A program made the position numbers and the translations under genes. 64,000 bases of DNA from assembly GCF_024228315.1 (NCBI RefSeq), contig NZ_CP100454.1, positions 1,488,001 to 1,552,000 on the forward strand. The letters run 5' to 3'. Under the pieces are notes generated by a model. It was not told the origin of the DNA, searched no databases, and saw only the letters and a program-made list of their open reading frames with translations. Positions 1 through 64,000 of this stretch are shown here, one piece after another (the stretch's first letter is position 1; each line of letters opens with the position of its first letter). This stretch comes from Halomarina pelagica. Its GTDB lineage: Archaea > Halobacteriota > Halobacteria > Halobacteriales > Haloarculaceae.

Positions 1-617
1 TCTACGACCTCCGGGTGGCGGACCTCGCGCGACTCGACGGCTGGGGGGAGAAGAGCGCGCGGAACCTCCTCGACGAACTGGAGGCGAAGAAGGAGCCGCG
101 GCTCTCCGACTTCCTCGCGGCGCTCGGCGTCCGCGAGGTCGGCCCGACGACGGCGACCTCGCTGGCGCGGGCGTTCGGGTCGCTCGACGCCGTGATGGAC
201 GCCGACGAGGACGAACTGCAGGAGGTGGACGACGTGGGGCCGACCGTCGCCCGGGAGGTCCGCGAGTTCTTCGAGAGCGAGCGGAACCGCGAGGTCATCG
301 AGGCGCTGCGCGAGCGCGGCGTCGAGCCGCGGTCGGTGGACCTCGAGACGAGCGACGCGCTCGACGGGCTCACGTTCGTCTTCACCGGATCGCTCGACGG
401 CTACACGCGCGGCGAGGCGCAGGAACTCGTCGAGCGCCACGGCGCGAACGCCACGAGCAGCGTCTCGGGGAACACCGACTACCTGGTGGCGGGCGACAAC
501 CCGGGGGCGAGTAAGCTCGACGACGCCGAGGAGGAGGACGTGCCGGTGCTCGACCGGACCGGGTTCGAGGAACTCCTGGCCGAGCGCGGGGTCGACGCGG
601 ACGACGCGAGCGCCTGA
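1..617 (+). CDS. ligA: NAD-dependent DNA ligase LigA, C-terminal part (truncated by window edge)
   Basis: This is the 3' end of an NAD+-dependent DNA ligase, which seals nicks in replication and repair. The reading frame is already open at base 3. What remains is the tandem helix-hairpin-helix region (LDGWGEKSARNLL, then GVREVGPTTATSLA and VDDVGPTVAREV), which contacts the DNA minor groove. A C-terminal BRCT domain follows (LDGLTFVFTGSLDG, then VSGNTDYLVAGDNPGASK). The adenylation and OB domains lie upstream of the window. LigA is a bacterial-type enzyme; haloarchaea are known to carry it beside the ATP-dependent archaeal ligase. The domain order and spacing match the family, so the call is secure. 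Only the start is unknown. Confidence 0.96.
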   Translation, partial: YDLRVADLARLDGWGEKSARNLLDELEAKKEPRLSDFLAALGVREVGPTTATSLARAFGSLDAVMDADEDELQEVDDVGPTVAREVREFFESERNREVIEALRERGVEPRSVDLETSDALDGLTFVFTGSLDGYTRGEAQELVERHGANATSSVSGNTDYLVAGDNPGASKLDDAEEEDVPVLDRTGFEELLAERGVDADDASA

Positions 618-923
618 CCGAGCGCGGAGAGCCGCGGCTGGAGCGGAAAAGGGGGCGAGCAGGCGACGCGGAGGCGGCCGGGGGCGACCGGCCGCGACCG
701 CGCGGCGGTGCGTCGCACGATCGCGAAACGCCGCGCGGTGACGATCAGCGCACGTCGACGCTGGTCCCGTCTTCGTTTATGAAGTCTCGGGATCGGTCGA
801 TCGGCCCGGCGGGGTCGCGGGGGCTCGTCCCCTCGGCGACGGGTCGTCCTCGTCGTCGCTTCCGAACCCCGAGATCGATCGCACCCCCGTTCGACCGGGG
901 ACGAAAAAGCGTTCGAGACCGCC
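618..923. other. Gene-poor gap with a possible gene-end remnant
   Basis: There is no convincing gene between ligA and the ABC permease. On the minus strand a short stretch ending at 745 reads RDFINEDGTSVDVR and then stop, which looks more protein-like than its surroundings. The frame upstream degenerates into arginine- and proline-rich shadow sequence with no start. It could be the tail of a lost gene or chance. The first 40 bases hold no clear T-run terminator. Confidence 0.3.
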
Positions 924-1757
924 TCAGAGGTCGGCCCGGTTGAACTGGGCGAAGCCGAGCGCGAGGGGGACGACCAGCCAGAGGACGAGGACGACCAGGC
1001 CGAACCACTCCTGGAGGTAGAACGGGACGTCCGCCGCGCCGGTCTCGAGACCGGGGATGAGCGCACGCGCGGCGTTCGAGTAGGCGGCGCTCGGCGAGAG
1101 CGTCGACACGAACGTGACGAAGTCCTGGACGGTCTGCGACGGCGGGTTCGCCGGCGTCAGCGTGAATCCGTTGATGACGTACAGGAGCACGACGGGAACG
1201 ACGTCCCAGAGGAACTCGAGGACGACGAACAGGCCGACCGCGCCCGCGAGCGCCTTCGACGTGGAGGACATGAACGACGAGAAGCTGATGCCGATGCCGA
1301 TGTAGACGAGCGCGAAGAACATCGTCAGCAGCACGAACAGGCTGTACGCGCCGGGTTCGAGGCTACCGTACTCGAGTACGACGACGGCCGCCGCGACGGC
1401 GAAGCCGACGGCGATGGCGACGAACACCGAGAGGGTACGCCCGACGAACTTCCCGAGGATCATCTCGCTTCGAGTGTGGGGGAGCGAGAGGAGGAGTTTG
1501 ATGCTCCCCGAGTCGCGCTCGCCGACGATCGCCTTGTAGCTGATCATCAGCCCGATGATGGGGACGAGCAGGCCGGTCGGGAGCAGCAGGAACCCGAGCA
1601 GGCCGAGGACCTCCGCGCCGCTCCCGACCGTGGCGATGTTGCTGTAGAAGTACGCGACGCCGGCCGCGAACAGCACGAACAGGACCGACAGTCCCCAGAG
1701 CCACTTCGACCGCGCCGAGTCGCGGAAGTCCTTCCGCGCGACGGCGGTCCAGCTCAC
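924..1757 (-). CDS. ABC-2 type transporter permease
   Basis: Integral membrane half of an ABC exporter, 277 aa. It has about six hydrophobic segments, starting at residues 21-40 and 50-75 and ending with a long one near 245-268. A cytoplasmic loop after the second segment reads ISYKAIVGERDSGSIKLLLSLPHTRSEMILGKFVGR. This is the signature loop of NosY/ABC-2 permeases that contacts the ATPase. The start ATG overlaps the stop of the upstream ATPase gene by 4 bp (ATGA), so the two are translationally coupled. The substrate cannot be read from sequence; relatives include NosY-type copper or lipid-linked exporters. The ATPase plus single permease would form a 2+2 transporter. Confidence 0.9.
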   Translation of the reverse strand: MSWTAVARKDFRDSARSKWLWGLSVLFVLFAAGVAYFYSNIATVGSGAEVLGLLGFLLLPTGLLVPIIGLMISYKAIVGERDSGSIKLLLSLPHTRSEMILGKFVGRTLSVFVAIAVGFAVAAAVVVLEYGSLEPGAYSLFVLLTMFFALVYIGIGISFSSFMSSTSKALAGAVGLFVVLEFLWDVVPVVLLYVINGFTLTPANPPSQTVQDFVTFVSTLSPSAAYSNAARALIPGLETGAADVPFYLQEWFGLVVLVLWLVVPLALGFAQFNRADL

Positions 1758-2704
1758 GCCTCCACCTCCGTCTCCGAGTCGCGCCGCGGCGCTGATCGCT
1801 CGTCGTTCGTGTAGCTCACGAACAGTTCCTCGAGCGAGGCCTTCTCCGTCGAGAAGTCCCGCACCTCGCCGCCCGCCTCCTCGACGGCGGTGAGGACGGC
1901 CGTCTTCGAGCCGTCCTGTATCGAGACGACGAGCGCGTCGCCGTCGACGGCGACGCTCGTCACGCCGGGCACGTCGCGCGCGGCCGCGACCGCCGCGTCC
2001 GACACGTCGGCCATCCGGACGGTGAGCGTCGAGCCGCTGCCCATCGACTGGCGCAGTCCCTCGATGCTGTCCTCGGCGACGAGGTCGCCCTCGCGGAGGA
2101 TGCCGACGCGGTCGCAGACGGCCTCGACCTGCTCTAAGATGTGACTCGAGAAGAACACCGTCGCGCCCCGGGCGTTCTCCTCGCGGATGATCTCGCGCAT
2201 CTCGCGCGCGCCGTTCGGGTCCAGTCCCGTCGAGGGCTCGTCGAGGATCAGCAGGTCCGGTTCGCCCACGAGCGCCATCGCGAGGACGAGGCGCTGGGTC
2301 ATCCCCTTCGAGTAGCCGCCCGCCTTCCGGTCGGCGGCGTCGGCGATCCCGACGCGCTCCAGGAGGGCGATCGGGTCGTCGTCGGTGTCCTTCGATTCGA
2401 TGGCGAACTCGACGTGCTGACGACCGGTGAGCCGGTTGTACACGTCGTAGCCGTCGGGGAGGACGCCGGTCCGGGCGCGAACCGCCTGCGAATCGCGCTG
2501 TGCGTCCATCCCGAGGACGGACGCGGACCCCTGCGTCGGGCGGATGAAGTCGAGTAGGACGTTGATCGTCGTCGACTTCCCGGCCCCGTTCGGACCGAGA
2601 AAGCCGTATATCTCGCCGTCTTCGACCGCCAGGTCGAGGTCGCGGAGGGCGACGACGCCGTCACCGAATCGCTTGGTGACGCCGTTCAATTGTATCGCGG
2701 GCAT
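1754..2704 (-). CDS. ABC transporter ATP-binding protein
   Basis: ATPase subunit of the ABC-2 exporter, 316 aa. The first 220 residues are the nucleotide-binding domain: Walker A GPNGAGKST near residue 38, Q-loop, signature YSKGMTQRL, Walker B LLILDEPSTGLDP and an H-loop histidine in FFSSHIL. The C-terminal 90 residues form the small regulatory domain found in NatA/DrrA-like ATPases. It is the first gene of a two-gene operon with the permease. A TATA-like element lies about 45 bp upstream. The export substrate is unknown. Confidence 0.93.
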   Translation of the reverse strand: MPAIQLNGVTKRFGDGVVALRDLDLAVEDGEIYGFLGPNGAGKSTTINVLLDFIRPTQGSASVLGMDAQRDSQAVRARTGVLPDGYDVYNRLTGRQHVEFAIESKDTDDDPIALLERVGIADAADRKAGGYSKGMTQRLVLAMALVGEPDLLILDEPSTGLDPNGAREMREIIREENARGATVFFSSHILEQVEAVCDRVGILREGDLVAEDSIEGLRQSMGSGSTLTVRMADVSDAAVAAARDVPGVTSVAVDGDALVVSIQDGSKTAVLTAVEEAGGEVRDFSTEKASLEELFVSYTNDERSAPRRDSETEVEA

Positions 2705-2746
2705 ACGGGCGCGACTTGCGTCGGGGAGCAGAAAGTCTTTGCTCCG

Positions 2747-2754
2747 TTTTTATA
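2747..2754 (-). promoter_or_regulatory. TATA box for the ABC transporter operon
   Basis: On the minus strand the sequence GGTATAAAAACGG lies 43-50 bp ahead of the ATPase start. An archaeal transcript would begin roughly 25 bp downstream, near 2727, leaving a leader of about 20 nt. This is positional inference with no experimental support. Confidence 0.55.
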
Positions 2755-2785
2755 CCTCGATAGTCAAACGTGCACACGTACCGCG

Positions 2786-3103
2786 TCAGATCGTGTCGTC
2801 CGGGGCGTGCCGGTCGGCCATCCGCGCCGCCTCGGTCGCGTAGCGCTCCCGCGTCTCGTCGTCCTCGACGGGCGCGAGGTCGTCGGGGTCGGCCTCGATC
2901 GCGGCGGTCACGCCCCCGGACCCCCCGAGGAGGTTCGCGGACCGCTCGCGCTTCCGGTACCGCTCGCCGTCCGGCGTGGCGTAGACGAGCGTGATGAGGT
3001 TCCGGTCGTCGTAGGTGCGCTCGACCAGCCAGAGACGAGCGGTCCCGCCGTCCGCGTCGGTCGCACCGTCCGCGTCGATTGCGTCGTCCGCGTCGTCGGG
3101 CAT
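2786..3103 (-). CDS. Conserved haloarchaeal hypothetical protein
   Basis: A 105-aa acidic protein. The first 20 residues are an Asp/Ala-rich low-complexity tail (DDADDAIDADGATDADGG). The rest is compact: ARLWLVERTYDDRNLITLVYATPDGERYRKRERSANLLGGSGGVTAAI, followed by a charged helical end. The central part reads like a small beta-rich domain. I do not recognise a family and there is no membrane segment or metal motif. It is transcribed in the same direction as the ABC operon but lies upstream of that operon's promoter, so it is probably independent. The acidic composition and coding bias match the neighbours, which supports a real gene. Confidence 0.7.
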   Translation of the reverse strand: MPDDADDAIDADGATDADGGTARLWLVERTYDDRNLITLVYATPDGERYRKRERSANLLGGSGGVTAAIEADPDDLAPVEDDETRERYATEAARMADRHAPDDTI

Positions 3104-3268
3104 GGCGAGCCCTTCGCCCGGCGGCGACTTGTATCCCGTCGGCCGTATCCGATCTCACGGAAGGTCGGCCGTCCAGTGGCTGTTCAGTGGGGTCATCATC
3201 GCCACACGAGAACGAATTCCGCGCCTCACTAGCGATGCTCTGATGACACGGTTGTTGTCGTCACCTGG

Positions 3269-3679
3269 CTACGGAGAGCACCTCGAATAGAACTGTGCGG
3301 TGTCAATCACCATTCCGTCGTCGTTCAGTACAGCGATGTCGAACGCCGTCGCGTCCTCGGCAGCGAACGTCACGGTTCGACGTCCCGCCTTCACGTCCGG
3401 TACCGTATGAATCGTTTCCCCGTTCGAAGTGATCACTATGCGTTCTACGTTCCTTCCTTTCTCTACCTTTAGTTCGACCTCTAGCTCATCGAAGTGCACG
3501 ATGTTTACGAATCTGAACGTCCCGTTCTCGGGACGCTCTGTGACGCCGTTACGGCACCCCTGACTCGGGCCGTTCGTGTCCATTGTTCGTGTGCCCGCGC
3601 CGAATCGATTCAACAGAAAATATCCGCCAGCGATCGAACCACCCACGATCCCTGCTAAAATCGACCGTCTCGTCACCAT
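3269..3679 (-). CDS. Secreted or membrane-anchored protein with Tat-like N-terminus
   Basis: About 136 aa from the ATG at 3679; an upstream TTG at 3688 is less likely. The N-terminus MVTRRSILAGIVGGSIAGG has twin arginines followed by a hydrophobic stretch, resembling a Tat signal or an uncleaved anchor. The mature part is a beta-rich domain (FRFVNIVHFDELEVEL, VERIVITSNGETIHTV, GRRTVTFAAEDATAFDIAVL) with three cysteines (one at about residue 42 and one three residues before the end are clear), which may form a disulfide. Base composition is clearly lower in GC than the flanks, suggesting recent acquisition. No family recognised. Confidence 0.7.
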   Translation of the reverse strand: MVTRRSILAGIVGGSIAGGYFLLNRFGAGTRTMDTNGPSQGCRNGVTERPENGTFRFVNIVHFDELEVELKVEKGRNVERIVITSNGETIHTVPDVKAGRRTVTFAAEDATAFDIAVLNDDGMVIDTAQFYSRCSP

Positions 3680-3856
3680 ATTGGTCAACCACGCATAGAC
3701 GAGTATGCACCTTTGCTAACTGTTCCGATACGATAACTTCTCGTATATCATTCACCCAGATATGGTTCAGAGATCTAACTAACACGTTGGCCAGCTTTCC
3801 CACCGGCGGCGCGAACGCGTCACCCTCTTACCCACCGCGCCCCTCGATTTCGGTGA

Positions 3857-5617
3857 ATGGATTCGGCGGCAGTGCGCGAACGCGCGGGCGAGTTGCCCCG
3901 CTCTCCCGGCGTCTACCTCTTTCTCGACGACCGCGAGGTCGTCCTCTACGTCGGGAAGGCGGTCGAGCTACGCGCCCGCGTGCGCTCCTACGCCGACCCG
4001 CGGAGCGCGCGCATCCGGCGGATGGTCGAGCGGGCGCGGGGGATCGACTTCGCCGTCACGGACACGGAGACGCAGGCGCTCCTGCTCGAGGCGAACCTCA
4101 TCAAGCGCCACCAGCCGCGGTACAACGTCCGCCTGAAGGACGACAAGTCCTACCCGCTCGTGCAGCTCACGGCCCACGAGTTCCCCCGCATCGAGGTGAC
4201 GCGCGACCCGGACGACTCCGCCACCGTCTACGGTCCATACACCGACAAGGGACGGGTGGACACCGTGGTGAAGGCGCTGCGCGAGACCTACGGCGTCCGG
4301 GGCTGTTCGGACCACAAGTTCGCCGGCCGGGACCGCCCCTGCCTGGACTACGACATCGGCCTCTGTACGGCCCCCTGTACCGGGGAGATCAGCCGCGAGG
4401 GGTACGTCGCGGACGTCGAGTCGGTGAAGCGCTTCTTCGAGGGGGAGGGGGGCGTGCTCGCCGACCCGATCCGCCGGGCGATGGAGGCGGCGAGCCAGGA
4501 CCGGCAGTTCGAGCGGGCGGCCCACCTGCGCGACCGCCTCGCCGCGGTCGAGGCGTTTCACGGGGGCGGCGGCGAGGCCGTCGTCGCCCGCGACCGGCGG
4601 ACGGTGGACGTGCTCGGGGTCGCCATCGAGGGCGAGCGGGCGACGGTCGCCCGCCTGCGCAGCGAGGACGGGAAGCTCGTCGACCGCGAGCGCCACACGC
4701 TCTCGACGCCCGGCGACGACGGCGAGACGGGAGGCGTCGCGGGCGTCCTCGCCGCGTTCGTCCCGCAGTACTACGCCGAGCGCGCGCTCCCCGACGAACT
4801 GCTCCTCCCGGAGCGACCCGAGGGCGAGGAGGTCGCCGCGTGGCTGGAGCGCGAGGGCGTCTCGCTGCGCGTCCCCGGCGCGGGGCGGGAGGCGACGCTG
4901 GTCGACCTCGCGCTGAAGAACGCCCGCCGCGGCGTGGGACGACGCGACGAGGCCGGTTCCCTCTCGGACGCGCTCGCGGCCGCCTACCCCGACCTCCCGG
5001 CCCGGATCGAGCGGATCGAGGGGTTCGACGTGAGCCACGCGCAGGGTCGCGCGGTCGTCGGCTCGAACGTCGCGTTCGTCGGCGGCTCGCCCGAGAAGGG
5101 CGACTACCGCCGGAAGAAGCTGGACGACCGCAACGACGACTACGCCAACATGCGCGATCTGGTGCGCTGGCGGGCGGACCGGGCGGTCGCGGGCCGCGAC
5201 GACCGCCCCGACCCGGACCTCCTGCTGATCGACGGCGGGGAGGGCCAGCTCGCGGCCGCTCGCGAGGCGCTGGCGGAGGCCGGGTGGGACGTGCCCGCCG
5301 TCGGCCTCGCCAAGCGCGAGGAGCGGGTGATCACGCCGGAGGGATCGTACGACTGGCCGGGAGACGCCCCCCACCTCCACCTGCTACAGCGGGTGCGCGA
5401 CGAAGCCCACCGGTTCGCGGTCCAGTACCACCAGACGCTGCGCGACGAGGTGCGGACCGTCCTCGACGACGTGCCCGGCGTCGGCCCGCGGACGCGGCGT
5501 CGGCTGCTCCGGCGGTTCGGCAGCGTGGAGAACGTGCGGGCCGCGACCGTCGAGGACCTGACGAGCGTCGAGGGAGTCGGCCCCAAGACCGCGGAGACGC
5601 TGCGGCGACGGCTCTAA
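3857..5617 (+). CDS. uvrC: UvrABC excinuclease subunit C
   Basis: Dual-incision nuclease subunit of bacterial-type nucleotide excision repair, 586 aa. The GIY-YIG domain that makes the 3' cut is at residues 12-95 (PGVYLF, then VLYVGKA). A UVR motif that binds UvrB is near 203-235 ([17 protein letters not shown]). The RNase H-like domain for the 5' cut has catalytic aspartates in GFDVSHAQG (about D391) and LLIDGGEG (about D458). Tandem HhH motifs close the protein ([27 protein letters not shown]). It is monocistronic here; uvrB lies at 19,152-21,209 on the other strand, and uvrA is not in the window. A full-length, normal family member. Confidence 0.97.
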
Positions 5618-5647
5618 TCGATCGGTTCGACGACGGGCGAGCCCCCG

Positions 5648-6595
5648 TCAGTCCGCGTCCGCCGTCCCGCGCTCGACGGGAAACGGCGAGAGGTGCGCCT
5701 CCACGTCCTCGCGTCGGTCCTCCAGCCAGGCGGGGAGCATCAGTTCGCGACCGAGGTCTGCGGGGTCCTCGTCGACGGCGAAGCCGGGGTCGTCCGTCGC
5801 GAGTTCGAACGCGCACCCGCCGGGTTCGCGGAAGTAGAGCGACCGGAAGTACTGTCGGTCGACGACGGGCGAGACGTTCGTCCCAAGCGCGGAGATGGCC
5901 TCGCCCAGTTCGGCCTGCTCGGCGGCCGACCCGACGCGGAAGGCGACGTGGTGGACCTGCCCCGGGCCGACCGGGGCGGGTCCGGACGCCTCGCGCCTTA
6001 CGACGTCGAGGACGGCCCCCACGCGGCCGACGCTCCGGTAACGCAGGCGGCCATCGTCCGTTCCGTCGAGCGCGTACCCCAGCGAGTCTTCCACGAACCG
6101 CGCCGTCGTCTCGGGGTCCTCCACGGCGACGGTGACGCCGAAGAGCCCGCGGACGGCCTCGGTCGTCGGGACGCTCCCGCCGGTCCACGGCTCGTCGCCG
6201 CCGTCGACCGCCACGAGGTCCACCGACAGGCCGTCGGGGTCGGTGAACGAGAGCACGGGCTGGCCGAATCGCTCTCGGCGCGCCGTCTCGACGCCGTGCG
6301 CGCCGAGGCGGTCGACCCAGTACCCGTGCGACTGCGGCGGGACGACGAACCCGACCGCCGTCACCTCGCCCGTCGCGCGCTGGTCCGTCTCGTCGCGGTC
6401 GGACCACGGCGAGAACGTCACGATCGTTCCGGGCGCGCCGGTCCCGTTACCGTAGTAGAGGTGGTGCGCGTACGGGTCGTCTGCGGCGACGGTCTGTTTC
6501 ACCAGGCGCAGGCCGAGCAGGTCCCGGTAGAAGGCGAGGTTTCGGTCGAGCGACTCGGTGAAGGCCGTCACGTGGTGGAGTCCGCGGATCGTCAT
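5648..6595 (-). CDS. Glyoxalase-fold (VOC) ring-cleaving dioxygenase-like protein
   Basis: About 315 aa starting at MTIRGLHHVTAF (ATG at 6595); the open frame extends upstream to 6649 but the core fold begins here. It contains two vicinal-oxygen-chelate modules. Module 1 opens with GLHHVTAF and ends LSFTDPDGLSVDLV. Module 2 starts RGLFGVTVAVEDPETTARFV and carries HHVAFRV and FREPGGCAFELATD. The His and Glu ligands (H in GLHHVT, H in QVHHVAF, E in CAFELA) fit a mononuclear metal site. The family includes MhqO/LinE-like hydroquinone dioxygenases. The aromatic substrate cannot be fixed from sequence. It is convergent with uvrC. Confidence 0.85.
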   Translation of the reverse strand: MTIRGLHHVTAFTESLDRNLAFYRDLLGLRLVKQTVAADDPYAHHLYYGNGTGAPGTIVTFSPWSDRDETDQRATGEVTAVGFVVPPQSHGYWVDRLGAHGVETARRERFGQPVLSFTDPDGLSVDLVAVDGGDEPWTGGSVPTTEAVRGLFGVTVAVEDPETTARFVEDSLGYALDGTDDGRLRYRSVGRVGAVLDVVRREASGPAPVGPGQVHHVAFRVGSAAEQAELGEAISALGTNVSPVVDRQYFRSLYFREPGGCAFELATDDPGFAVDEDPADLGRELMLPAWLEDRREDVEAHLSPFPVERGTADAD

Positions 6596-6662
6596 GGTGC
6601 GATGTCCGTCCGCCCTGCCCGACTCGCTCTCGCTCGACTCCCCGTCCACGCCGCGCGACCGA

Positions 6663-7001
6663 TCAGGGGACCTTGATGTAGCGGTATCCCGACTCCTGCA
6701 GCTTCGAGACGGTGCCGACGCCCGAGCTTCCGGGCTCGACGCCCGCGAGCAGGTCGTCGGTCGAGATCTCCCGCGTCCGCAGCGAGTTGCTGCAGGCGTA
6801 GAAGTCGACCGCCCCGTCGAGGTCGGCCACGGCGTCGGCGTGCGCCGACCCCTCGACGAGCAGCCACACGGCGTCGCCGTTGGCGACGAAGGCGACCGAC
6901 TCCAGGTCGACGGTGTCGTCGGCCAGGAGGTTGCGCGCGTTCGCCAGCGCGTGGCGCTGGTCGTCGTCCGACCCGCTCGAACAGTGCAAGACGACGTTCA
7001 T
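6663..7001 (-). CDS. DsrE/DsrF-like sulfur-relay family protein
   Basis: About 112 aa from ATG 7001 (MNVVLHCSSG); the frame is open to 7022 but the family begins at the beta strand MNVVLHC. The DsrE fold is visible: ANARNLL helix, SVAFVANGDAVWLLV, then a strand-Cys motif DFYACSNSLR where the cysteine lies at the usual active position, then a GVGTVSKLQESGYRYIKVP tail. DsrE-family proteins carry sulfur between enzymes or bind small thiols. Archaeal single-domain members have mostly unknown roles. It stands alone here. Confidence 0.82.
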   Translation of the reverse strand: MNVVLHCSSGSDDDQRHALANARNLLADDTVDLESVAFVANGDAVWLLVEGSAHADAVADLDGAVDFYACSNSLRTREISTDDLLAGVEPGSSGVGTVSKLQESGYRYIKVP

Positions 7002-7084
7002 CGATACTAGACACGTTGTCACGGGGCATAAGCTAGGGGTACTCCGTCACGTTACGTGGCGTCCCGAGGTTCCCCTCGAAACCG

Positions 7085-7129
7085 CACGCCGTCCGCCGTT
7101 CGCCGTCCGCCGTTCGCCGTCCGCCGTCT
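7085..7129. repeat. 14-bp tandem repeat, about three copies
   Basis: The unit CGCCGTCCGCCGTT is repeated head to tail about three times, immediately upstream of the SPFH protein gene and its promoter region. There is no coding sequence across it. It may vary in copy number between strains. Confidence 0.75.
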
Positions 7130-7196
7130 ATCGTCGCTCGGCTCGACACGTAACCTGTCCGAAACGTTTACCCCCGTCTCCGTCGAACCTCCGCGC

Positions 7197-8366
7197 ATGA
7201 GTCACCGCGGCGTGTTCTACGAACTCGGGCGGGCCACGGCGCGGTTGCACGCCGTCGAGGGGCCCAGCCCGAGCGGTGCCGGCCGCCCCGCGCTCGGGGC
7301 CGCGGCGCTCGTCGCGCTGGGGGTCGCGTACGTCGCGGGGGTCGTCAGCTTCGCCGTCTTCGCGGTCGGTCTCCTCCTGCTCCTCGCCGTCGCGACGGTC
7401 GTGAGCGCGGTCGAACTCGTCCAGGCGTACGAGAGGCGCACCCTCACGGTCTTCGGCGCGTACCGGGGGGTGCTCGATCCGGGGCTGCACGTCGTCCCGC
7501 CGTTCGTCTCGCGCACCTACCGGTTCGACGTGCGGACGCAGACGCTGGACGTGCCGACCCAGGAGGCCATCACGCGCGACAACTCGCCCGTCACGGCCGA
7601 CGCCGTCCTCTACGTCCGCGTCGTCGATCCCGAGCGGGCGTTCCTCGGCGTCGACGACTACCGCCGGGCGACGCTCTACCTCGCCCAGACCGCCCTCCGG
7701 GCGGTGCTCGGCGACATGGACCTCGACGACACGCTCTCGCGCCGCGAGGCGATCAACGCGCGCATCCACGACCAGCTCGACGAGCCGACCGACGAGTGGG
7801 GCGTGCGCGTCGAGGCGGTCGAGGTGCGCGAGGTGACGCCCAGTCGGGGCGTCGTCGACGCGATGGAACAGCAGAGCGCCGCCGAGCGCCGCCGCCGCGC
7901 CATGATCCTCGAAGCGCAGGGGAGACGGGTCAGCGCGGTCGAGCGCGCCGAGGGCGAGCGGCGGGCGAGCGTCGTCCGCGCGCAGGGGGAGAAGCGGGCG
8001 CGGATCCTGGAGGCGCAGGGCGACGCCGTTTCGACCGTCCTCCGCGCCCGGGCGGCGGAGTCGATGGGCGAGCGCGCGATCGTCGAGCGGGGCATGGAGA
8101 CGCTCGCGAGCGTCGGACGGTCGCCCTCCACCACGATCGTCCTCCCGCAGGAACTCACCTCGCTGCTCGGGCGCTACGGCAGGCACCTCTCCGGGAGCGA
8201 CGCGCGCGAAGCCGCGCCCCTGCTCGATGGCCGGGCGTTCGACGCCGAGACGCGCGAACTGCTCGGGCTCGACGACTTCGAGGGGGAGTTCGACGCCGAC
8301 GCGGTCGCCATCGAGATCGAGGACGCGTCCGAGGGAATGGGGGACGAGGAGGCCGTCGAGCGCTGA
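7197..8366 (+). CDS. SPFH/band-7 (stomatin/flotillin-like) membrane protein
   Basis: About 389 aa from ATG 7197. Two adjacent hydrophobic segments occupy residues 32-75. The SPFH domain runs from about 80 to 250 (VQAYERRTLTVFGAY, DNSPVTADAVLYVRVVDPERA, RAVLGDMDLDDTLSRREAIN). A long heptad-like coiled coil follows (EQQSAAERRRRAMILEAQGRR, then repeated AEGERRA / AQGEKRA units), and then a shorter acidic tail. Stomatin-like proteins oligomerise on the membrane and scaffold partners or proteases such as NfeD. No nfeD gene is next to it. The start is chosen because the upstream frame is Arg/Pro-rich repeat sequence. Confidence 0.92.
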   Translation: MSHRGVFYELGRATARLHAVEGPSPSGAGRPALGAAALVALGVAYVAGVVSFAVFAVGLLLLLAVATVVSAVELVQAYERRTLTVFGAYRGVLDPGLHVVPPFVSRTYRFDVRTQTLDVPTQEAITRDNSPVTADAVLYVRVVDPERAFLGVDDYRRATLYLAQTALRAVLGDMDLDDTLSRREAINARIHDQLDEPTDEWGVRVEAVEVREVTPSRGVVDAMEQQSAAERRRRAMILEAQGRRVSAVERAEGERRASVVRAQGEKRARILEAQGDAVSTVLRARAAESMGERAIVERGMETLASVGRSPSTTIVLPQELTSLLGRYGRHLSGSDAREAAPLLDGRAFDAETRELLGLDDFEGEFDADAVAIEIEDASEGMGDEEAVER

Positions 8367-8367
8367 G

Positions 8368-8871
8368 CTATCCGGACTCTCCCTCCCCCCGCCCGCGACC
8401 ACGCCGTTCCTCGAGTGCTCGATCCCTGAGCGCGCGCTGGTCGTCGGTCGGGCAGTCGAGCGCGGGCACCGCGGTCGGTCGCTCCTCCCCGTCGAGCGCG
8501 ACGAACGTGAAGAACGAGGTGGCGGTGTCCCGCCGAACGTCCGCGGCGGGACGTTCGGCGCGGACCGTGACGGCGACGTCGACGCTCGTCTCGCCGGTGT
8601 CGAACGCGTAGCCCGAGACGGTGACGATGTCGCCGAGGGCGATGTGTGCGAGGAAGTCGACGTGATCCATCGACGCCGTGACGACCTGGCGACGGGAGAA
8701 CCGCCGCGCGGCGATCGCCCCGCAGATGTCCATCCAGTGGAGGACGGAGCCGCCGAGCGCCCGGCCGAGGTTGTTCGTGTCGTTCGGCATCAGGATCTCG
8801 CTCAGTTCGGTGTAGGAGTCCGCGAGCGTCGCCGATCCGACGGGTTCGTGCTCGAGGTCGGCGCTCACCAT
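8368..8871 (-). CDS. Acyl-CoA thioesterase, hotdog fold
   Basis: 167 aa. Typical BACH/YciA-like sequence: MPNDTNNLGRALGGSVLHWMD followed by CGAIAARRFSRRQVVTASMDHVDFLAHIALGDIVTVSGYAFDTGETSVDV. The Asn-Leu-Gly-x-x-Leu-Gly-Gly segment caps the hotdog helix and the HVDFLAHI strand lies at the active site. It hydrolyses acyl-CoA thioesters; chain-length preference is unknown. Its start overlaps the end of nrdB by 7 bp, so it is the last gene of the nrdA-nrdB transcript. This coupling looks accidental in function but is structurally clear. Confidence 0.88.
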   Translation of the reverse strand: MVSADLEHEPVGSATLADSYTELSEILMPNDTNNLGRALGGSVLHWMDICGAIAARRFSRRQVVTASMDHVDFLAHIALGDIVTVSGYAFDTGETSVDVAVTVRAERPAADVRRDTATSFFTFVALDGEERPTAVPALDCPTDDQRALRDRALEERRGRGRGEGESG

Positions 8872-9857
8872 TCGAGCGAGCCCCCGCTGCGATACTCGGT
8901 GACTTTCGTCTCGAAGAAGTTCTTCTCCTTGTTGAGGTCCACCGCCTCGGACATCCACGGGAAGGGGTTTTCGGTCCCGAACTGCGGGGGGAGATCGAGC
9001 TGGCGCAGGCGGCGGTCCGCGACGTACTCGACGTACTCGGAGAACTGCCCCGGTCCTATCCCGAGGATCTCGGGCGGACAGGCGTCCCGGGCGTAGACCT
9101 TCTCGAGATCGACGGCCTCCGCGACGAGGTCCGCGACCTCCCGACCGAACTCGTCGGTCCACGCGTCGGGGTGTTCGGCGCGGATACCGTCGATGAGGTC
9201 CACGCCGAAGTTGACGTGCAGCGACTCGTCGCGCATGATGTACTCGAACTGCTCGCCGATGCCCACCATCTTCCCCCGGCGCTTCAGCGCGAGCATCGCG
9301 GCGAAACCGGCGTAGAAGAACAGTCCCTCCATGACGACGTAGAAGCCGACGAGGTCGCGCAGGAAGGACCGCACGTCGGCGGTCGTCTCGATCTCGAAGT
9401 CGTCGCGGTCGATGGCGCGCGTGAGGTCGACCACGAACTCGTCCTTCTCCGCGATGGAGGGAACGCGGTCGTACATCCCATAGAGGTAGTCGGGGTCGAA
9501 CCCGAGGGTGTCACAGCAGTAGATGAACGTGTCCGTGTGGATCGCCTCCTCGTAGGCCTGCCGGAGGAGGTACTGTCGGCACTCGGGGGCGGTGACGTGG
9601 TCGTAGACGGCGAGGACGAGGTTGTTGGCCGTCAGCGACTCGGCGGTCGAGAAGAACCCGAGGTTCCACTCGACGAGTCGCCGCTCGGCGTCGCTCAGGT
9701 CGTCGCCGGTCCACTGGGAGACGTCGCCCTGCATCGGTATCTCCTCGGGGATCCAGTTGTTGTCGACGCCCGCGCGGTAGTACTCGCGGGCCCAGTCGTA
9801 TTCGATGGGGAGGATCTTGTTCGGGTCGTGCTGGCTGTCGGTGTCGAGTAGTGGCAT
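8865..9857 (-). CDS. nrdB: Ribonucleoside-diphosphate reductase small subunit, class Ic-like
   Basis: 330-aa R2 subunit that houses the dinuclear metal cofactor of aerobic ribonucleotide reductase. Metal ligands are visible as E73 (FFSTAESL), E104 and H107 (YEEAIHTDTF), E177 (VMEGLFF), and E211 and H214 (RDESLHVNFG). Two features set it apart from E. coli NrdB. The first ligand is Glu, not Asp, and the residue at the tyrosyl-radical position is Phe (F111). All seven positions are offset by exactly 16 from the Chlamydia trachomatis numbering (E89, E120, H123, F127, E193, E227, H230). So it should use an Mn/Fe cofactor without a tyrosyl radical. It is 33 bp downstream of nrdA. Confidence 0.95.
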   Translation of the reverse strand: MPLLDTDSQHDPNKILPIEYDWAREYYRAGVDNNWIPEEIPMQGDVSQWTGDDLSDAERRLVEWNLGFFSTAESLTANNLVLAVYDHVTAPECRQYLLRQAYEEAIHTDTFIYCCDTLGFDPDYLYGMYDRVPSIAEKDEFVVDLTRAIDRDDFEIETTADVRSFLRDLVGFYVVMEGLFFYAGFAAMLALKRRGKMVGIGEQFEYIMRDESLHVNFGVDLIDGIRAEHPDAWTDEFGREVADLVAEAVDLEKVYARDACPPEILGIGPGQFSEYVEYVADRRLRQLDLPPQFGTENPFPWMSEAVDLNKEKNFFETKVTEYRSGGSLEW

Positions 9858-9890
9858 CGGTTCGAGGTCGTGTGGGGTCTGCGTGCGGTG

Positions 9891-12314
9891 CTACTGGCAG
9901 GACTCGCAGGTGGGGTCCTCGACGCTCGGGAGGTCGGCCGACTCGGGCGCGTCGGCCCCCGAGTCGGAGCCGTCGTCTCCGCCGTCGCGGAACTGCGTGT
10001 CGTCGTACTCGTCCATGTCGAGGGTCGTCTTCTCGATCTGGCTCGCCCCGAGAGTGCGGAGGTAGTAGGTGGTCTTCAGTCCCAGTTCCCACGCCGTGCG
10101 GTAGACGTCGGCGAGGCGTCGGCCGTCGGTGCTCGGGAAGAAGACGTTGTGCGACTGGCTCTGGTCGATCCAGATCCCCCGCCTGGCGGTGAGTCGCAGG
10201 AGGTGGCGCGGGTCGATCTCGAACGCGCCGCGGTGGCGCTCGCGGATCTCGGCGGGGACGTCGTCGATCTCCTGGACGGACCCGTCGCGGTACTTGAGCC
10301 GATCGACCATCTCCGCGTCCCACAGCCCCGCCGCCTTCAGGTCCGCGACGAGGTGCTCGTTGACGATCGTGAACTCCCCGGACATGTTCGACTTGACGTA
10401 CAGGTTCGAGTAGATCGGTTCGACGGAGGGGGTCGTCCCAGCGATGGTCGAGATGGTCGCGGTGGGCGCGACCGCCGTCACGTTCGAGTTGCGCATCCCG
10501 TGGGACGCGACGTGCTCGCGCACCGCGTCCCAGTCGAGGCGCTCCTCGACCGAGAGGGGGATCTCGCGGCCGCGTTCCTCCGCCAGGAGCGCGACGGTGT
10601 CCTGGGGGAGGACGCCGCGGTCCCACTTCGACCCCTCGAAGGACTCGTACGCGCCGCGTTCTCGTGCCAGCCGCGAGGAGCCGAGGATCGCGTGGTAGGC
10701 GACCACCTCCCCCCACTCGTCGGCCAGATCGGCGGCGCGCTCCGAGGCCATCGGTACGCCGAGTTCCAGCAGCGCCTCGTGGAACCCCATCACGCCAAGT
10801 CCGACCGGGCGGTGGCGCAGGTTCGACCGCTCCGCGTTCTCGCTCGGGTAGAAGTTGAGATCCACCACGTCGTCGAGCATCCGCGTCGCCGTGGCGACGG
10901 TGTCCGCGACGCGCTCGCGGTCCAACCTATCGTCCCCGACGTGTCGGGCGAGGTTCACCGACCCGAGGTTACAGACGGCGGTCTCGTCCTCGCTCGTGTT
11001 GAGCGTGATCTCCGTGCAGAGGTTCGAGGAGTTGACGACGCCCGCGTGGTCCTGCGGCGAGCGGACGTTGCAGGGATCCTTGAACGTGAGCCACGGGTGG
11101 CCAGTCTCGAACAGTCGGGTGAGCATCGTGCGCCAGAGGTCCTCGGCGTCGACGCGCTCGTACAGATCGAGATCGCCCGCCTCGGCGCGGCGCTCGTACT
11201 CCTCGTAGCGCGCTTCGAACTCGCGCCCGTACAGTCCGTGGAGGTCCGGGACCTCGTCCGGGGAGAACAGCGTCCACTCGCCCCCCTCCGCGACGCGCTT
11301 CACGAACAGGTCAGGCACCCAGGCGGCGGTGTTCATGTCGTGGGTGCGTCTGCGTTCGTCGCCGGTGTTGCGCCGGAGGTCGAGGAAGGCGGGGAAGTCG
11401 AGGTGCCAGCACGCGAGGTAGGCGCAGGCCGCCCCCCGGCGCTTGCCGGAGCGGTTGATCGCCGCCGTCACGTCGTTCGAGATCTTGAGGAAGGGGACGA
11501 CGCCGGTGGACTCGACGCCGGTCGACTCGATGCGCGCGCCCGCGGCCCGGACGTTCGTCCAGTCGGTACCGATCCCGCCGGACCACTTAGAGAGGCGGGC
11601 GTGCTCGCCGTACCTCTCGAAGATGCCGTCGAGGTCGTCCGCGACGGTCGTGAGGTAACACGAGGAGAGTTGTGGGTGGGTCGTTCCGGCGTGAAAGAGC
11701 GTGGGCGTCGAGGGGACGAACAACAGACGCGACATCGCGTCGTAGAACTCGACGGCCCGCGCCCCCCGGTCGTTCTCCTGTAACGCGAGTCCCATCGCCA
11801 CGCGCATCCAGAACGCCTGCGGGAGTTCGATCGGTTCGTCCTCCACGCGGAGGAAGTACCGCTGGACGAGCGTCTCGATCGCGACGTACCCCAGTTCGTC
11901 GTCGCGCTCGGGACGGAGGGCCCCGGACAGGGCGTCGAGATCGTACTCCGCCATCCGGTCGTCCAGGCGTCCGGCGTCGAGGCCCCGCTCGATTCCCTCC
12001 CGGAAGGCCCGCCGATAGGCGTCGTCGCGCGCCTCGTCCGCGAGCGTCGGGTCGAAGAACGAGCGCTCGTAGCGTCGGCGAGCGACCCGGGCGGCGAGTC
12101 GTTCGTACGCCGGATCGCGCTCGATCCGGGCGGTCGCGGCGTCCACGACGGCGTCGTAGAGTTCGGCCTCGTCGGCCGTCGCGTAGACGTTTCGCTCGAC
12201 CGCCGCCGCGAGTTCCGCGACGGCGTCGGCGTCGAGTACGTCCTCGTGACCTGTGCGCGCCCGTTCGACGAGCGAACGGGCGGTCTCTCGCTGTGAGGTG
12301 GTGCTCTCGCTCAT
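9891..12314 (-). CDS. nrdA: Ribonucleoside-diphosphate reductase large subunit
   Basis: 807-aa R1 subunit that reduces NDPs to dNDPs. The redox cysteine pair is C219 (HPQLSSCYL) and C448 (AVCNLGSVNL). The active-site loop NLCTEI gives N431, thiyl C433 and E435. The Tyr-Tyr dyad of the radical path sits in KTTYYLRTLGASQ near the end, and the shuttle pair CESC is at 803-806. The N-terminus enters the R1 helical domain at about residue 40 (YATADEAELYDAVVDAATARIERDPAY). I see no ATP-cone in front of it, so dATP feedback may be missing or different. It is the first gene of the nrdA-nrdB-thioesterase operon. Confidence 0.96.
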   Translation of the reverse strand: MSESTTSQRETARSLVERARTGHEDVLDADAVAELAAAVERNVYATADEAELYDAVVDAATARIERDPAYERLAARVARRRYERSFFDPTLADEARDDAYRRAFREGIERGLDAGRLDDRMAEYDLDALSGALRPERDDELGYVAIETLVQRYFLRVEDEPIELPQAFWMRVAMGLALQENDRGARAVEFYDAMSRLLFVPSTPTLFHAGTTHPQLSSCYLTTVADDLDGIFERYGEHARLSKWSGGIGTDWTNVRAAGARIESTGVESTGVVPFLKISNDVTAAINRSGKRRGAACAYLACWHLDFPAFLDLRRNTGDERRRTHDMNTAAWVPDLFVKRVAEGGEWTLFSPDEVPDLHGLYGREFEARYEEYERRAEAGDLDLYERVDAEDLWRTMLTRLFETGHPWLTFKDPCNVRSPQDHAGVVNSSNLCTEITLNTSEDETAVCNLGSVNLARHVGDDRLDRERVADTVATATRMLDDVVDLNFYPSENAERSNLRHRPVGLGVMGFHEALLELGVPMASERAADLADEWGEVVAYHAILGSSRLARERGAYESFEGSKWDRGVLPQDTVALLAEERGREIPLSVEERLDWDAVREHVASHGMRNSNVTAVAPTATISTIAGTTPSVEPIYSNLYVKSNMSGEFTIVNEHLVADLKAAGLWDAEMVDRLKYRDGSVQEIDDVPAEIRERHRGAFEIDPRHLLRLTARRGIWIDQSQSHNVFFPSTDGRRLADVYRTAWELGLKTTYYLRTLGASQIEKTTLDMDEYDDTQFRDGGDDGSDSGADAPESADLPSVEDPTCESCQ

Positions 12315-12399
12315 GATAGTATCGCCATTCGAGATCTACGGCGCGGACCCCGGCTCACGCGGGCCGCTGAGCCGCATCACCTGCGTTTCGCCGACGACA

Positions 12400-12407
12400 C
12401 ATAAACA
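12400..12407 (-). promoter_or_regulatory. Possible TATA box for the nrdAB operon
   Basis: Minus-strand sequence AATGTTTATGTG lies about 90 bp ahead of nrdA inside an AT-richer patch (12,398-12,450). A transcript from it would have a leader of roughly 60 nt. The assignment is weak; no second conserved box is obvious. Confidence 0.3.
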
Positions 12408-12468
12408 TTTCCAAGCCAATTTTACATAGAACAAGTTGATTTGTTATTCGTCGAGGGTCGAGGCGGAG

Positions 12469-13311
12469 TCAGGGATCGTCCGACGGATTCGGGGCGGGCA
12501 GGCCGCCGGGCAGGAAGCCGGCGTCGAGCCCGGCGACCCGACAGAGGTCCCACAGCGTCGCCAGGTTGCTCGTGACCGTCGGGACGTCCCGGGCGAGGCG
12601 CTCGACCGCCGCGAGCGTCGGGTAGTTGGTGCAGGAGACGAACAGCGCGTCCGCGTCCGACGCGGCCGCGAGGACCGACGCCGCCTGCTCGCGGGCGTCG
12701 TCGGGGGTGAGCCGACCGATGTCCGCGTTGCGCTCGATCCCGAGCCCGTCGAGGTGCCGCACGTCGAAGCCGGCGTCCTCCAGGTACTCGCGCTCCCGTT
12801 CGTTCAGCGCGTCGGTGTACGGCGTCGCCACGGCGACGGTGGTCGCGTCGAGCGCGTCGAGCGCGCGGCGGACCGAGAGCGCCGTCGCCACGGCCGGCGC
12901 GCCGGTCGCCTCCCGGAGGCGGCGCTCCAGATCGGCGTCGAAGCCGTGTCCGTGGATGAGACTGCCCGTGGTGCAGGCGTAGGCGACCGCGTCCACGTCC
13001 GCGTGGGCCAGCCGCTCCGCCGCCGCGACGGCGTCGGCCGCCATCGCGTCGAGCGCCTCGACGGTCACCTCGACGAGCGGCATCCGGGCGGCGTGGATCG
13101 ACGCCCGGGGCGGCGTCCACGCGGCGAACTCCGGTTCGACCGTCGTGTTCGAGGAGGGGACGACGACGCCGAGGCGGAGGCGGTCGCCGCGGGCGGTCGG
13201 GTCACCACGAGCGGTCGAGTCGGCGGCGGCGGTCGGGTCGGCGGCGGTCGGGTCGGCGGCGGTCGAGTCGGCGGCGGCCGAACCGTCGCGTTCGGGGGGT
13301 GGTCCCGTCAT
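12469..13311 (-). CDS. Asp/Glu/hydantoin racemase-fold enzyme (maleate isomerase / AMDase-like)
   Basis: 280 aa. After a 40-residue low-complexity leader built from Ala-Asp-Ser/Pro-Thr repeats, the fold begins LRLGVVVPSSNTTVEPEF. The two catalytic cysteines of the superfamily are visible: YACTTGSLIHG and FVSCTNYPTLAAVE. The SSNTTVEPE entry and the Cys contexts are nearest to maleate cis-trans isomerases and arylmalonate decarboxylases. It is the last gene of the transporter-hyuA-hyuB operon, 11 bp after hyuB, so it probably isomerises or racemises the substrate or product of HyuAB. The leader is encoded by a tandem repeat (13,195-13,280), so its length may vary. Confidence 0.85.
   Translation of the reverse strand: MTGPPPERDGSAAADSTAADPTAADPTAAADSTARGDPTARGDRLRLGVVVPSSNTTVEPEFAAWTPPRASIHAARMPLVEVTVEALDAMAADAVAAAERLAHADVDAVAYACTTGSLIHGHGFDADLERRLREATGAPAVATALSVRRALDALDATTVAVATPYTDALNEREREYLEDAGFDVRHLDGLGIERNADIGRLTPDDAREQAASVLAAASDADALFVSCTNYPTLAAVERLARDVPTVTSNLATLWDLCRVAGLDAGFLPGGLPAPNPSDDP
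13195..13280. repeat. Intragenic tandem repeat in the racemase-like gene
   Basis: Variants of GTCGGGTCGGCGGCG recur about five times and encode the Ala-Asp-Ser/Pro-Thr-rich N-terminal leader of the racemase-like protein on the minus strand. The units keep the reading frame. Such a stretch is prone to slippage and the folded domain starts only after it. Confidence 0.75.
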
Positions 13312-13322
13312 CCCGTCACCCG

Positions 13323-14969
13323 TCACCTCGTCACCTTCCCGTCGGCGCGGTCGCGTTCGCGGGCCTCGGGATCGCGCTCGTCGGGGTCGCCGTGGCCGCC
13401 GCCGCCGGGCGTGAGCACGGTGACCGTCGTGCCGGCGTCCACGTCGACGGAGGTCTTGGCGGCGACCGGCTCGCCGTCGATCAGGTTGCGCCCGAGCGCG
13501 CCGTCCTCGCCGCCCGCGAGCCCCGCCGGCGGGGTGCGTCGGCGCTCGGTGAGCAGCGAGACGGTGGCGTCCGCCTCGACGGTCACGGATCGTTCGAGAC
13601 CGAGGCCGCCGCGGAACCGGCCGTCGCCGCCGCTGTCCGGGCGGAAGCTGTACCGCTCGACGCGGAGCGGATAGGCGGCCTCGAGCGCCTCGACGGGCGT
13701 GTTGAGCGTGTTGGTCATGCCGACCTGGACGCCGTCCATGCCGTCCTTCGACGGGCGCGCGCCGAAGCCGCCCGCGACGGTCTCGTAGTAGGTGAACGAC
13801 CCCGTCCGGCTCCCGACGATGAGGTTGTTCATCGTGCCCTGTCCCCCCGCCGGGACGCGGTCGGGGACGGCCTCCGCGAAGGCCGCGAGCACGACGTCCG
13901 TCACCCGCTGGCTCGTCTCGACGTTCCCCCCGACGACCGCCGCGGGCGGGCGCGGGTCGAGCAGCGACCCCTCCGGAACGCGGACGGTCACCGGATCGTA
14001 ACACCCCTGGTTCGGCGGGATCTCCGGGTCGGTGACGCAGCGGACGACGAAGTAGACGGCGCTCTTGGCGACCGCCAGCGGCGCGTTCACGTTCCCCGGC
14101 ACCTGGTCCGCCGTCCCCTCGAAGTCGACGACGATCCGGTCGCCGTCGATCGTGACGGTCGCCTCGATCGGGATCGACACGTCCGCCGGATCGGCCCCCG
14201 AAGCGTGCTCGAGGACGCCGTCGCCCTCCAGCGCGTCGCTCGCGGCGTACGTGCCGTCGGGGAGCGCCTCGATCTCGGCCGCGATGCGCTGGCGGGAGTA
14301 GTCGACGACCGCGTCGAACGCCGACGGCACGAGGTCCGGGTGCTCCTCGAGCAACTCGCCCAGGCGCGCCTCGGCGCGCTCGTTGGCCGCGATCTGCGCC
14401 CGGAGGTCCGCCCGGCGCTCGTCGGGCGTCCGGACGTTGGCGAGGAGGATCGACCGCACGTCCTCGTTCGGCTCACCCTCGGCGACGAGGCGGACCGGCG
14501 GGAGGCGCAACCCCTCCTGGTAGATCTCGCGGGAGCCGGCGGGCATGCTCCCGGGTGTCGACCCCCCGACGTCGGCGTGGTGGGCGCGGGAGACGGCGTA
14601 CCCGAGGATCTCGCCGTCGGGGGCGAGCGGCGAGACGAGCGTCACGTCCGGCAGGTGCGTCCCGCCGTCGAAGGGGTCGTTGAGGACGAACACGTCGCCC
14701 GGCCGCGGGTCGCGCTCGCGCACCGCGTCCACCGCCTCCGGCATCGCCCCGAGGTGGACCGGGATGTGCTCGGCCTGCGCGACCATCCGCCCCTCGGCGT
14801 CGAAGAGGGCGGTCGAGCAGTCCTGGCGCTCCTTGATGTTCGGGGAATAGGAACCGTTGATGAGCACCTGGCCCATCTCCTCCGCGACGCTCTCGAGCTG
14901 GTTGCGGAGGATCTCCAGCGTGACGGCGTCGATCTCCGTCCGGGGGCTGGAACCCGGGGCGTCGCTCAC
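13323..14969 (-). CDS. hyuB: Hydantoinase B / 5-oxoprolinase beta-type subunit
   Basis: 548 aa from the GTG at 14969, which overlaps the hyuA stop codon (GTGA). The HyuB family entry is clear: [45 protein letters not shown], then [45 protein letters not shown] and the glycine-rich tail [13 protein letters not shown]. With HyuA it forms an ATP-dependent hydrolase acting on cyclic amides such as 5-oxoproline, hydantoins or N-carbamoyl compounds. The actual substrate is not visible from sequence. The frame stays open to 15023 but that part is hyuA shadow. Confidence 0.93.
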
Positions 14970-17011
14970 GACGCCACCTCCGTGAGCACCACCGTCCCGT
15001 CCGGTTCGACGACGCCCTCCCACGACGGCGGGACGACGACCGTGCTCTCCTCCCCCTCGAGGACGGCCGGCCCCGACAGCGCCTCGCCCGGCGGCAGGCG
15101 CTCGCGGTCGTAGATCGCCGTCTCGCGCGGACCGTCGCCGAAGTGCGCCTCGCGCTCGCCGATCAGCGCGTCGCCGCGCGCCTCGTACGCCACGTCGACG
15201 GGCGGGCGCTCGACGGTCGCCTCGGTCCGGACGTTGACGAGGTCGACCGCCTCGTCCATCCGGTAGCCGTAGGTCGACTCGTGGGCGGCGTGGAACCGTT
15301 CCTCGACGGTCCGGGGATCGAACGGCCGGTCGGCGGCGACGGTGAGTTCGAAGCTCTGGCCGGCGTAACGGAGGTCCGCGCGGCGGGTCACGAGGGCCTC
15401 GGCGGCGTCGCTACACTCCTCGCGGACGGCGGCCTCGAGTTCCCCGTAGGTCGCCTCGACCGCGTCCGCGTCGATCGCGGACAGCGACTCGCGGTGGGTC
15501 CTGACGGCGTCGTGTTTCTCGTCGGCCGCGAGCAGGCCGTACGCCGAGAGGACGCCGCAGGCCCGCGGGACGACGACGGTGCCGATGCCGAGTCCGGACG
15601 CGAGCGCGGCGGCGTGCATCGGTCCCGCGCCGCCGAAGGCGACGAGGCCGAACCCGCGGGGGTCGTGGCCGCGTTCGAGCGTCACCGCCCGGATCGCGCG
15701 GCTCATCGTCGCGTTGGCGACGCGGTACACCCCGCGGGCGGCCGCGATAGGCCCGTCAAGGCCCGTCTCGTCCGCGAGGTCGGCGAGCGCGCCGCGGGCG
15801 GCGTCGACGTCGACGGAGAGTTCGCCGCCGAGGCTCGTGCTCGCGCCGACGTAGCCGAGGACGACGTTCGCGTCCGTGACGGTCGGATCGGTCCCGCCAA
15901 GGCCGTAGCAGACGGGCCCCGGTTCCGCGCCAGCGGACTCGGGGCCGACGCGGAGCGCGCCCCCGGCGTCGACCCAGCCCTTGCTCCCGCCGCCCGCGCC
16001 GACGGTCGTCACGTCCACCATCGGGGTCCTGATCGGGCGGCCGCCGATCGCCGCATCGGTGGTTCGCTCGATCTCCCCATCGCGCACGAGGCTCACGTCG
16101 CTCGACGTGCCGCCCATGTCGAAGGTGACGAGACCAGTGAGGTCCCGAGCGCCGCGCGAGTCGTCCGCGTCGGACGCCGCTCCACCGTCGCGCCCGCCGA
16201 CGCTGGCCAGCGCCCCGACGACGCCGGCCGCGGGACCCGACATGCACGTGCGGACGGCGTGCTCTCTGACCGTTTCGGCGTCGGTGATCCCGCCGTTCGC
16301 CTGCATCACGGTCGGCTCGGGGACACCCGCCTCGCTCGCGCGCTCGACCAGCCGACCGACGTAGGCGTCGATGGCGGGCGTGACGTAGGCGTCCGCGACG
16401 GTCGTCGAGGCACGCTCGTACTCGCGGAACTCGGCGAGCACCTCGTGGGAGACGGAGACCGGAACGTCGAGTTCCGATTCGAGCGCCTCGGCGACGGCGG
16501 CCTCGTTCTCGGGATGGGCGTAGGCGTGCAGCAGGCAGACCGCGACGGCCTCCGCGCCCGACGCCTCGATCTCCCCGGCCACCTCGCGGACCGCCTCGGG
16601 GTCGACCTCCCGCTCCACGCCGTCGACGGTCGCCCGCTCGTCCACCGCGAAGCGCCGACGGCGCGGCACCAGCGGCGCGGGCTTCTCGGCGTCGAGGTCG
16701 TACAGCGACGGGCGGTCCTGCCGGCCGATCTCGAGCACGTCGCGGAAGCCCGCGGTGGTGACCAGCGCCGTCCGCGCGCCGTTCCCCTCGAGGAGCGCGT
16801 TGACCGAGACGGTCATCGCGTGGGTGAAGTCGTCGATCGCGTCGGGCGCGATCCCGGCGCGCTCGCAGGCCTTCTCGATGCCCGCGAGGACGCCGACGCT
16901 CTGATCGGCCGTGCTCGGCACCTTCGCGGTGACGAGGTCGTCCCCGCGGAGGAGCACGACGTCCGTGAAGGTCCCGCCGACGTCGACGCCGACGGCCGTC
17001 TCCGCTGCCAC
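14966..17011 (-). CDS. hyuA: Hydantoinase A / 5-oxoprolinase alpha-type subunit
   Basis: 681 aa from GTG 17011, placed directly after the transporter stop codon with no gap. The ATPase fold of the ASKHA type is seen in VGVDVGGTFTDVVL at the N-terminus, then DFTHAMTVSVNALLEGNGARTALVTTAGFRD, TFDMGGTSSDVSLV, TTVGAGGGSKGWVD and FGGAGPMHAAALA. These are standard HyuA motifs for ATP-dependent ring opening. It partners HyuB, the next gene. The operon order transporter-hyuA-hyuB-racemase resembles salvage of a cyclic amino-acid derivative. Confidence 0.94.
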   Translation of the reverse strand: MAAETAVGVDVGGTFTDVVLLRGDDLVTAKVPSTADQSVGVLAGIEKACERAGIAPDAIDDFTHAMTVSVNALLEGNGARTALVTTAGFRDVLEIGRQDRPSLYDLDAEKPAPLVPRRRRFAVDERATVDGVEREVDPEAVREVAGEIEASGAEAVAVCLLHAYAHPENEAAVAEALESELDVPVSVSHEVLAEFREYERASTTVADAYVTPAIDAYVGRLVERASEAGVPEPTVMQANGGITDAETVREHAVRTCMSGPAAGVVGALASVGGRDGGAASDADDSRGARDLTGLVTFDMGGTSSDVSLVRDGEIERTTDAAIGGRPIRTPMVDVTTVGAGGGSKGWVDAGGALRVGPESAGAEPGPVCYGLGGTDPTVTDANVVLGYVGASTSLGGELSVDVDAARGALADLADETGLDGPIAAARGVYRVANATMSRAIRAVTLERGHDPRGFGLVAFGGAGPMHAAALASGLGIGTVVVPRACGVLSAYGLLAADEKHDAVRTHRESLSAIDADAVEATYGELEAAVREECSDAAEALVTRRADLRYAGQSFELTVAADRPFDPRTVEERFHAAHESTYGYRMDEAVDLVNVRTEATVERPPVDVAYEARGDALIGEREAHFGDGPRETAIYDRERLPPGEALSGPAVLEGEESTVVVPPSWEGVVEPDGTVVLTEVAS

Positions 17012-18229
17012 TCAGATCACCCCGAGGAGCGTGAGGAGGCTCCGAACGCCGAGCCAGACGACGATCAGCGTGACGACCGCGCCGAGGGCGTTCTGGACCG
17101 TCGAGTTGACGTAACGCCCGAGGGTCGCGTGGTCGTTCATCACCAGGATGAGGAAGACCGCGACGATCGGGAGGAGGATGCCGTTCGCGACCTGGGCGAA
17201 CAGGATCGCCTCGACGGGGCTGTAGTCGAGCGCCGAGAAGAGGATCCCGACCCCGAGGATGGACATCCAGACCGCCCGGAACCGCGTGGACGTGAGGTCG
17301 GCGTCCCAGCCGAGCGCCCCGGCGGTGGCGTACGCGCCCGCGAGCGGGGCCGTCGTCGCGCTGGTGAAGCCCGCGGCGAACAGGCCGACGCTGAAGAACA
17401 CCTTCGCGTACGTCCCCGCGACGGGTTCGAGCTGTTCGGCCATCCGCCCGACGTCCTCGATCCGCGTGCCGGCCGGGAACACCGCCGCCGCGGTCACGAG
17501 GATCGAGAGCGTGATCAGCCCACCGACGACGATCGAGAGGACCGTGTCCGTCCGGCACGCGCCCAGGTCCTCCGGCCCGTCCCACCGCTCCTGGACGCTG
17601 CTCGCGTGCAGGAAGAGGTTGTATCCGACGACCGTCGTCCCGATGAGTCCGGTGATGAGAAAGAGCGACCCCTCCGGAACCGACGGGACGAACCCCGCCG
17701 CCAGCGCGCCGAGGTCCGGCCCGATGAGGATCGCGTCGACGAGGAAGGAGACGCCCATGATCGCGACGAGCGCGACCAGGGCGCGCTCGATCAGTTCGTA
17801 CCGACCCGTCCACAGCAGCGCGGCGGCGGCGAGGCCGATGATCGGTCCCCACACCGACGCGCTCACGCCGGTCACGGTCGCGAGGCCCGCCGCGCCGCCG
17901 AGGATGTTCCCCGTCTCGTAGGCGGCGGTCCCGACGCCGATGGCGCTCACCACGAGCGCGACGCTCGCGTACTGGAGCGCGGGCGAGTCGAACCGCCCGC
18001 GCAGCGCCTCGCCCAGCCCCTCCCGGGAGACGATCCCCAGGCGGGCGCTCATCTCCTGGAGGACGATCGTCGCCAGGACCGAAAACGCGATCGTCCAGAT
18101 CAGGGCGTAGCCGAACCGCGCGCCCGTCACGCTGGCCGTCGTCACCGTCCCCGGACCGATGAACGCCGCCGCGACCATCGCACCGGGACCGATCGCCCGG
18201 AGCCGTTCGATCAGCTTCACTGCGACCAC
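17012..18229 (-). CDS. NRAMP-fold transporter lacking the canonical metal ligands
   Basis: 405 aa, about 11 membrane segments with the LeuT/NRAMP fold. The TM1 stretch GPGAMVAAAFIGPGTVTTAS aligns with the NRAMP sequence around D-P-G-N, but Asp is Gly25 and Asn is Thr28. In TM6, IGTTVVGYNLFLH aligns with the A-T-x-M-P-H-N motif: Met is Val201, Pro is Gly202 and His is Tyr203. The residues that bind Mn2+ or Fe2+ are therefore gone. It opens the hyuA-hyuB-racemase operon. Known precedent is the NRAMP homologue YcsG next to 5-oxoprolinase genes in Bacillus. I infer an organic substrate, not a metal. GTG at 18229 or 18220 could be the start. Confidence 0.88.
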   Translation of the reverse strand: MVAVKLIERLRAIGPGAMVAAAFIGPGTVTTASVTGARFGYALIWTIAFSVLATIVLQEMSARLGIVSREGLGEALRGRFDSPALQYASVALVVSAIGVGTAAYETGNILGGAAGLATVTGVSASVWGPIIGLAAAALLWTGRYELIERALVALVAIMGVSFLVDAILIGPDLGALAAGFVPSVPEGSLFLITGLIGTTVVGYNLFLHASSVQERWDGPEDLGACRTDTVLSIVVGGLITLSILVTAAAVFPAGTRIEDVGRMAEQLEPVAGTYAKVFFSVGLFAAGFTSATTAPLAGAYATAGALGWDADLTSTRFRAVWMSILGVGILFSALDYSPVEAILFAQVANGILLPIVAVFLILVMNDHATLGRYVNSTVQNALGAVVTLIVVWLGVRSLLTLLGVI

Positions 18230-18380
18230 CGCTCGTGTGTCATGCTCTCACGGACCTATCTCGGGCGGAAAAGGGTTGTTATGAGCCGTGCGCACCGAGC
18301 GCACGGGCGGTACGAGCGAGTGTGACTACGGTACGATCAGGTGTGAGGGTGGTACACTCGGGGAAGGACGATGCCGGCGG

Positions 18381-18944
18381 CTACGCCGCGTCCGCATCCG
18401 GCCGTCGCTCGGTGACGAGCACCTTCGAGACGCTCTCCTCGATCTCGAGTTCGAACGGGAGGTCGCGGACGCTCCGCTCGATGAAGCGGGTCATGAACCA
18501 GCGGAGCGAGGCCGACGGGAAGACGACGTGGTAGGTGTCGCCCTCGGTGGCGCGCACGGAGAGGAAGCCGCAGAACGAGAGCCACTCCAGCAGTTCGCCC
18601 ACGTCGTCGAAGCGCCCGGCGTACTCGCGGGCGTGATAGTCTGCGACGGTGTCGGCGGCGTCGAGGAACGCGGGATCCGGCGTCCCCGTCTCGTCCTCGA
18701 CGTAGTCGAGGAAGCAGTGCAGGAAGTCCACGTCGAGGAGGACGTGCTCGCCGCCCGAGAGCATCCGGTGGTAGGCCGCGAGGTTCGGCCCGGCGTCGTT
18801 GCTGGCCGCCTCGAAGTTCGCGGCGTAGAAGGTCAGCGCCCGTCGGATGACCTCGCTCCGTCCCTCCCCCGTCCGGTCGACGAGGTCGGCGAGCGCCGCG
18901 GCCGCCTCCTCGTCGAGCGAGACCGTCACCCGTTCGGTCGGCAT
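18381..18944 (-). CDS. Ribbon-helix-helix transcriptional regulator with C-terminal domain
   Basis: 187 aa. Residues 1-45 are a CopG/RHH DNA-binding module: MPTERVTVSLDEEAAAALADLV, then GRSEVIRRALTFYAANF. A haloarchaea-type helical sensor domain follows (HVLLDVDFLHCFLDYVEDE, DTVADYHAREYAGRFDDVGELLEWLSFCGFLSV, FPSASLRWFMTRFIERSVRDLP). The lone Cys residues do not form a clear metal site. Proteins of this layout are usual in haloarchaea and probably bind operators as dimers. The target is unknown; no operator-like palindrome is obvious next to it. Confidence 0.85.
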   Translation of the reverse strand: MPTERVTVSLDEEAAAALADLVDRTGEGRSEVIRRALTFYAANFEAASNDAGPNLAAYHRMLSGGEHVLLDVDFLHCFLDYVEDETGTPDPAFLDAADTVADYHAREYAGRFDDVGELLEWLSFCGFLSVRATEGDTYHVVFPSASLRWFMTRFIERSVRDLPFELEIEESVSKVLVTERRPDADAA

Positions 18945-18959
18945 GAGATAACGAGGCGC

Positions 18960-19140
18960 GGGGACGGGGATATGGTTGACGCTCTCCCCCGACGAGGACT
19001 TCGGCCCGGGGTGGGGATGAGAGTGAGAGGGTGAGAGTGGGGATGGCAGAGTGGGGGGATGGCGGAGTGGGGTGGGGATGGGGCCGAGAGTGAGAGTGAG
19101 AGTGAGAGGGCGAGGGGGAGAGTGAGAGCGGGGGTGAACC
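18960..19140. repeat. Purine-rich GAGAGT/GTGGGGATG low-complexity tract
   Basis: The gap between the RHH gene and uvrB is filled by degenerate repeats. Units like GTGGGGATGG and GAGAGTGAGAGTGAGAG alternate for about 130 bp on the plus strand. It is almost entirely purine on one strand, which can form triplex or slipped structures. There are no genes in it. Confidence 0.8.
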
Positions 19141-19151
19141 TCGCCCCTCGC

Positions 19152-21209
19152 TCAGAACTCGCCCTCCGGCGCGGGCACGCCCTCGTCCTCGCGGTCCAGT
19201 TCGTAGGCCCGCCGCACGTCGCGGATGCGATCGCGGATGTCGGCGGCGAGTTCGAACTCCAGGTTCTCCGCCGCCTCGCGCATCCGCGCTTCGAGTTCGG
19301 CGACGTACTCCTCGGCCTCCTCGGGACTGTCGGGTTCGACGCCCGCCACGGAACTGGTGTCGGTCTTGCTCCCCGGGAGGTTCGTCTCGCCGACCGCCTT
19401 GTCGATGGTCCGGGGGGTGTGGCCGTGCTCCTCGTTGAACTCGCGCTGGATCTCGCGGCGGCGGCGGGTCTCATCGATCGCGTCGGCCATCGCGTCGGTC
19501 GTCTCGTCGGCGTACAGCACCACCTCGCCGTTGACGTTGCGGGCGGCCCGGCCCATCGTCTGGATGAGGGTGGTCGTGGAGCGCAGGAACCCCTGCTGGT
19601 CCGCGTCGAGGACGGCGACGAGCGACACCTCCGGGATGTCGAGGCCCTCCCGGAGGAGGTTGATGCCGACGAGGACGTCGAACTCCCCCAGGCGCAGGCC
19701 GCGGACGAGTTCGTGGCGCTCCAGGGTGTCCGTCTCGTCGTGCATGTACTCGACGGCGACGCCCGCCTCCTCCAGGTACTCGGTGAGGTCCTCGGCCATT
19801 CGCTTGGTCAGGGTGGTCACGAGCACGCGCTCGTCGTCGGCCACGCGCCCGTCGATGCGCGCCATGAGGTCGTCCACCTGCCCCTCCGCGGGCGAGACCT
19901 CCACCCGCGGGTCGACGAGGTGCGTGGGGCGGACGATCTGCTCGACCACCTGCTCGCTGCGCTCGCGCTCGTAGTCCCCCGGCGTCGCGCTCACGTAGAG
20001 CAGGTCGCCGGCCTTCTCCTCGAACTCCTCGAAGGTGAGCGGGCGGTTGTCGTACGCCGTCGGGAGGCGAAAGCCGTTCTCCACGAGCGAGTCCTTGCGC
20101 GACTTGTCGCCGGCGAACTGGCCCTTCACCTGCGGGAGCGTCACGTGCGACTCGTCGACGACGGTGAGGAAGTCGTCGGGGAAGTAATCGAGCAGGGTGT
20201 ACGGCGCGTCGCCGGATTCCCGGTCGGAGAGGTGGACGGAGTAGTTCTCGATGCCCGAGCAGTAGCCCGCCTCCCGCAGCATCTCGAGGTCGAAGGTGGT
20301 GCGCTCCTCGATGCGCTGGGCGGCGAGGAGGTCGCCCTGGCGCTCGAAGTACCGCACGCGCTCGTGCATCAGCTCCTCGATCTCGCCGATCGCGCGCTCC
20401 AGTCGGTCCTCGGGGATCGAGTAGTGCTCCGCGGGGTGGACGAGCACGGCCCGCTGTTCGCCCTTCGTCTCCCCCTCCAGCGTGTCGATCTTCTGCATCC
20501 GGTCGATCTCGTCGCCCCAGAACTCGACCCGGACGGCGTAGCGCCCGTACATGGGGAACACCTCGACGGTGTCCCCGCGCACGCGGAACGCCCCCTGCGT
20601 GAAGTCCACGTCGTTGCGCTCGTAGTTGAGGTCCACGAGTCGGCCCAGCAACTCGTCGCGGTCGATCGACTGACCCACTTCCAGGCGCAGCGCCATGTCC
20701 TCGTAGTTTCGCGGGTCGCCGAGGCCGTAGATCGCCGACACGGAGGCGACCACGATCACGTCGTCGCGGGTGAGCAGCGAGCGCGTCGCGGAGTGGCGCA
20801 GGCGGTCGATCTCGTCGTTGATCGAGGCGTCCTTGTCGATGTAGGTGTCCGTCTGCTCGACGTACGCCTCCGGCTGGTAGTAGTCGTAGTAGGAGACGAA
20901 GTACTCGACCGCGTTGTCGGGGAACAGCGACCGGAACTCGTCGTAGAGCTGCGCCGCGAGCGTCTTGTTGTGCGCGAGCACCAGCGTCGGCTTCTGGACC
21001 TCCTCGATCACCCACGCGACGGTGTTGGTCTTCCCCGACCCCGTCACGCCCAGAAGGGTCTGCTCGCGCATCCCGCTCTCGTACCCCGACGCCAGCTGCT
21101 CGATGGCCGCCGGCTGATCGCCCGCCGGCTCGAACGGCGCGTCCACGCGAAACGGTCTGTCGAGTCCGGGACGGTCCGGCTGGAGCGGGCCGGAGCCTGT
21201 GTCGCTCAT
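19152..21209 (-). CDS. uvrB: UvrABC excinuclease subunit B
   Basis: 685-aa damage-verification helicase of nucleotide excision repair. Walker A is [13 protein letters not shown], with the beta-hairpin region [25 protein letters not shown] that wedges between DNA strands. Helicase motif II reads VVDESHVT and later motifs include [14 protein letters not shown] and [21 protein letters not shown]-terminal UVR motif ([32 protein letters not shown]) pairs with UvrC. Length and motifs are standard. It stands alone; uvrC is 13 kb away. Confidence 0.97.
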
Positions 21210-22129
21210 TGCCAGAGGGTGGAGACGGACGTACTTCAGGGGTGCGCTCGCGGAGTGAAAGTGAACGGCGCACCGACCGCTCGTCGAGGACCTCGGCGTA
21301 CCGACCAGCGGCGCGAACGCTCTCTAAGTCCTCACACTCACGACGCTTCGCGCCGTTCACGCGGCCCGAGGAACGAGAAGCGTTCCTCACTGCCGTCGGC
21401 CCCGCTCCTCGGCCTTCGGCCCGCGGTGCTGACTTCGCCGTCCTTTGTCCGGAACACCCGCCACGACGAGACACGGAACGTCTCGTCCGCTCTGCGTTCA
21501 CCCCGCGACCACGAGAACATCGATTCCGCCGGGGAGTAGCACCGCTCGTGGACCGTTCCGCCGCCGTCGCCAGCGTTGCATCCGCGAGCGACCGGGGGTC
21601 CCGCGAACCGGTCGGGACCGGCGGTCCCGCTGGAAGCCGGCCATCGGTCGGCGACGAAGTGAGCGGGGGCACGCTGGGCGAGCACAGCGCGTCCCTCGGA
21701 GGGAGAGCGGACGCGTCGAACCCTCGACGGAGCGGAGCGACTGAGGGGATGAGGCGCGGTTTCGGTGGAGGTTTTGGCAGCGAGTGAGGCGCGCAGTGCC
21801 GAGCGAGCGCGGCAAAACGTCCTGGCGAACAGGCGACGCCGCGGACGGCTCGCGGGGCGTGGCGTCGCACAACCGCAGGCACCCCGCGACGACTCTCACG
21901 TCACGGGGGCCTCTGGTCCCGCTCTCGGATATAAAAGTACGGGGGAGACGACCGATCTGAGCACCACGGCTGACGCCGGCGCGCTGTACCGCGAGCGACC
22001 GCAGGGAGCGAGCGGCCCGACGTTCACGAGCGTTCTACCCTCGTGAGCCAACCGGAACGCGGTGCGTTCCGGTGACGAGCCCCCGAGGAGCGCCGACGGC
22101 GCGACGAGGGGGTGAGGAGGGGATTGGTC

Positions 22130-22157
22130 CTTCCAGAACCGTGCACGGTTCTGGAAG
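22130..22157. repeat. Perfect 28-bp palindrome
   Basis: CTTCCAGAACCGTG followed directly by its reverse complement, with no loop. It sits in the hairpin chain 22,051-22,232. It could be a cruciform, a dimeric protein site or a hairpin in RNA. Confidence 0.85.
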
Positions 22158-22204
22158 CCTGTGAGACGCTTCGCGTCTCACAATGCAGCGTTTGCCAGCG
22201 AACC

Positions 22205-22232
22205 GCCAGCGACCGCGAAGCGTGTCGCTGGC
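22205..22232. repeat. Hairpin repeat, copy 1 (shared with 26931-26958)
   Basis: Stem of 9 bp (GCCAGCGAC / GTCGCTGGC) around CGCGAAGCGT. The inner 22 bases are identical, on the opposite strand, to a hairpin downstream of the aconitase gene. The outer pair changes C-G to G-C together, which preserves the stem. Confidence 0.8.
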
Positions 22233-22255
22233 ACGTGAGCGCAGCAAAAGGGTGT

Positions 22256-22345
22256 CTAGAAGGACTCCACGTGCGGCCGCAGGTCGAGTTCGAGCGTCCA
22301 CGTCGAGCGGTCCTGCTCGATCAGGTGCCAGTACTCGCGGCGTTC
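22256..22345 (-). pseudogene. C-terminal remnant of an unidentified gene
   Basis: On the minus strand the last 27 codons before a TAG read REYWHLIEQDRSTWT then LELDLRPHVESF. This is unlike the shadow sequence that precedes it and resembles the natural end of an enzyme. The frame upstream of about 22,345 is only the complement of the neighbouring plus-strand remnant. The 5' part of the gene, including its start, is therefore missing. I cannot name the family with confidence. Confidence 0.55.
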
Positions 22346-22963
22346 AGCGCGCGACGGGAGATCGCCATCGCGTCGACCGACCCGACCGTGGAACCGGGCG
22401 GGTTCAACGTGTCGACCGAGTATCGAGTCGATCTCGATGCGGACCGGGCGCGCAGCTGGAGCACGTTCGTTCTGCCGGTCGACACCTACACGGAGGGTGA
22501 AACGACGTACGTGCAGTCGAAGTTCGACCCGAACGCGACGGCCGAGAACGCGAGCTACACGATCACGTCCGCGAACGATAGCTCGTCGTTCGCCCCCGAC
22601 CCCGTCAACGTGACCGAGGCGATGGGCCTCCCCCTCACGGAGATCGGGAACGTCAGCTACGAGCGCGCCGGGGGCGCTCGCTTCGACGGCGCGACGGTGA
22701 CGCGCTACGTCGCGGACGGGCCGGCGGCGTACCGCGGCCTGCCGGCCGGCGCGTCTGAGAACGCGACGCTCACCGAGTTCTCCGCGACGCTCCTCGTCGA
22801 CGGTTCGGGGATCGTCCGTCTCGACGAGTGGTCCGCGACGCTCGTCGACGCGGAGGGTACCCGAGTATCGTTCGCGTACCGTCACGCGATCACCGACGTC
22901 GGCGAGACGCGCGTCGAGCGGCCGACGTGGCTGGAGCACGCGCGCGATCGAGACGATCGGTAG
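22346..22963 (+). pseudogene. 5'-truncated secreted lipoprotein (DUF7537-like)
   Basis: About 205 residues of a haloarchaeal surface lipoprotein: REIAIASTDPTVEPGGFNVST, FDPNATAENASYTITSA, LPLTEIGNVSYERAGGARFDG, LTEFSATLLVDGSGIVRLDEW, VSFAYRHAITDVGETRVERPTW. It has many Asn-x-Thr/Ser sequons, fitting an exported glycoprotein. The signal peptide and lipobox cysteine that such proteins need are absent. Frames upstream run into hairpin DNA and the remnant on the other strand. I read it as the C-terminal two thirds of a gene cut by a deletion at about 22,345. Confidence 0.65.
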
Positions 22964-22974
22964 CGCTAACCGAG

Positions 22975-23451
22975 CTACCCGAGGTTCTCCCCCTGGTAGC
23001 TCCCGTCGTAGACGCCCTCGTGGTCGGCCTCGGCGAGGACGAGCTGGGCGACGCGTGCGCCGCGTTCGAGGTCGATGGCGCGGTGGACCTGCAACAGCCC
23101 CTCGCCGACCCCCTCGTAGCCCGCGTCCCAGACGGCCGTGTTGAGCATGCAGGAGTTGCGCATGAGCGACGAGCGCGGGTAGATGAACCCGACGTGCCCC
23201 TCGGGGATGCCGACCGTCTCGGCGTACCGGAGGACGTACGCGCCGGGATCGAGGCGGAAGACGTCCGCGTCGGGACCCTCGCGGGGGGGACACTCCACGC
23301 GCTCGCCGATCGTCTTTCCGTCGCGGTCGATTCGCCCGCGGGAGACCTGTTCGAAGACGGTGCCGAGCGTGAGGTCGAGGCCGTTCGGCTGGACCTGCTC
23401 GGGCGAGACGGGCGAGCAGTGGTCCGCGACGAACGCGCCGCTTCGGTACAT
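22975..23451 (-). CDS. Archaeal dUTPase (dCTP deaminase/dUTPase superfamily)
   Basis: 158 aa from ATG 23451 (MYRSGAFVADHCSPV). The trimeric dUTPase-fold motifs are visible: QVQPNGLDLTLGTVFEQ, YVLRYAETVGIPEGHVGFIYPRSSLMRNSCMLNTAVWDAGYEGVGEG, and RGARVAQLVLAEAD, ending YDGSYQGE. The PRSSLMR and TAVWDAGYEG motifs are those of the archaeal dUTP diphosphatase group, not of classic dCTP deaminase. It removes dUTP and supplies dUMP. A large frame extends upstream on this strand but is the complement of the YeiH gene. Confidence 0.87.
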   Translation of the reverse strand: MYRSGAFVADHCSPVSPEQVQPNGLDLTLGTVFEQVSRGRIDRDGKTIGERVECPPREGPDADVFRLDPGAYVLRYAETVGIPEGHVGFIYPRSSLMRNSCMLNTAVWDAGYEGVGEGLLQVHRAIDLERGARVAQLVLAEADHEGVYDGSYQGENLG

Positions 23452-23564
23452 ACCGGCGATGTGACGACGCGACGGATGACCCTTGTGATGCGCCGTGCGC
23501 GGTCGTCGGCCGCCTCGATCGACGGCGGAACGGCTATCAGCGGCCGCCGGTAACGTCGTACCGA

Positions 23565-23705
23565 ATGCTTCGTTCCGCGCTCCGCCGACTCGGGCGGGCC
23601 GTCGCCGACAGGATCTGCGCGTGGTGGTTCTCGCTCGATCGGGGGTGGCGAGCGACGGCCATCGGCGTCGGCCTCGTCCTCGTCGTGGCGGTCGGATCGC
23701 CGTGA
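23565..23705 (+). CDS. Small single-span membrane protein
   Basis: 46 aa: basic start MLRSALRRLGRAVADRICAWW, then GWRATAIGVGLVLVVAVGSP, a single membrane helix. Its stop overlaps the GTG start of the YeiH-type transporter (GTGA), so the two are coupled. Such tiny coupled genes are often missed in annotation. Function unknown; it could be an accessory subunit of the transporter. Confidence 0.5.
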   Translation: MLRSALRRLGRAVADRICAWWFSLDRGWRATAIGVGLVLVVAVGSP

Positions 23706-24718
23706 CGGCGACCCGGCCGTCGTCGCTGGCCGCGGCGCGGGTGCGCTCGCTCGCCCCGGGGGCGGCCGTCCTCGTCGCGGTCGCCGTCGCCGCCCACGAA
23801 GTGGCGGCGGTCGTGCCGGGCGTCGGGATGCTCGTCGTCGCCATCCTCGCCGGCGCGGTGATCGCTAACGTCGCGGGAACGCCAGGGTGGGCGGAGCCGG
23901 GGATCGGCCTCCACACGCTCGCGCTGGAGGTCGGCATCGTCCTCCTCGGCGCGCAGCTGACGCTCGGCGAGGTCGTCGCGTCGGGACCGACCGTCGTCGC
24001 GCTCACGCTGGGGGTCGTCGTCCTCGGCGTCCTCCTCGGCGAGACGCTGGCGAGGCGAGTGTTCTCGCTCCCCGAACGAACCGGCTCGCTGCTCGCCGCC
24101 GGGGCGAGCGTCTGCGGGGTCTCCGCCGTCGCCGCCGTCGCCCGGGCCGTCGACGCCGACGAGAGCACGGTGGCGTACGCCGCGGGGACCGTGCTGCTGT
24201 TCGACGCGGTCACCATCGTCGCGTTCCCGCTCGCCGGGAACGCGCTCGGCCTCGGCCAGAAACCGTTCGGCGTGTGGGCGGGCCTGAGCATGTTCTCGAC
24301 GGGGCCGGTCGCCGCCGCGACGTTCGCGTACGGCGAGGTCGCCGGACGGTGGGGGACGCTGACGAAGCTCGTCCGCAACGCGTTCATCGGCGCGGTCGCG
24401 ATCGGCTACTCGGTCCACTACGCCCGCGGCGACGGGACGGACCTCCGGGCGCTCTGGACGGAGTACCCCAAGTTCCTCGTCGGCTTCCTCCTCGTCGTCG
24501 GCGCGACGAGCGCGGGCGCGCTCTCCCCGGGCGGGACGGCGCTGCTCGCCGCGACGAACGACTGGCTGTTCGCGCTCGCGTTCGCCGGACTGGGGTTCGA
24601 CATCCGGATCCAGGAGATGCGGACGGCCGGGTTCAGACCGGTCGCGCTCGTGCTGGTCCAGTTCGTGGTCGTGAGCGCGCTCGCGCTCGTCGCAGTGACG
24701 TTCGTCGTCGGAGCGTAG
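23702..24718 (+). CDS. YeiH-family (UPF0324) membrane transporter
   Basis: About 338 aa from GTG 23702, with around ten membrane segments. Family motifs are visible: IGLHTLALEVGIVLLGAQLTLGEV, LLAAGASVCGVSAVAAVARAV, AGTVLLFDAVTIVAFPLAGNALGL and the C-terminal FALAFAGLGFDIR. These match YeiH/PSE-type putative sulfate or thiosulfate exporters. The substrate is unproven in the whole family. It is coupled to the small membrane protein ahead of it. Confidence 0.88.
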   Translation: MTATRPSSLAAARVRSLAPGAAVLVAVAVAAHEVAAVVPGVGMLVVAILAGAVIANVAGTPGWAEPGIGLHTLALEVGIVLLGAQLTLGEVVASGPTVVALTLGVVVLGVLLGETLARRVFSLPERTGSLLAAGASVCGVSAVAAVARAVDADESTVAYAAGTVLLFDAVTIVAFPLAGNALGLGQKPFGVWAGLSMFSTGPVAAATFAYGEVAGRWGTLTKLVRNAFIGAVAIGYSVHYARGDGTDLRALWTEYPKFLVGFLLVVGATSAGALSPGGTALLAATNDWLFALAFAGLGFDIRIQEMRTAGFRPVALVLVQFVVVSALALVAVTFVVGA

Positions 24719-24895
24719 ATCCGCCGGCGGAACGTGAAGTATCGTCGTCTAATCGTGCGGTTCGTCGGCGGAACGTGAAGTCGCCAGAAAACCGTCGTCA
24801 TCGTTCGTGGACGATTCGCGGAAAGAGATGGTCTGAAAGTGCAGAATTCGAGGGTTTTGGGCCGTACTAACGCAAAGCTGGCCGAACACGCGGGA

Positions 24896-24902
24896 TTTAT
24901 AT
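24896..24902 (+). promoter_or_regulatory. TATA box of the aconitase gene
   Basis: TTTATAT centred 30 bp before ATG 24929. The spacing puts transcription start at or within a few bases of the start codon, i.e. a leaderless or near-leaderless mRNA, as is common in haloarchaea. Two imperfect copies of CGGCGGAACGTGAAGT (about 24,726 and 24,767) lie further upstream. Confidence 0.65.
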
Positions 24903-24928
24903 CTCCACGGAAGGGATCTTCGGGTGAT

Positions 24929-26905
24929 ATGGGACAGACGCTCACTGAGAAGATTTTGGCCGACCACCTCGTCGAGGGGGAACTCGAAACCGGCGAGGAG
25001 ATCGGCATCGAAATCGATCAGGTGCTCACGCAGGACACGACGGGCACGCTGGTCTGGCTCCAGTTCGAGGCACTCGGCCTCGACGAGGTCCAGACCGAAC
25101 TCGCGGCCCAGTACTGCGACCACCAGACCTACCAGTTCGACTTCAAGAACACGGACGACCACCGCTTCCTCCGCTCGGCCGCGGGCACCTTCGGCGCGCA
25201 CTTCTCCCGCCCCGGCAACGGTATATGTCACAACGTCCACAAGGAGAACTTCGCCGCGCCCGGCAAGACGCTCCTCGGCTCCGACTCTCACACCCCGACC
25301 CCCGGCGGGCTGGGCCAGCTCGCCATCGGCTCCGGCGGCCTCGACGTCGCCGTCGCGATGGGCGGCGGCGCGTACTACATCGAGATGCCCGAGGTCGTCA
25401 ACGTCCGCCTCGAGGGTGAGCTCCCCGAGTGGGCCACCGCGAAGGACGTCATCCTCGAGATGCTCCGTCGGCTCACCGTGAAGGGCGGTGTCGGGAAGAT
25501 CTTCGAGTACACCGGACCCGGCGTCGAGTCGCTCTCGGTCCCCGAGCGCACAACCATCACCAACATGGGGACGGAACTCGGCGCGACCTCCTCGGTCTTC
25601 CCGACCGACGAGCGGACGAAGGACTACCTCGAGCGTCAGGGCCGCGGCGACCAGTTCGTCGAGATCGGCCCCGACGAGGACGCCGAGTACGACGACGAAC
25701 TCGTCATCGACCTCTCTTCCCTCGAACCGCTCATCGCCCAGCCGTCGATGCCCGACAACGTCGTGCCCGTCCGCGAGGTCGCCGGCCAGTCCGTCGACCA
25801 GGTCATCATCGGCTCCTGTACGAACGGCGGCTACGAGGACATCCTCCCGGCCGCGAAGATGCTCGAGGGCCGCGAGGTCGACAAGAAGACCGACATGATC
25901 GTCGCCCCCGGCTCGAAGCAGGCCTCCGAACTGCTCGCCCGCGAGGGCTGGGTCGCAGAACTCATGGCCGCCGGCGTCAACTTCTCTGAGGCCACCTGCG
26001 GGGCCTGCATCGGGATCGGCCACGTCCCGGCCAGCGACTCCGTCAGCCTGCGCACGTTCAACCGCAACTTCGAGGGCCGCTCGGGCATCGAGGACGACAA
26101 CGTCTACCTCTGCTCGCCCGAGGTCGCCACCGCGGCGGCCATCGCGGGCGAGATCGTCGATCCGCGCGACCTCGCCGACGAACTCGGCGACCTCGAAGCC
26201 CCCGGCACGGAACTCCCCGAGGCCTACAGCGGCTCGAAGGTCGACCTCATCGCGCCCGACGAGGCCGTCGACGACGGCCTCGTGAAGGGACCGAACATCG
26301 GGGACGTCCCGCTCAAGGACCCCCTCGAGTCCGAACTCGCCGGTCCCGCCCTCCTGAAGATGACGGACAACATCACGACCGACCACATCATCCCGGCGAC
26401 CCAGGACATCCTGATGTACCGGTCGAACATCCCGAAGCTCTCCGAGTTCACCCTCTCGCGCGTCGACGACACGTTCGCGGAGCGCGCGCTCGAGTCCGAC
26501 GGCGGCTTCCTCGTCGCCGGCGAGAACTACGGGCAGGGCTCCTCGCGCGAGCACGCGGCGCTGTGCCCGATGTACCTCGGGATCCAGGGCGTCCTCGCCC
26601 AGAGCTTCGCGCGCATCCACAAGGCGAACCTGTTCAACTTCGGCCTCCTCCCGCTGGTCATCGACGAGGAGACCTACGAGCGGATCGAGCAGGGCGACGA
26701 CGTCGAGATCGTCGACGACGTCGCGGAGGCCGTCAGCTCCGGTCAGGAGGAGTTCACGGTCCGCGTGAACGACGACTGGGAGTTCACGGCCAGCCTCGAC
26801 GCCTCCGAGCGCGAGCGCGAGATCCTCGCCGCCGGCGGCAAGCTCTCGCTCACGAGACAGCAGTACGAGGAGTCCTCGGGCGGCGCGGCCCCCGCGGACG
26901 ACTGA
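24929..26905 (+). CDS. acn: Aconitate hydratase
   Basis: 658-aa TCA-cycle enzyme interconverting citrate and isocitrate through a 4Fe-4S cluster. Cluster cysteines are in IGSCTNGGYED and TCGACIGIGH. Substrate-loop motifs HKENFAAPGKTLLGSDSHTPTPG and the swivelling C-terminal domain (NITTDHIIPATQDILMYRSN, GENYGQGSSREHAAL) are complete. ATG 24929 is chosen over the earlier in-frame ATG at 24839 because it is the one that fits the TATA box and family start MGQTLTEK. It is monocistronic. Length fits the archaeal aconitase group. Confidence 0.96.
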   Translation: MGQTLTEKILADHLVEGELETGEEIGIEIDQVLTQDTTGTLVWLQFEALGLDEVQTELAAQYCDHQTYQFDFKNTDDHRFLRSAAGTFGAHFSRPGNGICHNVHKENFAAPGKTLLGSDSHTPTPGGLGQLAIGSGGLDVAVAMGGGAYYIEMPEVVNVRLEGELPEWATAKDVILEMLRRLTVKGGVGKIFEYTGPGVESLSVPERTTITNMGTELGATSSVFPTDERTKDYLERQGRGDQFVEIGPDEDAEYDDELVIDLSSLEPLIAQPSMPDNVVPVREVAGQSVDQVIIGSCTNGGYEDILPAAKMLEGREVDKKTDMIVAPGSKQASELLAREGWVAELMAAGVNFSEATCGACIGIGHVPASDSVSLRTFNRNFEGRSGIEDDNVYLCSPEVATAAAIAGEIVDPRDLADELGDLEAPGTELPEAYSGSKVDLIAPDEAVDDGLVKGPNIGDVPLKDPLESELAGPALLKMTDNITTDHIIPATQDILMYRSNIPKLSEFTLSRVDDTFAERALESDGGFLVAGENYGQGSSREHAALCPMYLGIQGVLAQSFARIHKANLFNFGLLPLVIDEETYERIEQGDDVEIVDDVAEAVSSGQEEFTVRVNDDWEFTASLDASEREREILAAGGKLSLTRQQYEESSGGAAPADD

Positions 26906-27140
26906 ACACGACCTTTTTCTGCGGTCGCCTGCGAGCGACACGCTTCGCGGTCGCTCGCGGACTCCCTGGAAAAAGCTCGATCAAAAGCACAGCGTCACCC
27001 CCTCGCTTCGCTCGGGGGTTCCTCGGCCCGCTCGCTCGTTGCACTCGCTCGCGGTACGGTCGCTCGGCTGCGCCGGTGGCACGCGGCGATCGGCCCCCGG
27101 AACCCGGAAGCTCATACCGATCGCGCGCGTCAGTTCCCCC
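26906..27140. other. Intergenic region with shared hairpin repeat
   Basis: A 28-bp hairpin (26931-26958) sits 25 bp after the aconitase stop and could act in 3'-end formation. On the minus strand it has the same 22-base core as 22205-22232. A second hairpin, CCCTCGCTTCGCTCGGGGG, follows at about 26,999. After that come GCTCGCTCG-rich repeats. There is no gene. Confidence 0.7.
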
Positions 27141-27611
27141 GTGACGGAGGCGACGCCCGGGGGCGGTGCGTCCCCGACCATCCGACCGGCCGCGCGGGCC
27201 GACCTGCTCGAGATCTACCGCATCGAGCGGGCGGTGTTCCCCCAGCCGTGGCCCTACGAGGCGTTCGAGCGTTTCCTCGGCGAACCCGCCTTCCTCGTCG
27301 CGGAGGCCGACCGCCGGGTCGCGGGCTACGTCGTGGCGGACGTGACGCCCAACTTCGGCCGCGACATCGGCCACGTGAAGGACTTCGCGGTCCATCCCGA
27401 CTACCAGGGCCGCGGCGTCGGGACGGCCCTCCTCCGGCGCGCGCTCGCCGTCGTCGAGGGGCGCGGCGCGGGGTACGTGAAACTCGAGGTGCGCGAGAGC
27501 AACGAACCCGCCATCCGGCTCTACCGTCGCCACGGCTTCGAGTACCGCCGGACGGTGCCGCGCTACTACGGGAACGGCGAGAGCGCGTACGTCATGGTCC
27601 GGGAGCGCTAA
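27141..27611 (+). CDS. rimI: Ribosomal-protein-alanine N-acetyltransferase, GNAT family
   Basis: About 156 aa from GTG 27141. The GNAT fold is complete: TIRPAARADLLEIYRIERAVFPQPWPYEAFERF at the N-terminus, GYVVADVTP, then the acetyl-CoA loop VHPDYQGRGVGTALL, and ESNEPAIRLYRRHGFEYRRTVPRYYGNGESAYVM. The Q-G-R-G-V-G loop and the RLYRRHGF motif are those of RimI/Ard1-like N-terminal acetyltransferases. In archaea this enzyme acetylates many protein N-termini. Upstream codons in frame are repeat sequence, so the GTG is the better start. Confidence 0.88.
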   Translation: MTEATPGGGASPTIRPAARADLLEIYRIERAVFPQPWPYEAFERFLGEPAFLVAEADRRVAGYVVADVTPNFGRDIGHVKDFAVHPDYQGRGVGTALLRRALAVVEGRGAGYVKLEVRESNEPAIRLYRRHGFEYRRTVPRYYGNGESAYVMVRER

Positions 27612-27676
27612 ATCGGGCCGACCCGTCGAAAGTCAGTACGACAGTGATAATCCGACTGAATTCCCCCGATAGGACA

Positions 27677-27919
27677 ATGGCGTTCGTTTACGGTGTGATC
27701 CTCAGCGCAACCATCGCTGTCGTCGGTTGGATCGGATTCTTCTATCCATATCGAACTGCGCAGAGGCTGGAACAGGGGCGACTGCTCGGGAGGAGTGTTC
27801 CACCCGATTCAGTCGAACCCACCAGTTTCAACGTCAAAACGACCCGGATCACGTTCGGCGCGCTCGCGGTCGTCGGTACGCTCTCGCTACTGTATTCCGC
27901 GACTCTTCCCCCGGTCTAG
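27677..27919 (+). CDS. Small two-span membrane protein
   Basis: 80 aa with two membrane helices (AFVYGVILSATIAVVGWIGF and ITFGALAVVGTLSLLYSA) joined by a polar loop of about 35 residues (YPYRTAQRLEQGRLLGRSV then EPTSFNVKTTRIT). The layout recalls the DUF6199 type of small membrane proteins, but I cannot confirm that. Base composition is lower in GC than rimI. Possible start at the GTG 27641 region is less likely. Confidence 0.7.
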   Translation: MAFVYGVILSATIAVVGWIGFFYPYRTAQRLEQGRLLGRSVPPDSVEPTSFNVKTTRITFGALAVVGTLSLLYSATLPPV

Positions 27920-28044
27920 CGGATCGCGGTCCACAGATCGGTCGCGTCCGAGGGCGTGACGGGTTCGGGGCGGAAAGCGCGCCCCTTTCGGGGCAGGTAC
28001 GTCACCCCGTTGCTCGCACCGACGGAGTGCGATCAGTCGAGCGC

Positions 28045-29451
28045 CTACGGCCAGAGTCCGCGCGCGGTGTGTGCGTCGACGATGCGCTGGAGGCCGACGA
28101 CGTAGGTTGCGTCCCGCCACGTGAGGTCCGCGTCGGCCTCGTAGGTCCTGCGCACGTCGTTCCACGCGTCGAGCATCTTCGTCTCCAGTTCCTCGTTCAC
28201 GCGGTCGAGCGACCACGCGCGGTGGTTGACGTCCTGGAGCCACTCGAAGTAGCTCACGGTGACGCCGCCCGCGTTGGCGAGGATGTCCGGTACGACCTGA
28301 ACGCCGCGCTCGTCGAGGATCGCGTCGGCCGCGAACGTCGTCGGGCCGTTCGCCCCCTCGACGACCATGTCCGCCCGCACGTCGCCCGCGTTCGCCTCCG
28401 TGATGACGTTCCCGACGGCGGCGGGGATGAGCACGTCAACGTCCAGTTCGAGCAGCGCCTCGTTCGAGAGCGTCTCGGGGGCGTCGTAGCCCGAGACCAT
28501 CCCGGGGCGCTCGTCGTGGCCCATCACGTCGTTCGTGTCGAGCCCGTCGGGGTCGTAGATCGCGCCGTTGACGTCGCTCAGCGCGACGACCGTCGCGCCC
28601 CAGTCCTCGAGCGCGCGGGCGGCGTTCGCGCCGACGCTGCCGAACCCCTGGACGGCGACCGTCACGTCCTCCAGGGGCACGTCGTAGTAGTCGCAGGCCT
28701 CGCGGGCGACGATGGCGACGCTCCGGCCGGGGGCCTCCTCGCGCCCGAGGCTCCCACCGATGACCGGCGGCTTGCCCGTGACGACGCCGGCGATGGTCTC
28801 GCCCTCCTGCATCGAGTAGGCGTCCATGAACCAGCCCATCGTCTCGGCGTCCGTCCCCATGTCGGGCGCGGGGATGTCCTGCATCGGCCCGATGACGTCG
28901 CGCAGTTCCTGGGCGAAGCGCCGGGTCAGGCGCTCCTTCTCCTCGGCGCTGAGGTCCTTCGGGTTGACGACGATGCCGCCCTTCGCGCCGCCGAAGGGGA
29001 GGTCCATCACGGCGCACTTCCAGGTCATCCACATCGCGAGCCCGATGCACTCCTCCTCGCTCACGTCGGGGTGGTAGCGCAGGCCACCCTTGAACGGCCC
29101 GCGGACGCTGTCGTGCTGGGCGCGGTAGCCCGTGTACACCCGGACGCTCCCGTCGTCGCGTTCGAGCGGCAACGAGACGCGCTGGACGCGCTGGGGATGT
29201 TTGAGCCGCTCGACGACGTTCGGGTCGATGTCGAGGTGCGCGGCGGCGCGCTCCAACTGCCGACGCGCCGTCGCCAGCGCCGACTCGGGTTCGGCCGCCG
29301 AGGCCGACTCGGACGGGACCGTCTCGGGTTCGCTCGTCGCCACGGTCAGTCCCCCCCGCGGTCGCGTCGGTTCGGGGTCGAAGAACGGTTCGGACGCGCT
29401 CGACCGGTCGACGTCGTGGACGGGGGCGATCCCCACCTCCAGGTCATGCAC
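28045..29451 (-). CDS. gdh: Glutamate dehydrogenase
   Basis: 468 aa, hexameric-type glutamate dehydrogenase linking 2-oxoglutarate and ammonia to glutamate. Substrate domain motifs are [21 protein letters not shown] and the catalytic-lysine loop PFGGAKGGI. Rossmann motif is [14 protein letters not shown], and [10 protein letters not shown] and [17 protein letters not shown] close the active site. The GTG at 29451 lies about 24 bp from an AATATTATAT box, which fits a leaderless start. A second GTG at 29343 begins closer to the folded domain. The residues between them are low-complexity. Confidence 0.95.
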
Positions 29452-29470
29452 GCCCCTATCCCATGGATCA

Positions 29471-29480
29471 ATATAATATT
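29471..29480 (-). promoter_or_regulatory. TATA box of the glutamate dehydrogenase gene
   Basis: Minus-strand AATATTATAT in a strongly AT-rich patch (29,462-29,505). Its centre is about 24 bp from the GTG at 29451, giving a leaderless transcript. This supports the longer N-terminus. Confidence 0.6.
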
Positions 29481-29661
29481 AATCCATATACGTGATATTA
29501 ACACAATTGTCTGAGAGGGAGTACCGTATTGACGAGGGTGCGACGCGGCAGTTCGCAGATCGTCTCGCGACTGCCGCGCTCGCCCGTCGTAGCGAGGGGT
29601 ACGATCTGCACGATCGCTGCGAACGCAACACGGCTTTGTCGCTCGCGGCGCTACGGGGGAC

Positions 29662-30123
29662 ATGGGATACGCCTGTCCGGTGTGTGCGACGCCGCAGTCG
29701 GACGCCCGCCACCTCGCGAACCACCTCGCGTTCACGGCGCTGATCAGGGGCGGGGACCACGAGGCGTGGCTCGACGAACACGTCCCCGGCTGGTCGGAGC
29801 GGGGCGAGACCGAACTCGCCGAGCGCGTCGTCGGGTTCGCCGACGAGGAGGAGTTCCCCCAGGTCTTCGAAGATACGACGGGCGGAGACGACGAGCACCA
29901 GCACGACCACGAACGCTCGGGGCGACTGTTCGAGGACGAGACGCCGCCGGGCGGGTTCGCGGAGGGACGCGCCCCCGACCGCGGTCGGCGGATGCCCGGC
30001 GGCGCGCGGTCACCGGCGCGGGACGCCGAGACGCGGACCGTACTCGAGAAGGCGCGCGAACTGACCGAACGGATGCGCCGCGACGAGGCGGACGAGGGCG
30101 GGGAGCGGGACGAAAACGCGTAA
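29662..30123 (+). CDS. Haloarchaeal zinc-binding protein (DUF5810-like)
   Basis: 153 aa. It starts MGYACPVCATPQSDARHLANHLAFTALIRGGDHEAWLDEHVPGW, a CxxC...HxxxH zinc-finger-like motif. A middle part follows with EFPQVFEDTTG, then a His/Asp-rich linker and a charged helical C-terminus (RTVLEKARELTERMRRDEADEGG). The N-terminus matches what I remember of DUF5810. It starts a run of four closely spaced genes (29,662-31,596) and is followed by the DUF5809-like gene, its usual partner. Function unknown; nucleic-acid binding is plausible. Confidence 0.82.
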   Translation: MGYACPVCATPQSDARHLANHLAFTALIRGGDHEAWLDEHVPGWSERGETELAERVVGFADEEEFPQVFEDTTGGDDEHQHDHERSGRLFEDETPPGGFAEGRAPDRGRRMPGGARSPARDAETRTVLEKARELTERMRRDEADEGGERDENA

Positions 30124-30147
30124 CTGCGCGCCGCGAGTAGCGCCGGT

Positions 30148-30564
30148 ATGCACACAGAGGGCACGCTGGCCCCCGAGACGCCCGAGGCCGCGCGGTCGGC
30201 GTACGAGTCCTGCGGTCCCGCCGCGCAGACGGTCGTCCGCGAGGTGGCACGCGCGATGGACTTCGACCGCGAGGAGTACGCGGAGCGCGTCACGGGCGAC
30301 GTGATCGCCACCGCGCGCGACGCGCTGTTCGCCTCCCTGCTCGAAGTCAGCGTCGGGAGCCGCGAGGCGTTCGACGCATGGCTCGACGGGCGCGAGGAGA
30401 CGCTCGAGCGACACGGGAGCGAGGAGGTCGACTTCGTCGCCTGGCACGTCGTCCCCTTCGCGGGGACCGTCGTCGCGACTACCTACCAGAACGAGGAGGC
30501 GGCCGCCGTCGCCACACTGCGGCGCATCGCCTTCGCCGAGCACTACCGCGAGGTCCTCGCGTGA
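30148..30564 (+). CDS. Haloarchaeal conserved protein (DUF5809-like)
   Basis: 138 aa, all-alpha acidic protein: APETPEAARSAYESCGPAAQTVVREVARAMDFDREEYAERV, GDVIATARDALFASLLEVSVGSREAFDAWLD and EEVDFVAWHVVPFAGTVVATTYQNEEAAAVATLRRIAF. No membrane segment or catalytic motif. It resembles DUF5809 and lies 24 bp after the DUF5810-like gene. Its stop overlaps the next start (GTGA), so the two genes are coupled. Role unknown. Confidence 0.82.
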   Translation: MHTEGTLAPETPEAARSAYESCGPAAQTVVREVARAMDFDREEYAERVTGDVIATARDALFASLLEVSVGSREAFDAWLDGREETLERHGSEEVDFVAWHVVPFAGTVVATTYQNEEAAAVATLRRIAFAEHYREVLA

Positions 30565-30965
30565 GGCGGATCACCCGCAACCTCGTTCTCGGCATCCTGG
30601 TCGTCGTCGTGCTCCTGCTCGCGCTGGGGGCCCTGCCGAGCTACCTCCGGTCGGGCGACCCCTACTACCTCACGGCGACCGAGGCACCGTCGTACGAGGG
30701 ACCGACGGTCGACGTCACCGACCTCTCCGAGCGGCGCTTCCCCTACACCACCGAGGCGATCGCCGACGGGCGGTCGGCCGCGTACTACGAGGGACCGACC
30801 GGGTTCAAGGAGGCGTTCACCCACTCGCCGTTCGACGAGCTGAACGAACTCGACCAGCGCGACGGGAACGCGGCGAGCGGCGACGGCGCGGTGAACGGGA
30901 CGACCGCCTACGTCACGAGCGGCGGGACCGTCTATCGGGTGGAACTCGTCAGGGGGGCGCACTGA
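30561..30965 (+). CDS. Membrane-anchored hypothetical protein
   Basis: 134 aa from GTG 30561. A single N-terminal membrane helix (LVLGILVVVVLLLALGALPSYL) anchors an extracytoplasmic domain (DPYYLTATEAPSYEGPTVDVTDLSERRFPYTTEAI, then YYEGPTGFKEAFTHSPFDELNEL, and TAYVTSGGTVYRVELV). The domain has no cysteines. It is coupled to the genes on both sides: its start overlaps the DUF5809-like stop and its stop is 1 bp before the NUDIX start. Conserved in haloarchaea as far as I recall, with no known role. Confidence 0.8.
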   Translation: MRRITRNLVLGILVVVVLLLALGALPSYLRSGDPYYLTATEAPSYEGPTVDVTDLSERRFPYTTEAIADGRSAAYYEGPTGFKEAFTHSPFDELNELDQRDGNAASGDGAVNGTTAYVTSGGTVYRVELVRGAH

Positions 30966-30966
30966 C

Positions 30967-31596
30967 GTGATCCCGGACGACTGGGAGCGCATCGAGTCGG
31001 TCGTCGAGTACGAGACGGGCTGGTACACCGGCGGGTACGACCTGCTGCGCCAGCCCGACGGGACCGAGAAGCGCTACTACTGGGCCGAACTCCCGCCCGC
31101 GACGGTCGTCGTCGCCCGCGACGGCGACGACCTCGTGATGGTCGAGCAGTACCGCCCGCCGATCCGCGAGCGCTGTCTGGAGCTGCCCGCGGGCATCGTG
31201 GAGGAGGACGACGTTCCTCGGGAACGCCGACGCCGGGGCGGTGGAGCCGCCGAGGACGACGCGCCCGCGGGAACGCTCGAACCGCAGGGGGCGGTCCCCC
31301 CGGCGGCGTACGAGCGGGCCGCCGCCCGCGAACTGACCGAGGAGACGGGCTACGCGCCGGGGACGGTTCGCTTCCTGGAGGCGGTCTGGGTCTCGACGGG
31401 CGTGCTGCGCCACCGCCGGGGCCACGTCTTCGCCGCCGACCTCGAACCCGCCGAGCGGGCGCTCGACACGAACGAGTTCATCGAGGTGACGCGCGTGCCG
31501 ATCGACGGCGTCGTAGACCGGGTGCGCGAGGACCCCGCGAACGACGCGACGATCGAGGGCGTCCTGCTCGCCGAGCGCGAGGGGCTTCTGGACTGA
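30967..31596 (+). CDS. NUDIX hydrolase with an insertion in the Nudix box
   Basis: 209 aa, ADP-ribose-pyrophosphatase-like. The core is DDLVMVEQYRPPIRERCLELPAGIVEEDD, then AAARELTEETGYAPGTVRFLE and VWVSTGVLRHRRGHVFAADL. In a normal Nudix box the LPAG...E part and RELxEETG are about 15 residues apart. Here about 35 extra residues lie between them (VPRERRRRGGGAAEDD... to ...AVPPAAYER). The catalytic REL-EE-G helix itself is intact. It probably cleaves a nucleotide-sugar or ADP-ribose. Starts at GTG 30967, last of the four-gene run. Confidence 0.85.
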   Translation: MIPDDWERIESVVEYETGWYTGGYDLLRQPDGTEKRYYWAELPPATVVVARDGDDLVMVEQYRPPIRERCLELPAGIVEEDDVPRERRRRGGGAAEDDAPAGTLEPQGAVPPAAYERAAARELTEETGYAPGTVRFLEAVWVSTGVLRHRRGHVFAADLEPAERALDTNEFIEVTRVPIDGVVDRVREDPANDATIEGVLLAEREGLLD

Positions 31597-31789
31597 GCCG
31601 CAGTGCCCGGTGAACTCGCGTAGATTACGGTATGACGTGCCAGGACCGTGACCGAGGACACCTCGAAAGCCGCCCACGGTGGCTGGTCGAACCACCGCGG
31701 TGGGTGGGACTGAAAGGGGCGGCTGCAGAACGAACGTCGGGATAGCTCACGAACGCATCCGAACGCTACCGACGCCCCGCGACTCAGGA

Positions 31790-31795
31790 TTTATC
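31790..31795 (+). promoter_or_regulatory. TATA box of the rhodanese gene
   Basis: TTTATC with its centre 27 bp before ATG 31820, implying a leaderless transcript and supporting that start over the longer frame. Confidence 0.5.
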
Positions 31796-31819
31796 TGGCC
31801 GGGGGCGCTCTCCACGCGC

Positions 31820-32224
31820 ATGGACGACGAGATCTCCGTGGACGAACTGAAGGAGCTGGTAGACGAGGGGGCGGACGTCCGCCTCGTCGACATCCGCTCC
31901 TCGGCGGCGTTCGAGCGGGGACACATCCAGGGTAGCGAGAACATCCCGTTCGCGGAACTCCCCCGACGGATCGAGGAACTCGACGGGGCCGACCACATCG
32001 TCACGATCTGTCCGATGGGTCAGTCCTCGGTCCAGGCCGCCCGCCTCATCAAGTCCTACGAGGGGACGAACGAGGCGACCGTCGAGAGCCTCCGCGAGGG
32101 GCTGGAAGGGTGGGACTACGGCTTCGAGACCGCGGAAGGGAACGGGAGCGACGCGACAGGCGCGACGGACGCGACCGAGGAGGGAGCGCAGGCGACGAGC
32201 GAGGGCCCCGACGCGCCGTTCTGA
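31820..32224 (+). CDS. Rhodanese-like sulfurtransferase
   Basis: 134 aa. Single rhodanese domain: ISVDELKELVDEGADVRLVDIRSSAAFERGHIQGSENIPFAELPRRI, then the active-site loop IVTICPMGQSSVQAARLI with catalytic Cys, and LREGLEGWDYGFE. The 6-residue loop after the Cys is the size seen in sulfur-accepting single-domain rhodaneses. The last 30 residues are an acidic Ala/Thr/Gly tail. Substrate unknown; likely a sulfur carrier. Convergent with the next gene. Confidence 0.9.
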   Translation: MDDEISVDELKELVDEGADVRLVDIRSSAAFERGHIQGSENIPFAELPRRIEELDGADHIVTICPMGQSSVQAARLIKSYEGTNEATVESLREGLEGWDYGFETAEGNGSDATGATDATEEGAQATSEGPDAPF

Positions 32225-32241
32225 CCGGGAAGCGCACCGAG

Positions 32242-32988
32242 TCAGAGCGTGTTCTCGCTCGACGCGTTCTGCCACTCGAGTTCCCCGGCCGCGCCGCCGT
32301 CCCGACCGTCGCTCGTCGAGACCGCTGCTTCACCTTCGGGGACGCCCCACTTCTCGCCGTAGCCGCCGCGACGATCCCCGTCGTGCCCGTCGAGGAGGCT
32401 CCCCTCGTCCGCCCCGTCGAGGAAGTCGGGGACCTCCGGCGCGGACGGGAGGGGAGACGTGGAAGGCGTAGACGGGGTAGACGGTGACGGGGACGCTGGC
32501 GGCGAGGACGGTTCGGACGAGGCGGGCGTCCGTTCCGAGGGCGGGGCGGGCGTCGGTTCCGGCGTCGGCGTGGCCGTCCGCGCGGGCGTCGGGGTCGACT
32601 CGGGCGTCCCCGACGGCGTCGAGGTCGCCGTCGACGTCGATTCGGTCGCGGGCGACGCGGTCTTCGGCGAGAGGCGCTCGCGCTCGCCGGTTCGATCGTC
32701 GGAGGGGGACGCGGTCGGCGGCGACGGCGGACCCTCCGCGGGCGTCTCGTTTCCGACGAAGGCGTCGACCGGCTCCCCGGCGTCGGGCGCGCCCGGACCG
32801 CCGTCGGCCCCCCCGAGGAGACCGGGGAGCGTCCAGAGCGCGACGGCGGCGGCCGCCGCGACGACGACGAGCGCGGCGATCACGACGAGCGCGAAGACCC
32901 CGATCGATTCCGGCGAGCGGTCGTCGCCGGAGTCCGACGAGGCCTCCGCTCGCGACCGCGTGGCTCCACTCCGCGAATCTGATGGCAT
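32242..32988 (-). CDS. Membrane-anchored Pro/Ser/Thr-rich surface protein
   Basis: 248 aa. A short cytoplasmic start is followed by one membrane helix (ESIGVFALVVIAALVVVAAAA). Next comes about 130 residues of Pro-Ser-Thr-Glu low complexity (STATSTPSGTPESTPTPART and similar), which is likely O-glycosylated and extended. A small acidic C-terminal part (VPDFLDGADEGSLLDGHDGDRRG) follows. It looks like a stalk holding a small end module outside the cell. No homology assigned. The repeats are plausibly length-variable. Confidence 0.72.
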   Translation of the reverse strand: MPSDSRSGATRSRAEASSDSGDDRSPESIGVFALVVIAALVVVAAAAAVALWTLPGLLGGADGGPGAPDAGEPVDAFVGNETPAEGPPSPPTASPSDDRTGERERLSPKTASPATESTSTATSTPSGTPESTPTPARTATPTPEPTPAPPSERTPASSEPSSPPASPSPSTPSTPSTSPLPSAPEVPDFLDGADEGSLLDGHDGDRRGGYGEKWGVPEGEAAVSTSDGRDGGAAGELEWQNASSENTL

Positions 32989-33260
32989 TGGACTGTCATC
33001 TCTGCGGGATCTATTAACTGTCGTGCACTAAACGACGGAAAGTCACGGGGCGGCAACTGTACTCGGCCGCGACGCGAGCGAGGGGGCGCTCCGAACGCGA
33101 CGCGGGAGCGGCCGGCGGGAGCGACGGGGCGGCGGTGTCGTCGCTGATCGGCGGCGAACGACGGAAGAAAGCGCGGGCGTCTCACGAGGACCGTCGTACC
33201 CGTTCCCCGGTCGTCGCCGACCCCGCGGCGACGTCCGGAGACGAACGACGACAGTCGGTA
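32989..33260. other. Intergenic region, no gene seen
   Basis: The sequence is GC-rich with no domain-like frame. A short AT patch (33,005-33,035) lies just upstream of the surface-protein start and probably holds its promoter (minus-strand TTAATAGATC type). Confidence 0.5.
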
Positions 33261-33566
<306 letters not shown>

Positions 33567-33690
33567 CTACTCGATGCCCATATTAAACGTTGTCGGGACT
33601 CACAGGAAGAGAAACGGGAGACGCGGAACGCGCGGGTCGGAGCGGGGCCGTCAGCGGTTCGTGAGAGTGACACACGCGCACCGAACGACC

Positions 33691-35883
33691 CTACGGGCGC
33701 GTCTCGTCGCTCACGACCCGATCCACGAGGTCGATCGCCTCGTCCGCGCGGTCGCGATCCGTCCGGCCGGCGTAGACCGTCTGCTCGTAGATCTCGCCGA
33801 CGCGACGCGCCCGTTCGTCGGGCAACGTCTCGAGGTACTGTCGCGGCGTCTCGCCCGGTTCCCGGGCGCGGCGCGTCCGTCCGAGGAGGTACTCGAGGCG
33901 CGCGAACGCCCGACGGACGTCCGCCGCCGGATCGTCGGTGCGCGGCTGTCGGCGCAGCCAGACGGCGCGGTAGGCGCGCCCGGCGAGCCCGGTTCGACGG
34001 ATCCCGGCGATCAGCCCCACCGCGACGACCAGGCCGAGCGCGATCTGCTCGCGCGTCGGGAGCGTGAACCGGAACCCGCCGTCGCCCTCGTCGCCGCCAC
34101 CGCCGCCACCGCCGCCACCGGCGTCGTCGAGGCTACCGGGACCGGCGACGCCCCCCGGCGTCTCCCCCGGCGGAACGGTCGTGCCGTTCGGGGTGGACCC
34201 GTTCTCGGTCGGCGCGGGCGTCGCGGACGAGTTGTCCGTCGCGTTTTCGGTCGGCGTGGGCGTCGGCGTCGGGCGCGTCTCGTTGGTGTCGACGTTCGCC
34301 GTCCCGTTCTCGCGGGCCGCCCGGAGGTTGGACTGTTCGGCCGCCTGCCGCGGCGCGGAGGGCGTGGGGTCGAACGCCACCCAGCCGTACTCGGGGAAGT
34401 AGACCTCGACCCACGCGTGTGCGTCGAGCCCGCGGACGACCCACTCGCTCTGCCCGACGCGCTCGCCCGCGGTGTAGCCCACCACGAGGCGCGCGGGGAT
34501 GTCCTGCGAGCGGAGCATCGTCACCATCGTCGTCGCGTAGTAGGTGCAGTAGCCCGCGTCCATCTCGAAGAGGAACGCGTCGGCGATGTCGCCGCTCGGC
34601 CTGCGCACGTCGAGGGAGTACTCCTTTTCCTCCTCCAGGTAGGTCTCGACGATCCGGGCCGTGTCGTAGGGGTTGTCCGCGTTCGCGGTGAGCCGCTCGG
34701 TGAACCGCCCGACGCGGTCGGGCGTGCTGTCGGGCAGTTGCGTGAACCGCTGCTGGACCCCCTCCGGGTAGTCCGTCCCCGCCTTGCGCAACTGTTCCGG
34801 GTCGGCCGTCGAGACCTGACTGACGATCGTGTAGTTCTCGCCCGGGGTGAGCGTGTCGCCCGGCCGCAGCCCCCCGAACTCGGTGACGCGCGTCGAGTAG
34901 CCCGACATCCGGACGGGCTTCCACGCCGCCGGCATCACGTTCAGTTCGTCCTCGGCGGTGACCGTCTGACGGACGGTCCGCGTCGGTCCCGGCGGGGGAT
35001 CGAGCGCGCTGGCGCTGTACGGTTGGGACTCGGCGGTCCTGATCCAGCCCTCGCCCGTGTAGCGGTCGTAGGCACCCACGCGCCAGTAGCTCCCCTGCTG
35101 GCTCTGGACGGTGAAGCGGACCTCGGGACTGAGGCTGATCGCCCCCTGGAGGGCGAACTCGCCGTCGTCGTTCACCAGGCTCGCCTCGATGGTCTCGGCG
35201 TCGGGCCCCCTCGTCGGGAGCAGGGGCTGGCCGGAGCCGGTCGGGACGACGCTCGCCGAGACGGTGAGGACGACCATCGCCGCGACGACGAGCGCGACCC
35301 CGTCGGCGTCGGCCAATCGGCCGCCGCGGCGATCGAGGTCGCCGACGCCCAGGACGGCGGCGGCGGCGATGACGCCGAACAGCGCGGTGACGACGCCCGC
35401 GTCGCCCGTGAGGACGAAGAACAGTAGCGCCGCGCCGCCGACGGCGGCCGCGTACGCGTAGCGCCGCCGCGCCGTCAGGTACCACGAGAGGAAGACGGGC
35501 ACCGGCGCGACCGCGAGCGCCCACACCTCGGCGTTGATGATGCGGAGGATGGACAGCCCGGTCAGCAGCGCGACGACGTCGGCCCAGATGAACCGCACCT
35601 GATCGCCGAGAGCGTACGTGTTCGGGACGGTCGGCAGGTAGAGCAACCCGCCGACGACCGCGATGAGGGCGGTGAGCAGGAGCCCGCCGATCGGGGGGAG
35701 CACCCGCGCGAGCGCGACGCCCGCGACGAGCGCTCCGGCGACGATGGCGAAGAACAGCGTCGGGTCGCCGGTGACGTCGACGATCTCGTAGAGGACGCTC
35801 AGGTACGCCGCGCTGAGGACGCCCATCGCCGCGACGGCGACTCCCCGGGGACCGACGAGCGCGGACCGCGCCCGGCCGCTCAC
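33691..35883 (-). CDS. Transglutaminase-like membrane protein (DUF3488/TgpA-DUF4129 type)
   Basis: 730 aa from GTG 35883, overlapping the DUF58 stop. The first 200 residues hold about 7 membrane helices (TgpA N-terminal type). The transglutaminase domain has catalytic Cys in MDAGYCTYYATTMVTML (about 443), His in DAHAWVEVYFPEYGW (about 489) and Asp in AFDPTPSAP (about 503). A Thr/Pro/Asn-rich linker and Gly run come next, then another helix and the DUF4129 tail (RRAFARLEYLLGR, GETPRQYLETL). The last gene of the MoxR-DUF58-transglutaminase operon. It probably processes or cross-links surface proteins, by analogy to TgpA; this is inference. Confidence 0.93.
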   Translation of the reverse strand: MSGRARSALVGPRGVAVAAMGVLSAAYLSVLYEIVDVTGDPTLFFAIVAGALVAGVALARVLPPIGGLLLTALIAVVGGLLYLPTVPNTYALGDQVRFIWADVVALLTGLSILRIINAEVWALAVAPVPVFLSWYLTARRRYAYAAAVGGAALLFFVLTGDAGVVTALFGVIAAAAVLGVGDLDRRGGRLADADGVALVVAAMVVLTVSASVVPTGSGQPLLPTRGPDAETIEASLVNDDGEFALQGAISLSPEVRFTVQSQQGSYWRVGAYDRYTGEGWIRTAESQPYSASALDPPPGPTRTVRQTVTAEDELNVMPAAWKPVRMSGYSTRVTEFGGLRPGDTLTPGENYTIVSQVSTADPEQLRKAGTDYPEGVQQRFTQLPDSTPDRVGRFTERLTANADNPYDTARIVETYLEEEKEYSLDVRRPSGDIADAFLFEMDAGYCTYYATTMVTMLRSQDIPARLVVGYTAGERVGQSEWVVRGLDAHAWVEVYFPEYGWVAFDPTPSAPRQAAEQSNLRAARENGTANVDTNETRPTPTPTPTENATDNSSATPAPTENGSTPNGTTVPPGETPGGVAGPGSLDDAGGGGGGGGGDEGDGGFRFTLPTREQIALGLVVAVGLIAGIRRTGLAGRAYRAVWLRRQPRTDDPAADVRRAFARLEYLLGRTRRAREPGETPRQYLETLPDERARRVGEIYEQTVYAGRTDRDRADEAIDLVDRVVSDETRP

Positions 35884-36866
35884 GCCGTCACCACCCCGCC
35901 GTCGGCGGCGATCTCGTCGAACGACGTCGTCCGTCCCTGGACGTCGACGGTCACCCGACCGCGGGCGTCGGCGCTGACCCGAACGTCGGCGCGGTCGAGG
36001 GCGGCCGTGTCGACCCTGCCGGGCGGGGTGCGCGCGAGCAGTTCGAGGACGGCGAGGCGGTGGTGCTCGCCGAGGCCGCGATCGAGGTGACCGCCGGGCG
36101 TCGTCAGCGCCACCTCGACCCCCCGATCGAGGAGGTACGTCGCGATGCTGGCCGTCGCCATCGCCATCCGGTCGGCGTTCCGCCCGCGCTCGCCCGCGGC
36201 GGCCTCGCACGCGATGGCGACCGTCCCGCTGTCCTCGTCGGCGAACTCCATGACGACGAACTCCTCCCCTCGCTTCGCGCTCGACTTCCAGTGGATGTCG
36301 CGGAGCGCGTCGCCGGGGACGTACTCGCGCAGGGTGTCGAACGCGTGGCGCTCGGTCGTCCCCGTCCGGTCGACGAGGCCCGCGAACGCGCCGGCCGGCG
36401 TCACGGGACGGACCTCGGGGTAGACGAGCATCCGCTCGTCGGTCGCGAATCGGTACGTGTGCTCGAACAACCCGAGGGCGTCGTACGTCGTCACGACGAG
36501 CGGTCCGACGTCGTAGGCACCCCGACGGGTGAGGTCGAACTCGTACTCGACGGTGGTCGCGCCGGCGAGTTCGTGGGTCGACTCGCGGGGACGGAGTCCG
36601 TAGCCGAGGCGGTCGGTCACCGTCGCCGGACCGCCGGCGTCGACGCGGACGCGCATCGTCCGCTCGTCGCCCGGGAACCCCGGCGCGGGGAGGACGCGTT
36701 CGACCGTCGGACGACCGCCCGAGCGCATCTGGACGGCCCCCGCCAGCACGGCGACGAGCGCCGGGGCGGCGACGGCGTTGAGCGCCTCCTGGCCGAACGT
36801 CGCCGCGAAGGCGAACGCGAGCACCGCGACGGCGACGACCGTGACGCCGCGCTTCGTCGGCCTCAT
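35880..36866 (-). CDS. DUF58 (vWA-like) protein
   Basis: 328 aa. Two N-terminal hydrophobic helices, a beta-rich middle region, and the DUF58 signature at about residue 190: TLREYVPGDALRDIHWKSSAKRGEEFVVMEF. The C-terminal vWA-like part begins TVAIACEAAAGERGRNADR. It overlaps the MoxR gene upstream (ATGAG type) and the transglutaminase gene downstream (GTGA). The MoxR-DUF58-TgpA set is a known bacterial and archaeal partnership, in which the AAA ATPase acts on the vWA protein. Confidence 0.93.
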   Translation of the reverse strand: MRPTKRGVTVVAVAVLAFAFAATFGQEALNAVAAPALVAVLAGAVQMRSGGRPTVERVLPAPGFPGDERTMRVRVDAGGPATVTDRLGYGLRPRESTHELAGATTVEYEFDLTRRGAYDVGPLVVTTYDALGLFEHTYRFATDERMLVYPEVRPVTPAGAFAGLVDRTGTTERHAFDTLREYVPGDALRDIHWKSSAKRGEEFVVMEFADEDSGTVAIACEAAAGERGRNADRMAMATASIATYLLDRGVEVALTTPGGHLDRGLGEHHRLAVLELLARTPPGRVDTAALDRADVRVSADARGRVTVDVQGRTTSFDEIAADGGVVTA

Positions 36867-37822
36867 ACGTGCGTCGAGTCGAGCGCCGCCTCCACGACGT
36901 CGCGGGCCGTCCGCTCGCCCCCCGGCGTCGGACGGATGCGGTGGACGAGCGTCACGACCGCCTCCCGCTGTACGTCGTCCGGGATCACGTAGTCGCGGCC
37001 GTCGAGGACCGCTCGCGCCTGGGCGGCGCGCAGGAGGGAGATCGAACCGCGAGGGCTCACGCCGAGCTGGGCGTGCTCGCGCGTGTAACGCGCCAGTCGG
37101 GTGACGTACGCGCGGACGTCCTCCTCGACGCGAACGCGGGAGACGGCGCGCCGGGCCGAACGCACGTCCTCTGCCGTCGCGACCGGGTCGAGTTCCTCGA
37201 TGGGGTGATCGCCGACGACGCGCGCGAGCACCTCCGACTCGTCTACGGCGTCCGGGTAACCGAGGTGGAGCTTCTTCATGAACCGGTCGAGTTCGGCCGC
37301 GGGCAGTTCGTAGGTGCGGTCGCGCTCGACGGAGTTCTGCGTCGCGATGACCGCGAACGGGTCCGGCAGGGGGTGGGTCTCGCCGTCGACGGTCACCTGC
37401 GTCTCCTCCATCGCCTCCAGGAGCGCCGACTGGGTCTTCGGGGGCGCGCGGTTGATCTCGTCGCCGAGGACGATGTTCGCGAAGAGCGGCCCGGGACGGA
37501 ACTCGAACTCGCGGGTCTGCTGGTTGAACACGTTCACGCCGGTCACGTCCGTCGGGAGGAGGTCGGGGGTGAACTGGACGCGCTTGAACGAGCAGTCGAC
37601 CGATCGCGCGACCGCGCGCGCGAGCATCGTCTTCCCCACCCCCGGCACGTCCTCGAGCAGGACGTGCCCGCGGGCGAGCACGGCCGTCACGATGTGCTCG
37701 ACGGCCTCCGGGTGACCGACGATGACGCGCTCTACGTTCTCGGTCACCTGGTGTGCGAGGGCCCCGGCGGCCTCCACGTCGTCCGCGTCGACCGTCGTGT
37801 CGGCAGCCACGTTGTCACTCAT
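36863..37822 (-). CDS. MoxR-family AAA+ ATPase (copy 1)
   Basis: 319 aa. Walker A is VPGVGKTMLARAVA at about 60-70, Walker B LGDEINRAPPKTQSALLEAMEE, sensor 1 VIATQNSVERDRTYELPAAELDRF, and the C-terminal lid GVSPRGSISLLRAAQARAVLDGRDYVIPDDVQ. A second MoxR gene at 58,722-59,669 shares this layout. It is the first gene of the operon with DUF58 and transglutaminase. In the normally conserved ATQNPxExEGT motif this copy reads ATQNSVERDRT. An AT-rich box (37,842-37,850) upstream suggests a leaderless start. Confidence 0.94.
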   Translation of the reverse strand: MSDNVAADTTVDADDVEAAGALAHQVTENVERVIVGHPEAVEHIVTAVLARGHVLLEDVPGVGKTMLARAVARSVDCSFKRVQFTPDLLPTDVTGVNVFNQQTREFEFRPGPLFANIVLGDEINRAPPKTQSALLEAMEETQVTVDGETHPLPDPFAVIATQNSVERDRTYELPAAELDRFMKKLHLGYPDAVDESEVLARVVGDHPIEELDPVATAEDVRSARRAVSRVRVEEDVRAYVTRLARYTREHAQLGVSPRGSISLLRAAQARAVLDGRDYVIPDDVQREAVVTLVHRIRPTPGGERTARDVVEAALDSTHV

Positions 37823-37964
37823 TGCGTCCGAATGGTATCATATGTAACAAGTACTTTCCGTCGATCATATCGGGCGAGGCGTTCTCTCACATGCCCCTCA
37901 CGCGACGGAGCAAAGTAATTCTGCTGGAACAGGAATCCTGCGAGATAGGTTATCGAAACGCACG

Positions 37965-38016
37965 TCGGAGTCGGAGCACGTTCCGCGATCTCGTCGGCGA
38001 ATCGTCACGTCACGTC
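37965..38016 (+). pseudogene. Possible remnant of a DUF5615 gene 3' end
   Basis: CCGCGATCTCGTCGGCGA (about 37,984-38,001) is identical over 18 bases to the 3' end of the DUF5615 gene at 38,775-38,800. In both places it is followed within 16-18 bp by the zinc-finger repeat. It suggests an earlier copy of the same cassette end. The rest of the gene is not recognisable here. Confidence 0.5.
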
Positions 38017-38075
38017 TCACCACTCCTTGCACGCCTCGCACACCAGTCGATCCCCGTCGCGCCAGCGCCGCTCGA
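38017..38075 (-). repeat. Zinc-finger 3'-end repeat R1 (gene remnant)
   Basis: 59 bp that match the last 59 bp of the zinc-finger gene at 39,732-39,790 with one mismatch. On the minus strand it encodes ERRWRDGDRLVCEACKEW and stop. The sequence beyond 38,075 is unrelated. It marks the left end of the DUF433-DUF5615 cassette. Confidence 0.9.
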
Positions 38076-38127
38076 ATACGCTGAACGCGACCGCGGTCCG
38101 CACTGCTCGACGCGAGTCGACCGTGAG

Positions 38128-38133
38128 TTTATA
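38128..38133 (+). promoter_or_regulatory. TATA box of the DUF433 gene
   Basis: TTTATA centred 27 bp ahead of ATG 38158, giving a leaderless transcript for the DUF433-DUF5615 pair. The cassette therefore carries its own promoter to the right of repeat R1. Confidence 0.6.
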
Positions 38134-38157
38134 CCGAGATACGACCAAATCCGACCC

Positions 38158-38397
38158 ATGACCGAGATCGTCCGCGACCCGAAACACAGCGGCGGCGCGC
38201 CGACGATAGACGACACCGGTATCCGCGTGATAAACGTCGCGAGCGCCTACGAACACAGCGGGTACTCGCCGGACGAGATCGTCGGCTTCTATCCCGCTCT
38301 CACGCTGGAGGACGTCCACACCGCACTCGCCTACTACTACGCGAACATCGACGAGTTCCGCGACGTCGAGGTCGATTCCGACGCCGCTCCGGCATGA
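38158..38397 (+). CDS. DUF433 antitoxin-like protein
   Basis: 79 aa. The DUF433 domain is complete: IVRDPKHSGGAPTIDDTGIRVINVASAYEHSGYSPDEIVGFYPALTLEDVHTALAYYYANIDEF. It has a winged-helix-like fold and, in many genomes, sits next to DUF5615 proteins as a presumed toxin-antitoxin pair. Its stop overlaps the start of the DUF5615 frame (ATGA). The gene is intact while its partner is broken. Regulated from the TATA box 30 bp upstream. Confidence 0.88.
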   Translation: MTEIVRDPKHSGGAPTIDDTGIRVINVASAYEHSGYSPDEIVGFYPALTLEDVHTALAYYYANIDEFRDVEVDSDAAPA

Positions 38398-38807
38398 GGG
38401 TGTACGCGGACGAGAACGTCTGGCTACCGGTCGTCGAGGGCCTCCGTCGCCGGGGGTGGGACGTGACGACGGTCTACGACGAGGGGACGGTAGGGGACAG
38501 CGATAGATACGGACTGCTGTAACTGTTTTACCGCTTCGATCGCCCGAAAGCTGGCGGTCGCTACGTAAACGACCTACAGCAGTCCGTATGAGAGCACCTC
38601 CAACGTGCGACGCGAAACGGGTGGCTCATGCTCACGTTCGACGACGACTTCCTCTCGCTGGCCGCGGCCGACGAGAACGCGGAGCGCGCCGGGATCGTCT
38701 ACGTGGGACAGTACGGGAAGGAGGTCGGCGAACTCGTCCGACGCGTCGACGCGGCACTACGGCGCAATCGCGACCGCGATCTCGTCGGCGAGATCGTCTA
38801 CGCCTGA
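38394..38807 (+). pseudogene. DUF5615 (PIN-like) toxin gene split by a MITE
   Basis: The 5' part encodes MRVYADENVWLPVVEGLRRR then GWDVTTVYDEGTVGDSD, the typical DUF5615 start with D-E-N-V metal-binding loop. The frame stops at 38,520 inside an inserted element. After it the original frame resumes at about 38,592: EHLQRATRNGWLMLTFDDDF then LSLAAADENAERAGIVYVGQYG to the stop at 38,807. Removing 87 bp joins GDSD to EHLQRA in frame, as in intact family members. The residual 42-aa product is unlikely to be active. The antitoxin partner is upstream. Confidence 0.85.
38507..38589. mobile_element. 83-bp MITE with 15-bp perfect terminal inverted repeats
   Basis: The ends are ATACGGACTGCTGTA and TACAGCAGTCCGTAT, perfect inverted repeats that continue imperfectly inward (GTTTTA / GTTTAC). 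The centre is itself palindromic (CGATCGCC ... GGCGGTCG), so the whole element can fold as one hairpin. It carries no gene and must have been moved by a transposase in trans. No clear target-site duplication is visible (flanks GATAG and GAGAG). It interrupts the DUF5615 gene. Confidence 0.88.
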
Positions 38808-38809
38808 CC

Positions 38810-38862
38810 TCACCACTCCTTGCAACGCTCGCACACCAGTCGATCCCCGTCGCGCCAGCGCC
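38810..38862 (-). repeat. Zinc-finger 3'-end repeat R2 (gene remnant)
   Basis: 53 bp matching R1 with three mismatches, all clustered in one codon and its neighbour (CEACKEW becomes CERCKEW). It begins 2 bp after the stop of the DUF5615 gene. The remnant faces that gene (convergent), the same layout as R1 and R3. It separates the two cassettes. Confidence 0.9.
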
Positions 38863-38907
38863 ACCGGCGGGGAAACGTAAAGTACCACGAAGGGCGTACT
38901 CCGACGC

Positions 38908-39276
38908 ATGAGCGAGCGGGAAACGTCGAGTTCGCCGCCGTCGGCCGACACCCACGTCCTCGCAGCGGAGGCGTTCGTCGACCGCGCCCGCTCCCGATTC
39001 GGAGGCGAGATCAGCGAACTGTACGTCTTCGGGTCGACCGTCCGTGGCGAGACGCGCGGTCTCGCTAGCGACGTCGACGTTCTCGTCGTCCTCGACGACA
39101 GCACCGATCGGGAGGCGACCGCCGACGCTCTCCGCGACCTCGCCTACGACGTGATGCTCGAGTACGGGCCGGTCGTCGAACTCCACGTCCTCTCGGGACG
39201 CGAGTTCGATCGGTTCCGGAACGAGGGAAACCCCTTCATCGAGAACGTCATCGACGAGGGGCGCTCGTATGCCTGA
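38908..39276 (+). CDS. MNT-type nucleotidyltransferase (antitoxin-like)
   Basis: 122 aa. The minimal nucleotidyltransferase motif is complete: ELYVFGSTVRGETRGLASDVDVLVVL, with GS and the D-x-D pair for metal binding, and a third Asp/Glu strand VVELHVLSGREFD. MNT proteins neutralise HEPN toxins, in the studied MntA-HepT system by AMPylating them. It overlaps the HEPN gene by 8 bp. The pair is bracketed by repeats R2 and R3. Confidence 0.9.
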   Translation: MSERETSSSPPSADTHVLAAEAFVDRARSRFGGEISELYVFGSTVRGETRGLASDVDVLVVLDDSTDREATADALRDLAYDVMLEYGPVVELHVLSGREFDRFRNEGNPFIENVIDEGRSYA

Positions 39277-39673
39277 CGAAGGGGAAGACCCCGAGGAAGC
39301 AGCGGTCGAAGACGAACTCCGGCAAGCCCACCGTGCGCTCGCGGACGCCGAAGGCGCGCGGAACGCGGACCTCTCCGACGCGGCCGTCATCAACCGACTG
39401 TACTACGCTTGCTTCCACGCTGCCCAGGCCGTCCTGTACGACCGCAGTCACGACCCCGGCTCCCACGGGGGCGTTCTCTCTCTGTTCGGGTCCGAGGTCG
39501 TCGTCGCCGGCGACGTACCGCGCGAGCGCGGTCGCTTCCTCAACGACCTCTCCGAACTCCGCAAGCGGGCCGACTACGGCTACGGGAGCGTCGACGAGGA
39601 CGTCGACGCGCTCCTCGCTCGCACCCAGCAGTTCGTCTCCGAGATGGGGGACCTGTGTACGTCTCGAGATTGA
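39269..39673 (+). CDS. HEPN-domain protein (UPF0332-like, toxin-like)
   Basis: 134 aa, all helical. Family pattern: AVINRLYYACFHAAQAVLYDRSHDPGSHGGVLSLFGSEVVVAGDVPRERGRFLNDLSELRKRADYGYG. The R-x6-H in RLYYACFH and the RKRADYGYG end segment are the positions used by HEPN RNases and by AMPylating partners. It is coupled to the MNT gene in front of it. Together they form a candidate type VII toxin-antitoxin module. Intact, unlike the neighbouring DUF5615 toxin. Confidence 0.9.
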   Translation: MPDEGEDPEEAAVEDELRQAHRALADAEGARNADLSDAAVINRLYYACFHAAQAVLYDRSHDPGSHGGVLSLFGSEVVVAGDVPRERGRFLNDLSELRKRADYGYGSVDEDVDALLARTQQFVSEMGDLCTSRD

Positions 39674-39731
39674 GTCCCACACTGCGCCTTCGACGGACTT
39701 GACGACTTCGTAATGTTCTACGAGGAGACGA

Positions 39732-39790
39732 TCACCACTCCTTGCACGCCTCGCATACCAGTCGATCCCCGTCGCGCCAGCGCCGCTCGA
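39732..39790 (-). repeat. Zinc-finger 3'-end repeat R3 (in the intact gene)
   Basis: 59 bp, one mismatch from R1. The repeat covers exactly the last 18-19 codons plus stop of the zinc-finger gene, and not the region after the stop codon. Confidence 0.9.
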
Positions 39791-40097
39791 CGCGCTCCTC
39801 GCACGCCTCGCAGGGCGCGCCGCCGGGTGTCCAGGCCATCGTCGCGGCGGCGGGGCGGAGGGGGAGTCCGGCGGGGAGGCCGTCCGGCGCGGACGGCGAA
39901 TCGTCGAGGGCGTCCTCCGGCGATCCGACGGCGGTCCCCGACGCGTCGGTCGCTTCCGCGTCCCCCGTGTCCACGTCCCCCGCGTCCACGCCCGCGTCGT
40001 CCGGCGCGTCGTGCGTCTCGGCGTCGGCGTCGGAGGCGGACGCGGACGCGGAGGGCGACTCGCCGAGGAACTCGTCGAGCGAGCGATCCCGTTGCAT
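39732..40097 (-). CDS. Haloarchaeal C-terminal zinc-finger protein (DUF7573-like), target gene of repeats
   Basis: 121 aa from ATG 40097. An N-terminal stretch MQRDRSLDEFLGESPSA is followed by a long Asp/Ala/Ser/Thr low-complexity acidic middle. It ends in a CxxC...CxxC zinc ribbon: APCEACEERVERRWRDGDRLVCEACKEW. The last 59 bp are repeated at 38,017 and 38,810. This is the only full-length copy, so it is the likely original target. The ribbon suggests nucleic-acid or protein binding. Expression must run towards the HEPN gene (convergent). Confidence 0.82.
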   Translation of the reverse strand: MQRDRSLDEFLGESPSASASASDADAETHDAPDDAGVDAGDVDTGDAEATDASGTAVGSPEDALDDSPSAPDGLPAGLPLRPAAATMAWTPGGAPCEACEERVERRWRDGDRLVCEACKEW

Positions 40098-40173
40098 GCC
40101 CCTATCTCTCGCCCGGCGACGTATAGCCGTGGCGGACGGACACACCCAAGTACCAGCGGGCGAAGTGGGAGGT

Positions 40174-40422
40174 ATGCAGAACGTGCTCCTTCGACTGCTG
40201 GAGAGCGTCCCCGAACTCGGCGCGAGGTTCGCGGACATCGCGACGGCGAGCGTCGGTCAGGCGGTCCTGCTCGCGATGGGGGCGCTCCTCATCGCCTTCA
40301 CGATGGGCTTTTTCGGCTACCTGGTCTTCGGCGCGCTCGTCCGACCGATCGCCAACTTCGCGACGCCCGGCCGCGGCCCCGTCGAGCGCCGCGAGCAGGA
40401 GTACCGCGAGCCGCGGTACTGA
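40174..40422 (+). CDS. Small conserved membrane protein
   Basis: 82 aa: amphipathic N-terminal helix MQNVLLRLLESVPELGARFADI, then one or two membrane spans (VGQAVLLAMGALLIAFTMGFFGYLVFGALV), and a basic/acidic tail PGRGPVERREQEYREPRY. Looks like a haloarchaeal core small protein. It is divergent from the zinc-finger gene (77 bp apart). The earlier in-frame ATG is shadow sequence of that gene. Confidence 0.75.
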   Translation: MQNVLLRLLESVPELGARFADIATASVGQAVLLAMGALLIAFTMGFFGYLVFGALVRPIANFATPGRGPVERREQEYREPRY

Positions 40423-40449
40423 TCGAACCCCGAACCCCCGATCCTCGCC

Positions 40450-41448
40450 TCATCCCCCTTCCGCCCGGTCGAGCGCCGCCGCCGCGAGGTCCACCGCCGC
40501 CTCCAGGTCGGGACCGAGCGGCGCGCCCACGACCACGCCGTCGGCGTGATCGAGGAGCGACCCGAGTCGCTCCCCGACCGCCTCGGGCGTCCCCGTCGCG
40601 CTGAACGCGTCGATCATCGCGTCGGTGACCAGCCCGAACGCCTCGCCGAACCGCCCGGCGCTGATGGCGTCGCCGACGTCCGCCGCCCGCCCGGCGTCGA
40701 TCCCGTGGCGGTCGAGGACCGGCGGAGCCGCGCCAGCCGCGATGAACGCCGCCGGCGGGCGGGCCGCCTCGCGGGCGGCGTCGGCGTCCTCCGCGACGCT
40801 CACGCTCGCGTAGGCGGCGAGGTCGAACCCGCCGTTCCCGTCCGGCCCGCCCGGTCGGTCCTCCAGCCCGATCTCGACCTGCTCGCGCGCCCACGCGAGG
40901 TCCTCCGGGTGCGAGCCGTTGAACAGGAGGCCGTCGGCGCGCTTGGCGGCCATCCGGCACATGTGCGGCCCCTCGCCGCCGACGTACACCGGGATCCCGT
41001 CCCCGCTCGGCGGTTCGTAGTTCAGGCCCGCGTCCGTCGCGACGAACGTCCCGTCGCGGGTGACGCGCTCGCCGCGCCAGAGCGCCCGCGCGGTCTCGAA
41101 CGCCTCGAGCACGGGACGCAGGCCGCGGTCGTCGAGCAGGCCGAGGTTCCGGAGCGTCGAGGGGTCGCCCGGCCCGATCCCGAGGACGGCGCGCCCGCCG
41201 GAGAGTTCGTCGAGCGTCGCCACCGCGGAGGCCAGCCGAACCGGGTGGACCTCGTGGGGGTTGACGACGCCCGGACCGAGGCGGACCTCGTCGGTCGCCC
41301 GCGCCACCTCGGTGAGCGCGAGGAACGGGTCGCGGTTGTTGTAGTGACAGCTCGTGAACACCGTGTCGAAGCCCGCCGCCTCCGCCCGCGCGCCGAGGTC
41401 GGCGAGCCGCGGAACGGGGTGTTCGGGCGTGAGTTCGATTCCTCTCAT
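40450..41448 (-). CDS. mer: F420-dependent 5,10-methylenetetrahydromethanopterin reductase-like (Mer/LLM)
   Basis: 332 aa, luciferase-like TIM barrel: MRGIELTPEHPVPRLADLGARAEAAGFDTVFTSCHYNNRDPF, GPGVVNPHEVHPVRLASAVATLDELSGGRAVLGIGPGDPSTL, PVYVGGEGPHMCRMAAKRADGLLFNGSHPEDLAWA. This matches Mer, which reduces methylene to methyl on the C1 carrier using F420H2. Haloarchaea are not methanogens, so it probably feeds methionine synthesis with a folate-type carrier. The next gene is CofE (F420 glutamylation), fitting the cofactor link. Confidence 0.87.
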   Translation of the reverse strand: MRGIELTPEHPVPRLADLGARAEAAGFDTVFTSCHYNNRDPFLALTEVARATDEVRLGPGVVNPHEVHPVRLASAVATLDELSGGRAVLGIGPGDPSTLRNLGLLDDRGLRPVLEAFETARALWRGERVTRDGTFVATDAGLNYEPPSGDGIPVYVGGEGPHMCRMAAKRADGLLFNGSHPEDLAWAREQVEIGLEDRPGGPDGNGGFDLAAYASVSVAEDADAAREAARPPAAFIAAGAAPPVLDRHGIDAGRAADVGDAISAGRFGEAFGLVTDAMIDAFSATGTPEAVGERLGSLLDHADGVVVGAPLGPDLEAAVDLAAAALDRAEGG

Positions 41449-41506
41449 GGGTCGTGGGGGGGTGTAGAGCGCGGGGACGGTCGCGGAGGCGGTGCGATCG
41501 ACGAGT

Positions 41507-42259
41507 TCATCCGGGAAACTCCCACCGCTCTAAGGCCTGCCTGACGAGGTCGTCCTCCCGCGCGCGGAACAGCAGGTCGCTGCCGCCGTGGTCGCCGAAC
41601 TCGAAGTCACGGATCACGACGACCGGGGTGCCGCCGTCGCCCTCGCCGGAGACGAGGTTGGCGGCGGCGGCGAGTTCGTCCACGACCGCCTCGACGGTGA
41701 CGTCGAGTTCCCGGCCCTCGCGGTCGGTCTCGCCGCGCCAGTCGCGGCTGGCGGGCATCCCCGCCCAGCCGATCGCGACGCCGCGCTGGCCGTGGCGGAA
41801 CGGCCGCCCGCACGTGTCGGTGACGATCACGGGCACGCCGAGCGCCCCCGAGAGCGTCCCGGCGCTCGCACTCGGGTCCTCGGGGAGCAGGAGCAGGTCC
41901 GCCTCGGGGACGTTCGAGCGGTCGATGCCGGCGTTGACCGTGACGTGCCCGAAGCGCGTCTCCGCGAGGAGGAAGGGCGCTTCGAGCAGCAGCGCGTTCG
42001 ACTCGTCGAGGACGACCTGCGCGAACCTGGGGTCCTTCGACTCGCCCGTGATCGACGCCAGTCGCCCGGCGATCGCGCGGGCGCGCTCGCCCGCGGTCAC
42101 GCTCTCGAGGTTCACCGTCCGCCCCTCGGCCTTCGAGACGACGGTGCTCGCGACGCAGACGACGTCGTCGGCGCGCAGGTCGACGCGCTCCTCGACGAGC
42201 GCGGCGACGTCGTCGCCGGCGCGGATCTCGGGCAGGTCGGGGACCGCGAACACCTCCAT
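41507..42259 (-). CDS. cofE: Coenzyme F420 gamma-L-glutamate ligase
   Basis: 250 aa. CofE motifs: AVPDLPEIRAGDDVAALVEER, VCVASTVVSKAEGRTVNLESV, SITGESKDPRFAQVVLDES, then FGHVTVNAGIDRSNVPEADLLLLPEDPSASA and VIVTDTCGRPFRHGQRGVAIGWAGM. It adds glutamates to F420-0 with GTP. It lies 58 bp upstream of the mer gene in the same direction, so the two may be one transcript. Length is normal. Confidence 0.95.
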   Translation of the reverse strand: MEVFAVPDLPEIRAGDDVAALVEERVDLRADDVVCVASTVVSKAEGRTVNLESVTAGERARAIAGRLASITGESKDPRFAQVVLDESNALLLEAPFLLAETRFGHVTVNAGIDRSNVPEADLLLLPEDPSASAGTLSGALGVPVIVTDTCGRPFRHGQRGVAIGWAGMPASRDWRGETDREGRELDVTVEAVVDELAAAANLVSGEGDGGTPVVVIRDFEFGDHGGSDLLFRAREDDLVRQALERWEFPG

Positions 42260-42355
42260 GACGGTGCCTGGGCGGGCCGGAACGTAAAGGGGCGCGGTAC
42301 CGGAGACGACCGCTGGTGTCCGCCGCCCCGACCGCCCGGTGGCACACCCGCCGGG

Positions 42356-42871
42356 TCAGGGACCCTCCTCGACGCTCACCTCGTACTCGCCGCCCTTCGC
42401 CCGGACGACGAGCATCGTCGCGTGCGTCGCGGGATCCGCGCCGGTGGCGCTCCCGGGGTTGAGCAGGCGGACGCCCTCCACCACCTCGTCCATGAGCCGG
42501 TGGGTGTGCCCGCAGACGCCGACGACGGGGGCGTCGCTCTCGTCTCCGTCGGCCCCACCGCGGACGATCCCCGCCACGCGCTCGCGGTAGGTGTCGAGGT
42601 CGCCGGTGCCGTGCGTGACGACGAACCGGACGCCGCCGAGTTCGACCGACGCCACCTCCGGCAGTTCCGCGTCGGACATCACGGGGTCCATGTTTCCCCT
42701 GACGGCGGTCAGCTCCGGGGCGAGGTCCGCCACCGTCGCGTACGCCTCCCGCGAGTCGAAGTCGCCGGCGTGGACGACGTGATCGGCGGCCCGTACCTCG
42801 TCGCGCACCCACGAGGGGATCTCCGCGGCGCGCGAGGGGACGTGCGTGTCGCTGATGACGGCGATGCGCAT
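42356..42871 (-). CDS. YfcE-type metallophosphoesterase
   Basis: 171 aa. Calcineurin-like core: MRIAVISDTHVPSRAAEI, HAGDFDSREAY, VRGNMDP, VTHGTG and GHTHRLMDEVV. All metal ligands of the five blocks are seen (D, H, D, N, H, H). It hydrolyses phosphodiesters or phosphomonoesters. A TACTATATACC box on the minus strand, near 42,897, sits about 27 bp before the ATG (leaderless). It is divergent from the NUDIX-eIF2B gene. Confidence 0.9.
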   Translation of the reverse strand: MRIAVISDTHVPSRAAEIPSWVRDEVRAADHVVHAGDFDSREAYATVADLAPELTAVRGNMDPVMSDAELPEVASVELGGVRFVVTHGTGDLDTYRERVAGIVRGGADGDESDAPVVGVCGHTHRLMDEVVEGVRLLNPGSATGADPATHATMLVVRAKGGEYEVSVEEGP

Positions 42872-43019
42872 GTGAGGGGCGACACCCGCCAGCGGTATAT
42901 AGTATCGGCCGCACGCCGTTCGAGCGCACCGTCTCCCGGACGGTGGGGGGTTCGACCGAAGGGCGGGGTGCGGCAGACAGTATAAGCCGCTCGCGGTCGC
43001 AGGGGCACGACGAGGAACG

Positions 43020-44327
43020 ATGGACGAGACGCACGTCGTCACCTGCTTCCTTCGCAACGGGGGCGACGTCCTCCTGCTGCGTCGGAGCGACGCCGTCGGG
43101 TCGTACTCCGGCATGTGGGGGACCGTCGCCGGGCACGCCGAGGGCGACCCCGACGCGCTCGTCCGCGAGGAGATCGAGGAGGAGACGGGCCTGCTCGACG
43201 CCGCGACGTTCGTCCGGCGGGGCGATCCCTTCGAGGTGCGCGACGAGGCGCTCGACGTGCGCTGGGTCGTCCACCCCTACCTCTTCGACTGCGACTCGCG
43301 GGCCGTGACGACCAACGACGAGACGGTCGAGTGGGAGTGGGTACCTCCCACCGAGATCCTCCAACGGGAGACGGTGCCCGACCTCTGGCAGTCCTACGCG
43401 GCGGTCGCGCCGACGGTCGAGACGGTGGTCGAAGACCGCACCCACGGGGCGGCGTACGTCTCGGTGCGGGCGCTCGAGGTCCTCCGCGACCGCGCCGCCG
43501 AGGCCGTCGCGCGCGACGAGGCCGAGTGGGGGGCGCTCGCCGCGCTCGCCCGCGACCTCCGCGACGCCCGCCCGAGCATGACGGTCGTCGCGAACCGGGT
43601 GAACCGCGTCGCCGCCGAGGCGGACGGCGACCCGACCGCCGTCGCGGAGCGCGCGCGGGCGGCCATCGACCGGGCGCTGACCGCCGACGGGGACGCCGCC
43701 CGCGAGGCCGCAGAACTCGTCTCGGGCGCGCGCGTGCTCACGCTCTCCCGGTCGGGGACGGTCCGCGAGGCGCTCGCGCGCGCCGATCCGGCGGCGGTCT
43801 ACGTCGCGGAGTCGCGCCCGGACGGCGAGGGGGTAGCGGTGGCGGAGGCGCTCGCGGGGGACGACGACGCGGACGGCCCGACCGTGACGCTCCTCCCGGA
43901 CGCCGCCGTCGCGCAGGCGCTCGCGGACGAACCGATCGACGCCGTGCTCGTCGGGGCGGACTCGGTGCTCGCGGACGGGCGGGTCGTGAACAAGGTCGGA
44001 ACGCGCGCGGCGGCGCTTTCGGCCGGTCGGGAGGGGATCCCGGTCTACGCCGTCGCGGCCGCCGACAAGGTCGCCCCAGCGACGGACGCCGACCTGGAGT
44101 CCCGCGGACGCGAGGCGATCTACGACGGCGACGCGCCGCTGTCGGCGTACGTCCCGACGTTCGACGTGACGCCCGCGGAGGCGGTGACGCTCGTCACCGA
44201 GGACGGCCCGCAGTCGGTCGGGGACGTGCGGGCGCTGGCGGAGGCGGCGCGTGAGCGGGCGAGGTGGGACGAGGACGCGGGTGGATCATGCGGGAGCGAC
44301 GGGGACGAGGATGAAGGCAGGGAATGA
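43020..44327 (+). CDS. NUDIX - eIF2B-like (ribose-1,5-bisphosphate isomerase-like) fusion protein
   Basis: 435 aa. Residues 1-135 are a NUDIX domain: HVVTCFLRNGGDVLLLRRSD, MWGTVAGHAEGDPDALVREEIEEETGL, ETVEWEWVPPTEIL. Residues 150-400 form the eIF2B-alpha/R15P-isomerase fold: YVSVRALEVLRDRAAEAV, TLSRSGTVREALARADP, VYVAESRPDGEGVAVAEAL, VLVGADSVLADGRVVNKVGTRAAALSA. The E-S-R-P, G-A-D and N-K-x-G-T motifs are the sugar-phosphate site. The fusion suggests nucleotide hydrolysis feeding ribose bisphosphate to isomerisation (AMP salvage type). The last 30 residues are an acidic/basic tail. Confidence 0.88.
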   Translation: MDETHVVTCFLRNGGDVLLLRRSDAVGSYSGMWGTVAGHAEGDPDALVREEIEEETGLLDAATFVRRGDPFEVRDEALDVRWVVHPYLFDCDSRAVTTNDETVEWEWVPPTEILQRETVPDLWQSYAAVAPTVETVVEDRTHGAAYVSVRALEVLRDRAAEAVARDEAEWGALAALARDLRDARPSMTVVANRVNRVAAEADGDPTAVAERARAAIDRALTADGDAAREAAELVSGARVLTLSRSGTVREALARADPAAVYVAESRPDGEGVAVAEALAGDDDADGPTVTLLPDAAVAQALADEPIDAVLVGADSVLADGRVVNKVGTRAAALSAGREGIPVYAVAAADKVAPATDADLESRGREAIYDGDAPLSAYVPTFDVTPAEAVTLVTEDGPQSVGDVRALAEAARERARWDEDAGGSCGSDGDEDEGRE

Positions 44328-44381
44328 GAGCGAGAATCGATTGCTCCGTTGACCGCCAAGGGAGCGTCAACCACAAATCAA

Positions 44382-44388
44382 TATAAAA
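44382..44388 (+). promoter_or_regulatory. TATA box of the phosphatase gene
   Basis: TATAAAA in CAATATAAAAACGG. Predicted transcription start is about 44,410, downstream of the first in-frame ATG (44,395). This makes ATG 44,443 the likely start. Confidence 0.55.
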
Positions 44389-44442
44389 ACGGATATGGGG
44401 AGGATTCAAGAGGGTTGCAGCACGACTACTGCACAGAATAGT

Positions 44443-44886
44443 ATGGCTCTTCGACACCCCGTGACCTGCGAGCAGATTGGTCAGCGTTCGCTATATCTTG
44501 GCAGCACTCGAGCCGCCCGTCAAGGGGTTGTCGATACTCAGTTTGATCACGTTATCACAGTCAGTTCATCCAAACAGCCACTGACAACCGAGTTCATTCC
44601 CCTCGTCGATGGGCCTTCTCTCAGCTATAAGCAGTTCAAGCAGGCAGTTGATGCAGTGAGGGCTCACTATCACAGTGATGAAACTATATTAGTCCACTGC
44701 GAGGTTGGCATCTCTCGAAGTGCTGCAGTGATTGCAACGGTACTTGCTTGTGAAGAGGGAATCAGTTTCGAGGAGGCACTCGATGAAGTCAAGCGCTATC
44801 GAGGTCGGGCGTCACCACGACGTTCCCTCCGTGAGTCAGGGGAGAAGTACATCCGGGAGGTCGGTTCCCCCTTATCGATCACGTGA
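44443..44886 (+). CDS. Dual-specificity (tyrosine-type) protein phosphatase
   Basis: 147 aa from ATG 44443. The signature HCEVGISRSAAV (HCxxGxxRS) with a catalytic Cys is complete. The general-acid Asp loop precedes it (IPLVDGPSLSYKQF) and WxxG-type entry reads ITVSSSKQPL. It resembles small DSPs that act on phosphoproteins or phosphoinositides. Base composition is near 50% GC against about 70% around it, so it was acquired. It is followed 150 bp later by a kinase-like gene. TATA box 55 bp upstream. Confidence 0.88.
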   Translation: MALRHPVTCEQIGQRSLYLGSTRAARQGVVDTQFDHVITVSSSKQPLTTEFIPLVDGPSLSYKQFKQAVDAVRAHYHSDETILVHCEVGISRSAAVIATVLACEEGISFEEALDEVKRYRGRASPRRSLRESGEKYIREVGSPLSIT

Positions 44887-45034
44887 TCTAACCGGGACGT
44901 GAAACAGTGAGTTCGAATTGCCTCCTCGCGCATTTCTAACTCCTCGTAGCGATAGATACAGTAAGTGTGACTTTCACGCGTAATATACATAATCGAAAAG
45001 GTATAACGGAGTTCCATGACGAATTGGGAAACCA

Positions 45035-45943
45035 ATGAGTTGGGACGAGAAGTCGAGGACGACACCAGGGTCATTTGCACGCACGCTACTCTCGGGCAAT
45101 TCTATCGCGCCCCGATACCGGATGGCTTCACCGACCGATTGTAAGGTCCTGGCGGACTCAGAACCCTCTGCATCGCCTGCTGGGGTTGGCGGCTGGCCTG
45201 AATTCGAATTGAGCCACATCGAATCAGAACAACCACTGAAAGAATCACGATATAGTGGTCGACGGGCTGATAGCATGACGATCTACACGTTCGCAGAAGA
45301 GTGCGAGCAGGTGAGAGCTTTCGCCACACAGTACCCAGGCGTGGGGAGTACACGACAGCCGCGGATTCGTCAAGCTCACTCACAAATGGCTGTTTGGGCA
45401 TTCTGTGACGCAATTGGTATTGATGTCCCCAGACATCAGTGGCTCTCTGGGGAGCGGAAGGTCATTGTTGAGGAAGTTGGTACACCAGTCGAAGAGACAT
45501 GGCCCGTACTTATGCTCCCCGACAACGGCATTGCAGACAGAGTAGATCAAGGGCGGCTTCAAGACCTACTCAGTGTTCAACTACTCGCTGGCGTCGAAGA
45601 TCTCGGTTCTCGAAACCTCAAAATCGGCGAAAGCGGTCGCGCATACGTATTCGACTTCGACAAGGCAGATCAAGAGTATCAGACTCACAACGTACTCCCC
45701 GCCGCTTGTACGAAAGCGAAGCAATCAATTCGGCTCATCAACGAGGTCAGGTCAGAACCACTTACTCTCGATCGTGATATGCTCTGTGAACGTACGCGTA
45801 CAATCGCGACGAAAATCAATAATTCGGTTCACAGAGATCGAATCCTGGCGACGGTTCGTCGCTACGATGATGTATTCTTCGATGAGACAAACGAGTCGTT
45901 CGCAGACCTATTCGCCAATAATATCAGTTGCCTCGCCACTTGA
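45035..45943 (+). CDS. Protein-kinase-fold (HipA/phosphotransferase-like) protein
   Basis: 302 aa, low GC. N-lobe signs are AHSQMAVWAFCDAIGIDVPRH (helix C region) followed by a strand ERKVIVEEVG. Catalytic signs are LLAGVEDLGSRNLKI (D-x4-N) and AYVFDFDKADQEY (DFD). These are the catalytic-loop and metal-loop positions of HipA, PI3/4K-like and aminoglycoside-kinase folds. The first 80 residues are less clear, so start codons at 45,122 or 45,275 are possible. No HipB-like partner is present. It sits beside the phosphatase, suggesting a kinase-phosphatase pair. The assignment is by pattern only. Confidence 0.6.
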   Translation: MSWDEKSRTTPGSFARTLLSGNSIAPRYRMASPTDCKVLADSEPSASPAGVGGWPEFELSHIESEQPLKESRYSGRRADSMTIYTFAEECEQVRAFATQYPGVGSTRQPRIRQAHSQMAVWAFCDAIGIDVPRHQWLSGERKVIVEEVGTPVEETWPVLMLPDNGIADRVDQGRLQDLLSVQLLAGVEDLGSRNLKIGESGRAYVFDFDKADQEYQTHNVLPAACTKAKQSIRLINEVRSEPLTLDRDMLCERTRTIATKINNSVHRDRILATVRRYDDVFFDETNESFADLFANNISCLAT

Positions 45944-46237
45944 CTGGGTGACCGTGGGAGTTATAATGTGTGATGTAATATGAGAGACAACGCATGACCC
46001 GAATCGGTGTGTACGTCGTGGATTCGGCTGATCTAGATAAGCCGCCAGCAGAGCGACGACACGAACGGCGAGGGTTATACAACGACTCAACTGCGAGTTG
46101 GAGCGAAGGAACAGACAGCCGTCTCCAGATCGTTCTTCCAGAGGGCGGTGAAACGCCCTATTCGATCGGCGAAATCCAAGACGCCGTTGAATCTCCAACA
46201 GTGCACGTCTACCGCGAGGATGATGTTCCAGGATGTA

Positions 46238-47458
<1,221 letters not shown>

Positions 47459-47494
47459 GGCGGCGATCGGTCGAGGGCGGCGGGTTCGCCACGC

Positions 47495-48994
47495 TCAGAG
47501 GCTCCGTCGCACCTGCCCGACGAACTCGTTCAGTCCGATGTCGAATCGCAGTTCGAGCGCGAGCATGACCAGCGCGTAGGCGACGACGCCGGCGACGACG
47601 GTCGCGACGAACGCCGCGAGTGGCCCGCCCGCGTCGACGACCGCCCGTCGAACGGCGAGCGCGCAGACGCCCATGACGACGCTCCCGGCCGCCGGGAACG
47701 CGACGATGGCGGCGAGCGAGCGCAGGTCGTCGTCGACGATGCGGATCGCCAGCCACGTCGCGACCGGGATGCCGACCGCGCTCGTCAGGAGGACGGCCAT
47801 CGACGTTCCCGGGAGCCCGAACGCGGCGGTGAGCGGGTAGATGGCGACGACGAGGACGCACAGCCGGAGCGCGTGGAGCTTCGCGGCGTAGTCCGGACGA
47901 CCGACGGCCTTGAACAGCGGGGAGGTACACGTCCGAACCGAACGCAGCACGCCGAAGCCGGCGAGTATCTGCATCGGGACGACCATCGCCTCCCAGCCGT
48001 CCCCGAGGAACGTCGGGACGAAGACGGGCGCGACGACGGCGATCCCGACGCCGACCGGCAGCGAAATCAGCGACGAGAGCCGCAGGGCGCGGTGGAAGCC
48101 CTCGCGGAGGGCGGTCGCGTCGCTCTGGACCTTCGAGTACGCGGGCATGGCGACCCGCGAGATGGTGTGTGCGACCTCCGTCGCGGGGGCGTTCGAGAGC
48201 TGGTAGGCGAGCTGGTACGCGCCGAGGGCACCCGTGCCGAGGAACCGACCGACGAAGACGTCGTCCCCCTCGCCGTAGAGGAACGTGACGACCGACGAGC
48301 CGAGGATCCACTTGCCGTAGTCGACGAGTTCGGCGGCGCGGGCGCGGTCGAACCGCGGCCAGGGGCGGTAGTCGTGGATCGCGTAGGAGGCGACCATCCT
48401 GACCCCGTTTCCGACGACGAACCCGGCGACGAGCGCCCACACCGTCGCCTCGACGAACACCGCGTACCCGATCGACACCGCGACCCGAGGGAGCGTCCCG
48501 CTGAGGGAGAACGCGAACTGCCTGTGGAACGCGAGGTCCTTCTCGAAGTAGACCCGTCCCGGGTTGTAGAGCATCTCGAAGAGCGTGGCGAGAGCGACGG
48601 CGCGCAACAGGAGCGTCGCGCGCGGCTCGCCGAAGAACGACGCGACCAGCGGCGCGGAGAGGTACGCCACTGCGGCGATCGTGACGCCCCTGAGAAGCTG
48701 GAGGGTGAACGCCGTATCGAGGTACGCGTCGACGTTCGCCTCCCTGCGCTGGATGAGCGCCGTGTCGAGCCCGAGCCGGGAGAAGCGCTTGAGCGCCGAG
48801 AGGGCGACCAGCGCGATGCCGAACAGCCCGAAGTCGGCCGGCGAGAGCAGCCGCGCCAGCACGACGAGCATCACCGTCTCGAGGACCCTGTTGCCGCCGT
48901 TGGTGAACGCGAGCCACAACCCCCCGACGACCGTCCGCGAGGTGAGATCGCCAGTCGGCGAGAGCGACCGCTTGAAGACGTCGAGGAGCCGCAT
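47495..48994 (-). CDS. Oligosaccharide flippase (polysaccharide biosynthesis / Wzx-AglR-like)
   Basis: 499 aa with about 14 membrane helices. Start region: SPTGDLTSRTVVGGLWLAFTNGGNRVLETVMLVVLARLLSPADFGLFGIAL is the classic MATE-like flippase entry. Also visible: KWILGSSVVTFLYGEGDDVFVGRFLGTGALGAYQLAYQLSNAP and EVAHTISRVAMPAYSKVQSD. It moves lipid-linked sugars across the membrane; in haloarchaea such proteins serve surface-glycoprotein glycosylation. There are no glycosyltransferases next to it. Confidence 0.92.
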   Translation of the reverse strand: MRLLDVFKRSLSPTGDLTSRTVVGGLWLAFTNGGNRVLETVMLVVLARLLSPADFGLFGIALVALSALKRFSRLGLDTALIQRREANVDAYLDTAFTLQLLRGVTIAAVAYLSAPLVASFFGEPRATLLLRAVALATLFEMLYNPGRVYFEKDLAFHRQFAFSLSGTLPRVAVSIGYAVFVEATVWALVAGFVVGNGVRMVASYAIHDYRPWPRFDRARAAELVDYGKWILGSSVVTFLYGEGDDVFVGRFLGTGALGAYQLAYQLSNAPATEVAHTISRVAMPAYSKVQSDATALREGFHRALRLSSLISLPVGVGIAVVAPVFVPTFLGDGWEAMVVPMQILAGFGVLRSVRTCTSPLFKAVGRPDYAAKLHALRLCVLVVAIYPLTAAFGLPGTSMAVLLTSAVGIPVATWLAIRIVDDDLRSLAAIVAFPAAGSVVMGVCALAVRRAVVDAGGPLAAFVATVVAGVVAYALVMLALELRFDIGLNEFVGQVRRSL

Positions 48995-49285
48995 TAGTCC
49001 AGGGAACCGTCGAGCGTCCGTCGGCCGCGCGACCCGCGGGGCGGGACCGGCCGGGAGCGCGACCGGCGTCGGTCGCGCGGATCGGTTCGAGATCGGTGTG
49101 ATACTGTCACATCGATAGCTCTCCGGAGAGGAGGAATACTATTTCGATAGCGTTCGGCTGGCGGTGTCGCTCACCGAGATCGCGGGGGATCGGCCGGGAG
49201 GCGTACCTCCCGGGGATGTGCGACGGACGGAGGAGACCAACGGACGGCGAGTCGCGCATCGCCGGTCGGTCGATCGGTGCCGGAT
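48995..49285. other. Intergenic region, no gene seen
   Basis: About 290 bp. The AT-richer patch at 49,095-49,150 (ATACTGTCAC ... AGGAATACTATTTCGATAGCG) could hold a promoter for the flippase gene. I see no gene or RNA feature. Confidence 0.5.
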
Positions 49286-50779
49286 TCAGAGGTCGTACAG
49301 CTCCCCGTACTTCGCCTCCGCGTAGTCGAGGAAGTAGTCGGCCGTGTACGCCTCGCCGGTGGCCTCCTCGACGAGGTCGGGCGTGGTGTAGCGCTGGCCG
49401 TGGCGGTGGACGTGCTCGCGGAGCCAGTCGCGCAGGGGGTCGAAGTCACCCTCGCGGACCTGCGCGTCCACGTCGCCGAGGTCGCGCTCCGCGGCGGCGT
49501 AGAGCTGCGCGGCGAGGACGCTCCCGAGCGAGTACGTCGGGAAGTAGCCGAAGTTCGCGTGCGCCCAGTGGATGTCCTGCAGACAGCCCTCCGCGTCCGT
49601 GTCGGGGCGCACGCCGAGGTACGCCTCCATCTTCTCGTTCCAGACCTCGGGCACGTCGCGCACGTCGAGGTCGCCCGCGATCAGGTCGCGCTCGATCTCG
49701 AAGCGGAGGATGACGTGCATGTGGTAGGTGAGTTCGTCCGCCTCGACGCGGATGAGGTTGTCCGGGTAGATCCGGTTCGCGGCCTCGTAGCCCTCCTCGG
49801 GCGTCGCGTCGGTGCCGAGGTGCTCGTTCACCGTCGGCGCGATCAGCTCCCAGAAGGCGCGGGTGCGCCCGACGTGGTTCTCCCAGAGCCGCGACTGGGA
49901 CTCGTGGACGGTGAGGTCGCGCGACTGGCCGAGCGGCGTGCCGTACTCGTCGGCCGGGAGTCCGAGCTGGTAGGTCGCGTGGCCGAACTCGTGGATCACC
50001 GCGGTGAGCGCGTCGAGGGGGTCCTCCTCCTTGAATCGCGTCGTCACGCGGGCGTCGAACTGCGTGCCGGACATGAAGGGGTGGGGGGCGGTGTCGAGCC
50101 GACCGCGCTCCCAGGGGTAGCCGAGCGTGTCGAGCACGTCTCGGGCGAGCGCCATCTGCGTCTCGTCGTCGTAGCGCCCCTCGAACGGGGAGGCGAGTTC
50201 GACGTCGCTCGCCTGGATCTCCTCGATCAGCGGGACGAGCCGCTCGCGGAGGCGTTCGAGCACGCGCTCCGCGGTGTCGAGGTCGAGGTACGGCTCGTAG
50301 TCGGCGAACAGCACCTCGTAGGGGTCCGCGTCGGGATCGACGTGCGCCGCGTACTCGCGCTTGAGTTCGACTAGGCGCTCGAGCGTCGGCGCGAAGGCGT
50401 CGAAGTCGTCCGCCTCCTTCGCCTCCTGCCAGACGGGGAGCGCCTCGCTCGTCGCCTCGGAGATCTCCTCGATGAGGTCGCCCGGGACGCTCGCCGCGCG
50501 GTCGTGCTCGCGCCGGAGTTCGCGGACGACGGCGCGCTTGTCGGCGTCGAGGTCCGCCGCCTCCAGGGCGTCGAGGTCGGCGGCCATCTCGTCCGTCGTG
50601 AGCAGTTCGTGAGAGAGCGCGGAGAGCGTCGAGAGCTGCTTCGAGCGGGCGGGCGTGCCGCCCTCCGGCATCACCACCTGCTGGTCCCAGGAGAGCAGCA
50701 TCCCGGCGGATCGGAGGTTACTGATTCGCCTGACTCGATCCAGGAACTCGTCGTACCGCGACTGCTGTTCTGTCGCCAT
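49286..50779 (-). CDS. Carboxypeptidase Taq (M32) family metallopeptidase
   Basis: 497 aa, all-helical metallocarboxypeptidase. The zinc motif HEFGHATYQLG (HExxH) is in the middle, with the third ligand Glu in LTVHESQSRLWENHVGR. Further family motifs: PEGGTPARSKQLSTLSALSHELL and EEGYEAANRIYPDNLIRVEADELTYHMHVILRFEIERDLI. It trims C-terminal residues from peptides, probably for amino-acid recycling in the cytoplasm. Length is normal. Monocistronic. Confidence 0.95.
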   Translation of the reverse strand: MATEQQSRYDEFLDRVRRISNLRSAGMLLSWDQQVVMPEGGTPARSKQLSTLSALSHELLTTDEMAADLDALEAADLDADKRAVVRELRREHDRAASVPGDLIEEISEATSEALPVWQEAKEADDFDAFAPTLERLVELKREYAAHVDPDADPYEVLFADYEPYLDLDTAERVLERLRERLVPLIEEIQASDVELASPFEGRYDDETQMALARDVLDTLGYPWERGRLDTAPHPFMSGTQFDARVTTRFKEEDPLDALTAVIHEFGHATYQLGLPADEYGTPLGQSRDLTVHESQSRLWENHVGRTRAFWELIAPTVNEHLGTDATPEEGYEAANRIYPDNLIRVEADELTYHMHVILRFEIERDLIAGDLDVRDVPEVWNEKMEAYLGVRPDTDAEGCLQDIHWAHANFGYFPTYSLGSVLAAQLYAAAERDLGDVDAQVREGDFDPLRDWLREHVHRHGQRYTTPDLVEEATGEAYTADYFLDYAEAKYGELYDL

Positions 50780-50805
50780 GCGTGACGACTAGTCACGGCA
50801 TCCTA

Positions 50806-51012
50806 TCAACTTGCTGAATGTCTCACAGGATCCGCGACCGAGACGTACAGGCCGACGAGACCGCCGCCGACGAACAGCGCGCCGACGGCCAGGGCGAACG
50901 GGGAGCGGGCGTAGAGCGCGAGCCACGCCCCGGAGACCAGCGCGAAGAGCGAGGCGAGAGCGGCGAGAACGCGCAGCGGGAGCGTAAGACCGGACGGGTC
51001 GTCGGAGGGCAT
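50806..51012 (-). CDS. Small two-span membrane protein
   Basis: 68 aa from ATG 51012: MPSDDPSGLTLPLRVLAALASLFALVSGAWLALYARSPFALAVGALFVGGGLVGLYVSVADP. Two membrane helices separated by a short YARSP turn. A TAGTATATATCG-type box on the minus strand at about 51,036-51,046 fits a leaderless start. No family recognised. It lies between two peptidase genes on the same strand. Confidence 0.75.
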   Translation of the reverse strand: MPSDDPSGLTLPLRVLAALASLFALVSGAWLALYARSPFALAVGALFVGGGLVGLYVSVADPVRHSAS

Positions 51013-51065
51013 CGACCGGCGACAGGTCGCCGGTCGATATATACTATCGGCCGCCCCGGGTCGGG

Positions 51066-52289
51066 TCAGCGCGATGCGACCCGCTCGATCGCCTCCCGGT
51101 AGATCCCGTAGCACCGATCGAGTACGGCGAGCGAGACGCTCTCACCTGCGGTGTGCGCCTCACCCGGCTCCGCCGCGCCGCAGACGACGCACGCCGTGCC
51201 CGCGGCCGCGAGCCACCCGGCGTCGGTCGCGTGGGGCTTGGCGACGCGCTCGGGGGACCCCGACTGCGCTCCGTCGGCGGCGGCCAGCACCGCGTCCGCG
51301 AACGCGTCGTCCCGACAGGCCATCGGCGGGAGGTCCTGCTCGACGCGCCACTCGACGCCCTCGATCCCCTCGACCCGCCCGAGGTCCGCCCGCGCGCCGG
51401 GGACGGTGCGCTCGTCGACGGTCACCTCGCACCGTTCGGGGACGACGTTCCACGCGCTACCGCCGTCGATCTCGGTGACGACGACGCTCCCCGCGAGGTC
51501 CTCACCGAGGACGGTCGCGGTCGGCGCGTCGAGGCCGCGGACGATCTCGACGGCGTCGAGCGCCCGGTAGATCGCGTTCTCGCCCGCTTCTGGTTCGCTT
51601 GCGTGGGCCGCGGCACCGCGGACGACCAGCCGGCTCGCCTGCCGCCCCTTGTGCGCGACCGCCACGTCCGTCACGCCGGGCGCGGAGTAGCCCGTCGACC
51701 CCTCGCCGACGATCGCGTAGTCGGGCGCGAACCCCGAGTCGATGGCGCGACGCGCGCCCGCGCCGCCCCGCTCCTCGCCCGCGAACGAGGCGAGGACGCA
51801 GGGGGCGTCCGCGTCGCGGAAGGCGCAGCACATCGCGGCGAGCGCACCCTTCATGTCGGCGCTGCCGCGGCCGTAGAGGCGGCCGTCACGCTCCTCTATG
51901 GCGTATCCCCCGTCCGCGTCGACCTGCGATTCGTCCGGCGGCACCACGTCGTGGTGCCCGACGAGCGCGAGGCCCCCGTCGACGGCCCACGGGTCGTTCG
52001 GGTCGCCCCCACCGTCCCCGCCGTCCCCGCCCTCCCCGCCCTCCCCGCCCTCCTCGCCCTCCTCGCCCTCCCCATCGTCTCCGCCGTCCCCGCTCCGTCC
52101 GCCGCTCCCGTCGCCTCGGTTACCGACCACCCCGGGATCTCGCCGGGCGATCACCCCGGCGTCGGTGTGCGCGACCGCGGCGTCGGTGCGTTCGCGGAGC
52201 CAGTCCGCGAGGTACTCGCCGGCGGCGGTCTCGTCCTCGTGGCTCGGGGTCGCGACGAGGTCGCGGGCGAGGGTTCGAACGTCGTCCAT
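51066..52289 (-). CDS. M20-family metallopeptidase/deacylase with low-complexity insertion
   Basis: 407 aa. ArgE/DapE-type motifs: LVGHHDVVP (metal His), GRLYGRGSADMKGALAAM (bridging Asp), FAGEERGGAGA (catalytic Glu pair), and HTAGESVSLAVLDRCYG at the end. Residues about 57-96 are an Asp/Gly/Glu run (GDGGDDGEGEEGEEGGEGGE and more) inserted before the first metal His. Homologues have only a short loop there. The rest is standard. It cleaves amide bonds of acylated amino acids; the precise substrate is unknown. The run is coded by a GCCCTCC-type microsatellite (52,010-52,100). Confidence 0.88.
   Translation of the reverse strand: MDDVRTLARDLVATPSHEDETAAGEYLADWLRERTDAAVAHTDAGVIARRDPGVVGNRGDGSGGRSGDGGDDGEGEEGEEGGEGGEGGDGGDGGGDPNDPWAVDGGLALVGHHDVVPPDESQVDADGGYAIEERDGRLYGRGSADMKGALAAMCCAFRDADAPCVLASFAGEERGGAGARRAIDSGFAPDYAIVGEGSTGYSAPGVTDVAVAHKGRQASRLVVRGAAAHASEPEAGENAIYRALDAVEIVRGLDAPTATVLGEDLAGSVVVTEIDGGSAWNVVPERCEVTVDERTVPGARADLGRVEGIEGVEWRVEQDLPPMACRDDAFADAVLAAADGAQSGSPERVAKPHATDAGWLAAAGTACVVCGAAEPGEAHTAGESVSLAVLDRCYGIYREAIERVASR
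52005..52110. repeat. CCGCCCTCC microsatellite inside the M20 gene
   Basis: A degenerate series of CCGTCCCCGCCCTCCCCGCC and CCTCCTCGCC units, about 100 bp, encodes the Gly/Glu/Asp run of the M20 protein. Unit changes of 3, 6 or 9 bp would keep the reading frame. Confidence 0.8.
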
Positions 52290-52341
52290 GGCCGGAGGCT
52301 CGGCCCCGGGGGCTAAATTCCTGTTGCGATCTTGAACACGC

Positions 52342-52347
52342 TTATAC
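52342..52347 (+). promoter_or_regulatory. TATA box of the PIN-PilT gene
   Basis: TTATAC centred about 25 bp ahead of ATG 52370, so translation starts at the 5' end of the mRNA. Confidence 0.55.
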
Positions 52348-52369
52348 GGCGGCGCGGCGCAGGTACCGT

Positions 52370-54220
52370 ATGAACGTCGTTCCGGACACGAGCGTGGTCG
52401 TCGACGGCCGCGTGTCCGAGCTGGTCGAGAGCGGCGAGTTCGCCGACGCCGTCGTCTACGTCCCCGAAGCCGTGGTGAGCGAACTCGAAGCTCAGGCCAA
52501 CAGCGACCGCGAGATCGGCTGGCAGGGCCTCGAAGAACTCCAGCGCCTCGCGGAACTCGCCGACGCGGGGCGGGTCCAGCTCGAATACGTCGGCCGCCGG
52601 CCGAACGAGGAGGAGATCCGTCGCGCCCGCGCGGGCGAGATCGACGCGATCATCCGCGACGTGGCGAGCGAGCACGACGCCACGTTCGTCACCAGCGACG
52701 TCGTGCAGGGCGAGGTGGCGAAGGCGAAGGGCCTCGACGTGCGCTACCTCGAACCGTACGACACCGAGGTGGGGGAACTCGCCGTCGAGTCCTACTTCGA
52801 CGAGGAGACGATGAGCGTCCACCTGAAGACGGGGATGGTCCCGATGGCGAAGCGCGGCACGGTCGGCGAGATGCGCTACGAGGCCATCGGTGACGAGGAA
52901 CTGGACGACGAGACGATGCGCGAGTACGTCCACGACATCAGAAACGCCGCCGACGCCTCCGACGAGGGCTTCACCGAACTCTCCGAACCGGGGATGCGGA
53001 TCGTCCAGTTCCGCAACTACCGCATCGCCATCGCCGAACCGCCGTTCAGCGACGGCGTCGAGATCACCGCCGTCAGGCCAATCGCCAAGACGAGCATCGA
53101 GGACTACAGCCACGTCGAGGAGATGAAAGAGCGCCTGCTCGACCAGCAGCGCGGCGTCCTCATCGCCGGGGCACCCGGTGCCGGGAAGTCTACGTTCGCG
53201 CAGGCGGTCGCCGAGTTCCTCGCGGACGCCGACTACTCGGTGAAGACGATGGAGAAGCCCCGCGACCTCCAGGTCGGCCCGAACATCACGCAGTACACGG
53301 AACTCGACGGGCAGATGGAGAAGACCGCCGACGCCCTCCTGATGGTCCGGCCGGACTACACCATCTACGACGAGGTCAGAAAGACCAGCGACTTCCGTAC
53401 GTTCTCGGACATGCGCCTCGCGGGCGTCGGGATGGTCGGGGTCGTCCACGCCACGCGCGCCATCGACGCCCTCCAGCGTCTCGTGGGGCGCGTCGAACTC
53501 GGCATGATCCCGCAGGTCGTCGACACCGTCGCGTACGTCGAGGCCGGCGACCTCACGACCGTCTACGACGTGAAGACGGAGGTGAAGGTACCCGCCGGGC
53601 TGATGGAGGAGGACCTCGCCCGCCCGGTGATCGTCGTCAGCGACCACGAGACCGGGACGCCGGAGTACGAGATCTACACCTTCAACCGCCAGGTCGTCAC
53701 CGTCCCCCTCGGCGACGAGGAGGAGGAGCGCGAGACGGGCGTCGGTCGCATCGCGAAGCAGGAGATCGAGCGCGAGATCCGCTCGGTCGCCCGCGGCCAC
53801 GTGCAGGTCGACCTGCAGGGGCAGAACCGGGCCGTCGTCTACGTCGAGGAGGACGACATCTCCTACGTCATCGGGAAGGGCGGCGGTCGCATCAACCAGA
53901 TCGAGGACCGCCTCGGCATCGACATCGACGTGCGGACGCTCGACGAGCGCCCCCGGGCGAGCGCCGGGGGCGGCGGGCGTTCCGGCGGCGAACGGAGCGC
54001 CGGCGAGCGCGTCACCCCCGAGATCACGGGCCGCCACATCATCGTCCCGCTCGGCGGCCACGCGGGCGAGACGGTCGAGGTGCGCGCCGACGGCGACTAC
54101 CTCTTCACCGCCACCGTCTCCCGCGGCGGCGAGATCCAGGTCTCCCGCGGCAGCGCGATCGCCGAGGAGATGGAGGGGGCGATCGATCGCGGGGAGGCGA
54201 TCACGGTGGTGCCGTCGTAG
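52370..54220 (+). CDS. PIN domain / PilT-type ATPase / KH domain protein
   Basis: 616 aa. An N-terminal PIN domain (MNVVPDTSVVVDGRVSELVE, RARAGEIDAIIRDVASEHDATFVTSD) has the acidic metal site. Then comes a PilT/VirB11 ATPase with Walker A LIAGAPGAGKSTFAQA and Walker B-type ALLMVRPDYTIYDEVRKTSDF. A KH domain closes the folded part (YVIGKGGGRINQIEDRLGIDIDV), followed by a TRAM-like end. This architecture is conserved in Euryarchaeota and is thought to act on RNA. Complete and normal length. It is divergent from the M20 gene. Confidence 0.93.
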   Translation: MNVVPDTSVVVDGRVSELVESGEFADAVVYVPEAVVSELEAQANSDREIGWQGLEELQRLAELADAGRVQLEYVGRRPNEEEIRRARAGEIDAIIRDVASEHDATFVTSDVVQGEVAKAKGLDVRYLEPYDTEVGELAVESYFDEETMSVHLKTGMVPMAKRGTVGEMRYEAIGDEELDDETMREYVHDIRNAADASDEGFTELSEPGMRIVQFRNYRIAIAEPPFSDGVEITAVRPIAKTSIEDYSHVEEMKERLLDQQRGVLIAGAPGAGKSTFAQAVAEFLADADYSVKTMEKPRDLQVGPNITQYTELDGQMEKTADALLMVRPDYTIYDEVRKTSDFRTFSDMRLAGVGMVGVVHATRAIDALQRLVGRVELGMIPQVVDTVAYVEAGDLTTVYDVKTEVKVPAGLMEEDLARPVIVVSDHETGTPEYEIYTFNRQVVTVPLGDEEEERETGVGRIAKQEIEREIRSVARGHVQVDLQGQNRAVVYVEEDDISYVIGKGGGRINQIEDRLGIDIDVRTLDERPRASAGGGGRSGGERSAGERVTPEITGRHIIVPLGGHAGETVEVRADGDYLFTATVSRGGEIQVSRGSAIAEEMEGAIDRGEAITVVPS

Positions 54221-54244
54221 GGCAGCGCGTCCGCCGTCGGGACG

Positions 54245-54541
54245 TCACCGCTCGCGCTCGCTCGTCCGGTACCGTTCGACGGCGTCGCGGATCTGCCGCG
54301 CCTCGTTACGGGCGTGAAAGAGGTGCGGACGGATCACGGACGTTCGATACCGCAGTTTCGTCCCCGGTTCGCCCGACTCGAGCGTGACGTCGGACAGGGT
54401 CGCGAGGTGGACTCCGACGTTCGTCCGGTAGTCGATGACGCCCCCCTCGTCCGCGCACGCCACGTGCTCGACGCGCTCCGAGATGCGCCGGGCCGCCTCC
54501 TCCTTCGTCACTCGCAGGTAGAGCGTCTCGTACTCGACCAT
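54245..54541 (-). CDS. Conserved haloarchaeal hypothetical protein
   Basis: 98 aa: MVEYETLYLRVTKEEAARRISERVEHVACADEGGVIDYRTNVGVHLATLSDVTLESGEPGTKLRYRTSVIRPHLFHARNEARQIRDAVERYRTSE. It reads as a small alpha/beta domain with a terminal helix. No motif or membrane segment. It ends convergent with the PIN-PilT gene, 24 bp apart. Unknown role, but coding bias is good. Confidence 0.72.
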   Translation of the reverse strand: MVEYETLYLRVTKEEAARRISERVEHVACADEGGVIDYRTNVGVHLATLSDVTLESGEPGTKLRYRTSVIRPHLFHARNEARQIRDAVERYRTSERER

Positions 54542-54709
54542 GGCCTACCTACCTCACGTGCCGACGGGTAATCAAGTGACGACCTCTCCCGGACGTCACA
54601 CGTACGAGAGCGTCGTTCACCCGGAGCGGTACGCGTTCGCGCCGCTTCGCAGAACAGATTTCTCGAGGAGCGGTGTGCCGAAGGCGCACCCGACGAAGAA
54701 AGAGGTGCG

Positions 54710-55135
54710 CTAGAAGGAAGACGCCGGCCGCCCCGCCCGGTCGATCACTTCGTCGCTGATCTCGATGGGGCAGTCGGTGCGGAGCGCGAGGGCGATGGCG
54801 TCGCTGGGTCGGGCGTCGAAGGAGAGCTGACGACGCTCGCCGTCGCGGTACTGTTCGGCGTCGATCTTGGCGTAGAAGGTGGCGTCGGCGAGGTCGTCGA
54901 TGCGGACGCGGTCGATGGCTCCGCCGAACTCCATGACCATGTCGACGAGGAGGTCGTGCGTGAGCGGTCGTTCGAAGTTCTCCCCGTCGAGGGCGAGCTG
55001 CATCGACTGGGCCTGATCGTCGCTGATGAAGATCGGAACGACGCGATCGCTCGCGTCGAGCAGTACCACGGGCGTGCGGTGACCGTCCTCGCTGACGCTC
55101 ACGCCCACACCGCGCACCGTGGCAGTCGCGGTCAT
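54710..55135 (-). CDS. Bifunctional nuclease family protein (DUF151)
   Basis: 141 aa. Family motifs: VVLLDASDRVVPIFISDDQAQSMQLALDGENFERPLTHDLLVDMVMEFGGAIDRVRIDDLADATFYAKI and LSFDARPSDAIALALRTDCPIEISDEVID. The DARPSDAIAL box is the diagnostic DUF151 motif. Members are proposed to have RNase and DNase activity; in plants and bacteria they appear in stress responses. Normal length. Divergent from the next gene. Confidence 0.93.
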   Translation of the reverse strand: MTATATVRGVGVSVSEDGHRTPVVLLDASDRVVPIFISDDQAQSMQLALDGENFERPLTHDLLVDMVMEFGGAIDRVRIDDLADATFYAKIDAEQYRDGERRQLSFDARPSDAIALALRTDCPIEISDEVIDRAGRPASSF

Positions 55136-55208
55136 GTTCTGTCATTCACGATGGGGGTATGAAAAGCTACCCTCAGCCGGCGCGTACAGTCAGCGGGAGA
55201 GATAGCAC

Positions 55209-55541
55209 ATGCAGGAGAACGGATACGTCGTCGCCGTGAAACCGTCCGCTCGACGCCTGAGCGCCGCGGCCGGGCAGTGGGTGAACGAACGGGGGCCGCA
55301 CCGTGAGTTCGAGACGAAGGCGCTCGCGCGCCGCTGGGCCGGGGAGCTGAGCACACCCGGCGCGCGACTGTGGGTTCAGGACGCCGTCCCGAACGATCCC
55401 ACACCGATCGACGGCTACCTCGTCGGCACCGGACGCGAGCGGGGACTCCGCGCGCGGGACGGTCGGGGAGAACAGGCGACGCTCGACCGACTCGACCGAC
55501 TCGACCGACTCGATCGGGCGGCCGGAACGACTTTTGAGTGA
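55209..55541 (+). CDS. Conserved haloarchaeal hypothetical protein with a terminal LDR repeat
   Basis: 110 aa: YVVAVKPSARRLSAAAGQWV, then REFETKALARRWAGELSTPGARLWVQDAVPNDPTPIDGYLVG. The tail reads ATLDRLDRLDRLDRAAG, encoded by a tandem CGACTCGAC 9-bp repeat (55,486-55,520). No membrane segment or catalytic motif. The core looks like a small SPOR-like or WGR-like beta domain; this is only an impression. The next gene starts 18 bp after it. Confidence 0.72.
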   Translation: MQENGYVVAVKPSARRLSAAAGQWVNERGPHREFETKALARRWAGELSTPGARLWVQDAVPNDPTPIDGYLVGTGRERGLRARDGRGEQATLDRLDRLDRLDRAAGTTFE

Positions 55542-55559
55542 CACCCACTACCGCGGTAC

Positions 55560-55844
55560 ATGAACACGTACATGGCGCTCGTCGACGTGCGGGAGACGAT
55601 CCAGAACGTTCAGGAACTCGCGAGCGTCTGGGGGGAGATCCGTAACGAGATCCACGACCTTGACGGCACTCTCACGGACGCCTACGCCGTCCTCGGCGAG
55701 CACGACTACCTCCTCCTGTTCGAAGCGCCGAACCGCGACCGCGCGCTCCAGATCTCGCTCGTCGTCGAGCGTCGCGGGCTGGACATGCAGACGATGGAAC
55801 TGATCCCCGTCGATCGCTTCGGGGAACTGGTCGACGACATTTAA
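55560..55844 (+). CDS. GYD-domain protein
   Basis: 94 aa: MALVDVRETIQNVQELASVWGEIRNEIHDLDGTLTDAYAVLGEHDYLLLFEAPNRDRALQISLVVERRGLDMQTMELIPVDRF. The LGEHDYLLLFEAP segment is the GYD-type beta-alpha-beta unit of the dimeric alpha-beta barrel. Likely a small ligand-binding or regulatory dimer. Coupled in position to the preceding gene. Convergent with the amidase. Confidence 0.85.
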   Translation: MNTYMALVDVRETIQNVQELASVWGEIRNEIHDLDGTLTDAYAVLGEHDYLLLFEAPNRDRALQISLVVERRGLDMQTMELIPVDRFGELVDDI

Positions 55845-55855
55845 ATGGGTAGTCG

Positions 55856-57310
55856 TCAGCGCGGCGGGTACCGCCCCCGCCACGGCCGCTCGCGCTCGTA
55901 GGCGGCGTTGGCCGCGAGCACCGTGGCGTCGCCGTGGCGCTGACCGACCAGTTGAAGCCCGACCGGGAGGCCGTCGTCCGTCCAGCCCGCCGGGATCGAC
56001 GCCGCGGGGTGGCCGGTCATGTTGAACGGCTGGGTGAGGTACCAGCCGGCGTAGGGGTCGATCGGCTCGCCCTCGACCTCCTCGGGGCCGAACGCCTCCT
56101 TCGAGAAGGGCGGCACCGCGAGCGTCGGACAGGCGAGCAGGTCGTACTCCCCGAGGAGCGCCTGCACCGCGTCGAAGACCGCCGTCCGGACGGCGTTCGC
56201 CTCGGAGAGCGCGACGGCCGAGTGCTCCCGGCCGCGGCGGATCATCGGCGCGACCACGCCGCTCAACTCGTCCATGCGCTCGCGCAGGTCGACGCCGAAC
56301 GCCTCCTCCGAGCCGGCGGCGAGCGCCGCCATCTTCGCCTGGAAGACCGTGAGCGATCCCCGGCGGGCGCGATCCCACATCCCGCCGAGGTCGGGATCGG
56401 CGCGCTCGACCGTCATCCCCGCGTCGGCGAGGGCACCGACCGCCTCGTCCACGAGGTCGCGCACCTCGCCCGCCACCGGGAAGGCGTCGAGCGTCGGGCT
56501 GTAGGCGACGCGCAGATCCGTCACGGGCGCGTCGAGGGCGGCGACGAAGCCCGTCTCCGTCTCCGGCGATGGGAGCGAGAAGGGGTCTGCGGGGTGCGCC
56601 CCGGCCATCGCGTCGAGCAGCAGCGCGGCGTCCGCCACAGTTCGCGTCAGCGGGCCGGTGCAGGTGAACGGGAGGGCGTCGGCGATCGCGTCGGGGCGCG
56701 TGCGCCGAGGCACCAGACCAAAGGTCGGTTTGAGACCGTACACGCCGCAGCAGGCGGCGGGGATGCGGACGGACCCGCCGGCGTCGGTCCCCTGCGCGAG
56801 CGGGACGAGGCCGTCCGCGACGGCCGCCGCGCTCCCGCCGGAGGAGCCGCCGGCCGTGCGCTCTGCGTCGTACGGCGTCGCCGTCGGACCGAACAGGTCG
56901 TTGTCGGTGGTCGCGACGTGCCCGAACTCGGAGGTGTTGGTCTTGCCGAGGACGACGGCACCCGCCGCGCGCAGGCGGCAGACCGCCGGGGCGTCGCGCT
57001 CGGGGACGTGATCGGCGAGCGGGACCGAACCGTACGTCGTCCGCACGCCCGCGACCGGCGTGAGGTCCTTGATCGCGACCGGAAGACCGTGCAGCGGCCC
57101 GAGGTCGTCGCCCCGTTCGACCGCGCGGTCGGCGGCCGCCGCGGCGGCCCGCGCCTCGTCCGCGCAGACGGTGACGAAGGCGTTCGTTCGATCGTTGCGT
57201 GCGTCGATCCGGTCGAGACAGGCCTCGACGAGCGCGACCGACGAGAGGTCGCCCGTTCGGATCCGGCGGGCGAGGTCCGTCGCCGACGAGAAGAGCAGAT
57301 CCCCGGTCAT
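55856..57310 (-). CDS. Amidase signature family enzyme
   Basis: About 484 aa from ATG 57310 (MTGDLLFSSATDLARR). Catalytic Lys is in LPVAIKDLTPVAG. The amidase signature GGSSGGSAAAVADGLVPLAQGTDAGGSVRIPAACCGVYGLKPTFG supplies the two serines of the Ser-cisSer-Lys triad. It hydrolyses amides; it is distinct from GatA because no GatB/C is nearby and the C-terminal half differs in pattern. Substrate unknown. The frame also opens at 57,337 but the fold starts at the chosen ATG. Confidence 0.9.
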   Translation of the reverse strand: MTGDLLFSSATDLARRIRTGDLSSVALVEACLDRIDARNDRTNAFVTVCADEARAAAAAADRAVERGDDLGPLHGLPVAIKDLTPVAGVRTTYGSVPLADHVPERDAPAVCRLRAAGAVVLGKTNTSEFGHVATTDNDLFGPTATPYDAERTAGGSSGGSAAAVADGLVPLAQGTDAGGSVRIPAACCGVYGLKPTFGLVPRRTRPDAIADALPFTCTGPLTRTVADAALLLDAMAGAHPADPFSLPSPETETGFVAALDAPVTDLRVAYSPTLDAFPVAGEVRDLVDEAVGALADAGMTVERADPDLGGMWDRARRGSLTVFQAKMAALAAGSEEAFGVDLRERMDELSGVVAPMIRRGREHSAVALSEANAVRTAVFDAVQALLGEYDLLACPTLAVPPFSKEAFGPEEVEGEPIDPYAGWYLTQPFNMTGHPAASIPAGWTDDGLPVGLQLVGQRHGDATVLAANAAYERERPWRGRYPPR

Positions 57311-57414
57311 GCCCAGCGCTGTGGTCCAGGGTACCAAAAGTCTACGCGACGCGGCGAGGGAAGTCGCTCCCTCGAACGGAGGGGTGGGAACGAGAGCGGG
57401 GCGGGAGGGACGGA

Positions 57415-57500
57415 AAGAGGGTGAGAGAAACGGAGCGGGGGAGCGGAGGAACGGGAACGGGAACGAGAACGAGAACGAGAACGGGAGCGGGGGGCTTTTG
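57415..57500. repeat. GGAACG/GAGAAC hexamer microsatellite
   Basis: Units GGAACG, GAACGA and GAGAAC are tandemly repeated for about 70 bp upstream of the small membrane protein gene at 57,524. It is purine-rich on the plus strand, and similar in style to the tract at 18,960-19,140. Confidence 0.8.
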
Positions 57501-57523
57501 CCCCCGGAGCGCCGACGGGGAGT

Positions 57524-57763
57524 ATGCGCTACGGCGAGACCTCCATCACGCGCAAGCGGGCCGCCATCGCGATACTGCCGTTTCTCCTCCTCGGCCTGGC
57601 GGACGTCGCGCTCCTGCTCGCGTGGGGTCTCGAACCGCTCTGGGGGTTCATGATCCTCCCGCCCATCCTCTTCATCTCCGTGCTCGGCTGGTTCGCCTTC
57701 CGCGGCGGGATGGTGGGACCGGGGGCTGACGGACGAGAGGACGAGGACGTAGAGCGAGTGTAA
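57524..57763 (+). CDS. Small two-span membrane protein
   Basis: 79 aa: MRYGETSITRKRAAIAILPF, then LLLGLADVALLLAWGLEPLW, GFMILPPILFISVLGWFAFRGGMVG, and an acidic tail. Two helices. The protein resembles core haloarchaeal small membrane proteins. It lies alone between the amidase and the tRNA-Ser integration region. No known role. Confidence 0.78.
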   Translation: MRYGETSITRKRAAIAILPFLLLGLADVALLLAWGLEPLWGFMILPPILFISVLGWFAFRGGMVGPGADGREDEDVERV

Positions 57764-57931
57764 CGCCGGCTCGTTCCGTTCGCGGGGGCGTCGGAACCGG
57801 CGCGATCAGTGTGGTAGCACGGCCGGCAGGTCACTCACGGGCGAGAGACGCGAGCCTACGGAGGGGAAGGAGGCGACGATCCTCGGGAGCCTCGAGTCGT
57901 CCGACGACGACCGAGACGAGAACGGCAGCGA

Positions 57932-58096
57932 TCAGGCGAGTACGTCGAGCAGTTCGCGGTCCTCCTCGATGAGCCGGTCGAGGTGCTCGTTCAGCTCCTC
58001 GTAGTCGATCGCGCGGTCGTCGTGGGCGCGCTTACTCATTACTCTCGTGTAGTTTGCCGTCCGTCTTGAAGCTTCGCGTAGTGTGCCACCGGTCAT
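57932..58096 (-). CDS. Small acidic protein, possible antitoxin-type gene
   Basis: 54 aa from ATG 58096 or 35 aa from ATG 58039: MSKRAHDDRAIDYEELNEHLDRLIEEDRELLDVLA. The end is an amphipathic helix (LNEHLDRLIEEDRELLDVLA). The longer start overlaps the stop of the fragment at 58,093 (ATGA), as in a coupled two-gene module. Located in the integration-scar region left of the tRNA. Identity unknown. Confidence 0.45.
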   Translation of the reverse strand: MTGGTLREASRRTANYTRVMSKRAHDDRAIDYEELNEHLDRLIEEDRELLDVLA

Positions 58097-58310
58097 GGAT
58101 AGAGCCGATCCTCGTCGATCTCGCCCGTCCGAAGCCACGCTGCGAGTTCGTCGACGTCGTACCGCCGGATCTTCTTTAGCACTGTATGCGCTCGCTCACC
58201 CCGTTCGGCCGGCGTCTCGCCGTGTTTGTCGAGGTATCGCCGCGTCGTGAGCCACGCACGGACGGTACCGTTCGCTTCGCTCTCAGGTTGCGTCCGTTCT
58301 CGTTCAAATC
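58093..58310 (-). pseudogene. C-terminal remnant of an unidentified gene
   Basis: On the minus strand about 70 codons read ANGTVRAWLTTRRYLDKHGE, then RAHTVLKKIRRYDVDELAAW, then LRTGEIDEDRLYP and stop. It is clearly protein-like, but there is no start codon in frame: a TGA at about 58,310 precedes it. It looks like the 3' end of a gene whose 5' part has been lost. It is followed by the coupled small gene. No family recognised. Confidence 0.5.
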
Positions 58311-58371
58311 ACCCGTTGTCGCTCCGCGAGACCGGTTACTCGCTTCGCTCGTCACGTCGTCTCGCTAGAAG

Positions 58372-58392
58372 CGCCGAGGGGGAGATTTGAAC
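58372..58392 (-). repeat. Duplicate of the tRNA-Ser 3' end (att-like)
   Basis: 21 nt, CGCCGAGGGGGAGATTTGAAC on the plus strand, equal to the last 21 nt of the tRNA gene (58544-58564) except for one base. This is the footprint left by integrases that use a tRNA 3' end. Two exact copies of a 26-bp sequence (58391-58416 and 58445-58470) lie between the two att-like copies. Confidence 0.75.
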
Positions 58393-58494
58393 CACGGTCG
58401 CTCGTATCACTCGCTCTCTGATCGCGTTCGCTGGCGCTCACGCGACCACGGTCGCTCGTATCACTCGCTCCCTGCTTCAAATCTCACGACCGGG

Positions 58495-58542
58495 TTTCGC
58501 GGCATCGATGGCTCGCTCCGCTCGCCGTGTGATGCCGCGAAA
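58495..58542. terminator. Hairpin directly downstream of tRNA-Ser
   Basis: TTTCGCGGCATC (58495-58506) and its perfect reverse complement (58531-58542) form a 12-bp stem immediately after the tRNA 3' end on the minus strand. It may help 3'-end processing or termination, or be part of an element end. Confidence 0.5.
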
Positions 58543-58543
58543 A

Positions 58544-58628
58544 CGCCGAGGGAGAGATTTGAACTCTCGAGTCCTTGCGGACAGCAGATTTCGAATCTGC
58601 CGCCTTGGCCAGGCTAGGCTACCTCGGC
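58544..58628 (-). tRNA. tRNA-Ser(CGA)
   Basis: 85-nt class II tRNA on the minus strand. Acceptor GCCGAGG pairs with CCTCGGC, discriminator G. Anticodon stem GCAGA/TCTGC around the loop TTCGAAA gives anticodon CGA, which reads UCG serine codons. A long variable arm (TGTCCGCAAGGACTC region) is the serine hallmark. The T arm is GAGAG-TTCAAAT-CTCTC. No intron is seen. CCA is not encoded. Its 3' end is duplicated at 58,372. Confidence 0.93.
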
Positions 58629-58692
58629 TCACCACCGAGTACCCCGCCGCGCCATTAGTCGGTTTCGGTTGCGGACAGTATCATTCGACAGT

Positions 58693-58699
58693 CATAAAC
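58693..58699 (+). promoter_or_regulatory. Possible TATA box of the second MoxR gene
   Basis: CATAAAC about 26 bp before ATG 58722, fitting a leaderless start. The box is weak. Confidence 0.35.
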
Positions 58700-58721
58700 A
58701 CCCACGGATCTGCGTCACGAC

Positions 58722-59669
58722 ATGGACATCGACGAGGCGCGCGACGCCTGCGACGCGGTCGCCGACGCGGTGCTGTCCGGCGTCGTCGCCGAACGGGAGT
58801 TCCTCGACCACGTGCTGCTCGGCGTGCTCACCCGGGGACACGTGCTCATCGAGGACGTGCCGGGGACCGGGAAGACGCTCACCGCCCGCCTGTTCGCCGC
58901 GGCGCTCGGCCTGTCGTTCTCGCGCGTGCAGTTCACCCCCGACCTCCTGCCCGCCGACGTGACGGGGACGTTCGTCTTCAACGAGCGGACCCGCGAGTTC
59001 GAGTTCACCGAGGGACCGATCTTCGCGAACGTGGTGCTCGCCGACGAGATCAACCGCGCGCCGCCGAAGACGCAGTCGGCCCTGCTGGAGGCGATGGAGG
59101 AGGGGCAGGTGACCGCCGACGGCGAGACCCGCGCGCTGCCGGATCCGTTCTTCGTCGTCGCGACGGCCAACCCCGTCGAACAGGAGGGGACCTTCCCGCT
59201 CCCCGAGGCGCAGGTCGATCGCTTCGTCGCGAAGACCGGCGTCGGCTACCCGGACCCTGAGGGCGAGGTCGAACTCCTCCGCCGGCGGGCGGGCCGCGAG
59301 ACGCGCAGCCCCGAGGTCGAGCGCGTCCTCGACCCCGAGTCCGTCCGCGCGCTCCGACGGGTCCCCGAGCGGGTGCGCGTCGAGGACGACCTGCTCGACT
59401 ACGTGGTCGCGCTCGCCGGGGCGACCCGCGAGGATCGCCGGGTCCGCGTCGGCGTCTCGCCGCGCGGCACGCAGCGGCTGTTCGAGGCCGCCCGGGCGCG
59501 CGCCGTCCTCGCCGGCCGGGCCTTCGTCACCCCCGACGACGTGAAGCGCGTCGCCCGACCGGTGCTCGCCCACCGCCTCGTACTGACCCCCGACGCGACG
59601 GTCGAGAACGTGTCGAAGGCGGCGGTCGTCGACGACGTGCTCGACGCCGTCCCCGTCCCGACGGTCTGA
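58722..59669 (+). CDS. MoxR-family AAA+ ATPase (copy 2)
   Basis: 315 aa. Walker A is IEDVPGTGKTLTARLFA, Walker B LADEINRAPPKTQSALLEAMEEGQV, sensor 1 VVATANPVEQEGTFPLPEAQVDRF, and lid VSPRGTQRLFEAARARAVLAGRAFV. Unlike copy 1 it keeps the canonical ATANPxEQEGT motif. It is convergent with the minus-strand operon (DUF58, DUF7269-like, DUF4129) whose products are its likely partners. Normal length. Confidence 0.94.
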   Translation: MDIDEARDACDAVADAVLSGVVAEREFLDHVLLGVLTRGHVLIEDVPGTGKTLTARLFAAALGLSFSRVQFTPDLLPADVTGTFVFNERTREFEFTEGPIFANVVLADEINRAPPKTQSALLEAMEEGQVTADGETRALPDPFFVVATANPVEQEGTFPLPEAQVDRFVAKTGVGYPDPEGEVELLRRRAGRETRSPEVERVLDPESVRALRRVPERVRVEDDLLDYVVALAGATREDRRVRVGVSPRGTQRLFEAARARAVLAGRAFVTPDDVKRVARPVLAHRLVLTPDATVENVSKAAVVDDVLDAVPVPTV

Positions 59670-59734
59670 TCGGAGACGACGGTCCGACCGAAACGACGAT
59701 CCGATCGACGCCGCCGGTCGGACCGGACGACGCC

Positions 59735-60235
59735 TCAGGCGCGCAGGGCCGCCGCGAGCGCGAGCGCGCCGACGAGCAGCAGCACGAGCGCGAGGAGCGG
59801 CCGCCCGCCCGCGGAGAGGCGGAAGGTGACGTAGCCGAGGGCCGCTGCCGCGGCCACGAGGCCGGCGGTCGCGGCGACGTGGACCGCGAGCGGCCGTGGA
59901 GCGTCCGCCGCCCGGCCGAGCGTCGCCCCGAGGTCGATCGCCTGCGCGGCGGCGTCCCACGCGACGACCGACGCCCCCGTCGCGAACAGGAGGGTCGCCG
60001 CCCCCGCGCCGCCGAGGCCCGCGACGACGACCCCCGCGAGGAGCGCGCCGACGCCCACCGTGGCCCCCCGCTCCGAGCCGGTGGCGGTGCCGCTCGCGAG
60101 CAGGAGGACGCCCGACAGTCCGAGCGGGAGCGAGAGGGGCGTGACCGCGAGCGGGAGCGCGGCGACGAGCGCCGCCGCCGTCGCCACCCCGACCGCCGCG
60201 CCGGACGGTCTGGCGTCGACGACCGACTCGCTCAC
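59735..60235 (-). CDS. Multi-span membrane protein of the MoxR/DUF58 cluster (DUF7519-like)
   Basis: 166 aa from GTG 60235, overlapping the DUF58 stop (GTGA). Five or so membrane helices rich in Ala, Val, Leu and Gly: VGVATAAALVAALPLAVTPLSLPLGLSGVLLLASG, VGVGALLAGVVVAGLGGAGAATLLFATGASVV, HVAATAGLVAAAAALGYV, LLALVLLLVGALALAAAL. No motif. Last gene of the operon running leftward. In haloarchaea the DUF58 gene is often followed by a membrane protein of this type. Confidence 0.82.
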   Translation of the reverse strand: MSESVVDARPSGAAVGVATAAALVAALPLAVTPLSLPLGLSGVLLLASGTATGSERGATVGVGALLAGVVVAGLGGAGAATLLFATGASVVAWDAAAQAIDLGATLGRAADAPRPLAVHVAATAGLVAAAAALGYVTFRLSAGGRPLLALVLLLVGALALAAALRA

Positions 60236-61506
60236 GCCGATCGCCTCCGGGCGGCGCGCTCGACCGCCGTCGACAGCGGTTCGTCCGCCCAGTCGAGGAC
60301 GGGGACGCCCGCTTCGCGGAGCGTCGAGGCGCGCAGCGAGCGCTCGACCCGCGCGAGCCGTTCGCCGGCGGTCGCCGACGCCGTCGGGTCGGGGCTGACG
60401 ACCGTCACGGGGTGGCCGGCGGCGTCGAGACGACGGGCCGCGCTGACCGCGTAGTCGTCGACCAGCGGCGTGCAGAGGACGACCTGCGCGCCCGCCGGGA
60501 ACCGCCGCCGCAACCGCGAGAGCCGCAGCGTCGGGAAGAACGGTTCGTCGGGCCTGGTCGGTGCCAGCGCCGGGTGCGTCGCGAGGAGGTCGCGCGCCCG
60601 CTGTCGGTGGCCGTCGCCCGCGCTCGGCGCGAGCCAGCAGTCCGTCGGCCCGAGCGCGGCGACGCCGACCCGGTCGCCGGCGTCGAGGCGACCCCGGAGG
60701 ACCGCGCCCGCCGCCTCGACGCACCGCTCGATCGCGGGCGGGTCGTCCGCGGCGGGCGCGACGTACGCCTCCTCGCGGGCGTCGATCACGACGACGACGG
60801 TCGCCGAGCGCTCGCGGTGGAACTCGACGGTGCGCAGGTCGTCGGTGCCCGCGCTCCGCCGCCACGCGATGCGCCCGAGCGGGTCGCCCCGGCGGTACTC
60901 GCGCACGGAGTGGAAGGCGATCCCCGGTCCCCCCTCCCCCGTCGTCGTCTCGCCGGTGATGCCCGTCGCCGACGCGCGGATCGAGAGCGAGACGGGGGCG
61001 GGAAGTCGGGGGACGCAGGTCAGTTCCGTCTCGCACGGCACCTCGACGCGGCGCTCGGCCGCGCCGGTCGGATCGCGGGCGACGACCAGCGGCGGATCGA
61101 ACCGGTGGCGGCCGCGCGCCGCCGTCACCGCGTAGGAGAAGGTCGTCGAACGACCGGGGCGGAGCGCCGTCCCGTGCCGCGGACTGCCGTCGGCCACCGC
61201 CAGCGCGAGGGGGACGCCGTCGAGCACTCGCACGTCCGCGAGGAGCGCGTCGCCCTCGTTCGTCACCTCGACGACCACCTCCACGGACTCGCCCACCGCC
61301 GGGCGGTCGGTCGACAGGGTCCGCTCGACGGAGAGGCGCACGTCGGGCGGCGACGCGCCGTGCGCGACGGCGGCGAGGACGAGCGGGACCGTCGCGGCGA
61401 GGACGAGCGGGGGGCGACCGACCAGGATGCCGACCCCCGCGAGCAGCAGGGTGATCGCGTTCAGCCCGCGCCAGTACTCCGTCCGGCGAGTGAGCGGGAC
61501 GTCCAT
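60232..61506 (-). CDS. DUF58 protein (copy 2)
   Basis: 424 aa. Two N-terminal helices, then a CARDB-like beta domain (VGESVEVVVEVTNEGDALLADVRVLDGV). The DUF58 motif follows at about residue 200: FHSVREYRRGDPLGRIAWRRSAGTDDLRTVEFHRERSATVVVVIDARE. The vWA-like part carries a D-x-A/R metal-site-like start. It is larger than the first DUF58 (328 aa). Overlaps or abuts its neighbours on both sides, so it is in an operon. Confidence 0.92.
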   Translation of the reverse strand: MDVPLTRRTEYWRGLNAITLLLAGVGILVGRPPLVLAATVPLVLAAVAHGASPPDVRLSVERTLSTDRPAVGESVEVVVEVTNEGDALLADVRVLDGVPLALAVADGSPRHGTALRPGRSTTFSYAVTAARGRHRFDPPLVVARDPTGAAERRVEVPCETELTCVPRLPAPVSLSIRASATGITGETTTGEGGPGIAFHSVREYRRGDPLGRIAWRRSAGTDDLRTVEFHRERSATVVVVIDAREEAYVAPAADDPPAIERCVEAAGAVLRGRLDAGDRVGVAALGPTDCWLAPSAGDGHRQRARDLLATHPALAPTRPDEPFFPTLRLSRLRRRFPAGAQVVLCTPLVDDYAVSAARRLDAAGHPVTVVSPDPTASATAGERLARVERSLRASTLREAGVPVLDWADEPLSTAVERAARRRSA

Positions 61507-62064
61507 TCACCGCCCTCCCGCCGCCCGGCTATCGAGGGCGGCGACGGCGCGACGGGCCTGCCGGCGGAACGCCGGGTCGCTCGAGACGACGGCGCGGAGT
61601 CGCTCGCGGAGCGGCCGCCCGACGCGCCCCTCGTCGGCGAAGAACGCGGCCGCCAGCGGGTCGTCCGTCCACGAACCGGCCGCGAGTCGGGTGCGGGCCT
61701 CCTCGGGCGTGCAGCCGTCGTAGCGGGTGAGTACCTCGACGGCGGTCGCGTACAGGCGGTCGTACACCCGGTCGCGGTCGTGCATCGAACCGACGGTCGT
61801 GAAGGCGGTGACCGACGAGAGGTCGGCGTCGAACGATCCGCCGGGGACGGTCGCCGACCGCCGCCGTTCGGGGGCGGGGAGCGGCGGCGTCTCGGGCGTC
61901 CGCCGCCGCGCGCGGAGGCCGACGACGCCCGCGAGGACCGCGACCGCGCCGACGGCGAGGAGGAGCGCGTCGGGCGGCGAGAGACCGGCTCCGAACCGGG
62001 GGAGCGCGGCGACGACGAGACCGGCGAGGGCCAGGAGCGCCCCGAGGCGGGCGAGCGCGCGCAT
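61507..62064 (-). CDS. Membrane protein of the MoxR/DUF58 cluster (DUF7269-like)
   Basis: 185 aa. Two helices at the start (ARLGALLALAGLVVAALPRF, PPDALLLAVGAVAVLAGVVGL), then a cytoplasmic helical domain: DLSSVTAFTTVGSMHDRDRVYDRLYATAVEVLTRYDGCTPEEARTRLAAGSWTDDPLAAAFFADE. The last part looks like a DUF4129-like helper domain. Placed between the DUF4129 and DUF58 genes without gaps. Function unknown. Confidence 0.85.
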   Translation of the reverse strand: MRALARLGALLALAGLVVAALPRFGAGLSPPDALLLAVGAVAVLAGVVGLRARRRTPETPPLPAPERRRSATVPGGSFDADLSSVTAFTTVGSMHDRDRVYDRLYATAVEVLTRYDGCTPEEARTRLAAGSWTDDPLAAAFFADEGRVGRPLRERLRAVVSSDPAFRRQARRAVAALDSRAAGGR

Positions 62065-62970
62065 CTACCCGTCACCCCCGTAAGTGCGCTCGATGCGCCG
62101 GAGGGCGACGACGGCGCGCTCCTCGCGCGTCTCGTCGGCGTCGACGCCCCCGTACCGAACCGCCTCGAACAGGCCCGTCAGTTCGCGCACGTCCGCCGGA
62201 TCCATCCCGGCGGCGACGGCCGCCGCCTCGAACTCCCCGGGCGTACTCGCGTCGGGGTTCGACACGTCGAGGTGATCGGTCATCTCCTTCCACGCCCGGA
62301 AGACGGCGTTCGAGAGGTCGGCGTCGGCGTCGATGCGATCCGCCGCGCGACCGGCCGCCGCGCCGACGGCCCGCACGTCCACGGGGTCGGACGGTTCGGG
62401 TTCCGCGGCGGGGTCGGGCGGCCCGCCGTCGCCGGTCGCCCGGACGACCACCGCGACGGCCCCGACGAGGACGACCGCGAGCAGGGCGAGCAGCGCCGGC
62501 GCGGGGCGGATCGCCGCGATCGGCAGCGAGGACTCGCCGCCCCCGTTCCCCCCGCCGGGGAACAGTCCCGGCCCGTTCCCGCCGAACAGACCGCTCCCGT
62601 TGCCCGCGTTCGACGCGTTCACCCCCGGGAGCGGCCCGCCGAACGGGAAGAGGGAGTAGACGACGAGGACGAGGAGCGCGACGACCGCCAGCGCGACGAG
62701 GGTCGTGACCACCGCCGACCGGCCCTCGCGGTAGAGCCAGCGGGCGACCGCGGCGAGTGCGACGACGACGAGCAGGCCGAGAAGGACCTCGAACAGGATC
62801 GACAGCTCCTCGGGCGGGGCCGGCGACGGCGTCGGCCGTGGGAGGCCCTGGCTGCTCCCGGAGCCGGCGACGGGACCCCTCCGAGCCGAGTCGAGCGTGG
62901 CGGCGGCCGCACCGAGGGCGAGAACGGCCAGCGACGCGAGGACCAGGGGCGTGGCGCGTTCGCGATTCAC
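62065..62970 (-). CDS. DUF4129-containing membrane protein
   Basis: 301 aa from GTG 62970 (VNRERATPLVLASLAVL). Signal-like first helix, Gly/Asn-rich external loop (GVNASNAGNGSGLFGGNGPG), two more helices, and the cytoplasmic DUF4129 domain near the end: AVFRAWKEMTDHLDVSNPDASTPGEFEAAAVAAGMDPADVRELTGLFEAVRYGG. First gene of the operon. A minus-strand CTTTATTTC box at 62,995-62,999 lies 27 bp before the GTG (leaderless). It probably partners the transglutaminase-type systems, as DUF4129 does in TgpA fusions. Confidence 0.88.
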   Translation of the reverse strand: MNRERATPLVLASLAVLALGAAAATLDSARRGPVAGSGSSQGLPRPTPSPAPPEELSILFEVLLGLLVVVALAAVARWLYREGRSAVVTTLVALAVVALLVLVVYSLFPFGGPLPGVNASNAGNGSGLFGGNGPGLFPGGGNGGGESSLPIAAIRPAPALLALLAVVLVGAVAVVVRATGDGGPPDPAAEPEPSDPVDVRAVGAAAGRAADRIDADADLSNAVFRAWKEMTDHLDVSNPDASTPGEFEAAAVAAGMDPADVRELTGLFEAVRYGGVDADETREERAVVALRRIERTYGGDG

Positions 62971-63084
62971 ACCTCGCCTATCCGACCAGTAGAAATAAAG
63001 GTTCGCAGTCACGTAGCGGGATCGAGCGTCCGGCGGCGACCGCGGAGATCGGTCGCGGCGGCGACGAACCGTACCGGGATCGGC

Positions 63085-63180
63085 GTTCGGACACCGACGT
63101 GCCGATATCGACGTACGGACACCGACGTGCGGACACGACGTGCCGACACTGGCGCGCCAACACTGGTGCGCCAACACTGA
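63085..63180. repeat. Degenerate tandem array of a ~14-bp unit
   Basis: Variants of CGGACACCGACGTGC and CCAACACTGGCGCGC recur six to seven times between the DUF4129 gene and the last metallophosphoesterase gene. Units drift from left to right. No gene reads through it. Confidence 0.75.
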
Positions 63181-63205
63181 AGGGACGCGCGGGCGCAGTC
63201 CGCGT

Positions 63206-63871
63206 ATGGAGATCGGTGTCATCTCCGACGTTCACGCGAACGCTGTCGCGCTGGAGGCGGTGCTCTCCGACATGCCGGCGGTCGAGGCGGTGGTCTGCGT
63301 CGGCGACGTCGTGGGGTACGGGCCGCACCCGCGGGCGTGCGTCGAGCGCGTCCGGGAGACCGCGGCGCACGTCGTGCAGGGCAACCACGATCGGTCGGTC
63401 GCGACGCCGGCGGCGTACCGGCACAACGAGATGGCCTACGAGGGGTTGCGGTACGCCCGCGAACGGCTCGACGACGACCAGCGCGCGTGGCTCGCGGCGC
63501 TCCCCGAGGGGGCCACCTGCTGCGACGGGCGCGTGCGGCTGGTCCACGACCACCCGACGGAGCGCGATCGGTACGTCTACCCCGATGAGTTCGGGGCGCT
63601 CTCCCCCCACCTCGGCGACGAGCGCGCGCTGCTGCTCGGACACACGCACGTCCAGCACGACGAGTACGTCGACGGCACGCTCGTCGTCAACCCGGGGAGC
63701 GTCGGACAGCCCCGCGACGGCGACCCCCGGGCCGCCTACGCCGTCCTCGACGTCGACGGACCGTCGGTCGAGCAGCGGCGCGTCCCCTACGACGTGGAGC
63801 GCGTGCGGGCCGCCGTCGAGACTGCCGGGCTACCGGAGCGGACCGGCGCTCGGCTGGCGCTGGGGAAGTGA
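63206..63871 (+). CDS. Metallophosphoesterase
   Basis: 221 aa from ATG 63206. Calcineurin-like blocks: MEIGVISDVHANAVALEAVL, AVVCVGDVVGYGPHPRACVE, VVQGNHDRSVAT, LVHDHPTERDRYVYPDEF, ALLLGHTHVQHDEYVDGTLVVNPGSVGQPRDGDPRAAYAVLDV. All metal ligands are present. This is the YfcE/MJ0936-like type, longer than the first metallophosphoesterase at 42,356. The upstream frame from 63,140 is repeat-derived. Confidence 0.92.
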   Translation: MEIGVISDVHANAVALEAVLSDMPAVEAVVCVGDVVGYGPHPRACVERVRETAAHVVQGNHDRSVATPAAYRHNEMAYEGLRYARERLDDDQRAWLAALPEGATCCDGRVRLVHDHPTERDRYVYPDEFGALSPHLGDERALLLGHTHVQHDEYVDGTLVVNPGSVGQPRDGDPRAAYAVLDVDGPSVEQRRVPYDVERVRAAVETAGLPERTGARLALGK

Positions 63872-64000
63872 AAGGGTGGAACCGGCGGGAGTGACTCGAT
63901 CGCGGCGTCACCGCGCGTGACGACGACGCTGTCGCTGTCGCTCACACCCGTGGTGTCCGATAAAGTGAATCGACGGTGGTTGAACGACCGAGTTACGCGC
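63872..64000. other. Right-edge intergenic sequence
   Basis: The last 129 bases after the metallophosphoesterase gene hold no gene that I can recognise. A TGTCCGATAAAGTG stretch (63,954-63,967) is AT-richer and may belong to a promoter beyond the edge. Confidence 0.4.

Follow-up and report, generated by a model that had tools for sequence, protein, structure and literature searches.

The NRAMP-related transporter encoded in a 64,000-nucleotide stretch of the Halomarina pelagica genome (contig NZ_CP100454.1, positions 1,488,001 to 1,552,000 of the forward strand; the whole stretch is called the window, and positions are counted from its first letter) probably imports 5-oxoproline (pyroglutamate). 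On the evidence of sequence comparison and gene context a probability of roughly 0.6 was assigned to this substrate; the wider claim, import of some cyclic amide, is more probable. 5-Oxoproline import is the best explanation because one carrier devoid of metal ligands has been switched twice between unrelated lactam-opening enzymes.

Layout of the operon

The features of the locus are collected in Table 1. On the minus strand a ribbon-helix-helix gene is followed, after 151 bp, by the transporter gene, hyuA, hyuB and a racemase-like gene. The transporter gene ends with a stop codon at 17014–17012 and hyuA begins at 17011, confirming the gapless junction described in an earlier note on this DNA; the zero gap recurs in many orthologous loci. 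The two following junctions (hyuA/hyuB and hyuB/racemase-like gene) are GTGA overlaps, the second of which presupposes that the racemase-like gene starts at GTG 13326 and not at ATG 13311.

Table 1. Features of the locus, by position in the window
Feature	Position	Strand	Remarks
Ribbon-helix-helix (CopG-type) regulator gene	18381..18944	-	187 aa; PF01402; upstream of the transporter gene, same strand
Degenerate copy of the tandem 10-bp repeat TTCAYAC-N3, putative operator	18309..18325	-	Same place as the repeat of the orthologues
Promoter-like element AACAACCCTTTT	18269..18280	-	About 40 bp ahead of the transporter start; conserved
NRAMP-related transporter gene	17012..18229	-	405 aa; GTG start; TM1 GPGT, TM6 VGYN; Pfam Nramp 327 bits (profile search, cut-off 29.8)
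hyuA, ATP-binding subunit of a hydantoinase/oxoprolinase-type ATP-dependent lactamase	14966..17011	-	681 aa; PF05378, PF01968
hyuB, metal-site subunit	13323..14969	-	548 aa; GTG start overlaps the hyuA stop (GTGA); PF02538, 691 bits
Gene of the Asp/Glu-racemase / maleate-isomerase / arylmalonate-decarboxylase superfamily	12469..13326	-	PF17645

The transporter gene had been said to head the operon. The transcript plausibly begins with it, because the ribbon-helix-helix gene lies 151 bp upstream and the gap contains a conserved promoter-like element; the presence of this same-strand gene qualifies the claim. The element AACAACCCTTTT or one similar to it was found, with the pattern used, in 11/33 orthologous upstream regions (0.3 in shuffled sequences). 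A strict TTCAYAC-N3 tandem repeat occurred in 18 of the 33 haloarchaeal upstream regions (shuffles: mean 0.01, maximum 1); the copy of H. pelagica itself, in the gap 18231–18380, fails the strict pattern. Since repeats are expected in the operator of a ribbon-helix-helix protein and the regulator gene adjoins (it lies immediately before the transporter gene in 27/32 orthologous loci), the tandem repeat is probably the operator of this protein.

Fold and lost metal ligands of the transporter

Profile match (Table 1) and LeuT fold place the protein in the NRAMP superfamily; against the NCBIfam MntH profile it scored only 188 bits (cut-off 430). In the AlphaFold2 model (pLDDT 91) the helices of TM1 and TM6 are broken at residues ∼24–26 and ∼201, which are the two motif sites. 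The best PDB matches of the model were all NRAMPs (DraNramp, TM-score 0.86; EleNRMT, 0.84; the YcsG model 9a52, 0.80), followed by amino-acid carriers, AdiC and LAT1 among them, and by the hydantoin carrier Mhp1.

The metal of DraNramp is bound by D56, N59, M230 and two carbonyls, Q378 contributing via a water, and the D56A substitution abolishes Mn2+ and Cd2+ transport (PMC10185341). In an alignment with canonical proteins, TM1 of the transporter reads G-P-G-T (residues 25–28) where the canonical sequence is DPGN, and TM6 reads V-V-G-Y-N (residues 200–204) where it is VMPH(N). G25, T28 and V201 thus stand in the places of D56, N59 and M230, in agreement with the earlier statement that the Asp, the first Asn and the Met are absent. 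Two further ligand losses had been missed, namely H232 to Y203 and the TM3 glutamate E134 to N108 (DraNramp numbers first); the TM10 glutamine is retained (Q378 = Q346). Among 51 aligned relatives G25-P26-G27 and Y203-N204 are invariant and T28 is kept in at least 90%, so that the motif change is no sequencing accident. The loss of metal ligands is common to the whole clade of GPGT proteins.

With canonical Nramp/MntH/SLC11 proteins (DraNramp, BfraNramp) the transporter shares the fold, the TM1 and TM6 breaks and the TM10 glutamine, but DPGN, MPH and the TM3 glutamate are all replaced; these motifs and the tree rule out a canonical Mn2+/Fe2+ MntH. EleNRMT, an NRAMP-related Mg2+ transporter, also lacks the Asn and Met ligands. 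NRMTs nevertheless retain the TM1 aspartate (DxxG; PMC8806188) where the transporter has glycine. Identity with this group was rejected, since GxxT in TM1 and TxxV in TM6 replace the DxxG-TxxA/T signature (PMC8806188) and the NRMTs form a separate branch.

The third comparison is with YcsG/MntG of B. subtilis and PxpT of C. glutamicum, which like the transporter belong to the Pfam family, have the fold, lack the canonical metal ligands and are tied to 5-oxoprolinase; GPG in TM1 and GGY/VGY in TM6 are also common to both. They differ in TM1, where YcsG-like proteins have GPGF-TQTATF and the transporter has GPGT-VTTAS without the GPGF-TQT signature, and in the partner enzyme, which is PxpABC for YcsG/PxpT and HyuAB, a candidate 5-oxoprolinase, in the window. 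The phylogeny that had been proposed as a check separated the GPGT clade (support 100/97) from metal NRAMPs. The stand-ins for the YcsG group, pxp-operon homologues from Klebsiella (L168) and L. plantarum (L169), fell outside the clade in the best tree, on a long branch elsewhere, and a topology joining them to it was not rejected by the AU test (p-AU 0.32). In a preprint, Ray, Berry and Gaudet delineated 'G-motif' groups of Nramp-related proteins that lack the residues for metal and protons, with MntG/YcsG in G-motif 3 (PMC12873925). The transporter would, by its sequence, fall among the Nramp-related groups of that study, in the available part of which all groups other than NRMT-like and G-motif 3 are called entirely uncharacterised and no mention of HyuAB linkage was found. 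A literature search returned no paper combining NRAMP, hydantoinase and operon.

The host has two other full-length NRAMP genes (contig C1, 439459–440643 and 3267819–3268982; L071 and L072), also without DPGN. Their TM1 motifs are GSGS, a type also present in other haloarchaea, and GPAT. The host genome yielded no canonical MntH.

Partner enzymes and gene neighbourhoods

HyuA contains the ATP motifs DVGGTFTD, DMGGTSSD and GxxPGP (as GAEPGP), and HyuB conserves the Asp-His-Asp-His metal tetrad of CapB, a site described for caprolactamase (PMC8453981); ATP motifs and metal site together assign the pair to the HyuAB class of ATP-dependent lactamases (oxoprolinase/hydantoinase). The HyuA/HyuB architecture, the ATP motifs and the tetrad are shared with OPLAH and with the archaeal two-subunit candidates Saci_0368/0369 and MJ0963/0964. 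Caprolactamase CapAB was rejected, the scores being 463 and 265 bits against NCBIfam cut-offs of 1000 and the vicinal Cys-Cys of CapB being absent at the aligned place; acetophenone carboxylase scored below its cut-offs.

In the HyuB tree the operon protein groups (93/98) with two bacterial fused HyuA-HyuB proteins (L109 and L112, called OPLAH-like by architecture and context), apart from N-methylhydantoinase and caprolactamase. The C-terminal halves of the fused proteins are 36–40% identical to operon HyuBs and 25–28% identical to CapB, N-methylhydantoinase and the other HyuBs of the host, and the blocks NIKER, HIPVHLG, RAHHADxGG, VGGNVExSQR, QGTMNN and MTNT are common to operon HyuB and the OPLAH-like proteins. 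Pairs of separate HyuA and HyuB subunits are the 5-oxoprolinase candidates of Sulfolobus, extracts of which have the ATP-dependent activity (PMC6507225). The grouping with OPLAH-like proteins and the Sulfolobus candidates favour a role of the operon HyuAB as a 5-oxoprolinase. HyuA of the operon type is far commoner than the transporter (∼100/145 haloarchaeal genomes), and in 20 further haloarchaeal loci taken from HyuA matches no conserved neighbour gave a clue to the substrate. One HyuA orthologue (G025, contig C5, 179368–181161), with an in-frame TGA and the N-terminus missing from the match, is a possible pseudogene.

The racemase-like protein scores below the NCBIfam AMDase cut-off. Both catalytic-type cysteines (YACTTGS and SCTNYPT) are present in 24/24 copies compared, which by analogy makes an isomerase or racemase likelier than a decarboxylase.

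Transporter orthologues (at least 54% identity; the next matches fall to ∼35%) were found in 39 of 145 haloarchaeal genomes, and in 37 of these 39 hyuAB follows directly. A Haloferax gibbonsii protein (WP_004978267.1) shares 77% identity with the transporter. One of the two exceptions (L062) has only the regulator beside the transporter. The racemase-like gene lies downstream in 23/32 loci, made up of 22 with hyuAB (22/30 of the HyuAB-linked loci) and L061. The latter locus (genome G077, 5037–10525) has a divergent orthologue with racemase-like, creatininase-family, M20 allantoate/N-carbamoyl amidohydrolase and arginase-family genes and no HyuAB, a possible creatinine/hydantoin-like pathway. 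In Haloterrigena sp. H1 (L102, 6622–9026) the transporter gene is in two pieces ∼1.2 kb apart, as if interrupted.

The host has a PxpA gene with PxpB/PxpC-like genes on another contig (C2; L201, 8992–12281), with an amidase gene near and no adjoining NRAMP gene. PxpA was found in 18/145 haloarchaeal genomes and coincides with the transporter in eight (∼4.8 expected); substitution of HyuAB for a missing PxpABC is unsupported, as PxpA is distributed independently of the transporter.

A scan of ∼85,000 genomes found the GPGT clade in Bacteroidota, Bacillota, Pseudomonadota, Actinomycetota and other groups. The loci analysed were those of the best 80 of 586 relatives, a set rich in Flavobacteriia, so that the linkage figures are no survey estimate. 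Among these, PxpA, PxpB and/or PxpC adjoined the transporter gene or lay within a few kilobases in 49/62 bacterial loci, a trait of YcsG/PxpT which the orthologues thus share; two more of the 62 (L109 and L112) have a 1252-residue fused HyuA-HyuB of OPLAH architecture encoded 22 bp downstream of the transporter. The absence of a neighbourhood link to oxoprolinases had been named beforehand as grounds for refutation; such a link was found in haloarchaea (HyuAB) and bacteria (PxpABC and the fused proteins) alike.

Within the GPGT clade the haloarchaea form a group (100/99) that is sister (94/97) to Natroniella acetigena, the gene of which lies in a YcsI/PxpABC operon, and the OPLAH-linked L109 and L112 nest among PxpABC-linked Bacteroidota. 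From these two placements it follows that the transporter has changed partner at least two times, exchanging ATP-dependent ring-opening enzymes of two unrelated families.

Other contexts were also seen. In place of these partners, four Bacillota loci (L131, L144, L154 and L164) have an arginase-family ureohydrolase gene upstream of the transporter, with a YheO-like PAS regulator in at least two of the four, hinting at a different nitrogen compound as the substrate of this subclade. In SAR324 (L103, 5712–10146) the orthologue stands beside genes for a GntR-like regulator, a carbon-nitrogen hydrolase, a cupin and DUF2848, without PxpABC or HyuAB.

Proposed function and alternatives

The reading of the transporter as a carrier of a cyclic amide, put forward in the earlier note, is supported at the level of sequence by the link to oxoprolinase-type genes, near-universal in haloarchaea, and the clade-wide loss of metal ligands. 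Its precedent is real: YcsG homologues do stand beside 5-oxoprolinase genes, and C. glutamicum needs PxpT, a protein with 50% identity to YcsG, to grow on 5-oxoproline and can do without it on glucose (PMC13274462).

On this reading the transporter would be a secondary carrier with the LeuT fold, one of the 'G-motif' kind of NRAMP relatives, bringing in 5-oxoproline. The backbone amides of GPGT and the conserved polar residues T28, N108, T198, Y203, N204, H208 and Q346 may hold the carboxylate and the lactam of the substrate, by analogy with the GxG segments of amino-acid carriers of the same fold. Judged by homology and context, ATP-binding HyuA and HyuB, with its metal-dependent hydrolysis, would then spend ATP to hydrolyse the lactam to glutamate. 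The two-cysteine racemase-like protein might isomerise or racemise the substrate or the product (a D-form, for instance), and the operon is probably under the control of the ribbon-helix-helix protein, acting at the upstream tandem repeats. Other 5-oxoprolinases may exist beside HyuAB, or HyuAB may not act on 5-oxoproline at all, because the host has a PxpABC locus and PxpA and the transporter are not mutually exclusive. The substrate may also vary within the clade, given the creatininase- and M20-carbamoylase-like genes of L061 and the arginase-family gene of some Bacillota.

It is unlikely, though less so than the other alternatives, that the imported compound is a different cyclic amide, such as a 5-substituted or N-methyl hydantoin, a cyclic imide or a creatinine-like compound, the ring of which HyuAB would open, with the racemase-like enzyme inverting the substrate in the manner of hydantoin racemase. 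Such a substrate would suit the frequent presence of the racemase-like gene with both its cysteines in HyuAB-linked loci, the L061 orthologue among racemase-like, creatininase-family and M20 hydantoinase/carbamoylase-family genes, and a host that has separate PxpABC for 5-oxoproline. The operon HyuB, however, groups with OPLAH-like fused proteins and not with N-methylhydantoinase, the PxpABC-linked bacterial orthologues argue for 5-oxoproline, and the usual haloarchaeal operon has no adjoining carbamoylase gene.

The strongest rival in kind is delivery of metal to metalloenzymes, since HyuB and most of the alternative partners need metals: the protein would still carry Mn2+, Zn2+ or Mg2+, supplying HyuB and, in bacteria, Pxp and other amidohydrolases. 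Overexpression of YcsG, an NRAMP relative from a pxp operon, raised cellular Mn2+, for which the protein was renamed MntG, and its operon is bound by MntR (PMC10448178); EleNRMT moves Mg2+ and Mn2+ through a restructured site (PMC8806188); the authors of the PxpT study left metal transport possible (PMC13274462). The Asp-His-Asp-His site of HyuB, the arginase, creatininase and M20 partners, which are metalloenzymes too, and the retention of Q346 are consistent with this. Against these points, the TM1 aspartate, kept even in Mg2+ NRMTs, is invariantly glycine in the clade, the counterparts of N59, M230, H232 and E134 are also lost, no conserved acidic residue remains at the site, and PxpT is needed on 5-oxoproline and not on glucose (PMC13274462). 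We regard metal transport as improbable, marginally more so than another cyclic amide.

That the carrier exports the product or swaps substrate for product (5-oxoproline/glutamate exchange, for example) is very improbable: the direction of transport is not readable from sequence and the structural matches include the LeuT-fold exchangers AdiC and LAT1, but nothing here points to exchange, and the need for PxpT during growth on external 5-oxoproline (PMC13274462) implies import.

Returning to 5-oxoproline import, a broader and quite tentative proposal is that the NRAMP fold has been turned to lactams in more than one lineage, in YcsG/PxpT and separately in the GPGT clade, and that the haloarchaeal members feed an undescribed catabolic NRAMP-HyuA-HyuB-isomerase operon under a ribbon-helix-helix regulator, the substrate of which might be racemic or another cyclic amide and not just L-5-oxoproline.

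Automatic annotation assigns the label 'Nramp family divalent metal transporter' to every gene of this kind, and so to a clade, present in archaea and several bacterial phyla, that has lost the metal site. Organic substrates for proteins of the NRAMP fold are a matter of live dispute, with PxpT presented as a 5-oxoproline carrier and MntG as a Mn2+ importer, and one carrier paired with two unrelated lactam-opening enzymes is a clean test system for this dispute. The GPGT clade would show how the metal-carrier and amino-acid-carrier folds convert into each other.
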